Assembly (NCBI GenBank): GCA_964019165.1
Contig: OZ025279.1
Location: 3,923,602 to 3,987,601, forward strand
From: Mastigias papua
Taxonomy: Eukaryota; Cnidaria; Scyphozoa; Rhizostomeae; Mastigiidae
Length of the DNA: 64,000 nt
Direction of reading: 5' to 3'
Made by a program: the position numbers and the translations under genes. Below are positions 1 to 64,000 of this stretch, in pieces (position 1 is the first letter of the stretch; each line of letters starts with the position of its first letter). The notes beneath the pieces were generated by a model. The model was not told where the DNA came from. It did not search any database and saw only the letters and a list, made by a program, of their open reading frames with translations.

Positions 1-363
1 GTTTGGTCTTAGTTTATAACTTTTAGAACCTTGCTTGCTAGGATGTATCACTTCAAAACTATGATCGGAATGCATATCATTTGCTTCGGTATCCTGTATC
101 TGCTAATCCCCTATCACTTTGCTATTATTTTACTTGATGTATTGCTTTTATTTTCGTTTGATTATCGTCAATAAAATCACCGCTGGATATAGTTGATTTT
201 CTGGCCGCGATTCCTGACTTTATTCGATCAGTAAAGCATTCCCGTGTGCAAAGTTTGCCGCGAGCAGTTGTCTAGACAAAATTAAGCGCTCTTCAACATT
301 TGCCGCAAGCTAGGCGCAACACCATAAAACAACGAAGTAGAAGATAAGGTCATGGCACATTCA
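1..363. other. Unassigned sequence at window start
   Basis: AT-rich sequence upstream of the first LINE. I see no long ORF, RNA gene or clear repeat boundary here. Confidence 0.4.
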
Positions 364-472
364 AATTTCCTCAGAATACGCCCTCGCATGAGTGCCTCTC
401 CACTTTATTTACCCTTTCCGTGCCCTCAAGCCCTGTTCCCTTTATTTCCAGGGGACATATTCTGAGGAAATT
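364..472. repeat. Short inverted repeat flanking 79 bp
   Basis: A perfect 15-bp inverted repeat, AATTTCCTCAGAATA at 364-378 and its complement at 458-472, encloses 79 bp. It lies just upstream of the truncated LINE and may be a miniature element or the edge of the LINE insertion. No target-site duplication was identified. Confidence 0.45.
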
Positions 473-496
473 CTATGATGTCTTCTTTGCTGTCTT

Positions 497-2554
497 GTGA
501 TACTCCTTGACCCTCTTTCCAGTGATCCATCTGGTATGGCGAACACATTTCAGGAAATTCTTGAGTCAATCGTGAATGTTCACGCTCCAATAAAAAGGAG
601 AAGAATCCGGTCCGAGTTTTCACCCTGGCTTACCCCGAGTATTAGGAAATCGATGGCAACCCGGGATAGGCTGAAGAAAATAGCAACTAAGAATCCTGAA
701 ATGTGGTCTCTCTATACCAAACAACGTAATAGAGTAACAAAAGAAATTAGAAACTCTATACAGGATCACTATAAAGCTTTAATCAATGAAAGGAATGGGG
801 ACCCGAAAAAAATGTGGAAGACAATAAATCGTGTCTTGGAAAAAGATGTTAAATCCACAAACCTCTCTGCCATTGAAAGTGAAGGCAAAACTTTGACCAA
901 AGAATATGATATGCTTGAGGCTCTTAACCGTCACTTTGTTTCAGTTGGACCTGATCTTGCAAAACAGATTACGTCCATCTCTGATGATAACTGCCTGAAG
1001 CATATCATTCCAGAAAACAGAGGAATGCTTTTTCAAACAGTAGATGAGGAATATGTCTTGAATGCAATAAATCGGCTAGAGAAAGGAAAAGCATCCGGTC
1101 CCGATAAGGTAACGATAACGTTGGTAAAAGACGCGACCATTTCCATCGCTTATCCTCTCATGATGATTTATAATGCATCACCTATGAATGGCATCTTTCC
1201 AGATGTTTGGAAACTAGCGAGAGTCACCCCTATTTACAAATCGGGCCCTAAAACTGATACAAACAATTACCGGCCCATATCTGTAATTTCTGTGTTCTCG
1301 AGGATGTTAGAGGGGCTTACGCACGACCAGCTGTTTGAATTTCTCAAAACAAACAAACGATTAACGAGCAACCAAGCAGCTTTTCGCAAGCATTACTCCA
1401 CAATAACCTCGCTGGTGGGCAGCACTGACTATTGGTATGAGAGCATAGATCACAGCAAAGTCAACCTTACTGTATTCCTTGACCTAAAGAAAGCTTTCGA
1501 CACGGTCGACCATAGCGTATTAATGAAAAAATTGCGCGCGTATGGGGTAAGAAGCAAGCCTGGGGAGTGGTTTGAATCCTACCTAACAAACAGAAAGCAA
1601 TTTTGCTCTCTAAATGGTTTGCATTCAAAAGCCAGAAAGGTTACCTGTGGCATACCACAAGGGTCATGCCTAGGCCCTCTTCTTTTCATCATTTATTTGA
1701 ATGATCTTGAAGAGTGCTTGCAATCCTCACGAGCTAGCATTTATGCTGATGACAGTAGTTTGACAATTGCTTCTAGTGATCCAGTAAAATTGGTCGACGA
1801 TGCACACCATGAGCTGCTCAATATCTCAGAGTGGATGAGAGTTGATAAACTAAGTCCTAATTCCAAAAAAACTGAATTCATGGTAATAGGACACCCACTC
1901 AAGACTAAGAATCTCGACCTTCCACAGGCTCTAACGCTGGATGGTTCGGATATAAAAAAGGTAGATCACGTGAGGTCCCTAGGCATCATTATTGACGAAA
2001 ACCTTACCTGGGATGAGCAATGCAAGCGTGTAAAGGGCAAAATGAATGCTGGTCTTTCAGCTCTAAAACGACTGAAAAACATTTTACCGCAATCTCAGCT
2101 TTGTAGTGTGTATTATGCTCTTGTCGAGAGTCATCTGCGTTATGGCGACATTGTTTGGGCCAGCTTGTGTAAAACAAAATTAGCTGCTCTCCAACGTCTT
2201 CAATCCCGAGCATGGTCAATAATAGAGAATGCAAAGATAAAAGATCTTTGGTCTAGTTCCTGGCTAAATGTAGAAAAAATTATCCGTTATGACAGGAACG
2301 TGATGACCTACAAGATCGTAAACAGATTATGTCCTGAAAACCTTTTTGATAAATACTTGCCCAGATCATATTTTTCCTCGTATAATACGAGAAATTCTCA
2401 GGATCTTCAAATCCCTAGATCCAGGACAGAGGTTTTCAAAAAGAGTTTTTATTATGCATCTGTGAAAGTCTGGAATGATACACCTTCCACAATTCGTGAG
2501 CTACCGACTTTAAATCGTTTTAAACAACGACTAAAAACGCATTTACAGGGCTAG
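497..2554 (+). CDS. LINE reverse transcriptase (CR1/L2/Jockey-like), 5'-truncated
   Basis: The open frame runs 685 codons without a stop. The first in-frame ATG is at 536; the track-like start at 497 is a GTG, and an upstream in-frame stop lies at 476. It encodes the linker and reverse transcriptase of a non-LTR retrotransposon, which would copy its own RNA at a nicked target. Visible RT motifs are the NNYRPISV block (about 256-263), FLDLKKAFDTVDH (327-339), GIPQGSCLGPLLF (385-397) and the catalytic YADD (416-419), followed by a thumb and C-terminal region. The apurinic-type endonuclease expected upstream is missing, so the copy is 5'-truncated, as is usual for LINEs. The intact frame suggests a recent insertion. 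The clade is inferred from motif style only. Confidence 0.88.
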   Translation: MILLDPLSSDPSGMANTFQEILESIVNVHAPIKRRRIRSEFSPWLTPSIRKSMATRDRLKKIATKNPEMWSLYTKQRNRVTKEIRNSIQDHYKALINERNGDPKKMWKTINRVLEKDVKSTNLSAIESEGKTLTKEYDMLEALNRHFVSVGPDLAKQITSISDDNCLKHIIPENRGMLFQTVDEEYVLNAINRLEKGKASGPDKVTITLVKDATISIAYPLMMIYNASPMNGIFPDVWKLARVTPIYKSGPKTDTNNYRPISVISVFSRMLEGLTHDQLFEFLKTNKRLTSNQAAFRKHYSTITSLVGSTDYWYESIDHSKVNLTVFLDLKKAFDTVDHSVLMKKLRAYGVRSKPGEWFESYLTNRKQFCSLNGLHSKARKVTCGIPQGSCLGPLLFIIYLNDLEECLQSSRASIYADDSSLTIASSDPVKLVDDAHHELLNISEWMRVDKLSPNSKKTEFMVIGHPLKTKNLDLPQALTLDGSDIKKVDHVRSLGIIIDENLTWDEQCKRVKGKMNAGLSALKRLKNILPQSQLCSVYYALVESHLRYGDIVWASLCKTKLAALQRLQSRAWSIIENAKIKDLWSSSWLNVEKIIRYDRNVMTYKIVNRLCPENLFDKYLPRSYFSSYNTRNSQDLQIPRSRTEVFKKSFYYASVKVWNDTPSTIRELPTLNRFKQRLKTHLQG

Positions 2555-2722
2555 AAACATTTTAAAACACGACTCCCTGGAACAACAGCAGATAAGGAAT
2601 TTAGGATTTTAGGCTTTTTAAGAATTTAATTTTTTAGATTTAAGATTGTAAGTTTTGTATATTAATTGCTGAAGGGTTTTGGTTCGTGTGTAAATAATGT
2701 TAAATGAAATGAAAATAAATGA
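2555..2722 (+). mobile_element. LINE 3' UTR and A-rich tail
   Basis: AT-rich 3' region of the preceding LINE. It ends in short degenerate AAATG/AAATAAATG repeats, resembling the microsatellite-like 3' ends of CR1/L2-type LINEs. The foldback element begins immediately after it. Confidence 0.6.
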
Positions 2723-2866
2723 ATATGGGACATTCCATACCAAATCATCCAGGCCTCTAAACCACCCATCTCAGAATTTTATCATTTTTTGCTCATGTAA
2801 AGATACACACTATTTGAGAAAAACTGGAAAGTTTTAGCTAAATTAGAGTTCCGGAACCTTAGTTAA

Positions 2867-3220
2867 TCAGAGTTTAAAAGAAGTCACTGTCCATAAAGTT
2901 TTGTTTGTGACACATCCGAAATCTGACCTCACCCTGAAAGCAAAACGTGACATTTCAGGAGCTTTTGTGCTCCTATCATTCTGAAATTTACCCCATATAT
3001 GGTTTCGAATGTGATAAATCCATTTATTGTGCTTAGAGGTGTAGGAATGAAGGTCTTCTACCACTTTTTGAGCTATAAACACATTGCGCAAGGAATTTTT
3101 TTGCATCAAAAAGTGGCAAAGTTTGACTGTGAAAAAAACACTGCTGTGGTAGTTTGATCCACAAATGCATTCAGTTTTCAGAAAGAGGACTAATAGACCT
3201 TTTAAAGCATGTATAAACAC
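2867..3220 (-). other. 117-codon ORF in left foldback arm (mirror of 5471-5824)
   Basis: An open frame of 117 codons reads outward from the element core. The copy in the other arm differs at only two residues (L/I and F/I near residue 33-37). I recognise no domain; it is Cys-poor with scattered aromatic residues. It may be a chance ORF kept by the near-identity of the arms. No function is assigned. Confidence 0.3.
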
Positions 3221-3450
3221 TTCTTGGTATTTTATTCTTTCATGTAGAAAATTAGTCTAAGAAAGTGTCAGTTTTGGACTATTTTCCTAAAAACAGCCAA
3301 TAAACCCAAACAGAACATCATATTATAATAAGGAAGGAAAACAAGCTATTGCTTCACGTTAAGAATTCTTGCAACTTATTTTCATCAAACATAATTATTA
3401 ATGAACAGTAGATCCATTGCTGCTTTATAGATAACTAAAGGATCAAAGTA

Positions 3451-4863
3451 CACTTTCCTCACATACGCATTTCACCGCCTTACCTAAAATGGCGTCAGGA
3501 GCTAGCCATCAGAGTATCGCTTATCATCAACTGGCTAACAAGAAAACTAGAACAAACTGATGCAAAATATTTCGAAAGTTAAAAACTATAAACTAATTGA
3601 TAGCAAATGGCGTTTAGTAGTGGTGGTCATAATATTTTATTGAATAGCCACGCATGTTTTGGACTGCTGCAAGTCTTCTTGGTACGGATTCGTAAAGTGT
3701 CCTCAGGTACATAACAGGAATTCGTTGCCACACTTCCTGAATTCGCTCTATTAATTCATCTTTTGTTCTTGGAGGACCTCTTTGGTCAAAATTTAGTTTG
3801 TTTTTCATGAACTGCCAAACATTTTCGATAATTTTCAGATTGGGACTTTATGGTGGCCAGGGGGGATATTTATCCCCTGATGATCCAAGTAACTTTTGGT
3901 GATTTTAGCTCGGTGTGGGGGTGCATTGTCATGGTGGAAGATGAAAGGTCTATTTTCAACACCATAGATGGCAAAAATGCTTTGCTTGAGGTAGATTTTC
4001 TTGCAGCAGAGAAACATATTTTGTGGCATTCATTTTCTGTGTACAAACCACCAGCTTTCCAACACCATTAGGCCCAATACGCCCCCAGCACATGATAGAT
4101 TTCTGAACTTTGGTTGGAAAAGCTCGGGTTTGCTTGCTTCCGTTGGCATCCGCCAAACTCTAAACATTCTGGCATCGTTTTTAAGGCCAAAGCAACATTC
4201 ATCAGAAAACATTACATCATTCCAGTACTCAGCTGACCATTAGCTTAGAGCCTTCGCCCGCTGACGATGGTACGTTCGATTTTTTTCGGAAACATACGGT
4301 TTTCTTTTCCTTTGAAAGCTATAAAGCTTGTATTTATGTAGAATTCTTCTTACTACTGATGCAGTGGCATTTTGATAAATATGGGATATTCGTATGTCGG
4401 ACACAACAGTTTTCAAACTTGAAAACCTCAATCTCCTAGCAGCTCTACAAATTATTCTCTTCCCTTTTGCTAAATTTGTTTAAACACCCTGTTCTTTCCT
4501 TGTTTGCAACTGACCCAGTTAAAACAATTTTTTGGTAAATCTTTAAACTTGTTTTCCTATTTCACGATAAGATAATCTACTTTCTCTCAAATATCTAACT
4601 GCTACTCGTTGCTCAAAGCTCAATTTTCTGGTTTTTGGTATTATGCACGTTGCGATATCTAGGAAATATACTGTTCGTTGTTTTTTAATTTATTATCGAA
4701 AAATCTGGTGTCAGCAAACATCTTCACATTTTCCCGACGAAATTGTCACTGAAAATTCTGCATGAAACCAACTGTGGCAATTTATATTTTGGCCTAATCA
4801 AAATATGGTGAAATTTTGCCGCCATTTTGGATATAGCGGCGAAATACTTATGTGAGGGTAGTG
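3451..4863 (-). mobile_element. Tc1-like transposon nested in the foldback element
   Basis: A 1,413-bp element with imperfect terminal inverted repeats of about 45 bp (3451-3493 and 4820-4863) beginning CACT(A/T)CCCTCACATA in the right-end sense. It is flanked on both sides by TA (3449-3450 and 4864-4865), the Tc1/mariner target duplication. It carries a broken transposase gene on the minus strand. Size, ends and gene agree with the Tc1/mariner superfamily. It inserted into the spacer of the foldback element, so it is younger than that element. Confidence 0.85.
3614..4650 (-). pseudogene. Tc1-like transposase pseudogene (DD34E type)
   Basis: The relics together span about 340 codons, the usual size. 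At the N-terminus, around 4550-4645, an HTH region reads KLSFEQRVAVRYL; the expected start ATG appears as ATA just before PKTRKLS. Mid-gene is a SDECCF block (first catalytic D) near 4200. A second block HHDNAPPHRA near 3950 carries the second D. The IENVWQFMKNKL block near 3790-3820 carries the E. The C-terminus has VPRRLAAV, typical of Tc1. One missing base in a run of six C (near 3860 on the minus strand) and a stop replacing one codon separate D from E; allowing for that base, the spacing is 34 residues, as in the DD34E group. Many frameshifts make it inactive. Confidence 0.85.
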
Positions 4864-5470
4864 TATTTCATTATCTTCTCAAAACAAAATTCTGTTTTCT
4901 TTTCGTTAGTAAAATCTATTCATTTGCTGTATCTCCTTTCAACATCTTTTGTAAACTGAAACTAAGGAGTAAATCTCCAGTGGGTAAAGGTTTCAGAAAA
5001 CTGTTCGTCTCATTGATTATGAAGTTTCTCAAAGATTTATTACACAGAGCTGACTTTATACAGAGTGTGTTTGGTGAGATTCTTACTTCGCTTTATCCAC
5101 CGATGATAAAGCCTACGTGCCATATAGCAAGTTCATCTTGAAAGTTAACACTCCTAGTTGTGCTGTAAATGGTGGGGAGTATAACTTGGATCCCGAAGAA
5201 GTCAAGAGCACTCAACTGAGCTTTGAAAAGATAAATGACATATCTTGATTCTTTAATTATTTAAAAAAGGGCAATGGATCTACTTTCCACTAACTATTAT
5301 GTTTGATGAAAATAAGTTGCAAGAATTCTTAACGTGAAGCAATAGCTTGTTTTCCTTCCTTATTATAATATGATGTTCTGTTTGGGTTTATTGGCTGTTT
5401 TTAGGAAAATAGTCCAAACCTGACACTTTCTTAGACTAATTTTCTACATGAAAGAATAAAATACCAAGAA

Positions 5471-5824
5471 GTGTTTATACATGCTTTAAAAGGTCTATTA
5501 GTCCTCTTTCTGAAAACTGAATGCATTTGTGGATCAAACTACCACAGCAGTGTTTTTTTCACAGTCAAAATTTGCCACATTTTGATGCAAAAAAATTCCT
5601 TGCGCAATGTGTTTATAGCTCAAAAAGTGGTAGAAGACCTTCATTCCTACACCTCTAAGCACAATAAATGGATTTATCACATTCGAAACCATATATGGGG
5701 TAAATTTCAGAATGATAGGAGCACAAAAGCTCCTGAAATGTCACGTTTTGCTTTCAGGGTGAGGTCAGATTTCGGATGTGTCACAAACAAAACTTTATGG
5801 ACAGTGACTTCTTTTAAACTCTGA
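5471..5824 (+). other. 117-codon ORF in right foldback arm
   Basis: Mirror copy of the ORF at 2867-3220, reading outward from the core. No recognisable domain. Two residue differences separate the two copies, showing that the arms are very similar rather than that the protein is used. Confidence 0.3.
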
Positions 5825-5976
5825 TTAACTAAGGTTCCGGAACTCTAATTTAGCTAAAACTTTCCAGTTTTTCTCAAATAGTGTGTATCTTTACATGAGC
5901 AAAAAATGATAAAATTCTGAGATGGGTGGTTTAGATTTGGGTTTTTTCTGGATGATTTGGTATGGAATGCCCCATA

Positions 5977-7950
5977 TGTAAATGAGGATATGCAGTACTT
6001 GACCGATGGGAGGTCGGAGTGAAGTCGTGAATTATCCGCATGCCTTCCTAGAGGCCTGACCTGTATCAAAACATGGCCTATATCGTGTAGAGTAGTCCCG
6101 GCAATAATTCAACTTATGTCAGGGTGTAGGTTTTGAGATGATTCGGATTGTTTCTATCAAATATTTCTCCTAAAAATTTCTCTTGTTGATTATGAAAAAG
6201 CCGTATTTTTCCAATTAAAAATCAACTGATCGTAATGTAATTTAATCTCAGATTGGCAATAGGTCTAGTATGGCAACTTTTAAATATTTTGTTAGTTGGT
6301 TTGTTGATATAATAGGATCAAGCTTACATTTTGCATGTTCAATGATTCTGTTAGACAGATGTTGATAAGCTCTAAAGGAACTCTATCATCTTCACATTCT
6401 GTATTATTCTACGTTTCTCTTAATTTCACAAATAATTCCTGATGTCCAGACATGAAAGCCAGAACAATTTAGGAAATCTAGGGTTTCTTGTCCACTTTTA
6501 AGAATATTTTACGATTTCTGCGACAAAAAGGCAATTTTAGGAATTTTAGGATTTCAGGACCGACTGGGAAGCCTGCTATGCCTACCAATATATTGCTTGA
6601 TGATATCAATACATCATTTTGTATTTTGCTTCTGCATGTCAACCCCAGAGTAAAACTAGCCCTGCCAGTAGAGGTCACAAACTTTCATGATGCCTGTCTA
6701 TGGCAAAACAATCTCACTTAATTCTAAGCCAAATCATTCACTAGAAAGTTGAAAACGATAGAAAATCACCTGTACTGCCTATTGCGTAAAGCTGCTACGA
6801 ATATCACGCTGGCTAAGGGACCAGTCATTACATCTTACCAGGAGAGGATGGAAGACATCTAGGAGGGGAGACCAAAATTCTACACACTCAGAGGGAGGTG
6901 GGATGAAAAATAAAGAGCACTGTAAAATCAGGAGTACGGAGTTTCTTCTTAAGTCCTGGAGTGGGGACACATATTTCAAAATAAACCTGAGAGGGGGGCA
7001 AAATTCCATCAAATATATGAGATTGCCTGACACCCTCTCCCCACAAGTAATTACTGACCCGTCCCCAAGTTTTAGTTTAGTGTTTTATCATCGGGACCTA
7101 ACAAAGGTAGCTAAAGTTGAAACTACTAACCCATTCGTGATTGAAAAATATCGTGCTTTTCAGATTTGCAAATATCATTAAGCTTCAGAATTCCTCTTCC
7201 CTTCTCTATCCATGTTGATTTATCATGAGAAAGTAAGTGCACTTTACATTGCATCTAATAAAGGAAGGAAGTAAAAAAGAGAAGTAAAATATTTAATTTA
7301 CGGTATAGACACAATGCATTTCAAAACCGGACATATTTATCGCAAGGACATAGATACATTTCGTTATCGACTAATCAGAGGACAGATAATTCTAAAGTCC
7401 ATAATTTGTTCATTTCAAATTATCAAACAATAAGATGCTTCCATTTTTTAAATATTTCATTCTATCGGAATCTGAATCTGACGTTACTACTCACAACACT
7501 CGGTCCGCAAAAAGTTTACGGTCATTCACAGAAACGAGGTTATAACTACAAACTCGTAAGCACATCTTACATTGATGTTTCGGAACCCTATGCTGGGAAA
7601 TGAATGGTTTTCAAGGTATTCAACATATGGAGCAGGGCCTATTGTTTGCAGCATATACAAAAGATTCTTCCTGAACCACTCCTAAGTGCCAAGACCACAA
7701 GGTTAATTATTTGTGAATAAAATATGTAGTTTGCATGTTTTCACTTGGTCAGTATTAAAACTAATCCCAAAGCTACCATTTTGAATCTGGCAATTTTGGT
7801 GCAAAACTATGACGACGGATTCTGATGAAATTCTACAAGACAATAATCAGCAAGAGATGGCAGATTTTTCGAAACTACTAAGTACGTAGAAAAAGATAGA
7901 AACTTGCCAAATGAAGAAAGGTTGCCGTTCGTGTTTTGCGCAGAAATTGC
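5977..7950. other. Unassigned intergenic/repeat-derived sequence
   Basis: I see no credible gene. Short ORFs occur in both strands of the same bases (for example near 6480-6720) and look like shadows. The 6780-7070 stretch is rich in GGGAGG and ACCCTCTCCCC runs and is probably a decayed repeat. Confidence 0.35.
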
Positions 7951-7954
7951 TTAC

Positions 7955-8214
7955 TTAGATAGTAAAAGGGGGCACTCTATTGCTCAGCAAAACATATATG
8001 ATTCGAGCCGAACCCTAGGACCAGAGCAGGGACGCTCGCTCACTGTCCACCTAAAAGTAAATGGATACCTGGTGGCAACACTGGGACAGTAAAAGGCGGC
8101 GTAGAAAGGAATTGGCTACCTTACTTAACTATGCCAGCGGCGAAGGATAAGTGTCTTCTCTAACAGGCACTCTCCAACGAGCGGAATCGCAAAAATGGGA
8201 CTGACCTTTACCTT
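7955..8214 (+). mobile_element. tRNA-related SINE, copy 1
   Basis: The head resembles the 3' half of a tRNA, with a box-B-like GATTCGAGCC near 8000. A body follows, ending in CTTTACCTTTT at about 8214. The segment GCACTCTATTGCTCAGC..AAACAT aligns with copy 2 directly downstream. Box A is not clear in this copy. Family unknown. Confidence 0.45.
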
Positions 8215-8215
8215 T

Positions 8216-8290
8216 TGGGCGAGTGGCCAAGTAGTTAGAGCACCATATTGCTGAGAAAAACATTTATGGTTCGCATACATTTATGATATG
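8216..8290 (+). mobile_element. tRNA-related SINE, copy 2 (head only)
   Basis: A box A match TGGCCAAGTAG lies at 8224-8234 and a degenerate box B GGTTCGCATAC at 8268-8278, about 33 bases apart, the usual spacing for an internal RNA polymerase III promoter. The head starts right after the T-rich tail of copy 1, so the copies are head-to-tail. The body is missing, so this is a truncated copy. Confidence 0.5.
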
Positions 8291-11237
8291 CAAAAGTGTA
8301 TTCATGACCAAAATTGAATCTGATTTTCTCTCTGAAAACTGACCGTTTCGACAGTAGTAGACATACAGACTCAATAGGCGATCAGCAGAACATTAGGAAG
8401 ACGTAACATTGGTGGTCAATGCCGTGTTTGTCATATGAAACAGTAATGACCAGAATCATCAAGGTGATATTTCCTGCGTTTTGTCATGTAACTTTCAAAA
8501 TCAGTTTGTCCGTAATGCTCCAAGACTAAACTGGGTAAAGGCCGGTTTAAACGATCATCTTCTGATAATACTTACAGAAAGATGGCTTCTCAAATTTCAT
8601 ATTTTACCGGAATGTGATCATGTAAACGGCCCAAACTTTGCCAAAAAGGTGGCTCTCACGGCTAAGGAACATCTGCTTGACTATCAAAGTTTCATGTGCG
8701 TAGTTTGTTGGAAAGTTGTGCGATTCATAAATTAATTAATGAATAATTAGTAGCAAGTTCATAAGCTGGTTACTTCTCAGCAGAATCTAGAACCTAGAAC
8801 CTAGAATAAGAATAGTAAAGCAGTTTGCCAACAGAAATGGTAAAAGTTGGTTATTTTGCCGATAGAAATTTTTAGGGATCTAACAGCCCCTACACCTTAA
8901 CAGTCAATTTTAGCTCGTAAACAAATCTATCTTAAACACTCTCTTGATTTAAGTGCAGCCAGGATTTAGTCCAACAGGACCATTATTCTCTCATTCTCTG
9001 ATGCCTCTTCGTTCATTTACAAGCTAACAATATCTTTCAATCTGCTTCACGTCAATCACGAACATTCTGGTAAAATATGAAATCTGAGAGTTGATCATTC
9101 TGTAAATAGTATCAGAAGATGATTGTGTAAACCAGCCTTTAGACGATATTAACAAACGGGATTTCCGTGATGATAAAGAGAACTTCGACAAGCATATCGA
9201 AGTCAGGTGTCGATACGACAGCTAATCTGAATTGTTCAGCAACTCAAACCTCCTTGCCCAAAGCTGCGAAGCAAAAGGATGAAGTTGAGGGTCACATATG
9301 CAAGCCAAGTCTATTTCATCTTCCATAAACGAATAAACATGATTTCCTCGTTCTAACAGTTAAGGGTGGGTCAGGAAAGGCCTCTTGTATGTAAGACAAA
9401 CAATAGGCATTGCTTCATATGTGGAATAATTTGGAAACCATTCATCTGAGATATCAATTCACAGTGTACTCACGAGGCTGCAACTCGAAGCTCGTCTCTG
9501 TTAATGAAGTAAATTTTTCCGCGCAAACAGGTGTGAGTATTGATTTCTTCACAGCAAATCCGCTTCAAAATGGCGTTAAAATGAATATGTAAAAAATGGT
9601 TTTTGGTTAATAATTTGCTGTTAACAAGTCCGCTGATTGATCCAGAACAAAAGTAGGATCTGTTGGTTACAACACACATAACTTGGATATTAACATTTAT
9701 CAGGTATAGCGAGAATCAACACAGTGTAACAAAAAAGCAATCAATAATGAAAATCGGAACAGACTCAGTAAGGAGATTGCTTACTTGTAAAACATTGCGT
9801 TCACCCTCTTCCCCTGTTATCACTTCAATTTCTGTTAGATGGATCTTAGAAGACTGTTCTTTTCTCATATGTTTGCTAGCATTATCTGCTAACTTTAATT
9901 CTTGCTCCTTCTCCGACAATCTTGAGGAGCTGCATCCATCTGATCACAGTAAACAGATGAAAAAAAAATCAGCAAAGTATGAAGGACGGACAAGTGTATA
10001 ATAAAGTTCCTATTTTAGGGTCTATTGCCATAAAATAAGAGCTATTGAAAGACACTCCTGTTATACAGAAATTGGTGGATAAATGATGAATTACATAATG
10101 TGGATATGTCTAGAAAGGAAACCATATCAAAATATACACCGACTTGTTGATTTACATCCACCAATCATAAATAGTCAGGAACAATACTGGCCAGCCAATC
10201 TATTGCGTAGCACAGCAAATCTAATAAAATACCCAGCTAAGTAGAAGGGTCCAAATGTGGAAATGAGATCCGTCTGCTTACATAGCTACGATCATCTGCT
10301 TTCAAGGAAACGGACACTAATAGAGATGAATTAAAATATCCTCAGGCTAAAAAGATGATCTGGCTTAACTCAATACTTAATACTCAACTAATACCATGGT
10401 ATTCATTCTGGAAAAATCTGAGTTTCATAGTAGTCTGGGATTTGGAACAACTCAAAATCATGATAAAGGGAGCAGCTAGTTATCGCATGCATGCTACTTC
10501 GTCATCGTCCGTTGTGAAGCACATTGCTCAAGACAAATATTTTCATGAAAAGTCTGTTGGTACTACAGAACTTTGAACACAACATCACAGGCCCGTAGAC
10601 AGCTGAACCGGATTGGGGGGGGGGGGGCACAGATGTAGAAGTCAAGTTAGAATCCTTTCGTGGGGGGGGAGCATTACATATTATCCATAAGTACATGCCA
10701 AAATAGTGGTTTGTCATAGGCCTTCTGATGAAAAATGGGGGTCCGGGGGTTAAATTTGGGGAAAAAATGGGGAAAATTTTTTTCAAAGTAACACCCTCCA
10801 GAACGTCGGAAAAGGCCCTTTTGCAAAAAAGAATGAATCAGTCTCCATCATTGATCTTCATGCTAAGATGGAGAAACTGGCTCCTCTGCACTCTTCTTTT
10901 TACAAGAACCAGTAAAATTGAGGTTTAGACTGGTTGTTCTTAATATTTTCTAACTTTTTGAGGCTAAATTGTTCATAAAATTTGTTCTTAAATTTGTGGG
11001 GTGTAGACAATTTAGACATAAGACAATATGCAAGACAAAATGAGATGCCTATGAAACAGGTATTATTTTTACGAGGGAATGACATTTCATGTTAATATAT
11101 TATTGGACGGTGCATGCATCTTTTTGCAAAAATACATTTTACGATAGTACTTCAGCCTCAATTTGTTCTTAATTTGTTCATAATTTCTCAACAATTTTGA
11201 GGCTGTTGGTTTTATAAAATTGTTCCTCATTTTTGCT
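8291..11237. other. Unassigned sequence
   Basis: No gene is supported. ORFs at 9663-10001 and nearby lack recognisable domains. G-runs of 12 and 8 bases lie at 10616-10627 and around 10663. A segment near 10547-10572 matches, inverted, the sequence flanking the hairpin at 32187-32257, so a decayed copy of that repeat is present. Confidence 0.35.
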
Positions 11238-11594
11238 AATTTGCTCCTAACCGGTTTGCATTCGATGTTTCGTACCATTTCATACAGATCATTCTCGAAT
11301 TGATTTAAATGCTAAAATACTATGATTATTCACTAAAGAATATACCGATACCATCAAAGAACAGTTATTTCATGACTATGCTGGAAAAGGTTGAAAGTTT
11401 TATCCGAAGAATAAGATGGAAAGCATACTTTTTTGAAAAGGGCCCTGCAAGCGAAGGCAGATCGTGTGATGATGCTAGAATTTTCGGTTTCAAATCAAGC
11501 AGCACACCACCTCAAATGAGCATTTAAATCAATTCGAGAATGATCTGTATGAAATGGTACGAAACATCGAATGCAAACCGGTTAGGAGCAAATT
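11238..11594. repeat. 74-bp perfect inverted repeat at PLE 5' end
   Basis: The segment 11521-11594, which covers the start of the PLE protein, is repeated exactly in inverted orientation at 11238-11311 with 209 bp between. A second, 5'-terminal PLE fragment therefore lies head-to-head with the main copy. Inverted and tandem arrangements of this kind are known for Penelope elements. Confidence 0.85.
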
Positions 11595-11922
11595 CCTAAC
11601 GAGACTCGATAAAGACTTACGTGACATTCGATCTTCAACGAACGTATTTGTCTTTGCTGATAAAACTAGGAACGTGTACGAACTATCGAAAGACGCGCAC
11701 AACAGGTTACTGTCAAACAACATCACAAAGACATACCGCAAATGTTGCAGTACTACCAAGCGCGACATTGACGAAGAAGCGAGGGAATTATCCAAACACT
11801 TAGACCTGGACAAAGGAATGGAGCAATATGCTGAAAGAAACGCTTTCATTACGCTGAAGGACCACAAAGACAATTTCACTTGCAATTTACCATGCAGGAT
11901 TATCAATCCATCAAAAAAGTGA
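11554..11922 (+). pseudogene. PLE N-terminal region, frame-shifted
   Basis: 122 codons with blocks such as FVFADKTRNVYEL and YAERNAFITLKDHK, seen upstream of the RT core in PLE-type proteins, ending in CRIINPSK. The frame then closes at a TGA caused by one extra A in the A-run at 11914-11919. In the next frame the protein continues as SEMGRVAKTYLDKIVQDI towards FDIAEFYPS, the RT catalytic-D block. The start shared with the inverted copy supports this ATG. Confidence 0.75.
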
Positions 11923-12241
11923 AATGGGGCGAGTAGCAAAAACATACTTAGATAAAATCGTACAAGACATCACAACCATTACCAATGCCAACCAGTGGAG
12001 AAACACTTCAAGCGTCATACAATGGTTCAATTCCATAAAATACAAAAGAAAATCATGATTCATAAAATTCGACATTGCTGAATTCTACCCGTCCATTTCC
12101 GAAGACTTACTCAATAACTCACTTAATTACGCAAGCGGGTTTACTACCATCCCTGACAAAGCGATTACCATCATTAAGCATGCAAGAAAGTCTCTTCTCT
12201 TCGACGGTAATGATACATGGATCAAGAATCAAAACAACCCC

Positions 12242-13309
12242 ATGTTTGACGTGTCAATGGGATCCTATGATGGCGCAGAGGTATGTGAACTTGTGGGGCT
12301 GTACTTACTGGACCGACTGTCATCATTAATATCCAGAGACCAGATAGGACTATATAGAGACGACGGACTGGCTGTAGTATATCAACCCAGCGGACCTAAG
12401 TTAGACCGGTTGAGGAAGGACATAATATCACTATTTAAGAGTGAAGGCCTATCAATAACCATTGACACAAACCTGACAGAAACTGATTTTTTGGATGTGT
12501 CTCTAAACCTTACAAACGGATCATATTCTCCCTACAGAAAACCTGACAACTACCCATCGTATATCAATGTCAACTCAAACCACCCCTCATCAATAATAAA
12601 GGAGCTTCATAATAAAAAAGCTTCAAACATGGTTAACAAACGGCTGCAGGAGTTATCATCCAGCAAAAATGAATTTAAAAGTGCTAAAGGTATTTATGAT
12701 TCTGCGCTGAAGAGCAGCGGATATAGCCATAACCTCTCGTATGAAAAGGAGCACAACACCAACCAAAGCACACAGCAAAAAAGGAAAGTCATCTGGTTCA
12801 ATCCCCCTTTCAATAAGAGTGTGAAAACTAGAATTGACAAAGTCTTCCTCCGCCTAGTAAAACAGCACTTCCCCAGACATTATAAATTCCACAAGATCTT
12901 CAACCTAAGCACAATAAAAGTAAGTTACAGCTGCACCACGAATATGATAAACAACACCAAAAAACACAACTCCCAAATACTGCAAAGTGACATAAAGAAA
13001 GATTGTCCAAAATGCAACTGCAGGAATAAGACCAACTGCCCACTTAATGGAGACTGTCAAGAGAAGTGGCGAGTATACAAAGCAGTTGTAACAACAGAAA
13101 GTGACAGACATGTGTATTATGGTCAGTGCGAAGGTAACTTCAAAACGCGATACAACAATCACACCAAGTCTTTCAGGCACCGAAAATGCGTAAACGAGAC
13201 TGAACTGTCTAAACATGTGTGGATGCTAAAGGATTGCAACAAAGATTACAAAATAAATTGGCACAAAGTTGCAAGGGCTCCCCCCTATAAAAGTGGCTCA
13301 AGAAGATGA
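12242..13309 (+). CDS. PLE reverse transcriptase C-half plus GIY-YIG endonuclease
   Basis: 355 codons from an internal ATG; the true frame extends upstream through FDIAEFYPS (near 12070) to the TGA at 12056. The catalytic RT motif is YRDD (residues 38-41), a variant seen in some PLE lineages. It is followed by a thumb-like region, a Cys cluster (CPKCNC and CPLNGDC, about 255-273) and a GIY-YIG nuclease region in which YKAVV...YYGQCEGNFKTRYNNH is visible (about 278-305). The frame stops at TGA 13307-13309, but downstream it continues in phase (CLTEQ..LLNKW..LKCRHRNKY) to a TAG at 13450, so the TGA appears to replace a Cys codon. It copies element RNA; the nuclease nicks the target. Confidence 0.85.
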   Translation: MFDVSMGSYDGAEVCELVGLYLLDRLSSLISRDQIGLYRDDGLAVVYQPSGPKLDRLRKDIISLFKSEGLSITIDTNLTETDFLDVSLNLTNGSYSPYRKPDNYPSYINVNSNHPSSIIKELHNKKASNMVNKRLQELSSSKNEFKSAKGIYDSALKSSGYSHNLSYEKEHNTNQSTQQKRKVIWFNPPFNKSVKTRIDKVFLRLVKQHFPRHYKFHKIFNLSTIKVSYSCTTNMINNTKKHNSQILQSDIKKDCPKCNCRNKTNCPLNGDCQEKWRVYKAVVTTESDRHVYYGQCEGNFKTRYNNHTKSFRHRKCVNETELSKHVWMLKDCNKDYKINWHKVARAPPYKSGSRR

Positions 13310-13493
13310 GCACTTTGTTTGACAGAACAATCCGTAATTATAAGAGCTAGCCCAAGGGGTCTACTAAACAAATGGACAGAACATATATTGAAATGTCGCC
13401 ATAGAAACAAATACTTATTATGTAATCTTCCATTCCCCAGCGTAGATTAGGTAAAGTTAAATAACGATGCATAACGAACTTCATGTTAGTAGC

Positions 13494-13514
13494 CTGATGA
13501 GTGGAAACACGAAA
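13494..13514 (+). ncRNA. Hammerhead-ribozyme-like core in PLE 3' region
   Basis: CTGATGA (13494-13500) is followed by a 3-bp stem GTG/CAC with a GAAA loop, then GAAA (13511-13514). These are the two conserved core boxes and stem II of a hammerhead. PLEs are known to carry hammerhead motifs. I could not find a convincing cleavage strand with complete stems I and III, so activity is uncertain. Confidence 0.4.
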
Positions 13515-13624
13515 TTTTAAGTACCTACATTGTGGATTTGAATTGTATACTCTATCCTCTATCACATCGCTCTACGCTAGTATTGAGCACTATCTACAAA
13601 CCTTTGAACGTGACTATACTTACA

Positions 13625-13626
13625 CT

Positions 13627-13718
<92 letters not shown>
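13625..13718. repeat. (TA)n microsatellite
   Basis: An almost uninterrupted TA dinucleotide tract directly after the PLE 3' region. ORFs called in it encode only Tyr-Ile repeats and are artefacts. Confidence 0.95.
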
Positions 13719-13721
<3 letters not shown>

Positions 13722-13800
13722 CCTCAAGAAAAAATTCCAACTTTTAAAACGTTTCGGCACAAGCTTTCATCAGTTAGGTTGGAAGTTTTTCTTGAGGGTC
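13719..13800 (-). repeat. Palindromic PLE terminal segment with hammerhead-like boxes
   Basis: Arms 13719-13741 and 13778-13800 are inverted repeats with 22 of 23 positions matching. On the minus strand the loop reads CTGATGA (13767-13773), an 11-base segment, then GAAA (13752-13755), as in a hammerhead with a long stem I. The stem II remnant (AGC/GCC) has one mismatch. It lies between two (TA)n tracts. Confidence 0.5.
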
Positions 13801-13843
13801 TGTTTATGTCTTTAAAAATTTCTTTATGATTGGAGCTATTTGA

Positions 13844-14020
<177 letters not shown>

Positions 14021-14054
14021 AGACACTCAAGAAAAAATTACAACTTCTAAAACG

Positions 14055-14076
14055 TTTCGGCACAAGCCTTGATCAG
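14055..14076 (-). ncRNA. Hammerhead-like motif, degenerate
   Basis: On the minus strand: CTGATCA (14070-14076), one base away from CTGATGA; a perfect GGC/GCC stem with a TTGT loop; then GAAA (14055-14058). It is probably a mutated PLE hammerhead, since the core G is changed. Confidence 0.35.
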
Positions 14077-14521
14077 TTCTAACATTCCCGGTATATACAG
14101 CGCATATATAACGATAAAAACAAAGGAACAATATCTAATTAACTTACAACAATAACACACTTTACACAATGAAACAGGACTTACAACGGATAGCACTTGA
14201 AATTGATTGGAAGGGAAATTATATTTAGCATAAGAGAAAAGGGTGGTGGAGAAGGTGATGCCTACCGTCCCAGCATGGTGGAAAGAAAGCCATGCGAGAA
14301 CAGAGTGGGTGTGAAGTAACATAAAATGAAAAGGAAACCCAATATGACCTAGAGAGGACGATATTGAGAGGAGGGAGATATCGTAAGACAAGGTGCGACA
14401 TAAACAATATAATAGACAAGCATAACTAAATGAAAGTAGAAACCATGACATAAAATAAGAAGAGGAGGATAAATAGTGAATACATACAGAATAAACCAGC
14501 CAACTCAAATAAATAATAATC

Positions 14522-14803
14522 CTATGCGTCTACTTCCTTAAAATAAAGACCCCAGGGTGTGAAAGTGTCCAGCTCATGTTGCCAGAAACTTTCACGTGTC
14601 CTATCCCTCGCAAGTAGTTTATCACTTACAATAACACGAATGTCTTCCACGAACCCATGATGTCCTTCCTCAGAAAAATGTCTGGACAAGTCCATCTGGG
14701 GAACTGAAGACCCAGACCTAAACCTACGATAACACGCCTTATAATTATTAAACCTAAGCCTACAAGGCGTGTTAGTGCTACCCACATACTGAACACCACA
14801 CAC
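14522..14803 (-). pseudogene. PLE GIY-YIG endonuclease C-terminus
   Basis: 93 codons open to a stop. The start corresponds to the GIY-YIG core (CGVQYVGST, then LRFNNYK with the conserved Arg-Asn), followed by HFSEEGHHG and a C-terminal WQHELDTF. PLE ORFs end in this way. The N-terminal half and RT are absent, cut off by a (GATATA)n tract, so it is a 5'-truncated insertion. The frame upstream (LKDLIV) joins it, so the called Met is not a real start. Confidence 0.75.
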
Positions 14804-14817
14804 AATAAGGTCCTTAA

Positions 14818-14870
14818 GGTATATATATAGATATAGATATAGATATAGATATAGATATATCTATATATAC
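14818..14870. repeat. (GATATA)n microsatellite
   Basis: Five or so tandem ATAGAT/GATATA units at the 5' break of the PLE fragment. Confidence 0.85.
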
Positions 14871-14940
14871 AATCAGTAGCTAGCGAGTAACCAGGATTTC
14901 TCCTTTGTCGGTGCAAACAGAAAGGTTGATATAATGCTCA

Positions 14941-14941
<1 letters not shown>

Positions 14942-14982
<41 letters not shown>
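14942..14982. repeat. (TA)n tract, left part of a split microsatellite
   Basis: A TA tract ending exactly where the MITE at 14983 begins. The tract resumes at 15781 on the other side of the MITE. Confidence 0.95.
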
Positions 14983-16205
<1,223 letters not shown>

Positions 16206-16207
16206 AC

Positions 16208-18270
16208 TTGGAAATCGCAATTCAGCAGGAGAAAGACTGACTGAGTTTTGTGCGGCAAATAATTTCTTTATAACAAATATTTTCTTCCAACAACCAAGAC
16301 GCAGACAGGATACATGGGTATCACCAAATGGAAAGTATAGAAATCAAATAGATTATATACTGTGTAGCAAAAGATGGAGAAGCGCAGTACAGGTAGCAAA
16401 AACCCAGTCTTGCGCAGATTGCGGAACTGATCATCAGCTATTGGTCTCAAAAATCCGGATAAAGCTTACAACGAAAGCCAATAATTCTAAAGTGCCAGCG
16501 CGATTTAATGTAGAATATATTACCAAAGACTTTTCAGTATAAATAAAAAATAGGTTTGAAGGCTTAGTTGATTGTGAGAAATGTCCAGATGAGTTATAGG
16601 AAGATGTTACAGGTAGAGTTGAGGAGGCTGCTAATAAACATCTGATAAAGCGTAAGCCCTTTAAGAGAGCAAAATGGCTGTCAGAAGAGACCATGAATAT
16701 AGCGGAGAAGCGAAGGCTAGCAATGGGAGAGGGTAACCATGATAGAATCAAAGAACTAAAGGCATCATTTCAATGAGAAGCTAGAAGAGATAAAGAAAAA
16801 TTTTACAATAATCAATGCAATATGATAGAAGAGAGTAGTAGCAAAGGGAAAACAAGTGACCGTTTACGACAATTAGAGATATAACAGGAACATTTACTTC
16901 TAGGATAGGAATAGTTAAGAACAAGCAGGGCAAAGATTTGAGTAAAGGAGATGAAGTTAAAGCAAGGTGGAAGGAATACACTGAGGATCTATATAGGCGT
17001 GATACAACAAAATTTGAAGAGTTTCTAACAAGAGACTTTACAAGAGAACCATCAATATCTGAAAGTGAAGTAATCAGGGCAATGAAAGAAGTTGCTAATG
17101 GAAAAGCCACTGGCATAGATAATATCCCAATAGAACTGTTTAAGGCAGGAGGGAATGAGGCAATAGCAATGATAACAAAGATTTGTAACAGAATATGCGA
17201 AACTACTGAATGGCCAAGACCATGGAAGCAATCAATATATATTCCAATGCCAAAAAAGGGGATTCACGTGCATGTGAAAACAATAGAACCATTTCTCCTA
17301 TTGTGTATGCTAGCAAAGTATTTCTAAAAGTAATACAAAAAACGTCTAGAACAATACTTAGAGCGTGAAGTATCTGACGAACACAGTGCATTCAGGAAAA
17401 ACAGAGGAACAAGAGATCAAATATCAAATATGAGGAGATTAATGGAAACAACCAGAGAATATCAAAGGAAAGTTTACATGTGTTTCATTGACTATAGTAA
17501 AGCATATGATTGCGTAGACCACCAAGCCCTTCTGACTTGCTTAAGGGACATGGGCATTCCAGAGCACATGATAGTTCTGCTACGCGGATTGAATGATGAT
17601 TAAGAGGCAACTGTACGAACCATCTTCGGAAATACAGAATGGATTAAGATCAGCAAAGGTAAGCAGATGACACCACGCTACTAGATGAAACAGAAGAAGG
17701 TCTCAAAATGATGCTAAACAGGGTAAAAGAGGAAAGTGAGAAATCTGGTCTTCGACTGAACGCAAAGAAGACGAAGGTAATCGTCACGTTAGGTGAATAG
17801 GAAGACTTTACCACTGCGGACGAAACATTTGAAGTAGTAGTCAGTTTTACCTTCCAAGGCGCAAAAATTGACAGGGATGGAGGTTGCACGTCAGAGATTG
17901 CTAGGAAGATTACCATGGGGAAGCAGCAATGACTGGCCTATATAGAGTCATGAAAGACAGAGCGGTATCAGTACTCACGAAGGTGCGGCTAGCGAAAGCT
18001 TTAGTTTTTCCTGTAGTGATGTATGGTTGTGAGAGCTGGACAATTAGGAAAAGCGAGAGAAGGAAAATTGATGCTTTTGAATTATGGTGCTGGCGCAGAT
18101 CGCTGAGAATACCTTGGACGGAAAGAAGAACGAATACGTCTATTTCAGATGAAACAAGGCCAGAAACGTCTCTAGAAGGCATGATTATCAAACGAGCTCT
18201 GAACTTCTTTGGGCATGCTATGCGAGCTACAATCACTGCCAAAAGTCTTGGAACACTTGCATTACTTTTT
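16208..18270 (+). pseudogene. RTE-like LINE, endonuclease end plus RT, decayed
   Basis: Relics in order: endonuclease C-terminus (ERLTEFCAANNFF.., NGKYRNQIDYILCSKRW, then DHQLL; 16208-16460); linker; RT start (ATGIDNIPIELFKAGG near 17110); FIDYSKAYDCVDH (near 17490); ADDTTLLDETEEGL (near 17665); and the C-terminal block MYGCESWTIRK..KIDAFELWCWRR..FFGHAMR (17940-18235). The sequence passes directly from KISKG to ADDTTLL near 17658, so about 60 codons including the PQG-type block and the Tyr of YADD are deleted. Several stops (for example 17309-17330 and 17600) also break it. The clade comes from the style of the endonuclease and C-terminal blocks. Confidence 0.82.
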
Positions 18271-18288
18271 GACTCGTAGAGCAATCTC

Positions 18289-18415
18289 CCCCTCTCCCCC
18301 CTCAGAACAATGTTGAATTAATCAGGAGTTACTCGCAGCAGACACGTCAATTTGCTCTCAAATAGCACTCTAGCAAATAAGCTTTTACCTCAACATTGTT
18401 TTAAGGGGGGAGGGG
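18289..18415. mobile_element. Mini-MITE of about 127 bp
   Basis: Inverted ends: CCCCTCTCCCCCCTCAGAAC and AATGTTGA (18289-18316), against TCAACATTGTTTTAAGGGGGGAGGG (18390-18415, given as arms with a small indel). Non-coding; it lies at the 3' end of the RTE-like LINE. Confidence 0.5.
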
Positions 18416-18530
18416 ATCAGTAGCTGTCAAATTTGACCGGAAATTCACTATTGTCAAATAAACTTCATTGTTCAATAGGTGTTCCAAGGACATTTGGCAG
18501 AGAATGTCTGACACAAATATGGTTGTAAAG

Positions 18531-19212
18531 TCGCTCTTACACGGTCAGATTTTGTCGAATTCGATTATCGAATTCGACAAAATCTGACCGTGTAAATGAA
18601 AAAATCGAATGTCGAAAGTCACCATCAAACTGTCGAATTCGATTTTTTAAGAATCGAACATGTTCTATTCCATTCGACAAATCGAACGGTAAATGAATGA
18701 AATTTTTTGCTCGCCCACGCTTCCGCGTCACCTGTATCATGAAATTCCGCACTGTATCACGAATCAGTGTGGCCTAAGTGCAATAAAATGAAGAAATAGA
18801 ACTATTCATTGCTTAATATGAAAGAGAAAAGGGCTCAATAAAAGAGAAACTTTCATCGAAAGTTTCAGGATTTTTCGTGTGGCCTTTTTCTTCGGCGAAG
18901 CACAACTCCTTCAAAAGAGTATCGTAGGCCCCAAATAGAGGACGCTGCATTACCCATTCTTTCGTCAATTTTGTGCATTTTCCGCTCGTATCTTTGTCTT
19001 TTAAAATCAATACTATTAATATCGCAACTGAGGCAACCTGGTCTTCTGTGTATGTTACAAAACAACAATTTAGCTCTTTTAAATTTGATTAATGCTGATT
19101 ATGATTCGATAAAATCTGACCGTCTAAAATGGGCTTTCGATTCGACAAATCTGAAGAAAGGCAAGATTCGACAAATCGCATTCGACAAAATCTGACCGTG
19201 TAAAAGCGGCTT
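18531..19212. mobile_element. MITE with ACACGGTCAGATTTTGTCG ends
   Basis: Inverted ends of about 37 bp: AAG(T/C)CGCT(C/T)TTACACGG then TCAGATTTTGTCGAAT. The interior is rich in TCGAAT/ATTCGA motifs and has further internal copies of the end sequence near 19100-19170. ORFs inside it have no domain. The target duplication is unclear (TAA on the left, TTA on the right), so the superfamily is undetermined. Confidence 0.65.
18537..18595. repeat. Perfect 59-bp palindrome
   Basis: Two perfect 29-bp arms around a single central T at 18566. Each arm is the MITE terminal sequence (starting TTACACGGTCAG), so two element ends meet head-to-head. Such a sequence can extrude a cruciform or form a hairpin RNA. 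Confidence 0.9.
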
Positions 19213-21140
19213 AAGGGGAATTACAGGATGGAAAAAATATGTACCATAGGTTTTTCCGTGGTCCTGATTTCAATGGTTTTGTTGCCAACTCCATATCTGT
19301 AATGGTTTAGGAGGTAGACATAGTGATATGCATCAATTTTGTGCTGTTTCTACCATGCCAGAAAGACTATCCGAATCTGAAGGCACATGAGTTCATACTT
19401 CAAGTTAATAAGCAAAACTGTGTTTTTTTCCACTGAGAATAAAGTTGCTGTCTGAATTGTAGGCTAGTAAATGGACAGTTCACGTAAGGCATAACTGTCG
19501 TTTGCGCGATAGCTTATTACTTATACGATCCAAATGGCAAAGTCTCAACTCGCTTATTTCTTGTATGACATAGACAACAAAGATGTCGGAAGAGTTTATC
19601 TAATTACTTATAGCAACACAACCATTTAGATATTTCTGCTCAAGCAGTTTGATCTGGAGTCTATATATTGCATTAGCTACATCCTCTGCTTACAAAAGTA
19701 ACAAGTAACGCTGTGTCGTCAAATCGAACAAAGGCAATCAAGTTCTGTAATATGCTCACCTGTTTAGAATATGGCGACCAATAAAAAGAAAAACAGCGCA
19801 TTATGTTCAGATGTAAAGGCAGGAGCTAAGAGAGTAGGTTTTGCCTTTAAAAGAAGGTCCTGTTATTGGAGAATAGACCCAGTGGAGTTGGATTAGCAGA
19901 TGCCCCCTTCAGGTGCTGGTGTTAGGCCTTGGCAAGGGTACTAATATTTGCTACACCGGCCCTGTACACACTCCTGATACACAGCTAAAACGCCCGGCAT
20001 ACAGTTGTATTCACTTTATCAACATGTATACCAAATCACTCCCTTGTATTGCTATGGGCTGCAGAAATAACAGCTAATAGTTTGAAATGATTATGTGCTT
20101 GCCCGCTTGCTTCCGTGCTACAATAACGTATCGTAGCTTGCAGATAAAACTGTCAAATGCACTACAGCAGAAAACAAGTCAAAACAAAGATATTGAAGGT
20201 ACTCGCAGCGCACAAGTGTGTTGCTACAGTAAGATCACCGGTATCCCCTCTAAATTTCTGTAGGAGACGATCGGTTCGCTGACATTATCACTGTACGAAG
20301 GGCATCCTACTTTCTCACCACTCTTTCAATGTCTAAGACAAAGAATCTCTCTCACTATGTGCTTATTGTCCAGCTCTTTGTTGCAGCTGCCATACACGTC
20401 ACTTTTCGCAGTTCTTCCGTAATAGTGATGGCCCGCAGTGCTTGTGCAATGGTAGTGAAACACCGAATTTGGCCACGGTTTACCATTACATTTCCAGCTT
20501 GTGTGATTCAGTATTAGGCGATATCGAAGAAATAGCCGCAGTAAAAGTGGTACACGGATAAGTACATTTGTAGGAATACAGAAAAGTACATTGATATTAT
20601 CGAGAGGAGAGTAAAATCGAGGAAATTGTCACGGTTTACCATTTTACGCAGATAAACATGAATATAATTAGAGTCATTTCTTGAAAAATGGTAAACCGTG
20701 CAGTTTTTCTCCTTCTTCTCAAAAAGGATACATCAATTCTGCACATAACTTAATACAACAGTAGTACTTACTTGTGTACCACTTTATGCAAAATTGGGAA
20801 GTTATTAACTATTGTAGCAAGTTAAGGAAATCCAAATGCCCAGTACAAGGTTCCATTTGTTGGCTTTCAATGTTTCATGACTTAAGGCTTTCTTATCAAC
20901 CCCAGTCCATTAATTTTCAGATTTTAGGGTTTTATATCAGCAACAAAATATTGTAGTCAAATTTAACTTCAATTCTAAAATTCCTTAGCAAATAATGACT
21001 GTGTTATTTGGAAATCACACTCTGTCTAATAGGCAGCAGTGACTGGATGAATTAAGGCATTACAAAAGGAAAGAAGGAAGTAAATAGACTTGATTTCATT
21101 TCATAAAAAATGATCACAAATAATGATTAAAATAAAATTC
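19213..21140. other. Unassigned sequence with a small inverted repeat
   Basis: No gene is supported. CACGGTTTACCATT occurs near 20465 and at 20630-20645 (extended to 16 bp), and again inverted at 20685-20700, forming a 16-bp perfect inverted repeat with a 39-base loop. Confidence 0.4.
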
Positions 21141-21146
21141 TGTGAA

Positions 21147-22738
21147 TTACTCCTTTAGAACCTCCCAAAGCTCATGGAGGTAAATTCTTGAAGCAGCCAT
21201 TTGGACCTGGATTTGAGTGTAGTATTTATGATTTCCGTTCAAGGACGTAGTCATACTTTCATCTTTCTTTAAATATGGTAGCTTCACATCAGAATCCATA
21301 GGGCTACAATGACTAATTGATTGTGGGCATTTCACCTCCAAACAAGACTTCCCACAACAGTCACAACAGATGATCCGGTCAGGACTGCCTCCAGCAAATA
21401 GTATATCCCTGCACAGAAAGATGCTACATTCCTCAACTATGACATTCTAGTGGTTCTCTCTGTACAGGTCAACAAACATTTGAACAGCATTATTTTCCAT
21501 AGCTTGGCCATAACGTAGAGGAGGTAAAAGAGGGTTAACACTCTTTCTTCCAATGATCTAGTCAGTTAGGTTCTTAAAATAAGCCTCTTTATCTCTAGTT
21601 GCTTTTTTGAATGTGGTCATTCTTGCTTAACATCATGTGCTTTGGATGCACTTATCATATGTTGTCTAACAGAAAACCACAGAGGGTTCGCTGCTTGACC
21701 TCTTGTTTCCTCTTCACTGTCAGCTAGATTTGCTGGTAAAAACTCTAATTTGAGACAGAATTCATCTCGAGTTTCAGAGTAACAAAGGAATTCATTAATT
21801 GTATGGAGTTCTCTTGCTTTTGGCACATTCTCTACTGTACACACTTTAGGTTCAGCTGCAAAATTATGGACTAATCATCAGTGCAGACATTCCTAATGGC
21901 AGTTGACACTTCTAAAAAGCTCAGTTTTTCGGATATGTTAGCAGTTGGACCAAATCGCTTCTTTGGTGAACAGTTGAGCTCTGACTGCATTTTTGATTGT
22001 TTCCCAATTTTTTTCCTGCTCAACTTTAAATCTTTAACTTTGCTCATTCTAACAGATTTTTTATTTGGCAACCATTCACAAGCAGTTGTTGCACAAGATG
22101 GGCTAGTTAATCCCATTCTTACAGCGGCTTCCATTTTGAACACTGCAGCAGTCACATGATTGCAAGTTTGTCCAATGCCAGCCATACATGTGCAGCGTGA
22201 CTTCAAAATTGTCTCAGGCTTCTTTGCCAAGCACAAGCAAAGTATGTGTGGTGTATCATTTATCATCTGAGATTGTTTGCATGTAGACTTGAGAACACAT
22301 ACAGTATTTGATTCTGATACTGGATGGCAACTTGGCGGATTAAGCCAACCAGTTGAATAATAGCTATAGGCTTTGGACAGCTTGTAATCATGGAGGCCCT
22401 GGCTCTTCAACTCAATTGGGTAGAACGAAAAGAAGTTAAAAATAACAGGGTAGAGTCACAGGCCACAATTTCATACTTTCATCTTCAGGTACCCAACCAT
22501 TAGCGATAGCGAAGGGATCTGGAATACGTACACCTTCCACTAGCAGCTTGGGGTCATAATCCTCTGCTATTTCAGCTTGAACTTCTACAGCTGTTTTCAC
22601 TATTGGAACATCATTCTCAGCTGCTACAAATACTCGTGCAACAAGCTCTTCCTTTTTGCCACTCACCTTCAACCCGCGAAGGCAAACGAAATATTTGAGC
22701 TCTTCAACTCTCATCTTTGAAATAACATCTAGTTCCAT
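21147..22738 (-). pseudogene. SAP-SWIM-YqaJ nuclease-like gene, broken
   Basis: The minus-strand relic runs from ATG at 22738 (MELDVISKM). A SAP-like DNA-binding motif (VEELKYFVCLRGLKVSGKKE) is followed by VRIPDPFAIANGWVPEDES. After a one-base frame change near 22455 comes IFNFFSFYPIELKS, then a SWIM zinc finger (CTCMAGIGQTCNH, CxCx6CxH; near 22150-22205) and a basic linker with KKRFGP. After another break near 21850 comes a RGQAANPLWFSVRQHMISASKAH block (21640-21710). After a further shift near 21635 comes a YqaJ-type nuclease core: AGGSPDR, LEVKCPQS (the ExK pair) and YYTQIQVQMA (21180-21400). An in-frame stop near 21560 and another near 21455 also break it. Such proteins recur in invertebrate genomes and may be element-borne. 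The break at 21850 could hide an intron. Confidence 0.72.
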
Positions 22739-23760
22739 TGTCTGTTCTATTATCACAAATAACAAACATTTGTATCCTGCCAGAGCAAGGTACTTATAAA
22801 AGCTTTTAAAAAGCTGTTCCCGTAATAACAGACTACAAAACCGAGTGAATATGTAAATGATTATTAACAGCAAGATAAGTGTTCTGTATCAAACAATGTC
22901 ACAACACTCTAGGTCCTCTTGGTAGCCTAGAACATTTCACCCCCAAAGCTCGCCCCAGGCTCCTAGATGCAAAAAGAGTCTGGAAATGTTGAAATGGTGT
23001 ATTCTTTAAAAGTGTCTGCAGGGAATGGAGGGCAATCCATGTGACCTCGATACAAAGCATAATCACAAATCCCAAATTCTATGGTCTCATCTAATGGCAC
23101 GTTGGGTCAAAGACTGCTGATGTCAAAAGAGCATAGAAATGATCTGGCAGGTTCACAGGTTCATAACCATTTTGATAGGTAGGGATGAAAATGACCAGTC
23201 AATTAAATAAGCAATGTTCTACGCGATTCCATATAAGGAATGGCAGCATTGTTTTCTCGTTAATTCCTATCACCAGGAATTATCATCATTTCATTTTCTT
23301 CAAACAGATGTTTGACATCATCAGTCACGGTAAATTAAAAACATTGGCTGATAGAGCGGCAAGTTACTCTAAACTTGTTAATATTATGATGGGTTAATGA
23401 ATGGACAGTAAGTTCTAATTACCGTCGAGTGATGTATATCACTTCGCGCTTTGCGCCAATTTTACCGTAGTTCACTGCCGTTGTTTCATGAAGATAAATC
23501 TGGATGGTGGATTACTAGGACTTTCATGAATTAAAAACTTAATCAAATCTTCGTGACGTGACTGTATGAGAAAATGAATAGCCTGGCCTGGGCTCGAATT
23601 TACTTTCCTACTAACGCCTTTAATTCCAGGGGTCATGATGACCCTCTTTTGTGGGCAGTTCTCTATCAAAAACAGGTCTAAAGCATATCGCGATAAGGTC
23701 TCAATGGTTCTTTTATGCAAATTGATAGAGAAGGCCAATGTGAGCAAATGAAATACCTTC
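22739..23760. other. Unassigned sequence
   Basis: No gene, RNA or repeat boundary is supported. The frame of the SAP gene extends upstream to 22873 without a recognisable motif and is probably 5' flank. Confidence 0.35.
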
Positions 23761-23779
23761 AAGAAACGGCTAGAAGCCG

Positions 23780-23890
23780 TGATCCGATGGCTCAATGGTA
23801 CAGCACTCGCAAAACAAAGTTGGGAGTTGTGAGGTTGAGCTCCTCTCAAGGTCATCAATTTTCTCTCACATATACTTCACAATGCTTCAA
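23780..23890 (+). mobile_element. tRNA-related SINE head
   Basis: Box A TGGCTCAATGG at 23788-23798 and box B-like GGTTGAGCTCC at 23833-23843 lie 34 bases apart, as in a Pol III internal promoter. The flanking sequence does not form a full tRNA acceptor stem that I can see, so a tRNA-derived SINE or a tRNA pseudogene is the best reading. Confidence 0.4.
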
Positions 23891-24199
23891 ATCTTGTGAT
23901 AATTAAACCCCGCAGAAACAAACCGTCCCTTAACATTCAAATAAAGAATATAACTTATTAAAAACCAAGATTGACATACACAAGGAAACCATTGCCACCG
24001 ATAAAACACTGAATTTTTGCAAACAAAAATATCAATCTAAAAGAGCTTCCCGAGTGCAACATCAAAAAATCTTTATAGCATACAGCACTACAGTGCAAGC
24101 CAGCCATACAGGAAAAAGCTTTCACACTAGACTGGACCACACTGGATATGAGACGAGTCCTGCTCGAAAGGTTGTAATCAATTTAATTTCATATGGGTT

Positions 24200-24858
24200 T
24201 AGGGCCTAATTACAAAAAAGATTTCAGCCGTTGTATAACTATACCCGGGCTGAAATGTTAGCTCGGTGTTGCGGTCAGAGTTTTGTCTCAAAGAAGCTAC
24301 GGTTATATGAAAAAAGTTTCAGCTCACTTGTTTCAAACGACAAACGGAGTCAGATGCTCAGTCCTAACAAACTGTCTATATGATCGCAAGTCAGAATTTT
24401 TACCCGGTTGAAATTCTTAGGGCATGCTCATATTAAAGAAATGGTAAGTCGACATGACACTGAATTCAGGCGATAATCCTATTGCAGTAAATTTTCGATC
24501 AGATACAAAAAAGCGGTCCATGGCCTGATAAATTATCTGGTTTCTGTTTTCCAGCATTTCAAACGCTTTTTATGCAAGCATTGCTATTGCCATTAATACC
24601 TCTTTCTATCAATTCTCTTTGCGAATTTACAAACTGACTGAATTAGGTCTCTCTACTCCGAAAAATTTATAGCCAATTGCTATCTCATTCATTTGTAAAA
24701 GAAAGAAAGGTACAAGGCGAGCTGTGGCCAATGAAGAGATACATCTCAACTATCATTAAAATCTCAGCCATGTTAAACTTTGAAGATATATAATCAGTTT
24801 AATATTTAGCCCGACGAATTATACAACCGGGCTAAAATCTCTGGCACAATCAGGCCTA
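24200..24858. mobile_element. MITE with ~60-bp imperfect inverted ends
   Basis: The left end TAGGGCCTAATTAC.. and the right end, read inward, TAGGCCTGATTGTG.. align over about 60 bp (shared AGATTT(T/C)AGCC, GTTGTATAA, CGGGCT(A/G)AA). The 659-bp interior is non-coding. Confidence 0.6.
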
Positions 24859-27800
24859 TAGTCATTGGAATACAACTTGATGGTAACTACACATTGTATA
24901 GTGTCGATTTACATGGCATTGTCCATAGTACTTCAGTAAATGATCTACATGCATACTTTACTGTTCTATTACGTCTTACCTACAACATTGTTCCAAATAA
25001 ACAAATTTTCAAATTTCTTGTGAAGGGGTAGCCATGCAAATACACTGTCAATGGCCTTAAACTATTGTTAGAAATCTACTAAAGAACCAAGTCACGTGTA
25101 TAAACATACCTGTAATTGGTCCATCTGGATTTGATACATTCTGAAAATCCTAAAATAGAATACATCAGCTCAATCAATGTCAAAGTAAATTATGGCATAT
25201 ACAATATTTTCTTACAAGTGGGAATAAAAAATACAACAATGAACATAATTACTAAATAATAGAGTAATGGACAGAAAAGAAGTCAATGAAAATAAACTGC
25301 ACCTGCGCAATGGGTGGAAGCAATTAAGAAGACATTAGACCTACAAAAATTGGTTCTCGCACCTGAAACAAAAATCCATCAGTTTGAGATATCCAATTAT
25401 AATAGGTTTGCCAGAACACAACAACTACGCTTATGTAAAATCTATATTTGATTCATAACAATCCCAACGGTCCGGGTATACAACTTAAGGGATAGAAATT
25501 GTTTCTTTGCTGACATTATAATTAATCCATAGATGCCTGAGACCTAGCTTATCCCAATTTCAGCATCATAATTGAAAGAACACGCTAGAATTCTGAAGAA
25601 AAAAATTGCACTAGAATTATATATCCAAAGAAAATATTAAACGTCAACGAAACTGTAAAGGAACGCTGTCGTGCCTCTACTTGTCCTGCTAATAAGTTGT
25701 GTCTCCGTATCAATCAATGTTGGGTCTGTTTCAAACTTCCATTTTCTGTTGGACGGAAATCAATACGTTGAAATTAAATGAAACTTGATCATTTCCTCTG
25801 AAGGTAAATCAGACTTCCATTTCATCAAATAGTTATGCTGAAATTTCTGAATTCAAAGCCAGGTAGAGTACTTGAGGCTCTAATGTTAAGATGTTTCGAA
25901 GATATCCTAATCTGTTGGATGGAAGGATAAAAAGTGTTATACTTTCCCAGCTAGTATTTTGGAACATTCTGTCTAGGGATTTAGCATTCAACCTGCCTTT
26001 TAAATTTGAAAATATTTTTCAGACATGGTTGTCACAGAAAATGAAAAACAAAATTCCTTGACTTTTACCTGGGTTTTCGCCGACTTTTCTATAACTAAAG
26101 GGAGCCACCACAGACTGGGGGACTTTAGTAGAGCCATGAATTTTGTGGCCACACCCATTTTACTGCAAGGACGTTGACTATCCTGCTATTTCAAGGTAAT
26201 GGCGAGCAATAAAAGGCACGACAAGAGTGTGATAATGACAAATTCTAACAAAAAATAATTCCCTGATTTTTCCATGACTTATACATTTTTCCATCATTTT
26301 CCCTGACTTTTCAAGGTTTACAGTGACTTTCTTAACAAGTGGACATTTTCCAGGTTTTCAAGGTCTTTCAGGTTCTATGGCAATCCTGTCAGCGTACCTA
26401 TTGACAGTCAAGCAAATTTTTGTGTGAACATTAAATGTTTGCTAATTATGCTAGGCCTCAAAGAAATTGATATACGATATAGTCTGTTGGACGGAACTGT
26501 TGGACGGAAGGAATTGGAAAGTGAAAAATACTGCTTTATTTTGTTTTCTTCTATCTCATGCGACTTGATGACCAATGACATATTTGATAACAGCAATAAC
26601 TTCGTCATCTTTTTACAGGTTGTTGTTATATGTTAGGAAAAGACATCTACGTCCAACATAAAATGTAACAAAATAGAGGTGGGCATGTGTTTTTCTATTA
26701 TAGCATAATTCGCTATCAGTATGCTTCTTTGGAAGCTTCAGCAGCTTAAAAGAAGACAACAGACAAGATGAGGTAGATTGTTACGGAAGAACTAAGGAGT
26801 CATTCAACACTTAGGAAACGCAAATTTTGGACTTTTCGAGGTCCTCTCTCCTTGTTTTGTATCGTAGCAGAGCTTTCACAATCCTCCCACTAGTGCATAA
26901 CAAAGTAGCGTTAACCTTCCTCTCATGGCTTCCTTCATTTTTCTCTTATCAATCGTGCTAACATATGAAGTCCATTGTTAAATCACTTCTGAAAGTGGTA
27001 GAAGGGTACGTGAGTTGTCATAAGTGAAAAGACTGAACAAGATCGACAGCTCACAAGACTTTCATCTACCCAAGTCTGTCATCATACATGTAAAGAAAAC
27101 GATAGTAAAATCGCGATACTTCATCAGCATAAATGTTTCTTTCTAACAGTTTAAAGGGAGTTCCTTAGTTATCAAGGGTACTATTCTGCTCTCAAAGGAA
27201 GAGTCGAGATAATTGTAAGTCTACAATCCCCCCCCCAAACAGATCGTTCTTGATTTACCCTAACAGTAAGAGCATACTACTAAGAAAGTGACTTACACAA
27301 AACTTTCTTCCTTCAATTTTAGTCAGTTTCAAGAGGCTAACTAAATTAAACTCTTCGTTCAGTTGTCTTTCAAGTGTAACAAAACGTTTAGAACCATAGA
27401 TATGAGAAAAAGGCATTAATGTGGTATTTTGCATTTCTTTTGATTCTGCCTACCTATCATTTCTGTATGTTATAGCTTCTCTGCGTATTACTAAGAAACT
27501 CTACTCTCGAAGAAGTTGCTAACCTTGTTCAAAACGGCACTAAGATTTTCCCTCTTCTATCTTATTGCATTTTAGTCTCAGATTCTACACCAACTACTTT
27601 TGCATATTGATCAAAGTTATAAAAAGCGTTGTGAACAAATTTATTTCGTATTAAGTCTAACTGGAAAGTCCTCTTGCGTTACGTTATGGTGCATTCAATG
27701 AGGCATTCCCTCTACTTTTCCGTAAGGCTACGGAACAATGCTAGGCACCTTCACTCCCACTTATAGGCATTATACAACACATAAGGCATTTATGGCCTTT

Positions 27801-28199
27801 TATAATGGAGACACGATCCCTTCTATATATGAGCGTAGGAGTTTTAAATGTAGGGGCCGCACACTGTCCGCCCGAATCATTGATCTGCTGCCCGAATAAG
27901 CTATTGTATAGAAAAAACTATCTTTGAAGAAGAAATTGCCCAAATGGAATGGATTTCTGTCGAATTGGGGGCTGCTGCCTTCCCAGCTCCCCGTCTCCAA
28001 CGGCTATGCCTCCATATAACATGTGTGCGCTTCATTTTTAGACAATTTTGTACTATTACACTTAAATGTAACAAATGAAAATGTTTTACTTTACAAAAGA
28101 GCAGTGGTCATGGAGCTAATTTGATAGAAACCAATTATCTTTTAGATCACTGGCGCGTGTTGCTAATGAATCAATTAGATCCCGTGAGTTTTAACTCAT
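24859..28199. other. Unassigned AT-rich region with decayed repeats
   Basis: No gene is supported. Between about 26040 and 26395 there are repeated CCCTGACTTTT and CCAGGTTTTCAAGG phrases ending in CAATCCTG, like the end of a dispersed MITE family, but I could not find its other end. The rest holds no ORF with a recognisable domain. Confidence 0.35.
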
Positions 28200-28690
28200 G
28201 TTGTACTTCGGTAGTTTCATACCTATAGTGAGTTTATCAAAACCATAATTGTTAACAAACATAAAACACCTAAGAACTTAACCTCATGTTAAAGGTTAAC
28301 TTTATAAGTGTTTTACTCACAAGTCCCGAACAGACGGGGGATGGAGTACTAGAGGATTGGAAATTTCCAGAAAACTTAATAAACGGAGTGGTTGGAATAA
28401 CCGGGGTGGGTGGGAAATTTTTTCTAATTATAATAGCCATGGATGAGTTTTAAAATTTATCTCAACTGTAGACAATGTGAAAACACAATTCTCTCACGTT
28501 ACTTATTACTCAATCGAATTACAGACAGAAAAATAATAAATGGAGGGTCTAGAATAAGGATGTCCTGGGTGGACTTTTTCAAAACAATAAAAAGCGGGGG
28601 TGGGACGTTTACTGGGGACTCAAGAGTTTGTGTGGTAACAATTACGGTTTTAACAAACTCATCATAGGTATGAAACTACCGAAATACAAC
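28200..28690. mobile_element. MITE with 56-bp inverted ends
   Basis: 28200-28255 and 28635-28690 are inverted copies with roughly 90% match, including CGGTAGTTTCATACCTAT. The interior of about 380 bp is non-coding and G-rich in part. It lies directly upstream of a LINE. Confidence 0.65.
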
Positions 28691-28869
28691 AAATACAATT
28701 TGATTCTATACACGTATTGCTTGATCCTCCGATCACGCAAATAAACCAACTACGAATCATCTGCGGCAGTAAAGTCAGCTACAATAACAGCAACAATAGC
28801 AAGGTTCAACGGATCTCTAGGTAACAAAGGGAGTACCAAAAAGCATCGACAGGGAAAGAGCAGAAAGAT

Positions 28870-29404
28870 TACCAGTACTGAATCGGAAAGCAAAAGTAGA
28901 GTGATAAAAGATTCTTTGCTTGGTGACTCCTACGTCACGCGACTTGATGAAAATAACACCCTAAAAAGCTCCATTGTTGCTAAAGGAATTGGAGGTATCA
29001 AGAGTGATCAACTGATATCAAGACACAAACAAACCATCAACAGTGATCTGCAGAAATTCGATGAAGTCATTATCCATATTGAAAGCAATGATATTTCAAA
29101 TAAACATACCTATTAACAAGTTACTTGCAAATGCATATACAGCTGGCCAACGACCGCAAGAGATCAAACATGATGTAAAGATTACATTTTTGTCGATTTT
29201 TCTGCAAGGGTTTCATCCAACATTGAAAGTAAATGTAGTTGCGGCAAATCTAGAACTCAAACGGTACTGTCTTACGAATGGGTGGGATTTCATAGAATAT
29301 GGAAATATCGCCTTCAAACATTTGGATGCTGGCGGTATGACTCTCAACCACGAGGGAAATCGCTTGCTTGCCAGTAATATTTTAGCACATACAAGGTGTG
29401 GGTG
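28870..29404 (+). pseudogene. LINE ORF1 with SGNH hydrolase-like domain
   Basis: The frame at 28901 reads IKDSLLGDSYVTRL (block I, GDS) and DEVIIHIESND (block III, usually GSND or GTND; here E replaces G). After a frameshift near 29095 it continues IPINKLLANAYTAGQ.., ITFLSIFLQGFHP and LNHEGNRLLA. SGNH-type ORF1 proteins occur in CR1-clade LINEs, where they may aid membrane or nucleic-acid interactions. The order GDS..ND..NHEGNR and the endonuclease directly downstream support this. The frameshift and altered glycine imply decay. Confidence 0.65.
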
Positions 29405-29529
29405 AAATTAGTTGGATAACCGGGGTAGAGACACTGCAACAGTCAATACCCCTCTCTGTAGATTGAGGGGCGGATGATGCTTCCCAGCACACCATTGGTG
29501 GTGCTGGCTCCTGTCAGCAGCATCTAGGA

Positions 29530-30650
29530 TTTAGGAAAGGCTTGGCAATAGCTTCTCAAAATGTAAATGGTCTCCGTGGCCGCCTAGACGACGTTTAACT
29601 GCTGCTAAATGACCTTCCATTCACGTTCTTGCCTTAAATGAACCAAAGCTTGACAGTAAGGTCCCAATAGAATTGTCGAATATTCGAGGTTATCAGCAGC
29701 TTCTCCTTGAAAGGACATGCAACGGAGGAGGGGTGCTAGTGTACATTAGAGATTCAATCAAAGCCAAACATAGGGATGATGTACCCTCCGATACTCTAGA
29801 ACTCCTATGTATAGAAATAGAAACCCCTAAGGAGCAAGCCTTGTCTTGCATGGTACCGACCATCCAGTGATCCCGTCGGTTCCTTTGACAAGCAGGAAAA
29901 AGCTCTAGCGTACCTAGATAGAGAGGGCAAGGAAATGATCTTTCTTGGTGATACGAACTGTGATTTTACCAAGACACTAAGCGATCAGCCAATAGATAAC
30001 AATGCTAGGCATTTGGCTATTGTCTATAATCTGTTCAATTTAGTGCAGCTTGTCAAGGAGCCGGCGAGAGTCATCCTAGAAACTGCCACAATAATTAACC
30101 ACGTTGCTACGACGTTTCTTTGAGTGAACACTATATGATCTATTGCACTCAAGAATTTAATGGAGCAGATGTAAAAGATCATAAAAAGATTACAACTCGT
30201 AATATGAAAAACTTCAGTTAAAACCGATTCCTCTCTGATGTTTCCGGGCATATATTGGGAGAGGTTTTTCCACCTTACTGATCTGATGACATTAACATTC
30301 TCGTCAATGATTGGTCGTCCTTGTTCTCCCTTATAGTTGGAAAAAATGCTCCCTTAAAAGAAATGCGGGTATTCGAGAAATATTGTCCTTGGGTTGAAAA
30401 AAAAATTCGAAGGATCTGATGGTGGCCAGGGATAGATCAAAACAGCTGACCTTAGAAGCAAATCAACCAGTCTCGTGGATGCATATAGGCAGACACGTAA
30501 AAGGGTCAATTCTCTTAAATGTCTAGCTCATACGGCAACATTTCCGTAAAAATCTCACTGAAAGTAAGAGGACAATGAAAGAAACTAGAAAAACAGTTAA
30601 TGAACTTTTGAACGAAGATCCAAATCCTGCAATATTGATTGTTTTATAGA
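29530..30650 (+). pseudogene. CR1-like LINE ORF2: endonuclease and linker, truncated
   Basis: Endonuclease blocks in order: LAIASQNVNGLRGRLDD (29535-29590), the GGGVLVYIRDSIKAKHRDDVPSD region with LELLCIEIE (29670-29830), EMIFLGDTNCDFTKT (29930-29970) and NNARHLAIVYN..VQLVKEPARV (30000-30070), then linker PLKEMRVFEKYCPWVEKKI (30345-30410). Frameshifts and stops separate them, and the RT domain never appears. The same block order is present at 58500-57190 on the minus strand, so the two are related families. Confidence 0.75.
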
Positions 30651-30955
30651 TTCTGACAATGCAATTGTTAACAAAAAGGCTATCTCTAATATAATGAATA
30701 ATGTTTTTTGTATTTGTATTATTGATGCTTTTACGAGATGAAGTCCCAATATAGCTAGGAACCTGCATCTATTATTCGTCGTTTGAAATCTTGTGCGTAA
30801 CTTTATTTTCTTAATAAACATTCAGTAACGGTCGCTAGCTTCTGTCAATGAAATTTCTCCTAGTAAGCAGATATACACCTCATAATCAGTTATTAACGAG
30901 TCATCTAATTAACAACTCCAAGCGATAGTACGAGACCACCAAAAGTGATCCTCGA

Positions 30956-32690
30956 CAACCAATCAGAGACCTGAACGGTGACGTTATTTCTTTACACTTT
31001 GCCTGCCACCCCCTCCAGCAATGGTAAAACAAAGCTTCACAAAAAGGCCATCATCAATACATACTTGCTTGAAACTCTCCCAGTGTTTGATAGCATTTTT
31101 CTAAGGCAATAAGCTATAAATTCCTAGCAGCCCTAAGCGATAGTTTCATGGAAATTTTCTGCAGCGACGTTCAAACTTCATCATTCCTAAATTGTATGCA
31201 AAATAGGTCTAGCTACCTATGAAAAGTGGCCCCCAACCCAAAAGAACTGTCCACAATTCACCATCAATACTGCAAAATTCCTCAAGGGAACCCCTTCTCA
31301 ATAGCATCCTCGAACTGAAATAAATTTCTTATTGTAACTGCAACTTTGTCTCTTCCCACCCCAGAAAGCTAGGTAACGATTTGCACATTTCCAGTAACAA
31401 AAACCGACAAAGGAAGGAGGAGAAAGAAAATTGAAATCCTTCTTTAACATAGTTGTTTTATCACGGGAGAATCTTTCACAATAAACTTATTGCGGAATGA
31501 AACAGAGTTATAAAGTTGCCATTCGGTGAATTAGAATTATTCCATTCGGTGAATCACACTTCATGTGGCTACAGTGAATGTGAAAATATGCAATGGCTTC
31601 CTGACGTATTCTCATTATCGTCGATGATACATGTTTTTCGCTATAAGAGTGTATCTATTTTATCTTGCGTCAGCAGGTATTGATCTTTGCAGGACTGTTT
31701 CACAAAAATTTGTAAATCATTACCTATTTTTCGGAGGTGGTAGAGACAAAGTTGAAATTGAAATAAGAAATTAACTTGAAATTGATGAGGCTGTATAGCT
31801 AATAGATTAATACTGGAGGTAACAATGTAACTAATTTTTCACTCAGCTGGTGGAGCGAGCTTATGAACTACTAGCAGCGAACCACCTATTTTATTCTTTC
31901 CTTTCGTTGGTGTATTTGATTAACAGTTCTAGAAAATTCCTCTCACATTACCTGTCAAGAACTTTTGGCCATATGCATGTATTCATCCTATAGATTTTAG
32001 AATTATTTGGTACACTTAAAAATCTGTCCAATGTTATCTTGTCTGTTTCCTGTACAAAAACTCGACATCAAATTTTACATGAAATTTACTTAACTTGTTG
32101 TACATGTTTAATTGTAAGTAACATATTTTGTTGGAGCCAGAATACTTAGTGTCCTTTCTTGCTGTATTTGTTCACAGTGTAACCAAACTACAGCACGAAA
32201 AAGCGGTACCATGTTTTAACCATACTGAAAAATGGTACCGCTTTTTCGAGCTGTAGTGAAGTTCTGTAGTACCAACAGACTTTTCTAGTGTAACAAAAGT
32301 AAGTCGTAGTTTTAAAATTATTGTGAGATATAAAAGGAAAGAGGCTGTTGAGAAAGGGTTCCCTTGAGGAATTTTGCGGTATTGATAGTGAATTATTAAC
32401 ATGTCTTATGGGCTTGGGAGACACTTTTCCTGGGTACCTATAACTATTTGACAAACAATTTAGGAAGGGTCAAATTTGAATGTCGCTATAGAAAAATTAG
32501 ATGCAGATATCGCTTAGGGCCGCGAGGAATTCATAATTATTTCCTTAGAAGAATGGTGCTAAAAACTGGGAAACTTTCAAGCAAGTATGTATTGATGACG
32601 GTTATTGATGACGATGTTCTCCCCATTGCAAAAAGGGGTGGTAGACAAATACAAAAAAGTGACGTCACCAGCCAGGCTTCTGATTGGTTG
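30956..32690. mobile_element. Second long-TIR element, arms ~355 bp
   Basis: The left arm (30956-31310) and right arm (32335-32690) are inverted copies at roughly 80-85% by eye. Shared landmarks are CAACCAATCAGA, CATCAATACATACTTGCTTGAAA (as two overlapping runs), GCGGCCCTAAGCG and CTCAAGGGAACCC. The 1-kb interior is non-coding. A second copy of left arm plus interior lies at 62973-64000. The outer boundaries are approximate and no target duplication was found. Confidence 0.7.
32187..32257. repeat. 26-bp-stem hairpin
   Basis: Arms 32187-32212 and 32232-32257 match at 25 of 26 positions (ACTACAGC(A/T)CGAAAAAGC..) around a 19-base loop. A related half lies at 39311-39345 and its flank reappears near 10547, so it is a dispersed miniature repeat. 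Confidence 0.8.
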
Positions 32691-35600
32691 CTGTGAATGC
32701 CTTTTAATAGGCTAATTACAAAATTTTCCTCTGTTGGTGTAAGTAGGAACTTTGATAGTATTGATTCTTATGAAAGCTGTCATGCTAACAGTCACATGTG
32801 TCCAGAAAATAGTTCAAAGAAACGCCATAAAAACTTTCTGAAGTAGACCTATAATTCCTAACTCCCTGGTAAATCCGCCTCTCCAAGAGTCCGCATTGAA
32901 TTTGGAGATTTGAATCAAACAGCCCCTGTACTTCGAATAAAAGAGAATACAGAAACATGTAAGTAACAATATTGCTCCTATTATGCGAACTCGGATCAAC
33001 ACCTAGTTTTATGTATCTAATCACCCATTGGCATTTATCTGACAATCCATGAACTGATACCAGATGAGTGATAACAGTAATATTTTGTATATGGTTATGT
33101 CTTCAACATACAGTCTGACTGTAAATGATGTCAACGACCAAAACAAAATTACCAATTTTCCAGAAAACGGTAACTTTGAAAAGAAAGGAAACTGACTTCC
33201 ACTAAATCATTTGTCATCAAACTGGGACAGCGTGAATTGAGCTGCATAGCATACAATCCATTTGGAAACAAATTCCATCATTAGAAGGGAATGTGAATTT
33301 ATATAAGGAAATAAATGAGCAATGAATTGCACGGAAAAGATCTCAAATGCTAAAATTAACTATGACATAAGAAAGAAACGAAATAGCAAAGAGATTCTCG
33401 AATTGTGACAAAATATCCAAAATGTTTTCTAGATCGAAAATACAAAATTCAAATAATATCATTACTTGTGCTCTATGACACTAACTACAATCGTTGCCAA
33501 AATTATTTGGAACACCAAACATCTCTGAGATTAAATGGCATGACATTGACATAAACAAATTGCAGTTGTCAAACTACAATTTCAGTTAAACAAAAAGTAT
33601 TCACGCCAAACGAGTCGTTTAAACGATTTACAGCCCCCCCCCCAAAAAAAAAACTGTTTGATTCTGTAGATAAGACGTTGCTACGCTTGAAAACGATCAA
33701 CTTCTACGAGATACCAAGCGTATATCACAGTAATACAACATTGTATGGGGGAGGGGGACAGCTAGGCACGGAAAAGTGCGAAAAATCTGCAATTCGTTCC
33801 AACAATTTTGGTAACAATCGTAGCTATAACAACAGAATTCTTAGGTCTCTGACACTATAAATGAGGAAGTGCTATTCAAGAAGAAAATTTTGTTGCAATT
33901 TCAAATGTCAGCAGTGTATCCATTGCATAATGGGCACAGGGGCAGAAATTAGGGCAAAAATGACTATCAGAGAAATCGTATACCATGGGCATGTCCAGAG
34001 AGTGGACAAATAATCCAATATATTGCAAAAAGATCCAGGTCAATATCTTATCTAGAGCAGAAGTTACGGCACTTGAGTTCTGGATTTCTGCGAATAATGG
34101 GTAAGCTACTATTTAGTGCGGATTTTCGTGACAAATCTGCATTTTCTTGAAATTATGTTCTAATAATAACGCCAAAGTAAATTCTTGTACTCATATCTCT
34201 TTCTTGCACGAGATATATCTTAAAGAAATCTAAGAATAATACCATAACGCATTTCACCCTACGACTGATTCGCTACGAGCCTCTTTTGGAGTTGTGAACC
34301 CGATCAAATTAGTACTATTGTGATAAAACAATGGTAAAAACTTTCTTCTTCTTCAAAATTCGCTAGGAAGATGACCTTCAAATATATGTAAACTACATAT
34401 ATTCTGAATCTTGGAGATATGCGCTATTCGGTATTAAAAAAACAAGCAAAATATGCAATACAGGCATCACAAATCACAATTTCATGACCATTTAAAATCC
34501 CCAAATTATAGATCTCCGATCATTCCTAGCAGAAAAATGCTAAAATAAGCCAAATTTACTTGATAATATATCTGATGCGGACATGGAAAATCCAAATTTT
34601 AACACATTTCATCCTTTGAATTGTACTGGAATTTTTATAATACCTCTCGGGTTGATATTAGAAACTTTCTGGGACAAAATAGGATATAAAACTCTTATTT
34701 CTTTCTCAAAAAACATCTAGAAGGTGGCTTCTAGACATAGGTAAAGTATAGATATTCTGAATTCTGAAAATATATCCTACATGAATGACGTATTGAAATA
34801 ATGGTAAAAACTCCGGTTTTGAAATGAATATGTCAACCATTCAAATATTGTGGAGCTCTAAAATTCCCCCATATGTACATACCAAACTTTTCATGTGACA
34901 ATATCTTCCATAAATAGTGATTGTATGATCATAACTATCATTTACACAAATTTTTGAAACATCTCAGTCCAACTTTGACTCAAAAAGAGCCAGATTGACA
35001 GCTCCAGAGGTGTACATTAGGAGTAAGTTGGACATATCACAAGCAATGCCCTGCATGCACTATTTGGTCAGTAGAACATGATTAGGCCGAACTCTTCAAA
35101 GAAAAATTACTTAAGCCCATGTATTGCAATGTAATGTGGATCATGTTTCCCAAGTGTGTGATAAGTTGCTATGCTAATTGTACACTATATGTTCTACAAT
35201 AAATATCCGATATCTCCAACAATCAAAGTAGTGCATCTTCAGTTTGACATTTGAAGTCACCTTTCCAATATAGGCACCTAAGGTAGTTACGTATATCCTT
35301 GCTATTTATCTCTCCCCTTTCTTCTGAATCCCACCCCAAACTTTCCCATCATTCATGTCAACCAATTCAGAACTGTGTTGTAAAGCCCCGCATTGTGTGC
35401 AATTTAAGCCTGGTTCATACTTCTCGTAATTCATAATATACATATATATAATTTGTTCGTTCTTGTGGCATCTGACTTTTTCCGACTGTATTTTATATAT
35501 CTCTGTGTCTACATGGCCCCTGGGCAGTCATAGTCGCTTGCTCCCCAGAGTATCGTTCTAGTAGTATCGTAGTTTGTAGTATAGAACTACTGTTAAGTAG

Positions 35601-36939
35601 TATTGTACATTTTTGATGAAAAGAAGTGCATAAATGAAGAACATAAGTTAGAGGAGACATAAACTTACGTCGCACTAGTCTAGGATACAAACTTACACTT
35701 TTTGACAATACTTAATATTAGTAGGTAAATTGGTACTACCTTAACTTCGTCTTTAACTCTCTCTCCAAATATACACCCATGGGATTCCTTGGTTTCAGAT
35801 AGACTATTGAAAAAGATAGATGAGTGCCATATAATCTGAATATATAATATGTCAAATGATGTACAAAATGTAACACGAAGCAGCAAACCTGATCGCAGGC
35901 TGCAGACAAAAATCCATTTATACAGACTGAAAGGGGTATTATGGTTAACGTCAAAGTCCATGGGGAGACTGATATATCACATATATTGTCAAGACTCTAC
36001 CCAATTGAAAATGAAAGCTAACAGGCATGAAGTATCAAGATATAACTTGATAATGCAAGAGTAGCGTAAGATGAATAAACAAAGACGACTAAATTATCTA
36101 TTTATTAAGAAGCAACTTGGTGTGAAATAAAAAGTTAAAATGTTACACTTCTTTGGTCTTCTATGTGACTTACTTTTGAGATAAACTTCTTTAGGCAAGA
36201 GGGTCGATTGTGAAGTATCCTGTATAGTCTAATTAGTAAATAAAGAACTAAAGAGCAACCAACCTATTATTTGAAATAGTATCAAACTGGCTTGCTGCCG
36301 CTACACTTATAAAACCAAACGTCCCAATCCCTTTCGGTGGGCTAATGGAATCTGTCAACTTCGAATACCCAGTCTCTTGTGAAGTGTTATTGTCACCCTA
36401 AGGAATAAATAACTTGATATTTCAGCAATACGATATAAAATTATTTGAAATAAATAAATCCTGTAATCACTAGTCTGTTTATAGGATGTAACCAAATATG
36501 TCAAAACAACAAAATTCTAGCGTGTATAAGAAACCAGAAGGACCACAAAAATGAACTTTTCAGTTGGCCTACATTTGGCACATACTACTAAATAAGGTAT
36601 GATAAAAATATAACCAGGAACATCAATCGGAATTGGTATTGCTTCTAAATACTATATTATCTCGTAATCAATGATTTCCCTACTTACAATGAAAATACAT
36701 CATAGGATTTATCATATGCATACATAAGATACAATAAAGCCAACTGGAGAAATGACGTGTGAAAAAATCAACTCACATTTTTTGAGGGTGCGAAGTGTTA
36801 GCATAATAGTTGACAAAAGCCCAGTCATTTACATACAAAGTTGTGGATTGACATGCACATGGCAAGGCAAGTGAATAAAGAAGTTGTTCTTTACAACAAA
36901 AATTGAATGTTACCAGAGAGCTAAAGACTCTAATGAGAT
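32691..36939. other. Unassigned AT-rich region
   Basis: No gene is supported. A C10/A11 run lies near 33633-33653. Two loosely similar stretches (about 34330-34450 and 34690-34810) share ATGGTAAAAACT and a TATTCTGAAT(C/T) phrase and may be old duplicates. Confidence 0.35.
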
Positions 36940-37560
36940 TGAAAGTGGCGAATTACTTTCTGAAATATCTCACGGGCAGAATTTGTACCAAAATTAAGGC
37001 ATCTATAGCGATAAAGTCCTTTGTGTGTTACAAAGGTAGTGACACAACGACTATTTGGGTGTACTGTTAACTGGTGTTAGCCAGAGCGCAAGTCAAGTTT
37101 TGAGAAGGTTGCTGCACCATTCATTTCTGTAATAAGATCATCGACTGTGGGATTTGGGTGTCTCCCTCCGAATTGCTTTGTTCGGTATTCTCATGTCAAC
37201 GCATACTCTCAGCTTGCCATCTTCTTTGGAATAATGACAAGCAGGGAAACATAGGGTGTAGGTCCATCCATGCTTTCGACAATATCTTGTTATAGAAGAG
37301 TATCAAGGGCGGTTATGACTTTCTTTTGCAAATGAAAGGGAATGCATCATGCATCCTGGGCAACAGGTGGTATGGACGGGTTGATATGAAGGGCTACTTC
37401 AAAATCTTGGAGCTGGCCTATCCCTCTGAAAAGCTGTGGGTATTGGTCTCAAAGTTCCTGGCTGGTAGGAATCGCAGTTGTGGTCACCCATTTCAACGAT
37501 TGGGCGATTAGGCCAAAGTTCCGGGCAGTTGGATAGATAAGTAAAGAGCCAGATCATCCA
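36940..37560 (-). pseudogene. Ty3/gypsy pol remnant (start of RT)
   Basis: On the minus strand: GIGQLQDFEVALHINPSI.., then IPFHLQKKVITALDTL, SMDGPTPYVSLLVIIPKK, a KLRVCVDMRIPNKAIRRE block, FSKLDLRSG and THKGLYRYRCLNFG, ending near 36940. These are the segment before RT and the first RT motifs of a gypsy element. Stops and shifts occur and the catalytic YxDD part is missing. Preceded by its gag at 37560-38517. Confidence 0.75.
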
Positions 37561-38517
37561 GCCAAAATATGAATTGCTGAAACAGCATTCGTTGTCTTGC
37601 TTTCTATCACTGTTTCATATTTTCCCAGCACCTTAAGGAGTGTGGTAGAACCATATGCAATAATTTGAGATAGTAAAAGCAAATTTGGTATAGACTTGAG
37701 GTGGTTAGTCACATTGTTTATGTGCACTTTCTGTCCTGTCTTGGGTGGTGGGGCATGTTTCTTAGAATGGCACATTTTTGCAAAGTGGTTATCTTTCCCA
37801 CAGGCACGACAAGATTGTCCACGAGCTATGGCTTAGATTGAAGCCACAATGTCCACAGACCAAGCTGGGGGACGAATAACTGGTGGTAGAGTGCAAAGTG
37901 TGTTGGAACGAAGGTGCAGTTCGACCGGATCGCACTAAATGGGCTGTCTCCAGCTTTAGTGCGATATAATTTGGCAGGACTAAGGCTGCCCTCTAGCTTG
38001 AAGGTCACTAACCTCGAAGGTGCATGCTGTGGCGAGCAAATATCACATGTTGCCGTAGCTGTTTCAACGTGCAGTTTTGAATGATGGCAGCTTTAACTTC
38101 GCTGTTGACGTCAGGAAATTTGCAAGTAGCGGCTAGGTTGCGTAAACGAGTCGAATACTGATTAACAGACTCACCTGGGAGTTGACTAACATGCTTGACG
38201 AAATAGGAAGATCCCGTAAGCGACATTGACTCCGCTTGGGAAGAAAATAAGCAGACAAACTGTCGAAAGCAGTCTTGTAGTCATCCTCAGCACCATGATC
38301 TGATATCATGTCAAAACTATCATGTGTTTGTTGCTCAACCTGATACAAAAGTAACGCACATTTGTGTTTTGCATCAGTAATATCCATTGCTAATAGATAT
38401 GTTTCAAACTGGCAAAGCCATGAGGTCCATTAATGACCAACGGAGCTAGAATCAGTGAAGGTGTCAAAGGGTAATAATGGAGTGAGATCCATATCTGTGA
38501 TAGCCATGTGAGCACTC
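37560..38517 (-). pseudogene. Ty3/gypsy gag remnant
   Basis: The start ATG at 38515-38517 gives MAITDMDLTPLLPFDTF, then an in-frame stop near 38432, DITDAKHKCALLLYQVEQ, a frameshift near 38220, VNQYSTRLRNLAATCKF and a zinc knuckle CRACGKDNHFAKMC near 37785-37825 (CCHC). Gag packages element RNA. The zinc knuckle and domain order identify it. It is followed by pol on the same strand. Confidence 0.78.
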
Positions 38518-38548
38518 AAACAAACAACACAAAAAAGATGGATATTAA

Positions 38549-38830
38549 ATCCCCGTTACCATTTGTTATGTTTTTTCTAGCACGTGTCTGTCTCTTTTCT
38601 TTGTCTCTCTAACTCTAGCTAACTAACTCAAACATGTGCACACTCATTATTCAATCACATTAAAATGCATACATTACAAAAACACATTATCTAAGTGCAA
38701 GTATGAAATAAACAGCATTCTACCTTCTACGAAATTTCTGCAATGCCAACCGTTATAAGAAATTCTCTCAGATTATCGCCTATCTCTTACATCAATTCAC
38801 TGAGGGCACAAACTAGCATTGGCTGCAACA
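38549..38830 (-). mobile_element. Candidate 5' LTR and primer-binding site
   Basis: On the minus strand a segment from TGTTGCAGCC (38830) to ACATAACA (38564) has TG..CA ends and 4-bp inverted tips. Two bases later comes TGGTAACGGGGAT (38549-38561), placed where a tRNA primer-binding site is expected, and 32 bases further the gag ATG. No second LTR copy is in reach, so this is inferred from position and ends. Confidence 0.38.
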
Positions 38831-39033
38831 TCCACTATTATTAATACAAGAACAAAAAGTGAGTTCTGATTGCCATTCAGAAAGGCAACGAAAATCGTAT
38901 AAAACTTTAACTTAAATCACAAGGGTTTGTCATCTCCTGTATCCTTACTCACGCAAGTTCCAAAACGCGTAGCCTCTGGTCTACAGTAAAATAGAGCATG
39001 CTGAAAAATTTTCAACTTTCCAATTAAATGCCT

Positions 39034-39300
39034 GAACAACACTCTTGCAACAAGGAAAGATCTCTGTAAATGGTCCATCCTTCCATCATCTGCATGCTCA
39101 TTCTGCCTCCAGACTGAATCTCTCCAACACGTCGTCTTCAGCTGCAAGTTGCATCTTGAACATGGCCGGTACACTTGGCGCCAAAACTCGGTCCTTCTCT
39201 ATCTTGCTAAAGCCCTTTCCTCCTTTTCAGACTGTTTATTATATGCCGATCTCCCCTCGATTCTATCCCCAAGCGTCATCACTGGTGGTTTTCTCAGACA
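39034..39300 (+). pseudogene. LINE C-terminal fragment with zinc-knuckle-like block
   Basis: On the plus strand, NNTLATRKDLCKWSIL.., then CSFCLQTESLQHVVFSCK and GRYTWRQNSVLLYLA. A Cys/His cluster followed by R-Y-TWR-x-NSVL is found at the C-terminus of some LINE reverse transcriptases (R2-like or related). The rest is missing. Clade uncertain. Confidence 0.5.
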
Positions 39301-39427
39301 AGACATTCTTCACTACAGCACGAAAAAGCAGTATCATGTTTTAGACATACTGAAAGTCTTTTTTCGTCCGACACTTGGTCAGACTATATATAAAACGTCG
39401 GATAGCGACCGAAAGGTGAACCTAAAT
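39301..39427. repeat. Fragment of dispersed hairpin repeat and PLE flank
   Basis: 39308-39350 resembles the left half of the hairpin at 32187. The rest runs through a short TATATATA to the 3' end of the PLE fragment. Confidence 0.45.
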
Positions 39428-39786
39428 ATATAGCCAGATGCGTGTACACGTGATATGATGAATAATGTGCCCAGTTAGCCATATGATTGGCCACTTGGCA
39501 CCTATTCACCATTGTTTACTGGAACAGTCCAAGTGAGAAAATGAACTCTTTTTGTTTACAAAAGACTGGGTTTTGGGTCTTTATGTAAATCGATTCCAAA
39601 ACACTTAAATGAAAGGACAATCTTGCTTGCCCTATGATCCGAAACTTATCGTCTGAATATGTTTTGGCGCAGTCTGGGTTTTTAATGAGATGTTGTCCTA
39701 TGGCCGAATCACTTTTCATTTTAGAATTAGAGTTTTACACATACGAGGTGGCTGTTCCCTTATTGTAGTGTTTTTCGTCCTGATGC
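39428..39786 (-). pseudogene. PLE C-terminus and 3' region, shifted frame
   Basis: Continuation of the PLE after the 968-codon ORF stops. A frameshift lies near 39798. Another frame gives SIRTKNTTIREQPPRMC, and then at 39516-39719 AIGQHLIKNPDCAKTYSDD, SFHLSVLESIYIKTQ and KQKEFIFSLGLF, the usual end of GIY-YIG PLE proteins. It matches the fragment at 15938-16205. Confidence 0.75.
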
Positions 39787-40512
39787 TCATGGGTACATGG
39801 GTTGTTTTATTCTGTCTGCTAGTCTCTGCGTAGTGCGCCCTAAGTACCGAGCTTCACATCGGCACAAAAATTTATAAACTACACAACTTTTTTGAGTGGT
39901 AGGAACGCTATCCTTTTTAGCAGATGGTATCATGACCTTATTATTGTAGACCATACGAGGTTTCACAGCATAGAAACAGGATGTAATGGCTTTGTTAATT
40001 TGGTTTTCAAATGTTGATGAAACATTACCAATCCAGAGTAATTTTAGGTAAACTGGGCACTTCTCAGGACCACACGGTTTTTCGGCAGCAAAGTTGGCAA
40101 GTTTTTGCTTAATACAAGAAATAAGGACATCATCTGGATATCCATTTTCAATGAGCAGTTGTTTTACTCTATCAAGTTCTGAGCCTAATTTAGTTCTGGA
40201 GCAAATCATTAGTGCCCTGTGAACTAAGGTTTTAATAAGGCAAATTTTTCTTGCTTTTGGGCTGAAGGAATTCCAACGGATGTATTGCCCTGTAAACGTT
40301 GGCTTCCTGCAAACGCTGGTAAGAAATCCAGTGCCCTCTTTTTCCACCAAAACGTCTAGAAACGTCAAGGAGTTGTTTTGCTCCTTTTCTACTGTGAACT
40401 TTAAAGCTGGATGCAGCACGTTAAGTTTTCCATGAAAACAGTCACAATCCAGCTCAGAACTAAAGATGACGTAAGTATCGTCCACATATCTAAAGTAGAC
40501 ACCTGGTTTTAC
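39428..40512 (-). mobile_element. 5'-truncated Penelope-like element joined to gypsy
   Basis: About 1.1 kb, beginning just before the RT YVDD motif and running to the 3' end next to TATATAGCC. Same strand as the gypsy. It belongs to a different PLE lineage from the one at 11.5-13.4 kb (YVDD and KPTFTGQY rather than YRDD). Confidence 0.8.
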
Positions 40513-42693
40513 GGTCCTTATTTGCCGGCCATTCAAAAGCTCGCTTGGAGAATAGCCACCTGCTAATGGAGTTCTCCGGTACTGTATCAGAAACTGGTTA
40601 AGAGCAGACTTTGGAGATAAATTAGACTTTACCATTGATTTTGTAAATGTTTGAATTAACCGTTCAGCTGCCCCATTTGCAGCGAGGTGATAAGGAGCTC
40701 CTGTTAGATCCAAGATTCCTCTAGATGTGCACCAGTCTTGAAATTCAGTTGAAGTGAACGTTGTCACATTGTCAGTGACAAGAGAATGTGGAAAACCAAA
40801 ATGTGCAAAATCATGCTCCAATAAATCAATTGTAGCCTTTGTAGATGTTGAAGTAGAAAGATGAATGCAAGGATAACTTGAATAGGCATCAGTGAGCACT
40901 AACCAATTTGAACCGAGAAAGTTAATGGCATGATCTAAATGTACACGACTCCGTGGTTTTTCTGGGAACATCCATGGATGAACTGGTTGATTTGGAGGCT
41001 TTTTCTGATGCTCTGCACATGTTTGACATGCATGACTGAGCTCATTAATGCAAGAGTCGATTCCTTGCCAGTAGACGGCTGTTCTCGCTAACTGCTTCAT
41101 ACGTTGGATTCCAAAATGTCTGATATGTAGTATATCTAACACCTGTAGTTGCAAGCTCACTGGAATACAAACACGTGCACCATAGAAAAGATATCCATTA
41201 GAAACTGTCAGTGAATCATGGATCTTTTTGAAATTATCAACTGTATAAGTTGCATTATCCGCAATTTGGGTTTCTTTCTGTATCTTTCCTAACGGCCAGC
41301 CCTCACGCGTATATCGCATTACAGTTGATAGCACAGAATCTTTTGCTGTGTCCTTTTGAAGTACTCCAGGATCTCTTGGATTAAGTTGTAAGCCAATAGT
41401 TTTGATTGTGCAGATGCTATCAGTATCGGCATTACTTTCCTTCTCATCAAACTGAGTGTCTGCACCTGAAGGAAGACGACTTAGTGCATCAGCATTCCCG
41501 TGATCTTTGGTCTGCCTGTACTCAACAGTGTATTGATACTGGCTTAACATAAGCGCCCATCTTGCAAGTCGATTTGCAGCTAAAGAAGGGGTCGCTTTTG
41601 TAGGTCCAAAAAGCGATAACAATGGTTTATGATCCGTTACGAGGATGAATGTCCTTCCGTAAAGGAATTGATGGAACTTATTGAGGGCATACACTACTGC
41701 TAAAGCCTCCTTCTGGATTTGATTGTAGTTGCGCTGAGCTTCAGTCAAGGTCTTAGACGCGTTAGCTATTGGTCTCTCACTGCCATCTGTGTAGCGATGA
41801 AAAAGAACAACTCCTAATCCCACATTTGATGCATCACATGCTATTCCGATAGGAAGAGCAGGATGAAAATGTGCCAAAACAGTGTCATTACAAAGCATTT
41901 TCTTTACCGTATCAAATACAGCCTGCTCAGTTTCTCCCCAGCTCCATGTAATACCCTTTCTCGTCAGCCTGTAAAGTGGCTCAAGCAAAGTTGATAAGCT
42001 GGGAAGAAATTTGTTGTAGAATTGTACTGAGCCTAAGAAAGATCTTAGACCAGCTATGTCTGAAGGTTCAGGCATTTCCATTATTGCATATATTTTGCTT
42101 CCTTTGGCAATTCCTTTGTTAGACAAAATGTGTCCCAAATATTCTACGTAAGGTTGCGCAAAAGAACACTTCTCTAAGCGACAGCGGAGTCCTTTGTCAT
42201 TCAGCCGCTTTAACAGTCCTCTCAAATTTTCAAGGTGTTCTTGAGCCGTTGCACCACTAACCAATATATCATCGAGATAAACTGCTAAACCTGGCAGGTC
42301 ATGCGTTAGCTGATCCATAATTTCTTGAAAATATCCAGGGGCAAAATATATTCCGAAAGGAAGTCGCTTCTGGAGCAGAACACCTTGGTTAGTGCTTAAA
42401 GCAAGCCGTTTCTGCGACTCAGGCCCAAGAGGAATTTGACTATAAGCGTCAGCTAGATCAATTTTAGTGAATCCATAACCTCCGGTCAACATTTGTATTA
42501 ATTTTTCCGGTGTTGGCATGGGGTAATGATGAGTTTCTAATTGCGAGTTAACAGTAACAGAATAATCTCCACAGACATGGAGTGCAGTCTTTTTCCCTGG
42601 GGATGAAGGCTTGCGAATAGGCACTACCGGGGTACCGTATTCATTGAATTGCGTTCCTTGCCACACACCTCGCTTAATTTCTGCCTCGTACAT
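39787..42693 (-). CDS. Chimeric ORF: gypsy Pol (RT-RNase H-integrase) fused to PLE RT/GIY-YIG
   Basis: 968 codons without a stop. Residues 1-726 are Ty3/gypsy Pol: FTKIDL (75-80) and YLDD (139-142) of RT; RNase H with CDAS (about 286-289), E329 and TDHK (353-356); ADALSR (401-406); integrase zinc finger H523, H526, C556, C559; and catalytic D587, D641 and E677 with 35 residues between the last two. After NGRQIRT (721-727) the protein switches to a PLE: FRYVDD (734-739), KPTFTGQYIRWN (797-808) and a GIY-YIG start (VVY 938-940, RYLGRTTQRLADR). It ends in a stop after a frameshift in the nuclease. Upstream, one TAA (42709-42711) separates it in frame from the protease. The Met is therefore internal to the ancestral Pol. 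The fusion most likely arose by PLE insertion; use as a protein is unproven. Confidence 0.88.
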   Translation of the reverse strand: MYEAEIKRGVWQGTQFNEYGTPVVPIRKPSSPGKKTALHVCGDYSVTVNSQLETHHYPMPTPEKLIQMLTGGYGFTKIDLADAYSQIPLGPESQKRLALSTNQGVLLQKRLPFGIYFAPGYFQEIMDQLTHDLPGLAVYLDDILVSGATAQEHLENLRGLLKRLNDKGLRCRLEKCSFAQPYVEYLGHILSNKGIAKGSKIYAIMEMPEPSDIAGLRSFLGSVQFYNKFLPSLSTLLEPLYRLTRKGITWSWGETEQAVFDTVKKMLCNDTVLAHFHPALPIGIACDASNVGLGVVLFHRYTDGSERPIANASKTLTEAQRNYNQIQKEALAVVYALNKFHQFLYGRTFILVTDHKPLLSLFGPTKATPSLAANRLARWALMLSQYQYTVEYRQTKDHGNADALSRLPSGADTQFDEKESNADTDSICTIKTIGLQLNPRDPGVLQKDTAKDSVLSTVMRYTREGWPLGKIQKETQIADNATYTVDNFKKIHDSLTVSNGYLFYGARVCIPVSLQLQVLDILHIRHFGIQRMKQLARTAVYWQGIDSCINELSHACQTCAEHQKKPPNQPVHPWMFPEKPRSRVHLDHAINFLGSNWLVLTDAYSSYPCIHLSTSTSTKATIDLLEHDFAHFGFPHSLVTDNVTTFTSTEFQDWCTSRGILDLTGAPYHLAANGAAERLIQTFTKSMVKSNLSPKSALNQFLIQYRRTPLAGGYSPSELLNGRQIRTVKPGVYFRYVDDTYVIFSSELDCDCFHGKLNVLHPALKFTVEKEQNNSLTFLDVLVEKEGTGFLTSVCRKPTFTGQYIRWNSFSPKARKICLIKTLVHRALMICSRTKLGSELDRVKQLLIENGYPDDVLISCIKQKLANFAAEKPCGPEKCPVYLKLLWIGNVSSTFENQINKAITSCFYAVKPRMVYNNKVMIPSAKKDSVPTTQKSCVVYKFLCRCEARYLGRTTQRLADRIKQPMYP

Positions 42694-42708
42694 TTGAGTT
42701 AGATCTTC

Positions 42709-43338
42709 TTAGAGTGCAAAAGGTACTGCTCTGGGTTTGCAGAAAACAGGTTTTGCATCAGCTTTAAATTTTACTTCCAATTCGAAATCTTTTAATTTGC
42801 CAAGCTCATTTTTGAACAAATTTGGAAACTCCGCACATAACTGGCTGCATGCTTTTTGAAGTTCTCGATCAGGTTTCAACTCCTCGAATACAGCATGACA
42901 ACGTACATCTTCCATGAGTGTATCTACCGAGAATCCCAGCTGTTCTATTGCATTTCGTCCAAGTAGGTTAAGCGTTGGTAGTTCTGAAACATTGAATTTC
43001 AACCGCTTCTGATTGTCTGATGTTTGTGACTGTGCTGAAGTTTCGGCTTGCAAAGTAATGGACCCCAGAATCGGTAACTGGTGTTGACTAGCAGACTCAA
43101 AATGTTGAGTTGGTTCTTCCAATGTTGGTTTGCCTATTTTATGCCATGTATTCTTTCCAATAAAACTCTCTCCTGCACCCGTGTCAATTTCAAAATAAAT
43201 GGCAAGCTTTCCATCTAATTTAATAGGTAATCGAAGCTCTGGTACTTTGATGCTGTTAACTGGTAACTGGAGTACCTTCTTAGCTTTCTTCTGATCATAC
43301 TTCAAATTTTTGCTGTCTCTTCTTCTTTTAACAAGCAA
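42709..43338 (-). pseudogene. Gypsy aspartic protease and pre-RT region
   Basis: 210 codons with YFEIDTGAGESFIG (catalytic DTG; about residues 50-63) and LLGRNAIEQLG (about 130-140), the two signatures of a retroviral-type aspartic protease, which would cut the polyprotein. Then come a C-terminal FPNLFKNELGKL and DAKPVFCKPRAVPFAL. It stops at TAA 42709-42711, in the same frame as the following RT, so a single codon change broke the Gag-Pol frame. It overlaps gag by 11 bases in another frame, suggesting frameshift expression or a lesion. Confidence 0.8.
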
Positions 43339-43675
43339 ATTCTACATGACCAATCTTATCACAATAATTGCAAGTAGAATTTTTGAATCCGCAATCATTT
43401 GGAATGTGTCCTCTTTTACCACATCTTATGCATTCTCCAGTGGAATATTGAACTTTTGCAGGGGAAAATTGAGCTTTCTTCTTTGACTGACCTTTGTTAA
43501 TTTCATGTGTTGAAGTTTGTCCATGAACAGTTTCTTTAGCAACTTTCGCCGCATCTTCTACTTCAATAGCCACTTCAATAGCTTTAGCAAAGGTGAGTTG
43601 ATCATCCTTAACTTTGAAAAGGGCTTTTAACACAGCTTCATTGTTTATCGAGCAAATAAAATGAATGGTCGTCAT
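43328..43675 (-). pseudogene. Gypsy gag C-terminus with two zinc knuckles
   Basis: 115 codons: FICSINNEAVLKALFKVKDD, then AIEVAIEVEDAAKVAKE (helical), CIRCGKRGHIPNDC and CNYCDKIGHVEFAC, two CCHC knuckles that bind element RNA. The N-terminal part of gag is absent; the sequence changes to another gypsy remnant at about 43680. The end overlaps the protease frame by 11 bases. Confidence 0.78.
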
Positions 43676-43734
43676 TTAACAGCTTTTAATGATCATCAAC
43701 CATTTAAGTCCACTTTTAGTAAGTCGACTGTTCA

Positions 43735-45302
43735 TTGAACACAATGTATACAATGTTTCTTTTTGAAGCTTCCAAGTACGATTTTAATCTTGAATTATCC
43801 CCCGGAAAAACAATGGTCGTTTCTGATGCCCTAAGAAGAGCCTATTTAAATGATAACACGTCAGAGATTCCAGAAACTCAGCTTATTCACCAAGTCACTT
43901 CAATATTTCAGATTCTACCTATAAGTAAATCACGTCTTGTACAAATGCAGCAAGAAACATAATTAGACCCAATGCTACAACAGCTAATTAGTTAGACACT
44001 TCGTGGATGGCGTGATAAATAACAAATTTCACAAATTTTTTAACCATACGATAATATTAGCAGTGAAATTGTTTGCCACGAGAATCTGCTTCCTAGAGGT
44101 CAAAAAAGTATAGTTCCAATTTCAATACGTGAGACCATGAAAGATATAATTCATCAAAGTCATAATGGCATGGAGAGATGCAAAGTTCGTGTGCAACATA
44201 TATTAACATACGCATATTAACTGGGAAAGAATGAAGAAATTGAAGAATTGGTTGCACGATGTTCGCATTTTCTAACATATCGACATAGGCAACAAAAGAT
44301 AAATGTTAGTGCTCATGACATACCAAATGCACCTTGGATAGAGGCAGTATCAGATGTGTTTCATTTATCTGGACATGATTATGTAGCTGTTGTTGATTAC
44401 CATTCAAAATTCATAAACATTGAAAATGTATGTCTATAATAACAACTTCAACAGTCATTGACAACTAAAAGAAAACTTTTGCACACCATGGTATTACCAA
44501 AGAATTGTTTTCTGATAATGGCCCAGAGTACAAATCTACGGACTTCGCATATTTTGAGATTTAAAACATACCATGTCTAGCCCACATTATCCTCAACCTA
44601 ATAGGCTTGTCGAGGGATCTATCCAAGCAGTTAAACAAGCATTTAAAACAGCAAAAGATGCCAAAGAAGATTCCTATCCTACCCATTTCATTTGAATACT
44701 GTACCTGGATTAGACGGAAAATCTCCAGTTATGTGCCTTCAAATTGCAATTTAAGAACAAACTTGTCATCTTTAGTAAAAAACCTCCCAACAACCCCTAT
44801 TGGAAAGAATTCTTGATGTTGTATTAACGCAGGAGGCAAATAATATCCATCTAATAACTCTGGTACAGTAGTTCGAATGCAGGTTGATGCAGACAGGTAT
44901 TGTGACAAGAAGGGTATTGTTGTTGAACAATGCTCTGAGCCGCGTTCATATAACATCCTGAAGGAGAAAGGCACTAGTGTTTGGCACACTAGACACCATC
45001 TTATTTCTTGCCTTTGCCATGATTAGTTCAACATACAATCAGACTACGATCCACCGCAATAAAATTACCTGGCACATTCTGACCCTTATTCAAATGATAT
45101 TCCCTCCCTACATCGACAACAACAGTAACAACAATGACAAAACCGCATCTAGCTCAATCACCTTCTCCAAATCCAGTTCCTGAATCTTCAAATGAGCCAA
45201 TGCCTTTGACAAATCCAATTACCCGTTCAGATGAAACTCCGGAACAACCTCAACTTACATGTGGAGGAAGAACTATTCGTAAACCTTTACGCTATCATTG
45301 AA
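43735..45302 (+). pseudogene. Ty3/gypsy remnant: RNase H end and integrase
   Basis: YDFNLELSPGKTMVVSDAL at 43775-43830 (end of RNase H) is followed by LLPRGQK.., HNGMERCK, DYVAVVDYHSKFINIE (44375-44420) and HGITKELFSDNGPEYKS (44480-44540, second catalytic D). VEGSIQAVKQAF (44605-44640) gives the integrase Glu. The tail GRTIRKPLRYH ends at 45302. Many frameshifts and stops. It is cut off on the right by an antisense LINE. Confidence 0.75.
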
Positions 45303-45309
45303 CTTTTGT

Positions 45310-46820
45310 TTTAAGGAGTAATATCAGGGCAAGACCAAAAAGCCTATAACAAAGCACTGACAAAGGAAGAAAGAGCAAGGAAAGTTAAGTAGATAGGGAG
45401 ATGAGATCAAGTTTGTCGATGTTGAATTTGAAGCAAGATAAGTTGTATGACTCAGGAAAGAAAATGGAAGATAAGGTGTTCCAAAGTTGAAAAAATCTTG
45501 GAATGAAAGAAGATTTGTTCGGAAGAGTTGGTGGATTAGATAGCATGAATTGGAAAGGAGTTGATTGAGTAGTGCGTCTGGTGGGTTGAATATGCCTTAG
45601 GGGATCAGGAGTAATATTCTTTATTTCCAATGAGCAATATCCACGAAAAAGTCGATAGAATATGGACAGATCTGTAACTAAACGAAGTGAGAGAAAGATT
45701 GAAGAGATTTGGTCAGGTATGGATTATTGACAAGACGGATGGCTTTGGACTGGAATTTGTCAAGAAGATGTAAAGAAGAGTTAGGAGCACCACCCGAAAT
45801 ATGGGAGCAGTACTCTAGAGAAAGTCGAATCTGAGAGTTTTATATAGTGAGCAGCTGAGAAGGAGAGAAAAAGCCACGGGCTTTAGAGAGGAAGCCAAGT
45901 TTCTGAGATGCATGTTTAGAAATGGAGTGGAAGTGGGGTTTTCAAGAGAGATTAGATGACACTCAAAGACCAAGCTGAGTGAAAGACTATGAAATCTCCA
46001 GTTTATGGCCGCTTACGAATACAGGGGGTGGGGGGGGGGGGCTCTTGGTAAAGTTTACATGAAATAACAACCTGTGTCGTCTTTCCTTCATTGAACTTAA
46101 AAGGACTGTCATCACCCCCACGTCTCCATAGTTGACAAGCCATTTGTGAGAAGTCAAGTTGTGGTGTTACGATAGGATGAAAGATTGGTGTAGGAAAGGT
46201 GTTGAGGATTAGATGAAAAAGATAAAGTTACCTAAGTATCGTTAGCGAAAGAGTAAGTACTGGAAGATGTGGAGGAAAGTAGGTCGTTTATGAGGAGGGC
46301 TAATAAAACAGGCGAGATAACACAGCCCTGAGGAACGGCATATTTACAGAATGAAGTTCATAGAGGGAGCCATCGAATAGCAATCCACCTAATAAGGGTG
46401 TTGTGCAAACCAAACATTGGTAGTTTAGCAAGCAGACCTTTGCGCCAGACACGATCAAAGGTTATGGAGATATCCAGAGAAATCACTCTGCTCTCACCAT
46501 AGGATTCTAGAGCAGAGGACCAAGCATGATCAGCGTAAGCTAGAAGGTCATCAGTAGACCTGGATTGTCAAAAACCAAACTGGTGATCAGAAAGAAGGTT
46601 GTTTGTTTCAAGAAAGACAAGCAATTATTGGGTGATGATAGTCTAAATATTGTTAGAGATGAATGAAATTGTTCCAATTGGATGATATTTCAAAGGGTCA
46701 GAATTGTCCCCTTTGTGAGGGATAGGGAAAATGAAGGAAAGTTTCCAAGAAGAAGGAAATATATCAACAATGTAAGAAAACTGACAGAATTTTTTGAGAA
46801 CAGGAGCGAGTTCCGGGGTA
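45310..46820 (-). pseudogene. Antisense LINE RT remnant
   Basis: Minus-strand blocks in order: PELAPVLKKFCQFSYIVDIF, FPSSWKLSFIFPIPHKGD, YHPIGTISFISNNI (46640-46810), SLDISITFDRVW (near 46465), VPQGCVISPVLLALLINDL (46290-46345), FAND in place of FADD (46238-46249, a catalytic D changed to N) and the C-terminal ORF 45385-45630 with SFIPRFFQLWNTL. Jockey/I-like in style. It is inserted between two plus-strand gypsy pieces. Several stops make it inactive. Confidence 0.75.
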
Positions 46821-46821
46821 C

Positions 46822-48630
46822 ACATCACATTAAACTTAGAAAAGTGTGAGTTTAGTAACTCTGAGGTCAAAGTACTGCGAAACATTGTAAGTGCCAATGG
46901 TATCAGCCCAGATCCGAGAAAAATTGCAGTCAAAGTTAAATTACCTGCCCCCAAGAATATTAATGAAGTTTGATCAATTCTCGGAATGATAAATCAGTTA
47001 TCAAAGTTAACCAATCATTTAGGTGAGAAAATAAACCACTGAGATATCTGCTTAGCAAGAAGAATTCTTGAACATCAATGCATTCAAGGACATAAAAGAA
47101 TGTTTGACAACACCACCTGTACTAGCATTTTATGATATGAATTGAAAAACCAAGAGATGCATTGTTGCCTTAAAGTATGGCATCGGAGGAGTTGTTCTTC
47201 AAGACAAGGACAGTGGACTATGGAAACCAATTGCATACAATTCAAGAGCACTCACAAATACAGGGTCATGCTATTTGCCTATAGAAAAGGAATGATTAAC
47301 ATTTACATGGTTGAATGAACGGGCTAGTGAATACATATTGTGAAAAGCAATACATGGAGCTACAGACCTTAAGCAATTGCTACCAATGTTAACAACACAT
47401 TGCCTTGACCATTTACCACCTCGAATTTAGCATTTTCGGATGCGTCTTAGGAGATTCAACTTAGAGTCCATACCTAATGTGCCTGGAAGAGAAGCGTATA
47501 CGCCGGACACTTTTTCAAGATTGATGCCAAATAATGATGTACTGAAAGGAGCTGATGAATTTACTGAAGAAATAAAGGTTGATGTCAAGGATTGTAATAC
47601 TTTGATCTGTGTCTTGAAGTTTTAGAAAAGACTCATGAAGCCCATATGGGTATCGACATATGTCATGAGCGAGCCAAACAAGTGGTTTGGTGCCCTGGTT
47701 TGTCAAGCCAAATACAGGATATGGTTGAAAATTACCAAGTTAACTTCAAGCATACAGTCAATCGGCCCGAGCCGTTGTGTCCTACTCTTTTCCCTGAACA
47801 CCCTTGGCAAGAATTGGGAAAGGATTTCCTTCAATATAAATCGCTTGACTACTTTATTGTAATTGACTACTACTCAAGATTCATTGAGATAGCTGCAATG
47901 AATAACACCAAAACAGGAAGTGAAGTTGCAAGATACTTCAACAGCATATTTAGTCGCCATGGGATTCCTGAAAAAGCAATTTCCGATAATGGTCCGTCTC
48001 TTGATTCAGCTGCGTATGCTAAATTTGCAAATTATTGGGAATTCATTATATCAACATTGATAAAATGACTGATCATTTGATCAGTCCTAAGTTGCCAGAC
48101 CTAACAGTGAAGCTGAGCACTTGGTACAGACAGCAAAGTCTAAACCAAAGAAGAGAAAAGACCTACCAAGAGCTGTCTTAGCTTATAGACCTATAACGCC
48201 AGCTTGAGGATATTCTCCACCTCAGCTGCTATTGGGTAGAAACATCCACTCTACCGTTTACTACATTTCTTGCACAATTGAAGCCACAACTTCCTGATGT
48301 TGAGATATTACGTGAAAGAAAATTAAAGCTGATTGCAACAACAGGCAAATTTCAACAAAGGACAAAGCAATCCCACTGGCAGCACTGATTCCAGGTACTA
48401 AAGTGCATATTACAAGTCATTATGAGCGCGGAACAGCTGCTAAGAAGACAGATGCTCAAAGATCCTACATAATTGAAACACCTACCAAGGATATTTGTCG
48501 TAATCGTGAGTACTTCCTATTATCAGAGCCAGTTCCAAAGTCATAACAAACATAGACTGCAGTAAAAGATCCACATGAATTGAATATCAAGTCACGACCA
48601 AAGAGAACTATACAACATTCAGTAAAAGCC
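46822..48630 (+). pseudogene. Ty3/gypsy remnant: RT end, RNase H, integrase
   Basis: Starts inside RT (HITLNLEKCEFSNSEVKVL near 46825), then RNase H (GIGGVVLQDKDSGLWKPIAYNSRAL, 47180-47255), the RRFNLESIPNVPGREAYTPDTFSR block (47445-47515) and integrase (HEAHMGIDICHERAKQ; YFIVIDYYSRFIEIA 47850-47895; HGIPEKAISDNGPS 47960-48000; NSEAEHLVQTA 48105-48140). The integrase tail RSYIIETP..CRNREYFLL is at 48455-48520. Stops and shifts throughout, no LTR seen. It is a different copy from the one at 43.7 kb, since both contain the integrase. Confidence 0.78.
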
Positions 48631-48640
48631 TTAGAAGGCT

Positions 48641-50625
48641 TCTTCAAAATAATTATTGAACTGATATACAATCAGGCACTGATTCAGAGAAAAGCTAGGT
48701 GCGAAACAAGAACACCGTTAACTATAGTTCGTAAAAATAACACTTATTTTTACAGAACTCCAAAGGGAGATTATGTGATATGTTATAAAATGTTTATGTA
48801 CTGTGCCCTGTTATGCTATGCAGAGAGCATGCGCGGTTAGCTTAGAAAATCAAAGTTGGCTACTTTGTTTAGCACGTGCCATCTCATCTTTGATACTATA
48901 CACAAAACTATAGTAACATAACAATATGGTCCTAGCAACATCAAGTATTAGAGTTAAGACGCAAACTCCTTTCCCCAACCCAGTGGTACAATGCACACTA
49001 CTTTGAAAGTCTAAAATTTGGACAGAAAACTTGAAAGAAGCAATATAGCATCATACCTTTGACTTCTTTGATGATAGCTCCTTATTCATCCCATCCCCTA
49101 TAGATAGGCAAAATAGTACATTCAAGACCAGTCTACCAAAGTTAAATATATAGGAATAAGAGTTCAATACAAATCAACAAAATATGGAATTACTAAACAT
49201 AGAGGCAATTTATAAAGTCTAAGAAAGTAAGAATAGTAACTTTGCCTATCGATATTAAAAAAAGGATTAACGCCAAAAATTTCTACAATATAGTGTTATC
49301 CCATTCAGAGCATAAATAAAACAGGTACTTCAATTCTGATTATAAGTTGGATGAGTTGGATGACGCTACGACTGTAACACTTCTTCACATGATGTGGGCT
49401 AGCCCAATGAGATGAGAGCTCATATGCATTGTTAATCTTAATCTTATAAAAGAAAAATAACTTCACTCATGTAAGAGGCGAGCCCACTGCGACAAGGCAT
49501 AATTCAATTATCTATGAAATCCAATTCGGACCAGGTGAATATCTTCCATATGAGCGCACTCCAGTTGCCCAACCCATTCATGAGATGATTCTAGCAATAC
49601 CGGGCATGCATGAAATGGCTGTCAAATACTGCAAGACCATAAGTGAAGCAACATTGCAGCGTGTCTGTCCTAAGAAAGAGTTCAGAACATAACATGGAAA
49701 TCAAAGCCCACACAATATGGAATCTCATTTCCGACAGGAGGCTGCCCAACCAAAATGAGGCCAAAAAATTTCATATGAACACAAGCTGAGAGCTATATCA
49801 CCCATGTAAGCACGCCCACGCCAATGACCCATCCATGTCATATGACAACCCTTTAACAGAAAATTGATTGAAAGAAGCAAACTTCAAAATGGTTCGTACA
49901 GGATTCTTATAATTACATCACATGACATTACTTTACTTTTATCACATGATATTACTTTACTTTTATACAAAACTACACGGCTATTCTTTACAATTTCCCT
50001 GACTAATCCACTTAGCAAGAAGAACAGAGTTTCTTTAACATGGGAAGCTCCTTGGACACAGAGTCGGTGGCTTATCCTGCTCGCCATAACCGAGGGGTAT
50101 AAGGCAACAATTTACAGACAATCCAGCAAAATCGGCGATTTACAGATGAGACCCCATTTAGAGCTACTATTTGTCTAGAAATTCAGACCCAAGAATCATG
50201 AGGAAATTTACTGTCATTTACAAGGATCAGTGAAAACACCCGAAGGAAGATAATTCATTATAATGACAAGGTAGGAAACAGTATGGTGGTACAAAGAAAT
50301 AGGAAATTTTGACATTTTACCCTCAGTAATCGGTTAGACACCAACCCCTAGACTAAAGTTTGATAGAACAGATTTACCACGTGAGTGGTAACACATGTAC
50401 AGTTACCGACAAAGAACTATATCATCTAGATTTACCGAACAAGTTTCACTGTTTGGGATATCGCACTCCCCATAGTTCCCATGCTACACTCCTATACAGA
50501 GTAGCTGCAGTGAATATCACACAACATGACAAAACAAAAAAGTCTCTGACGATTCCTTGACCTTCCAATAAGTAAAAGTATCCCCAAAAATTCCAGGTTT
50601 TACGATAATTTAGCTGATACTAACT
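48641..50625. other. Unassigned sequence
   Basis: Low-complexity and AT-rich intergenic DNA. ORFs here (for example 49864-50178) contain no recognisable domain. It may include the 3' part or LTR of the gypsy remnant, but no second LTR copy was found to test this. Confidence 0.35.
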
Positions 50626-50825
<200 letters not shown>

Positions 50826-50886
50826 AGTTTTATTTTAAGATCTTTACAATATCGTTTAACTAAAGTAAAGAGTGAAATAAATAAAA

Positions 50887-50994
50887 TAAAGAGTGCAAAG
50901 ACCAATAGGGGATGTACACTGTACTCTTTGCACTCTTTGCACTCTTTGCACTCTTTGCACTCTTTGCACTCTTTGCACTCTTTGCACTCTTTGC
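50887..50994. repeat. 10-bp minisatellite with inverted unit
   Basis: About seven perfect tandem copies of CTTTGCACTC at 50923-50994. A single inverted unit GAGTGCAAAG lies at 50891-50900, so the array could pair with it. The repeat-encoded QRV peptide of the minus strand is an artefact. Confidence 0.9.
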
Positions 50995-51013
50995 AATGAT
51001 TTCAATTTAGATT

Positions 51014-51040
51014 TAGCAACTGAAGATGGATGATGACTCC
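51014..51040 (+). ncRNA. Hammerhead-like box pair, uncertain
   Basis: ATGATGACTCCGAAAC resembles the CTGATGA/GAAAC pair in spacing, next to PLE and (TA)n sequence. The first C is absent and stem II is short. A weak candidate. Confidence 0.15.
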
Positions 51041-51124
51041 GAAACATGTCTTGCAAAATTAGAAACATAGTTGTTTTTCTTCGTATTATATCTGATTTTA
51101 TCTTATTGAGAAAGTTTGGAAAGA

Positions 51125-51830
<706 letters not shown>

Positions 51831-52049
51831 AATAAAACTACATATACCAAGGGACAAGCCACAAATTTTTGTGCATTTGTTGTTTTTATACATTATTTCC
51901 CTGTGGCTTGTCAAAATCGTTTCATTTAACGAAATTTCACGATTGCTTGTTTTTGCCATCTCATTAGGCGTAAGCCCGCTCGATATATTCTACATCAAAT
52001 TATAGGAGTATCTATAAAAACAGTAACTTCAACAACTTATATCATTCTT

Positions 52050-52074
52050 CTGATGATGACCTTAGAGTCAAAAC
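52050..52074 (+). ncRNA. Hammerhead-like motif in PLE 3' region
   Basis: CTGATGA (52050-52056), a perfect 4-bp stem TGAC/GTCA with loop CTTAGA, then AAAAC where GAAAC is expected: a single G-to-A difference in the second box. Same relative place as the motif at 13494. Confidence 0.4.
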
Positions 52075-52135
52075 TAGTAGAGAATTTGTGATATTAACTT
52101 TCAGAAGGATTTCAGAGCGTCTTTTCTTGGTTCAT

Positions 52136-52267
<132 letters not shown>

Positions 52268-52619
52268 GACGTTGACAAAAAATTCAACTTCAGCACACCC
52301 TGGCAACATAAAACTGTGACACTGGCAGCTGTATTACTTTTTGTTAAATAGCCATTGGGTAGTTATGCCTATCATACTCCGAATGGCATCATTTTTTGTT
52401 TGTAAAAGTTTGGTATTGTATATTGTATATTGTATTGTATTTTGTATTGATTACAGATGTATAAAAAACCCCAGATATACAGCTGGATAATTACGAGAAA
52501 AGCTTTTAAAAAAAAGCAACCAACAGCAAAAAGCATGTGCAAACCTACCGGATAACACTTCTGAGTGCACATAATTTCAGCAAAGTTACCCAAAATAAAC
52601 TTAAAAAGTGAATTGACAG

Positions 52620-54130
52620 AAAGGCCAGACAGGATACAACAGGAGGAGAAGCCCGGAAATATGTGACGATGGTGAAATAGGAGATGATGAGAGCTATAAC
52701 GAGTCAGAGCATATGGATAACGATGAAGCTAGTTTACTAGAGAGAGAGACCATAGAACAAACTGCTTGGATGATATTGAAAGAAAATTGGCATAAATTGA
52801 AGCTAGGCTAACGGAGAAGGATAAAGAGCAAGATAATAAGCGAAAAAAGATCATTAGGATACAGGCAATAGACGAAAAGTACTTTGAGCTGATGCTTAAG
52901 GCCGAAAGGTTAGAAAAAGAAAATAACATATTGAAAAGATGAAATCTCGGGTCTGAAGACAAAAATCTTAGATTTGGAAAAAATGATTGAAAAACCACAA
53001 GGAAAACAGGTACCGATACCCATAGTCATAACCCTTGGAAGTTTGCCATAGAACAACAATAGAACAAAAAGACTTTAGTAAAGCTACAGAAAACGCAAAC
53101 AAAGTTTTTCAGCCAGGTTTTAAAAGACTGATAAAATATCCAGACAATGCATCAACAGGAGAAGGAGGCAAGCGTGAACTGCACATGAATTATATGCATA
53201 TGGTCAAAAATCTTCTTAAGGGGAAAGCCTCCTTTCAAAAGGAGCTTGGGAAATCCCTAAAACGACGGCAAGATCAGTCCAATGTTTCAAAGAGCCAATA
53301 CCTATAAAGACGACAAATAGGTTCAATCCACTGAAAGAAAATGCAACTTTAGATAGAAAGAGATAGGTTCCTTGTAAATCATCACAATTATCGCACGCCT
53401 CTGATAAGTACAAAAGCGATCAAATCTAGTCTCAGCGAGGAGAAAAGATCAACCCCAAGGGTACCTGGCAAATTCTTAAAACAATCACTTTGCTGAAACT
53501 ATGCATTGAGAAACAACGAGGAGTGAAATAAACGTAGTTTCTGGCAAACATTTGTATTAGGAGGCTGTAAACATGAAAATAATGAAATAAACTACACTCC
53601 AGCTTGATCAAACCATGGGAAAACCGACCGGTTGGAAGAATAAATAGGGCTACTATGTCTATGGTCGGAGATTCCTTGTTGAGAAATGTTCGAAAATGAG
53701 CTTTCAATCGTGACATTTGGCATCTCTTTTCATATGTAACAAATTGTCCAGGACAACGATAAATCATATGAAATCATACTTAGAGCCAAAAATTTCCATG
53801 TAGCCTGATGGACGCATTATTATGTGTGCCACAAATAACTCACGGAGGGAAGCACCACATGAGACGGCAACCAAGATTATCAAACTAGCAATCGAAACCA
53901 AAAGATGAGAGAAGAATGTAGCAGTTCCAGCAATCATTAGAAGGGCTGACTCTGAAGACCTTTAATGGAAAAGGAAACAAATAACTCAGCTGGTTGAACA
54001 AGGTTTGCAAACAACTGAAACCAGATGTATGAAACATGACAACATTCAAAATAGACATTTAGACGATTGGGGATTACATCCGAATATGCATGCTTCAAAT
54101 ACATTAACAGGTAATTTTATCAATTTCTGT
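52620..54130 (+). pseudogene. LINE ORF1: coiled coil and SGNH hydrolase-like domain
   Basis: An early charged stretch (SLLERETIEQTAW, IEARLTEKDKEQDNKRKK, EKENNILKR; 52725-52940) suggests a coiled coil. Then KFAIEQQ.., an SMVGDSLLRNVRK block (GDS; 53655-53695), CATNNS where a GTNDS-like block is expected (53820-53835), KIIKLAIETK, PAIIRRADSEDL, RKQITQLVEQGLQTTE and the final LDDWGLHPNMHASNTLTGNFINF (the catalytic His block). SGNH ORF1 is typical of CR1-clade LINEs. Stops and shifts break it. It leads to a short endonuclease start at 54330. Confidence 0.68.
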
Positions 54131-54329
54131 AACAGGAGTGTGACTACGTCATGTAGATCTCTCTCATATTGTTTCTTAAATAGGTAGATTTTCCTTTCCC
54201 CCGTCTATGCCTTGTATAACTAATTTACAATCTGCTAGCTCCCTGTCTTCGGAAGACAACAGCATATCCCTTGTGGAGTCATCATTACCATTGCCTATAG
54301 TAGCAGATATTTCTTTAGAACCTAATAAT

Positions 54330-55085
54330 TTATGACATTGACAAACTTCTCAAACTTAGGACAGAATATCTCAACCACCCACTCATTGACTTTTTGAATA
54401 TCAATAGTCTTATATATAAGATTATTGATAAATGATGTACAGAAGTTTAATCGAGCCATACTTTAGGTACTACTGTCCAGTTTGGGGTAGCGCAAGCAGT
54501 ACAAACCTACAAAGTCTGCAATAATTACAAAATCGAGCTGCGAGAATTGCTATTGAGACTCCTTATGACACTCACTAGTAGCCACTAATAAGAGGGCTCG
54601 GCTGGCTCACTATTAAGCAACTGATTGATACAGAAACAGTGAAGATAATCTATAAGGCTCTTCATAATGAAGCGCCTAATCATCTAAAAGGACTATTTCA
54701 TAGGCTGTCTCATATACAAAATAGGGAGCTACGTAACTCAAAAACAGACCTTCATATTCCCCTGTTGAGGACATCCTCGGGACAAAACAGCTTTGCCTAC
54801 AAGGGAGTATGCATTTGCAACAACCTTACAAATGAAAAAAAACAGGTAAATCGTTCTCCCCCTTTAAAGTGAAATTGAAAGCAATAAGAAGTTATAACAG
54901 CCATTTTGATTTTCCATTTTCTATCACGTACCTAGTTTAGTTTATTCTGTTTTCTTTTCATGTTTATTGTAATTAGCTTTTTTCGTGTAACTAGCGCAAT
55001 TAGTGTAAAAACGGGGTAGGTTTGTAAATCAATTCTTTTCTGTAACTTCTACCCTGTATAAATAATTTTTAAAAGAAATGAAATG
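54330..55085 (+). pseudogene. CR1-like LINE: endonuclease start joined to RT tail (internal deletion)
   Basis: DIDKLLKLRTEYLNHPLI and FLNINSL (54340-54410), the start of the endonuclease ORF2, run at 54435 straight into MYRSLIEPYFRYYCPVWGS, a C-terminal RT segment. Then come LQNRAARIAIETPYD, LGWLTIKQLIDTET.., ORF 54639-54872 with HLKGLFHRLSHIQNRELRNSKTDL, and a 3' end with AAATGAAATG repeats near 55080. More than 2 kb of endonuclease and RT is missing, so it is a deletion derivative with both ends of the parent. Confidence 0.75.
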
Positions 55086-55990
55086 AAATTAAATTGATTT
55101 GAGAGTACTAATGGAACGATGCTGACTGGTTGTCTATGTCACTGAGGAAGCGAAATTGAATTTTGATTTTCGAACCGACTCTTTGTTAGTGAATAATTGC
55201 CAAAAGGCCAGTTTCCACTCAGTCGCTTTGGTAGTGCGATTGGGCGACTGGCCTCCCTCAGCGACACGCTCCTGGGACCACGGAGAGCAGCAGCGACTAT
55301 TTTAAGACAGGACCTAGGATGATAGCAATATCAACATGCTATTGATTTTATCATCTCGATGTTGGTTGCTCATGTATGAGATGAGAGAAGAGACCAAATA
55401 AGTCGAAGCAAACGATAATCTGACATGTTAGGACAAATGTTGAGTAGTGACGAACAAGCAACAATGCTATTTATGGAATCAGCAAAACAGCAATGTCGAG
55501 GATTTTTACATGAAACAGTTGAAGTTCTTTGTACAACACACTTTTGAGGTGAACAGTGGTAAAGCATTGTATGTTATTATGTCATAATCTTGAGTCTATA
55601 GAGAAGTGACTTTATTCTCAGTTTAATCTTTTTATTCACACAGTAGAGTTTCTTCTTGAAGAGCACAGCATTTTATGGAGTATCCTTCAAAAGATTTAAA
55701 GTCGTGATTGACAGAGCTAATTGTACCTACCTGGACAGTTTAAAAACGAATATCTATGGTTATCAGAAAAATAACTCAATCCTAAAGTACACAATATGAT
55801 CCGACTACATTGTGAGTTCATTTACAATTTCTTTATACGGGGTAAGTTTCAAATTCTAGTATATTTGATTTTTCAAACTGCTCGGTTAAAAAACAAAGAA
55901 TATAAATTAAGTACTTGTTTACAATATTTTAAAAAGAATCTACTATAATATAAACATAAATAACGAGCAAAAAATACGAGTCCGGAGATA
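55086..55990. other. Unassigned sequence
   Basis: No gene or repeat boundary is supported between two LINEs in opposite orientation. Confidence 0.35.
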
Positions 55991-56069
55991 ATTAAGGTCG
56001 GTGATTTTTCAATGATTTCACGAATTGGGTAAGAGATTTGGCTTTCTTCACTTCAGTTTGTTGGCTATT

Positions 56070-56462
56070 TCAGAGCATTGCTCCTCTAAAGGAGAAACTT
56101 TTTTGGCCACATGCCGATTTTAGTAAAGGGACATAAAGATCGGTACCACTATCGCGAAGCTGTCTGTTTCTAAATTCGGATAATTTCATAAACATGCTAT
56201 TCAGATATTCGGGAGCTAGTTGATGTTTTGATTTGTAGACCATTTTAAGAGTTTCTGTTTCTATAAGGTCATTCACCGTTAGCCATCCCAGTTTCTCGAT
56301 GATAGGAGACGCTGAAGTTTTGTATGAGCTGTCTGTCACGATTCTAGCTGCGCGATTCTGGAGCGTCTGACGCTTGCCTAAGGCAGTGACGCCAACGGAA
56401 CCCCAGACAGGGCAGCAGAATCTAAAATATGGCTCAACTGTACTTTTGTACATGGTCTGCAA
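56070..56462 (-). pseudogene. CR1-like LINE RT C-terminal region
   Basis: MYKSTVEPYFRFCCPVWGSVG, LQNRAARIVTDSSYKTS, LGWLTVNDLIETETLKMVYK and FRNRQLRDSGTDLYVPLL, the C-terminal end found in CR1-like elements. It is separated from the catalytic part by one frame change near 56480. The same block order is at 54.4-54.9 kb. Confidence 0.8.
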
Positions 56463-56495
56463 GATGGTTAGAGGGAGAAAGTTTTGCGTGTCGTA

Positions 56496-57190
56496 TCATA
56501 CCAAGGCCCTTGAAATCTTTTTTATCACATGATTTATATGATTTTCCCAGGTCATGTATTGATCCACTTGAACTCCTAAGAATTTAGTATGTTCTATAAT
56601 CGAGATTTCCTCGCCACTTATCGTGAATGATGGTTTTATTGTTAGTGGGCATTGGATATCCTTAAGTTTTTTCCTACTTCCAATCACAAGGCTATTTGTC
56701 TTTGCAACATTTATTGACAACTTATTTCCTGCCAGCCAGATTTTCAGACATTTCAGGTCCTCATTAACCCGTTCGTTGATGGTGAGAATATTTTTAGAGG
56801 AGAACGACAGACTTGTGTCATCTACATACATGTTAACTTGTGAATGTTTAGTGGATAATGGAAGATCATTTATATAGATAATAAAAAGTAGAGGACCTAG
56901 GCACGATCCCTGGGGAACTCCACAAGTCACTTCTCCAAGATCAGAAAGCTTTCCATTCACCTTACAGCACTGTTTCCTATGAGTAAGGTATGATTTAAAC
57001 CAGAGCAGCTCTTTGCCCCTGATTCATAGATTTGCAGCTTTTAACCAAAATTTCGTGATTTACCGTATCAAAAGCTTTCTTTAAGTCGATAAATGTGACC
57101 GAGGTATATTTACCATTCTCGGTATTCAGATACCAGTCATTTGTACATTTGAGTAGGCAGGTTAGTACTGAGTGTAGCCGTCGAAAGCTA
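56496..57190 (-). pseudogene. CR1-like LINE RT catalytic region
   Basis: TFIDLKKAFDTVNHEIL (57060-57100) is followed by frameshifts near 57000. ORF 56496-56960 then gives CGVPQGSCLGPLLFIIYINDL, the catalytic YVDD and the NKLSINVAKTNSLVIGSR and KFLGVQVDQYMTW blocks. The catalytic residues are intact, but the frame is split. Confidence 0.8.
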
Positions 57191-57192
57191 GA

Positions 57193-58284
57193 CTAATGGG
57201 AGTACAGGAGATGATTTGAGACCAGAAAGTTGTAATACTGGTCATTTACAAGCTTTTCGAAAAGTTTTGAGATTACTGGTAAAACCGAAATTGGACGATA
57301 ATTTGATCTGATGTCACTGTGTCCTACCTTGTAAAAAGGAGCAATCCTGGCAATTTTCCATTGATCGGGAAAATTGAAAAGCTGACCCAGGGGTTCCGCC
57401 AGGACGGGCATTGCAATCTTAAGGAAGAAACTGGAGATTTCATCAAGACCATAACCATAGGAGGTCTTAATCTTATTCATCGCTAGGACTACCTGTTCAG
57501 ATACCACTGGTGCAAAAATAAAAGTGGCCTTAGAGGGATTTATGGTATGCGCGCCCATTAGGAGGCTGTTTTCTGTATCGGGGATATCTTTAGATAGTTC
57601 ATCGCCGAAATTACAAAAGAATTGATTCATTGAGTTAGCAATACCAATAGGATCAGTGACTGAGTTACCATCAACATTTAGAGATGATATGGTTGTAGTT
57701 CTTGACCTTTTGTTAACAAGTTTATTGATCGTTTTCCAAGTTTCTTTAAGATTTCCTTCAGAGGCGTGGATTTTATTCATGAAATATGCTCTCTTGGCTT
57801 CCTTATTCATTTTAGTCGCTTTGTTCCTTAACTGTCGGTATGCCGACATTAAGAACTCAGATATATTTTTGACAGCAGCGATTTTGATTTTGTCTCTCGC
57901 TTTGATAACACGTTTGAGATCAGAGGACATCCAAGGGGAATATTTATCAGAGACACGCCTGTCAACCATTGGTGCATGCTTTTGTATAATGGCAGAAAGC
58001 GCACTTGTAAAGTTATGTACAATTTCACCAATGTCCGATGAAGATTTTAGTAAGAACTGCCAATCAAAAGACTGCATGTCTAACAAGAATGCCTCTTCGT
58101 TGAAGTTTTTCATTCGTCTCGTCCGAATAAACTTTCGTTGGCGTTTGAAACCACATTGAAATTTTCTGATGGCAAATACAAGATAATGGTCACTCAGTGC
58201 AATGTTTACTACACCAGACTCTTTGATAGTCCCGGTATTGCTAACTGCAATGTGGTCAATCAAGGTAGATGAATGAACGGTCAC
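57193..58284 (-). pseudogene. CR1-like LINE endonuclease end, linker and first RT blocks
   Basis: 364 codons open. STLIDHIAVSNTG and IALSDHYLVFAIRKF (endonuclease SDH signature) are followed by a linker KYSPWMSSDLKRVIKARDK, AYFMNKIHASEGNLKETWKTINKL and RT start IRSNYRPISVLPVISKLFEKL. It ends at a TAG at 57193 where a Gln (CAG) is expected (YSH*SSFRR). Upstream the endonuclease continues in another frame: VILLGDTNCNL then a stop, and LKQLVNEPTR (58285-58500). One of the better preserved LINE segments here. Confidence 0.8.
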
Positions 58285-58505
58285 CCTAGTAGGCTCATTT
58301 ACTAGCTGCTTTAAATCATACGCTGCATAAATGTCCTTAATTCTTTTAGCATGAGTAGCATTATCTTCACCCTATAGATTACAATTTGTGTCTCCAAGTA
58401 AGATAACTTCCCTGCCCTCATTTTCCAAACAAGCAGCACATTTTCAAGTATTATCATCAAACCGGGCATACAAAAGCTATCAATCGCTAGGAGAAGCAAA
58501 CCTGC

Positions 58506-58850
58506 ATGTTTTATGAACTGTCAACATTCTACTATACTTTGTAGTTGGGTATACAAGCATCGGGGATTTCTCATAAAACTAAAAAGAACATAAAATAACT
58601 TCACATGAATCACGTAGCTTCCGATTACAATGCCTTGGTATTGTTTGAAGTTGAACTACTGAGCAAACGAAAAACTAGTAGCAGCGAAAAGGATTCATGT
58701 TCACTATGCATGCTTAGAGGGCCAGTCACTCATCCGCGCGACCAAAGTGACCAAGTGGAAACTAGCCTAAAAACCTTTGCGTCGTGATAAAAATTAAATT
58801 GGTGCGGGTTGTTTGCAATCGTGTCCCGGTACTAGAAACTCCTCTAGAGA
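58506..58850. other. Unassigned short segment
   Basis: About 345 bases between two LINE remnants; nothing recognised. Confidence 0.3.
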
Positions 58851-60480
58851 TTATGTGCTCTAAATTGATAGTAAGTAAGAAGAAATGGATTGTCTATAGT
58901 ATATATCGGCCCACTGAATCCAGTAATATTGCTGCTTTTTTAAAGATCTAATGGCACCAAATTCCGCTTTAGAAAAATAAGAAAACGTTAATGTAACGGG
59001 AGATATTAATATTGATACTCTAAATATGCAGGATACCGGATACAATAGTTTAGTTTCCTTTTAGCTCTCCATGGCTTCTATAATTTAGTAAGTACCAAAA
59101 CATGCTTTACCAAAACTAACAGTTCTTCTATAGACATATTTCTCACAAATTGGACGAGATGCTTTCAAACACTTGGATGTTTGAAATAGGACTAAGTGAC
59201 TATCATCGCCTTGTTATATCGGTTATGAAGTCTCACCTTCCTAGACTGGAGCCTAAAATCATAAAATATCGTAGCTACAAAAAGCTTGATGAACAAAATT
59301 TCCTGTAAAACCAGCAAATTCTGGAGCTTTTCATGATTCTGATCAAGCTTATGATAACGATGTGTGAACTTTAGAAAAATGGTAGATAAATATGTCCTTC
59401 TGAAAACCAAAATGTTATGGGGAAAAAGCGCCCCTTTTATGCCTCGTGAATAAAGGAAGGGAATTTATACAAGAACAAGGCAAAGGAAAACCTATAGCAA
59501 AAATCCTACGAAAGAAAATGAAGTAAATTTCAAAAGAAAAAGAAATAAATGTGTTGCATTAAGAAAAAGCCAATTAAACAGCAAATCAAAAAAGTAACAG
59601 AAGCTGGACTGGTGTCAAACCGTGTTTTCTGGAATCTTGTCAAAATCTTCCTTTCTAATACAGGAGGTTTAGCTGGTAATGATATTTCCCTAGCTAAAAT
59701 GATAGAATTGTAACTGAAGACAAAGAATTGGCCGAGATCTTTAATGATCATTACATCAACGTAGTAGAGAAATCTTAGTGGTGTAAAACCTTGTAAAAGT
59801 ACAGACACGCTAGCAACGGACGACGACCGGCAAATAATTGGTCTGATTCTTGAAAAATACAAAGACCACCTGAGCATTTTAGCTAATCAAACTCTCTACA
59901 AATAATTGTAATTCATTTTCTTTCCATGAAGTAGAAGTTTGTCAAGTTGGAAAACAGTTAAAGTAATTGGATGGTAGAAAATCAACGGGTGAAGATCAAA
60001 TTCCACCTAAACTGGTGCTGCCAGCTGCAGATGAATTGTCACTCCCTGTAACAAACGCTATCTATGGTAGCAAACGCAACTACAAGTTTCCAAAGAATGG
60101 AAAACGTGCCGTGGTGTGCCCTTTAGATAAAGTAGAGGCAAACTGATCAGTCAAATGAAATTTTCGTCTTGCTAATATTCATAATTTTTTCTCCAAAATC
60201 TACGAAAAAATTTTAAAAACCAACTTATTTTGTAATCTGATGAAACCCTTTCTCCTTTCATCGCTGCTTATAGAAAATAATATGGCACGCAACATATTTT
60301 AATACAAATGGTCGAAGAATGGGGGATTAAACTGGACAACGACTATATTGCAGGGGCAATCCTTATGTATCTGTCAAGAGCAGCTGATTCAATTCCACAT
60401 GATTTACTCATAGCCAAACTACGTGCTCATGACCTGAATGAAAATGCTCTAGTCCTTACGTACTCTTAGGGCTGAGTTAC
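58850..60480 (+). pseudogene. LINE remnant: endonuclease end to first RT blocks
   Basis: Plus-strand relics: endonuclease blocks ISGDININTLNMQ-like (58990-59040), SSIDIFLTNW (59120-59155), MFEIGLSDYHRLVISVMKS (59170-59235); linker LKTKMLWGKSAPFM.., NKCVALRKS; VSNRVFWNLVKIFLSN (59615-59660); and RT start IPHDLLIAKLRAHDLNENAL (60390-60450). Split by many stops and frameshifts; it ends near 60480 before the catalytic motif. An L2/CR1-like relative distinct from the neighbours. Confidence 0.65.
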
Positions 60481-61155
60481 AAGTAGAAATTTTCAGCTGG
60501 AAATTGGATGAAAAACATCACTTATTGGCTTATCATTTTGGTTATTTCATAGTGCAAAACAAGCCAAAAGAATATTGCAAAATGGATCATAGACAATCTA
60601 AGCGTGGGCGGAATTTAATCAAACTGATTTGATTCTATTCAAAATATCTGGCGGAAGTTAAAAGGAATCGACGGTGGCTTTACATAAAGTCGCCTGTTGT
60701 GATCATAAGAATGGCAACAAGTGAAAAGGGAGGCCCCAAAAGGTTGCAGAAGAATGTTTACGTAAGTTGGGACCAAAGCGAACTACTTGATAAATGTTTC
60801 TTTCAATGTGTTGTTCGTCCAATAACTAAACTGTCAAAACATTTGTAAGCAATATCTAGACTTTCTTTAAAGGATAGATCTTGATTTATATCAATATAAT
60901 GAAAATGCACCTGACCAGCAAGCATTAAAAGTACGCATATTTTGTTCCTTTACTTGTTGGAAATGACAAAATGTATAGACAACACTCTACTTTACCTCGA
61001 GTCTCTTTTAATAGATATACAATGTAGTTTACATAACCTCTATCTAGAACTGCACACACAGTCTATGAAAGTGCACATTTTGTGTAAAGCTGCACGTCAG
61101 GCCTGTAGCCAAGACGATCAGGGGTACACGGCCCCCTGTAGTTTTCAAATCGGTT
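60481..61155. other. Unassigned sequence
   Basis: AT-rich; no supported gene. ORF 60942-61169 has no recognisable domain. Confidence 0.3.
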
Positions 61156-61159
61156 TCAG

Positions 61160-61880
61160 TGTCCCTTAGAAAATTACAGTACTGTAGTGCACCCCAATAT
61201 TGTTGCTTTGTTCTAGCATTTGTTGGAATAGGCTCGCTTGCAAACAGACCCTTTCATAAAATGATTAGCTGGGAAACATGCAAAGCACACCTTTCTGACT
61301 TGGAAAATAAAAAGCCATATGAACTAAGTTGGTCATTATATAAAAATCTAAGGGCACGTTCATACTAAAAGCCAATAATCAAAATTAGAATAGATAAAGC
61401 TCTGGACAGGATCCTCTTTTCATCAAAAGCAGCAAATCTTTTAAGTTTTTTAAAAACTGTGAATTGTGATGCAGCTTTTCTACAAATTTCAACGATGTGC
61501 TTTAAAAATTTAGCTATTACTCTAGGTAGATTCCTAGAATCTTTACTATTTCTTCCGAATTCCTTGGTTTACCTTTGATATCTAAGTTTTGTCTACTTGT
61601 GTTAGTTTGATACTTTCTAATAAAGATTGCGTGAAGCTTTTCTGAATTAGCTATTATTTGATTTTGTTTAAGCCTAGTCAAAACTTCTCCAGCTTCTTTC
61701 TCCAGTACCCCACTCAAATTTGCAAAAAGTCTTGGGAAAAAAAGCCAGAGCACTATCGTCAGTATAGTTATATAAAGTTGCTAGTTTGATGAACAGACAT
61801 TGATCATTAATGAAGAATTTGAATAAAAAGGGGCCCAAAACAGAATGCTAAGGTACACCAGATAAAATAGTTTGGAAGGA
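61160..61880 (-). pseudogene. LINE RT fragment on minus strand
   Basis: Minus-strand blocks: GVPQHSVLGPLLFKFFIND and YTDDSALAFF (61740-61870, RT catalytic region with YTDD for YADD), GVLEKEAGEVLTRLKQNQII..KLHAIFIRKYQT (61570-61700), KILGIYLE, HIVEICRKAASQFTVFKKLKRFAAFDE (61400-61490) and ERALRFLYNDQLSSYGFLFSKS (61280-61350). Related in style to CR1/L2. It is bounded on the right by an opposite-strand LINE tail. Confidence 0.72.
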
Positions 61881-61959
61881 AAAATACGTAATATAGATTC
61901 TGGCAGACTCTTTCCTCTCTTTCAGGTAACGAGGAAACTTCCTCTGCATTGAACTTTTC

Positions 61960-62350
61960 AAAACTCTGAACAAACTAAACCCTTCCTTCATATAAGACAT
62001 TTTCAAAGTAAACTCTTCTAGCTACTTACAAAGAGAAACCAACAGTTTACTATATTATAGATCAACTCAAATCACCTAAGCCTAAAATAGCCTCCTATCT
62101 CTAGGACCTCAAGTATTGCATGGACTGCCAAATCATTTGAAATCGGTAGAAAATCTAAATATCTTTAGAAGTATATTAAACATGTTTGAGGCCCCTTGCT
62201 GTACATGTAGTGTATGTAAATATGCATACAGAAATTAGTTTATTGTAAGTTAGATCCCTAATATAATTCAAAATATTTGTGTTATTTATGTTCACTTAAT
62301 TATCGATTTAGACTAGTGTATGTGTACATATATGTATACTGTAAACTAGA
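61960..62350 (+). pseudogene. LINE C-terminal tail on plus strand
   Basis: The plus strand reads LPNHLKSVENLNIFRSIL, then CCTCSVCKYA, a LINE C-terminus (usually VWNDLP..LKS, with a short Cys cluster). 3' UTR-like sequence follows. Opposite in strand to the fragment at 61160-61880, so the two are separate copies or an inversion. Confidence 0.5.
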
Positions 62351-62972
62351 CATTGCTCAATCGATATAACATAAGTTCACAAACAACCCCCAAACAAATA
62401 ATGGACTATGCCTGCTAATGCAAAGCAATCATTCCATTTTGTACAACAATCAATTTGCAACTGTCACGAGTAAGACTAATGGCTTAAAGCGACTAACAAT
62501 CAAGTAACCAACAAACAAGAATAAATTCAACCAAACAACATCGTCTCTCTCCATTAACCAACCGCTACTTCTCCCAAGAGAAAAATAATCCAGATTAATT
62601 AGTTCAATGTAGCGTAAAAACAACAATGTCTGGTCCTACAGGGCCTCTACTCCATTTTAAACAATAGCGTTCGTTAATAGCGATCATCACATCAAATAAA
62701 CTATACAAATTAATACAATACAAAACGAAGCAGCAAACAACGAACGAGGACAACGGCAATACAAGACTGAACATAAATGTGTGACAGCAACAACAAGCAA
62801 CAACCGGAATCTCCAGACTACATACCAGATTTGTCTTCGCTATCACCTTTTCTTTTTCTAAATTCTACAACAAAAGAACACTACCATTAGCTTCTGCAGA
62901 GCTAACGCAACTTCAATTGAATTATAGTCCGGTCAAACTGCAGCATAAGATAGATGTGCAAACTTTGGCAGC
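62351..62972. other. Unassigned sequence
   Basis: AT-rich with ACAACAA-type low complexity; nothing recognised. Confidence 0.3.
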
Positions 62973-64000
62973 AGTTTTCTAAGGTAATAAGCTATGAATT
63001 CTTCGCGGCCCTAAGCGTTAGCTTTATGAAAATTTCTACAGCAACATTCAAATTTCATCCTTCCTCAATTGTATGTCAAATAGGCCTAGGCACCCAGGAA
63101 AAGTGGCTCCCAACCCCAGAAGACCTGTTCATAATTCACTATCAATACTGCAAAGTTCCTCAAGAGAATCCTTTCTCAATAGCGTCCTTGAATTGAAATT
63201 AATTTCCTATTGTAACTGAACTTTGTCTCTTCCCACCCCAGAAAACATAGGTAATGATTTGTACATTTCCTGTGACAAAAATCAGCAAGAAAAGTAGGAC
63301 AAAGAAAACTAATACCCTTCTTTAACTTAGACTTGTTTCTGTCGCAACAAACTTATTGCTGAATGAAACGGAGTTGTAAGGTGTCCATTAGGTGGATTAG
63401 AATTATCCCATTGGGTGAATTAAACTCCGTGTGTCTACAGTGAATATAAAATTTGCAATGGCTTCTTGACGTATTCTCATTATTATCGACGAAACATATT
63501 TTTCGTTACAAGAGTGTATATATTTTATCAAATCTGCATCAGCAGGTATTCATCTTTACAGGACTGTTTCAAAGAAATTTGCAAATCAATATCTATTTTT
63601 CGGAGGTGGGAGAGATAAAGCTGAAATTAAAAAAGGAAATTAACTTCAAATTGAAGAGGCTATATAGCTAATAGATCAATATTTGAGGTAACAATGTAAC
63701 ATTTTTTCATTCAACTGATGGAGCGAGCTTGTTTGACTACTAGCAGCGTACCACCTATTTTATTCTTTCTTTTCGTTATTCTATTTGACTAATAGTTTTA
63801 GAGACTTCATCTCACATTTGTTGTTAAGAATATTGGTCATGTACATGTGTATGTGGATGTATTCATTCTATAGATTTAGAATTATTTGGTACTCTCAAAA
63901 ACCGTCCAATGTTTACCTTGTCTATTTCCTGTACAAAAACTCAACATCTTTTTGACACCAACTTTACTTATCTTGTTGCACATATGTTGACTTGTAAGCA
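62973..64000. mobile_element. Second copy of the 31-kb long-TIR element (runs off the window)
   Basis: Direct-orientation copy of 31100-32130 at roughly 85% by eye, sharing GCGGCCCTAAGCG, CTATCAATACTGCAAA, CCCACCCCAGAAA and ACTAGCAGCG. The outer 140 bases of the left arm are missing, and the right arm would lie beyond the window. Confidence 0.7.

Follow-up and report, generated by a model that had tools for sequence, protein, structure and literature searches.

In Adineta vaga, a Penelope copy has been described that is inserted in a non-LTR element without a target-site duplication and with microhomology at its 5' junction, as reported in the portion of that account drawn on here (PMC3846280). 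In bdelloid rotifers, LTR retroelements and Penelope-like (Athena) retroelements have captured ORFs in common, according to the section of the paper used for this comparison (PMC5408684). Moreover, an excerpt of a third study sets a PLE (Penelope-like element) protein apart from R2Bm and LINE-1, in which nicking and extension are confined to one strand (PMC11167929), and from this contrast, as worded in the excerpt, we take it that the PLE protein acts on both strands. No description of an in-frame gypsy-PLE junction was found in the literature searched, although one may nevertheless have been published.

Here we describe a junction of this kind, located in a stretch of 64 kb of host DNA (hereafter the window), the content of which suggests an invertebrate animal. 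We consider it probable, at roughly 0.7, that this is a one-off junction of dead transposon fragments, produced by target-primed insertion of a PLE together with end joining, and that, as a chimera, it neither functions nor propagates.

Results

Composition of the open frame

The features on which the analysis rests are the following (window coordinates):

39787..42693, minus strand: 968-codon open frame (stop-to-stop to 42708); gypsy Pol at residues 1-727, PLE at residues 728-968
40514..43660, minus strand: Ty3/gypsy fragment that begins in gag, near residue 191 of the relative P0122, and ends in the integrase at ..SPSELLNGRQIRT, with protease, RT and RNase H between
39308..40515, minus strand: 5'-truncated Penelope-like element, starting shortly before YVDD, continuing across a frameshifted GIY-YIG region and ending at the 3' terminus usual for the family
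40514..40515, minus strand: junction, a 2-base overlap (AC) common to the gypsy and PLE parental sequences
38688..39307, plus strand: non-LTR retrotransposon ORF, C-terminal part, with the sequence preceding it, cut at the PLE 3' end
43723..44606, plus strand: piece of another gypsy-like element, close to the broken gypsy 5' end, with an open frame at 43723-43962

A sequence-only reading of this DNA had reported an uninterrupted ORF of 968 codons. The frame is exact at 39787-42693, and it is read from the minus strand, from 42693 down to 39787, a point left unmentioned in that reading; the plus strand of the same interval is stop-rich in the frame tried. The frame starts directly after a premature stop (42709-42711) that is absent from the four relatives compared, and the ORF has already been entered as a protein in the protein database searched. 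Residues 1-727 correspond to Ty3/gypsy Pol and residues 728-968 to the 3' half of a PLE. The YLDD motif (residues 139-142), the RNase H and the D,D35E integrase triad (D587, D641 and E677) were borne out by Pfam and by a check of the residues. A complete gypsy RT, also claimed, does not hold up, the Pfam match to RVT_1 beginning only at profile position 45 of 205. PLE sequence is indeed found from residue 728, with YVDD at residues 736-739, but the supposed second RT begins just before that motif and its upstream motifs are absent. Likewise, homology to the start of a GIY-YIG nuclease is present, but the region is frameshifted. To speak of two RTs in one frame is thus an overstatement; the frame contains a nearly complete gypsy RT plus a PLE RT stub. 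Automated gene prediction would nevertheless report a protein of 968 aa containing two reverse transcriptases; we draw attention to this as a caution.

The gypsy part

The Pfam domains found in frame are RVT_1, RT_RNaseH, Integrase_H2C2 and rve, and residues 32-709 match the Ty3 Gag-Pol structure (entry 7q5b). Host copies L030, L031 and L032 (the last in two pieces) align with the window at 93-96% identity, starting at 43660 and stopping at 40514 or 40515. Among the matches listed the closest relative is P0122, a Gag-Pol protein of 1419 aa that is 88-90% identical over the common part. Relative to P0122, the fragment lacks the equivalent of the first ~190 residues, and a frameshift lies in gag/protease at about 43307-43332. 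The C-terminus of the integrase was not found within the 64-kb window (best E 0.17), nor did L030, L031 or L032, used as queries, give any LTR match there. LTR pairs of 213-216 bp, 96.8-100% identical, are present in four of five other host gypsy copies, a count limited by the fifth, L034, having been fetched without its 5' end. Since no LTRs are found at the window copy, we regard it as a gypsy fragment and not as a whole element. A second gypsy copy, L031, likewise has a stop-free run, of 739 codons.

Beyond the broken gypsy 5' end, weak tblastn matches to P0122 at 43771-44412 and 44442-44606 (23 and 31% identity) mark the different gypsy-like element. Elsewhere in the window, a plus-strand open frame of 685 codons (497-2554) carries a reverse transcriptase domain (RVT_1, E 1.2e-33).

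The Penelope part

Host PLE copies align with the window from 40515 to 39308 at 94% identity. The closest relative among the matches listed, P0003 (682 aa), is 89% identical over the stretch that opens shortly before YVDD and reaches the start of GIY-YIG, and it is this identity to a full PLE protein that identifies the window PLE as a truncated copy. The first ~353 residues of P0003 have no counterpart adjoining it; only a short piece occurs 17 kb away (22993-23160). The GIY-YIG homology resumes in other frames, at 39799-39731 and 39734-39522, so that the window copy does not carry a PLE RT followed by GIY-YIG in one ORF. Its 3' terminus, ..GTAGTGAAG, is that of the family, and the ends of L010, L016 and L023 lie no more than a base away. 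Other copies are less regular: L025 and some others extend past the usual terminus into a tail, and L013, L039, L040 and L042 stop short of it. An assignment of 39308-39426 to the non-LTR ORF was considered and ruled out, as the host PLE copies align through 39308.

Truncation at the 5' end is the rule among the 30 PLE loci that hold all 43 PLE-only matches described below and that were selected for their match to the sequence immediately 3' of the join. In 24 of the 30 all arms fall short of the start of P0003, five have a full-length arm, and one (L044) has a separate 5'-end piece at the edge of the stretch. L010 is truncated 5 bases from the same point as the window PLE. More broadly, the 5' ends of L010, L018, L022, L027, L038, L041 and the window PLE (40515, reference position 1054) fall within about 45 bases (reference 1020-1064). 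A stop point of reverse transcription is one possible cause of this clustering, in loci that were preselected by the neighbouring stretch.

Head-to-head inverted pairs, with their 5' ends meeting, occur in at least 12 of the 30 loci (L012, L014, L016, L020, L022, L025, L026, L027, L028, L029, L036 and L038). In four truncated pairs both arms start from the same internal base of the reference copy (L014 at 399, L027 at 1022, L028 at 255 and L029 at 857), which suggests a single fold-back event in each and not two independent truncations. Within the window itself, an inverted repeat of PLE 3'-terminal sequence is seen at 32187-32285 (arms of about 45 and 58 bases, oppositely oriented), with no remainder of a PLE adjoining. 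The 3' ends of the PLE arms in L016 and L025 bear CTGACGAG..GGACGAAA, which is reminiscent of a hammerhead core, and the window copy is altered at that spot. Searched for a ribozyme, Rfam gave no match across the whole window at the gathering score and no match in 38800-44200 at E up to 1. In four host PLE loci, at E up to 5, it gave 18 matches, all below gathering scores and none to a hammerhead family, and we interpret the matches that fall midway between the arms of the inverted pairs in L016 and L025 as hairpins.

The junction and its flanks

Side-by-side comparison resolves the join to the base. The gypsy copies read ..AAATAAGGAC and then AACAATTGAC; the PLE copy L008 reads ..GATAACAC and then CGTAAAACC; the window locus passes from ..AAATAAGGAC directly to CGTAAAACC. 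The overlap of 2 bases is, taken by itself, weak evidence. The join is located within a 15.4 Mb contig, and the same protein is also recorded from a contig of 1.15 Mb, which we infer to belong to a different assembly or to an unscaffolded form of the present one. Neither this context, nor the second record, nor the parental sequences, which can be followed up to the common 2 bases, give any hint of an assembly error.

At the other end of the PLE, the neighbouring sequence is not gypsy. The non-LTR piece found there has a zf-RVT match of 25.5 bits, under Pfam's cut-off of 27.5, and a 68% identical copy of this element, carried by L025, shows the continuation expected past the cut. With that copy as the query, the remaining C-terminus of the non-LTR element was not found anywhere in the 64-kb window, a search that a diverged or short remnant could escape. 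No target-site duplication of 8 bases or more was detected, either for the whole block 39308-43660 or for the PLE alone; one 7-mer was shared in this test and is not placed at both PLE ends. A clean insertion of a PLE into an intact gypsy element is rejected on these grounds: the 3' flank is non-LTR, the integrase C-terminus is not found in the window and no duplication is seen. The sequence-only reading had proposed a 5'-truncated PLE that landed in phase in the integrase end, and part of this survives, as the truncation, the usual 3' end and the 2-base overlap agree with it; it did not note that the other flank is a truncated non-LTR element and not gypsy, that the integrase C-terminus and the LTRs are missing, or that no target-site duplication is visible.

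The same observations bear on an unlikely alternative in which the PLE reverse transcriptase jumped at AC from PLE RNA to gypsy RNA, and the resulting cross-class chimeric cDNA of 4.35 kb (43660-39308) was inserted at once. The gypsy and PLE parts do stand in the sense order expected of such a cDNA, although a common orientation would arise by chance in half of all cases, and the 2-base overlap lies where the switch would have occurred. A switch combined with 5' truncation would also account for both missing gypsy ends and for the missing LTRs. Template switching between retroelement RNAs is, moreover, an idea said to have been published already (PMC1950507, PMC4476161), and we have counted it in favour. 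However, insertion at once predicts that the non-LTR element continues to the right of 43660, and its continuation was not found in the window with the 68% identical query; the weak matches to the right of 43660 are to another gypsy, and no target-site duplication brackets 39308-43660.

A somewhat lower probability still is given to a later rearrangement of the DNA, by deletion or end joining between resident PLE, gypsy and non-LTR copies, without PLE machinery at the break. It draws on the surroundings, which are a mosaic of truncated elements in both orientations, on the two cut flanks with no target-site duplication seen, and on the irregular 3' ends of some other host PLE copies. A random break, however, would not be expected to leave the window PLE with the usual 3' terminus of its family, and the 5' truncation of this copy is of a kind common in that family. 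We have counted these two properties in favour of integration by the PLE, and the irregular 3' ends (for example in L013, L039, L040 and L042) against it.

Copy number of the join

A captured or propagating chimera, which the sequence-only reading had also entertained, found no backing in the host genome. A 48-base word across the junction, allowed up to 3 mismatches, had one match in 346.8 Mb (172 contigs), at the window locus, and its backward control had none; copies diverged beyond 3 mismatches are missed by this search, and repeat counts obtained in this way are lower bounds. When 501 bases around the join were used, the 49 matches reported in the host assembly comprised one that spans the join (the window locus), five that are gypsy-only and 43 that are PLE-only. 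In this search 40 of 530 candidates were scored, and no diverged copy of the join was among those scored.

Protein searches returned 659, 575 and 720 matches, and the 120 listed from each gave 358 proteins besides P0001 itself. None of these 358, taken from the matches listed, spans the join. Alignments crossing it by at least 10 residues on both sides number 83, and in each of them, with the best 25 listed, the weaker side is at most one third identical. There was no match in viral contigs. The window ORF does head a protein cluster with five member sequences, some of which may carry the junction, for example as versions of similar length of the same locus from other assemblies or haplotypes; near-identical shorter proteins head clusters of their own, such as a 355-aa protein that is 99.7% identical to part of P0003.

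Selection and age

The changes private to the window copy look neutral. In the gypsy part, compared among six gypsy sequences, there are 44 private substitutions in 2180 bases, distributed 17/11/16 over the codon positions, 11 of them synonymous and 33 replacement; in the PLE part, compared among 11 PLE sequences, there are 10 in 711 bases (3 synonymous and 7 replacement). Pooled, 14 of 54 are synonymous and 40 replacement, against a random expectation of about 22% synonymous (p 0.52), and the private-substitution test thus gave no sign of purifying selection on both halves. At sites that are invariant among outgroups, the window copy has 26 changes as against 9 in the nearest relative for gypsy (490 sites, p 0.006), and 6 as against 0 for the PLE (155 sites, p 0.03). 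The probability of meeting no stop in 54 random substitutions is about 0.06, for a frame that was picked for being open, and just outside the frame there are a premature stop and frameshifts. As the sequence-only reading had supposed, a recent event explains the openness: with a private divergence of about 1.4-2%, the frame is simply young. Its length is a matter of chance and youth.

It is against this evidence that a propagating or domesticated gypsy-PLE chimera with two reverse transcriptases has to be measured. The frame is open over 968 codons, the integrase triad and YLDD are kept, and the cluster has its five members. On the other side stand the single match of the junction in the host assembly, the lack of a join-spanning protein among the matches listed and the neutrality of the private changes; the PLE RT is half missing, its endonuclease is frameshifted, and the gypsy part has neither LTRs nor an integrase C-terminus. 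We consider such a chimera highly improbable.

Discussion

The window locus consists of ordinary nested and broken retroelements, and the open frame crosses what is a junction in a transposon graveyard. In the reading that we prefer, the usual 3' end of the PLE would have been joined, by target-primed insertion, to a DNA end within the non-LTR element. Reverse transcription would have halted inside the RT gene of the PLE, and the truncated 5' end may then have been joined, via two matching bases, to a broken end inside a degenerate copy of gypsy, and the intervening stretch of target DNA would have been lost. As neither flank is intact, a single insertion does not suffice and other events must have taken part; the steps that we infer are synthesis primed at the target, the joining of ends and the deletion that went with it. 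The reading frames would have matched by luck, with a chance that we estimate at about one in three for two coding sequences of the same orientation, and mutations since then would have been too few to close the frame. The locus adds one further PLE 5' junction resolved to the base, which is useful for understanding how PLEs finish integration.

Compared with a Ty3/gypsy LTR retrotransposon, the gypsy part has the protease, RT, RNase H, H2C2 and D,D35E integrase in their usual order, but the start of gag, the C-terminus of the integrase and the two LTRs are gone and the frame is interrupted. The PLE part resembles a GIY-YIG PLE of the P0003 type over the sequence that runs from shortly upstream of YVDD as far as the GIY-YIG region, and its 3' terminus is that of the host copies; it differs in lacking the first ~353 residues and in the frameshifted GIY-YIG region. 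As far as the portion of PMC3846280 used here describes it, Pen2_Av of Adineta vaga is likewise a join between a PLE and another retroelement, with no target-site duplication and with microhomology at the 5' junction. There, however, the PLE is inside one target element, whereas the window locus has different elements on each side. The LTR and Athena elements of bdelloid rotifers are similar in that parts are common to different classes of retroelement; in the section of PMC5408684 drawn upon, the ORFs concerned are found in several element families, whereas the window holds one broken junction with a single match.
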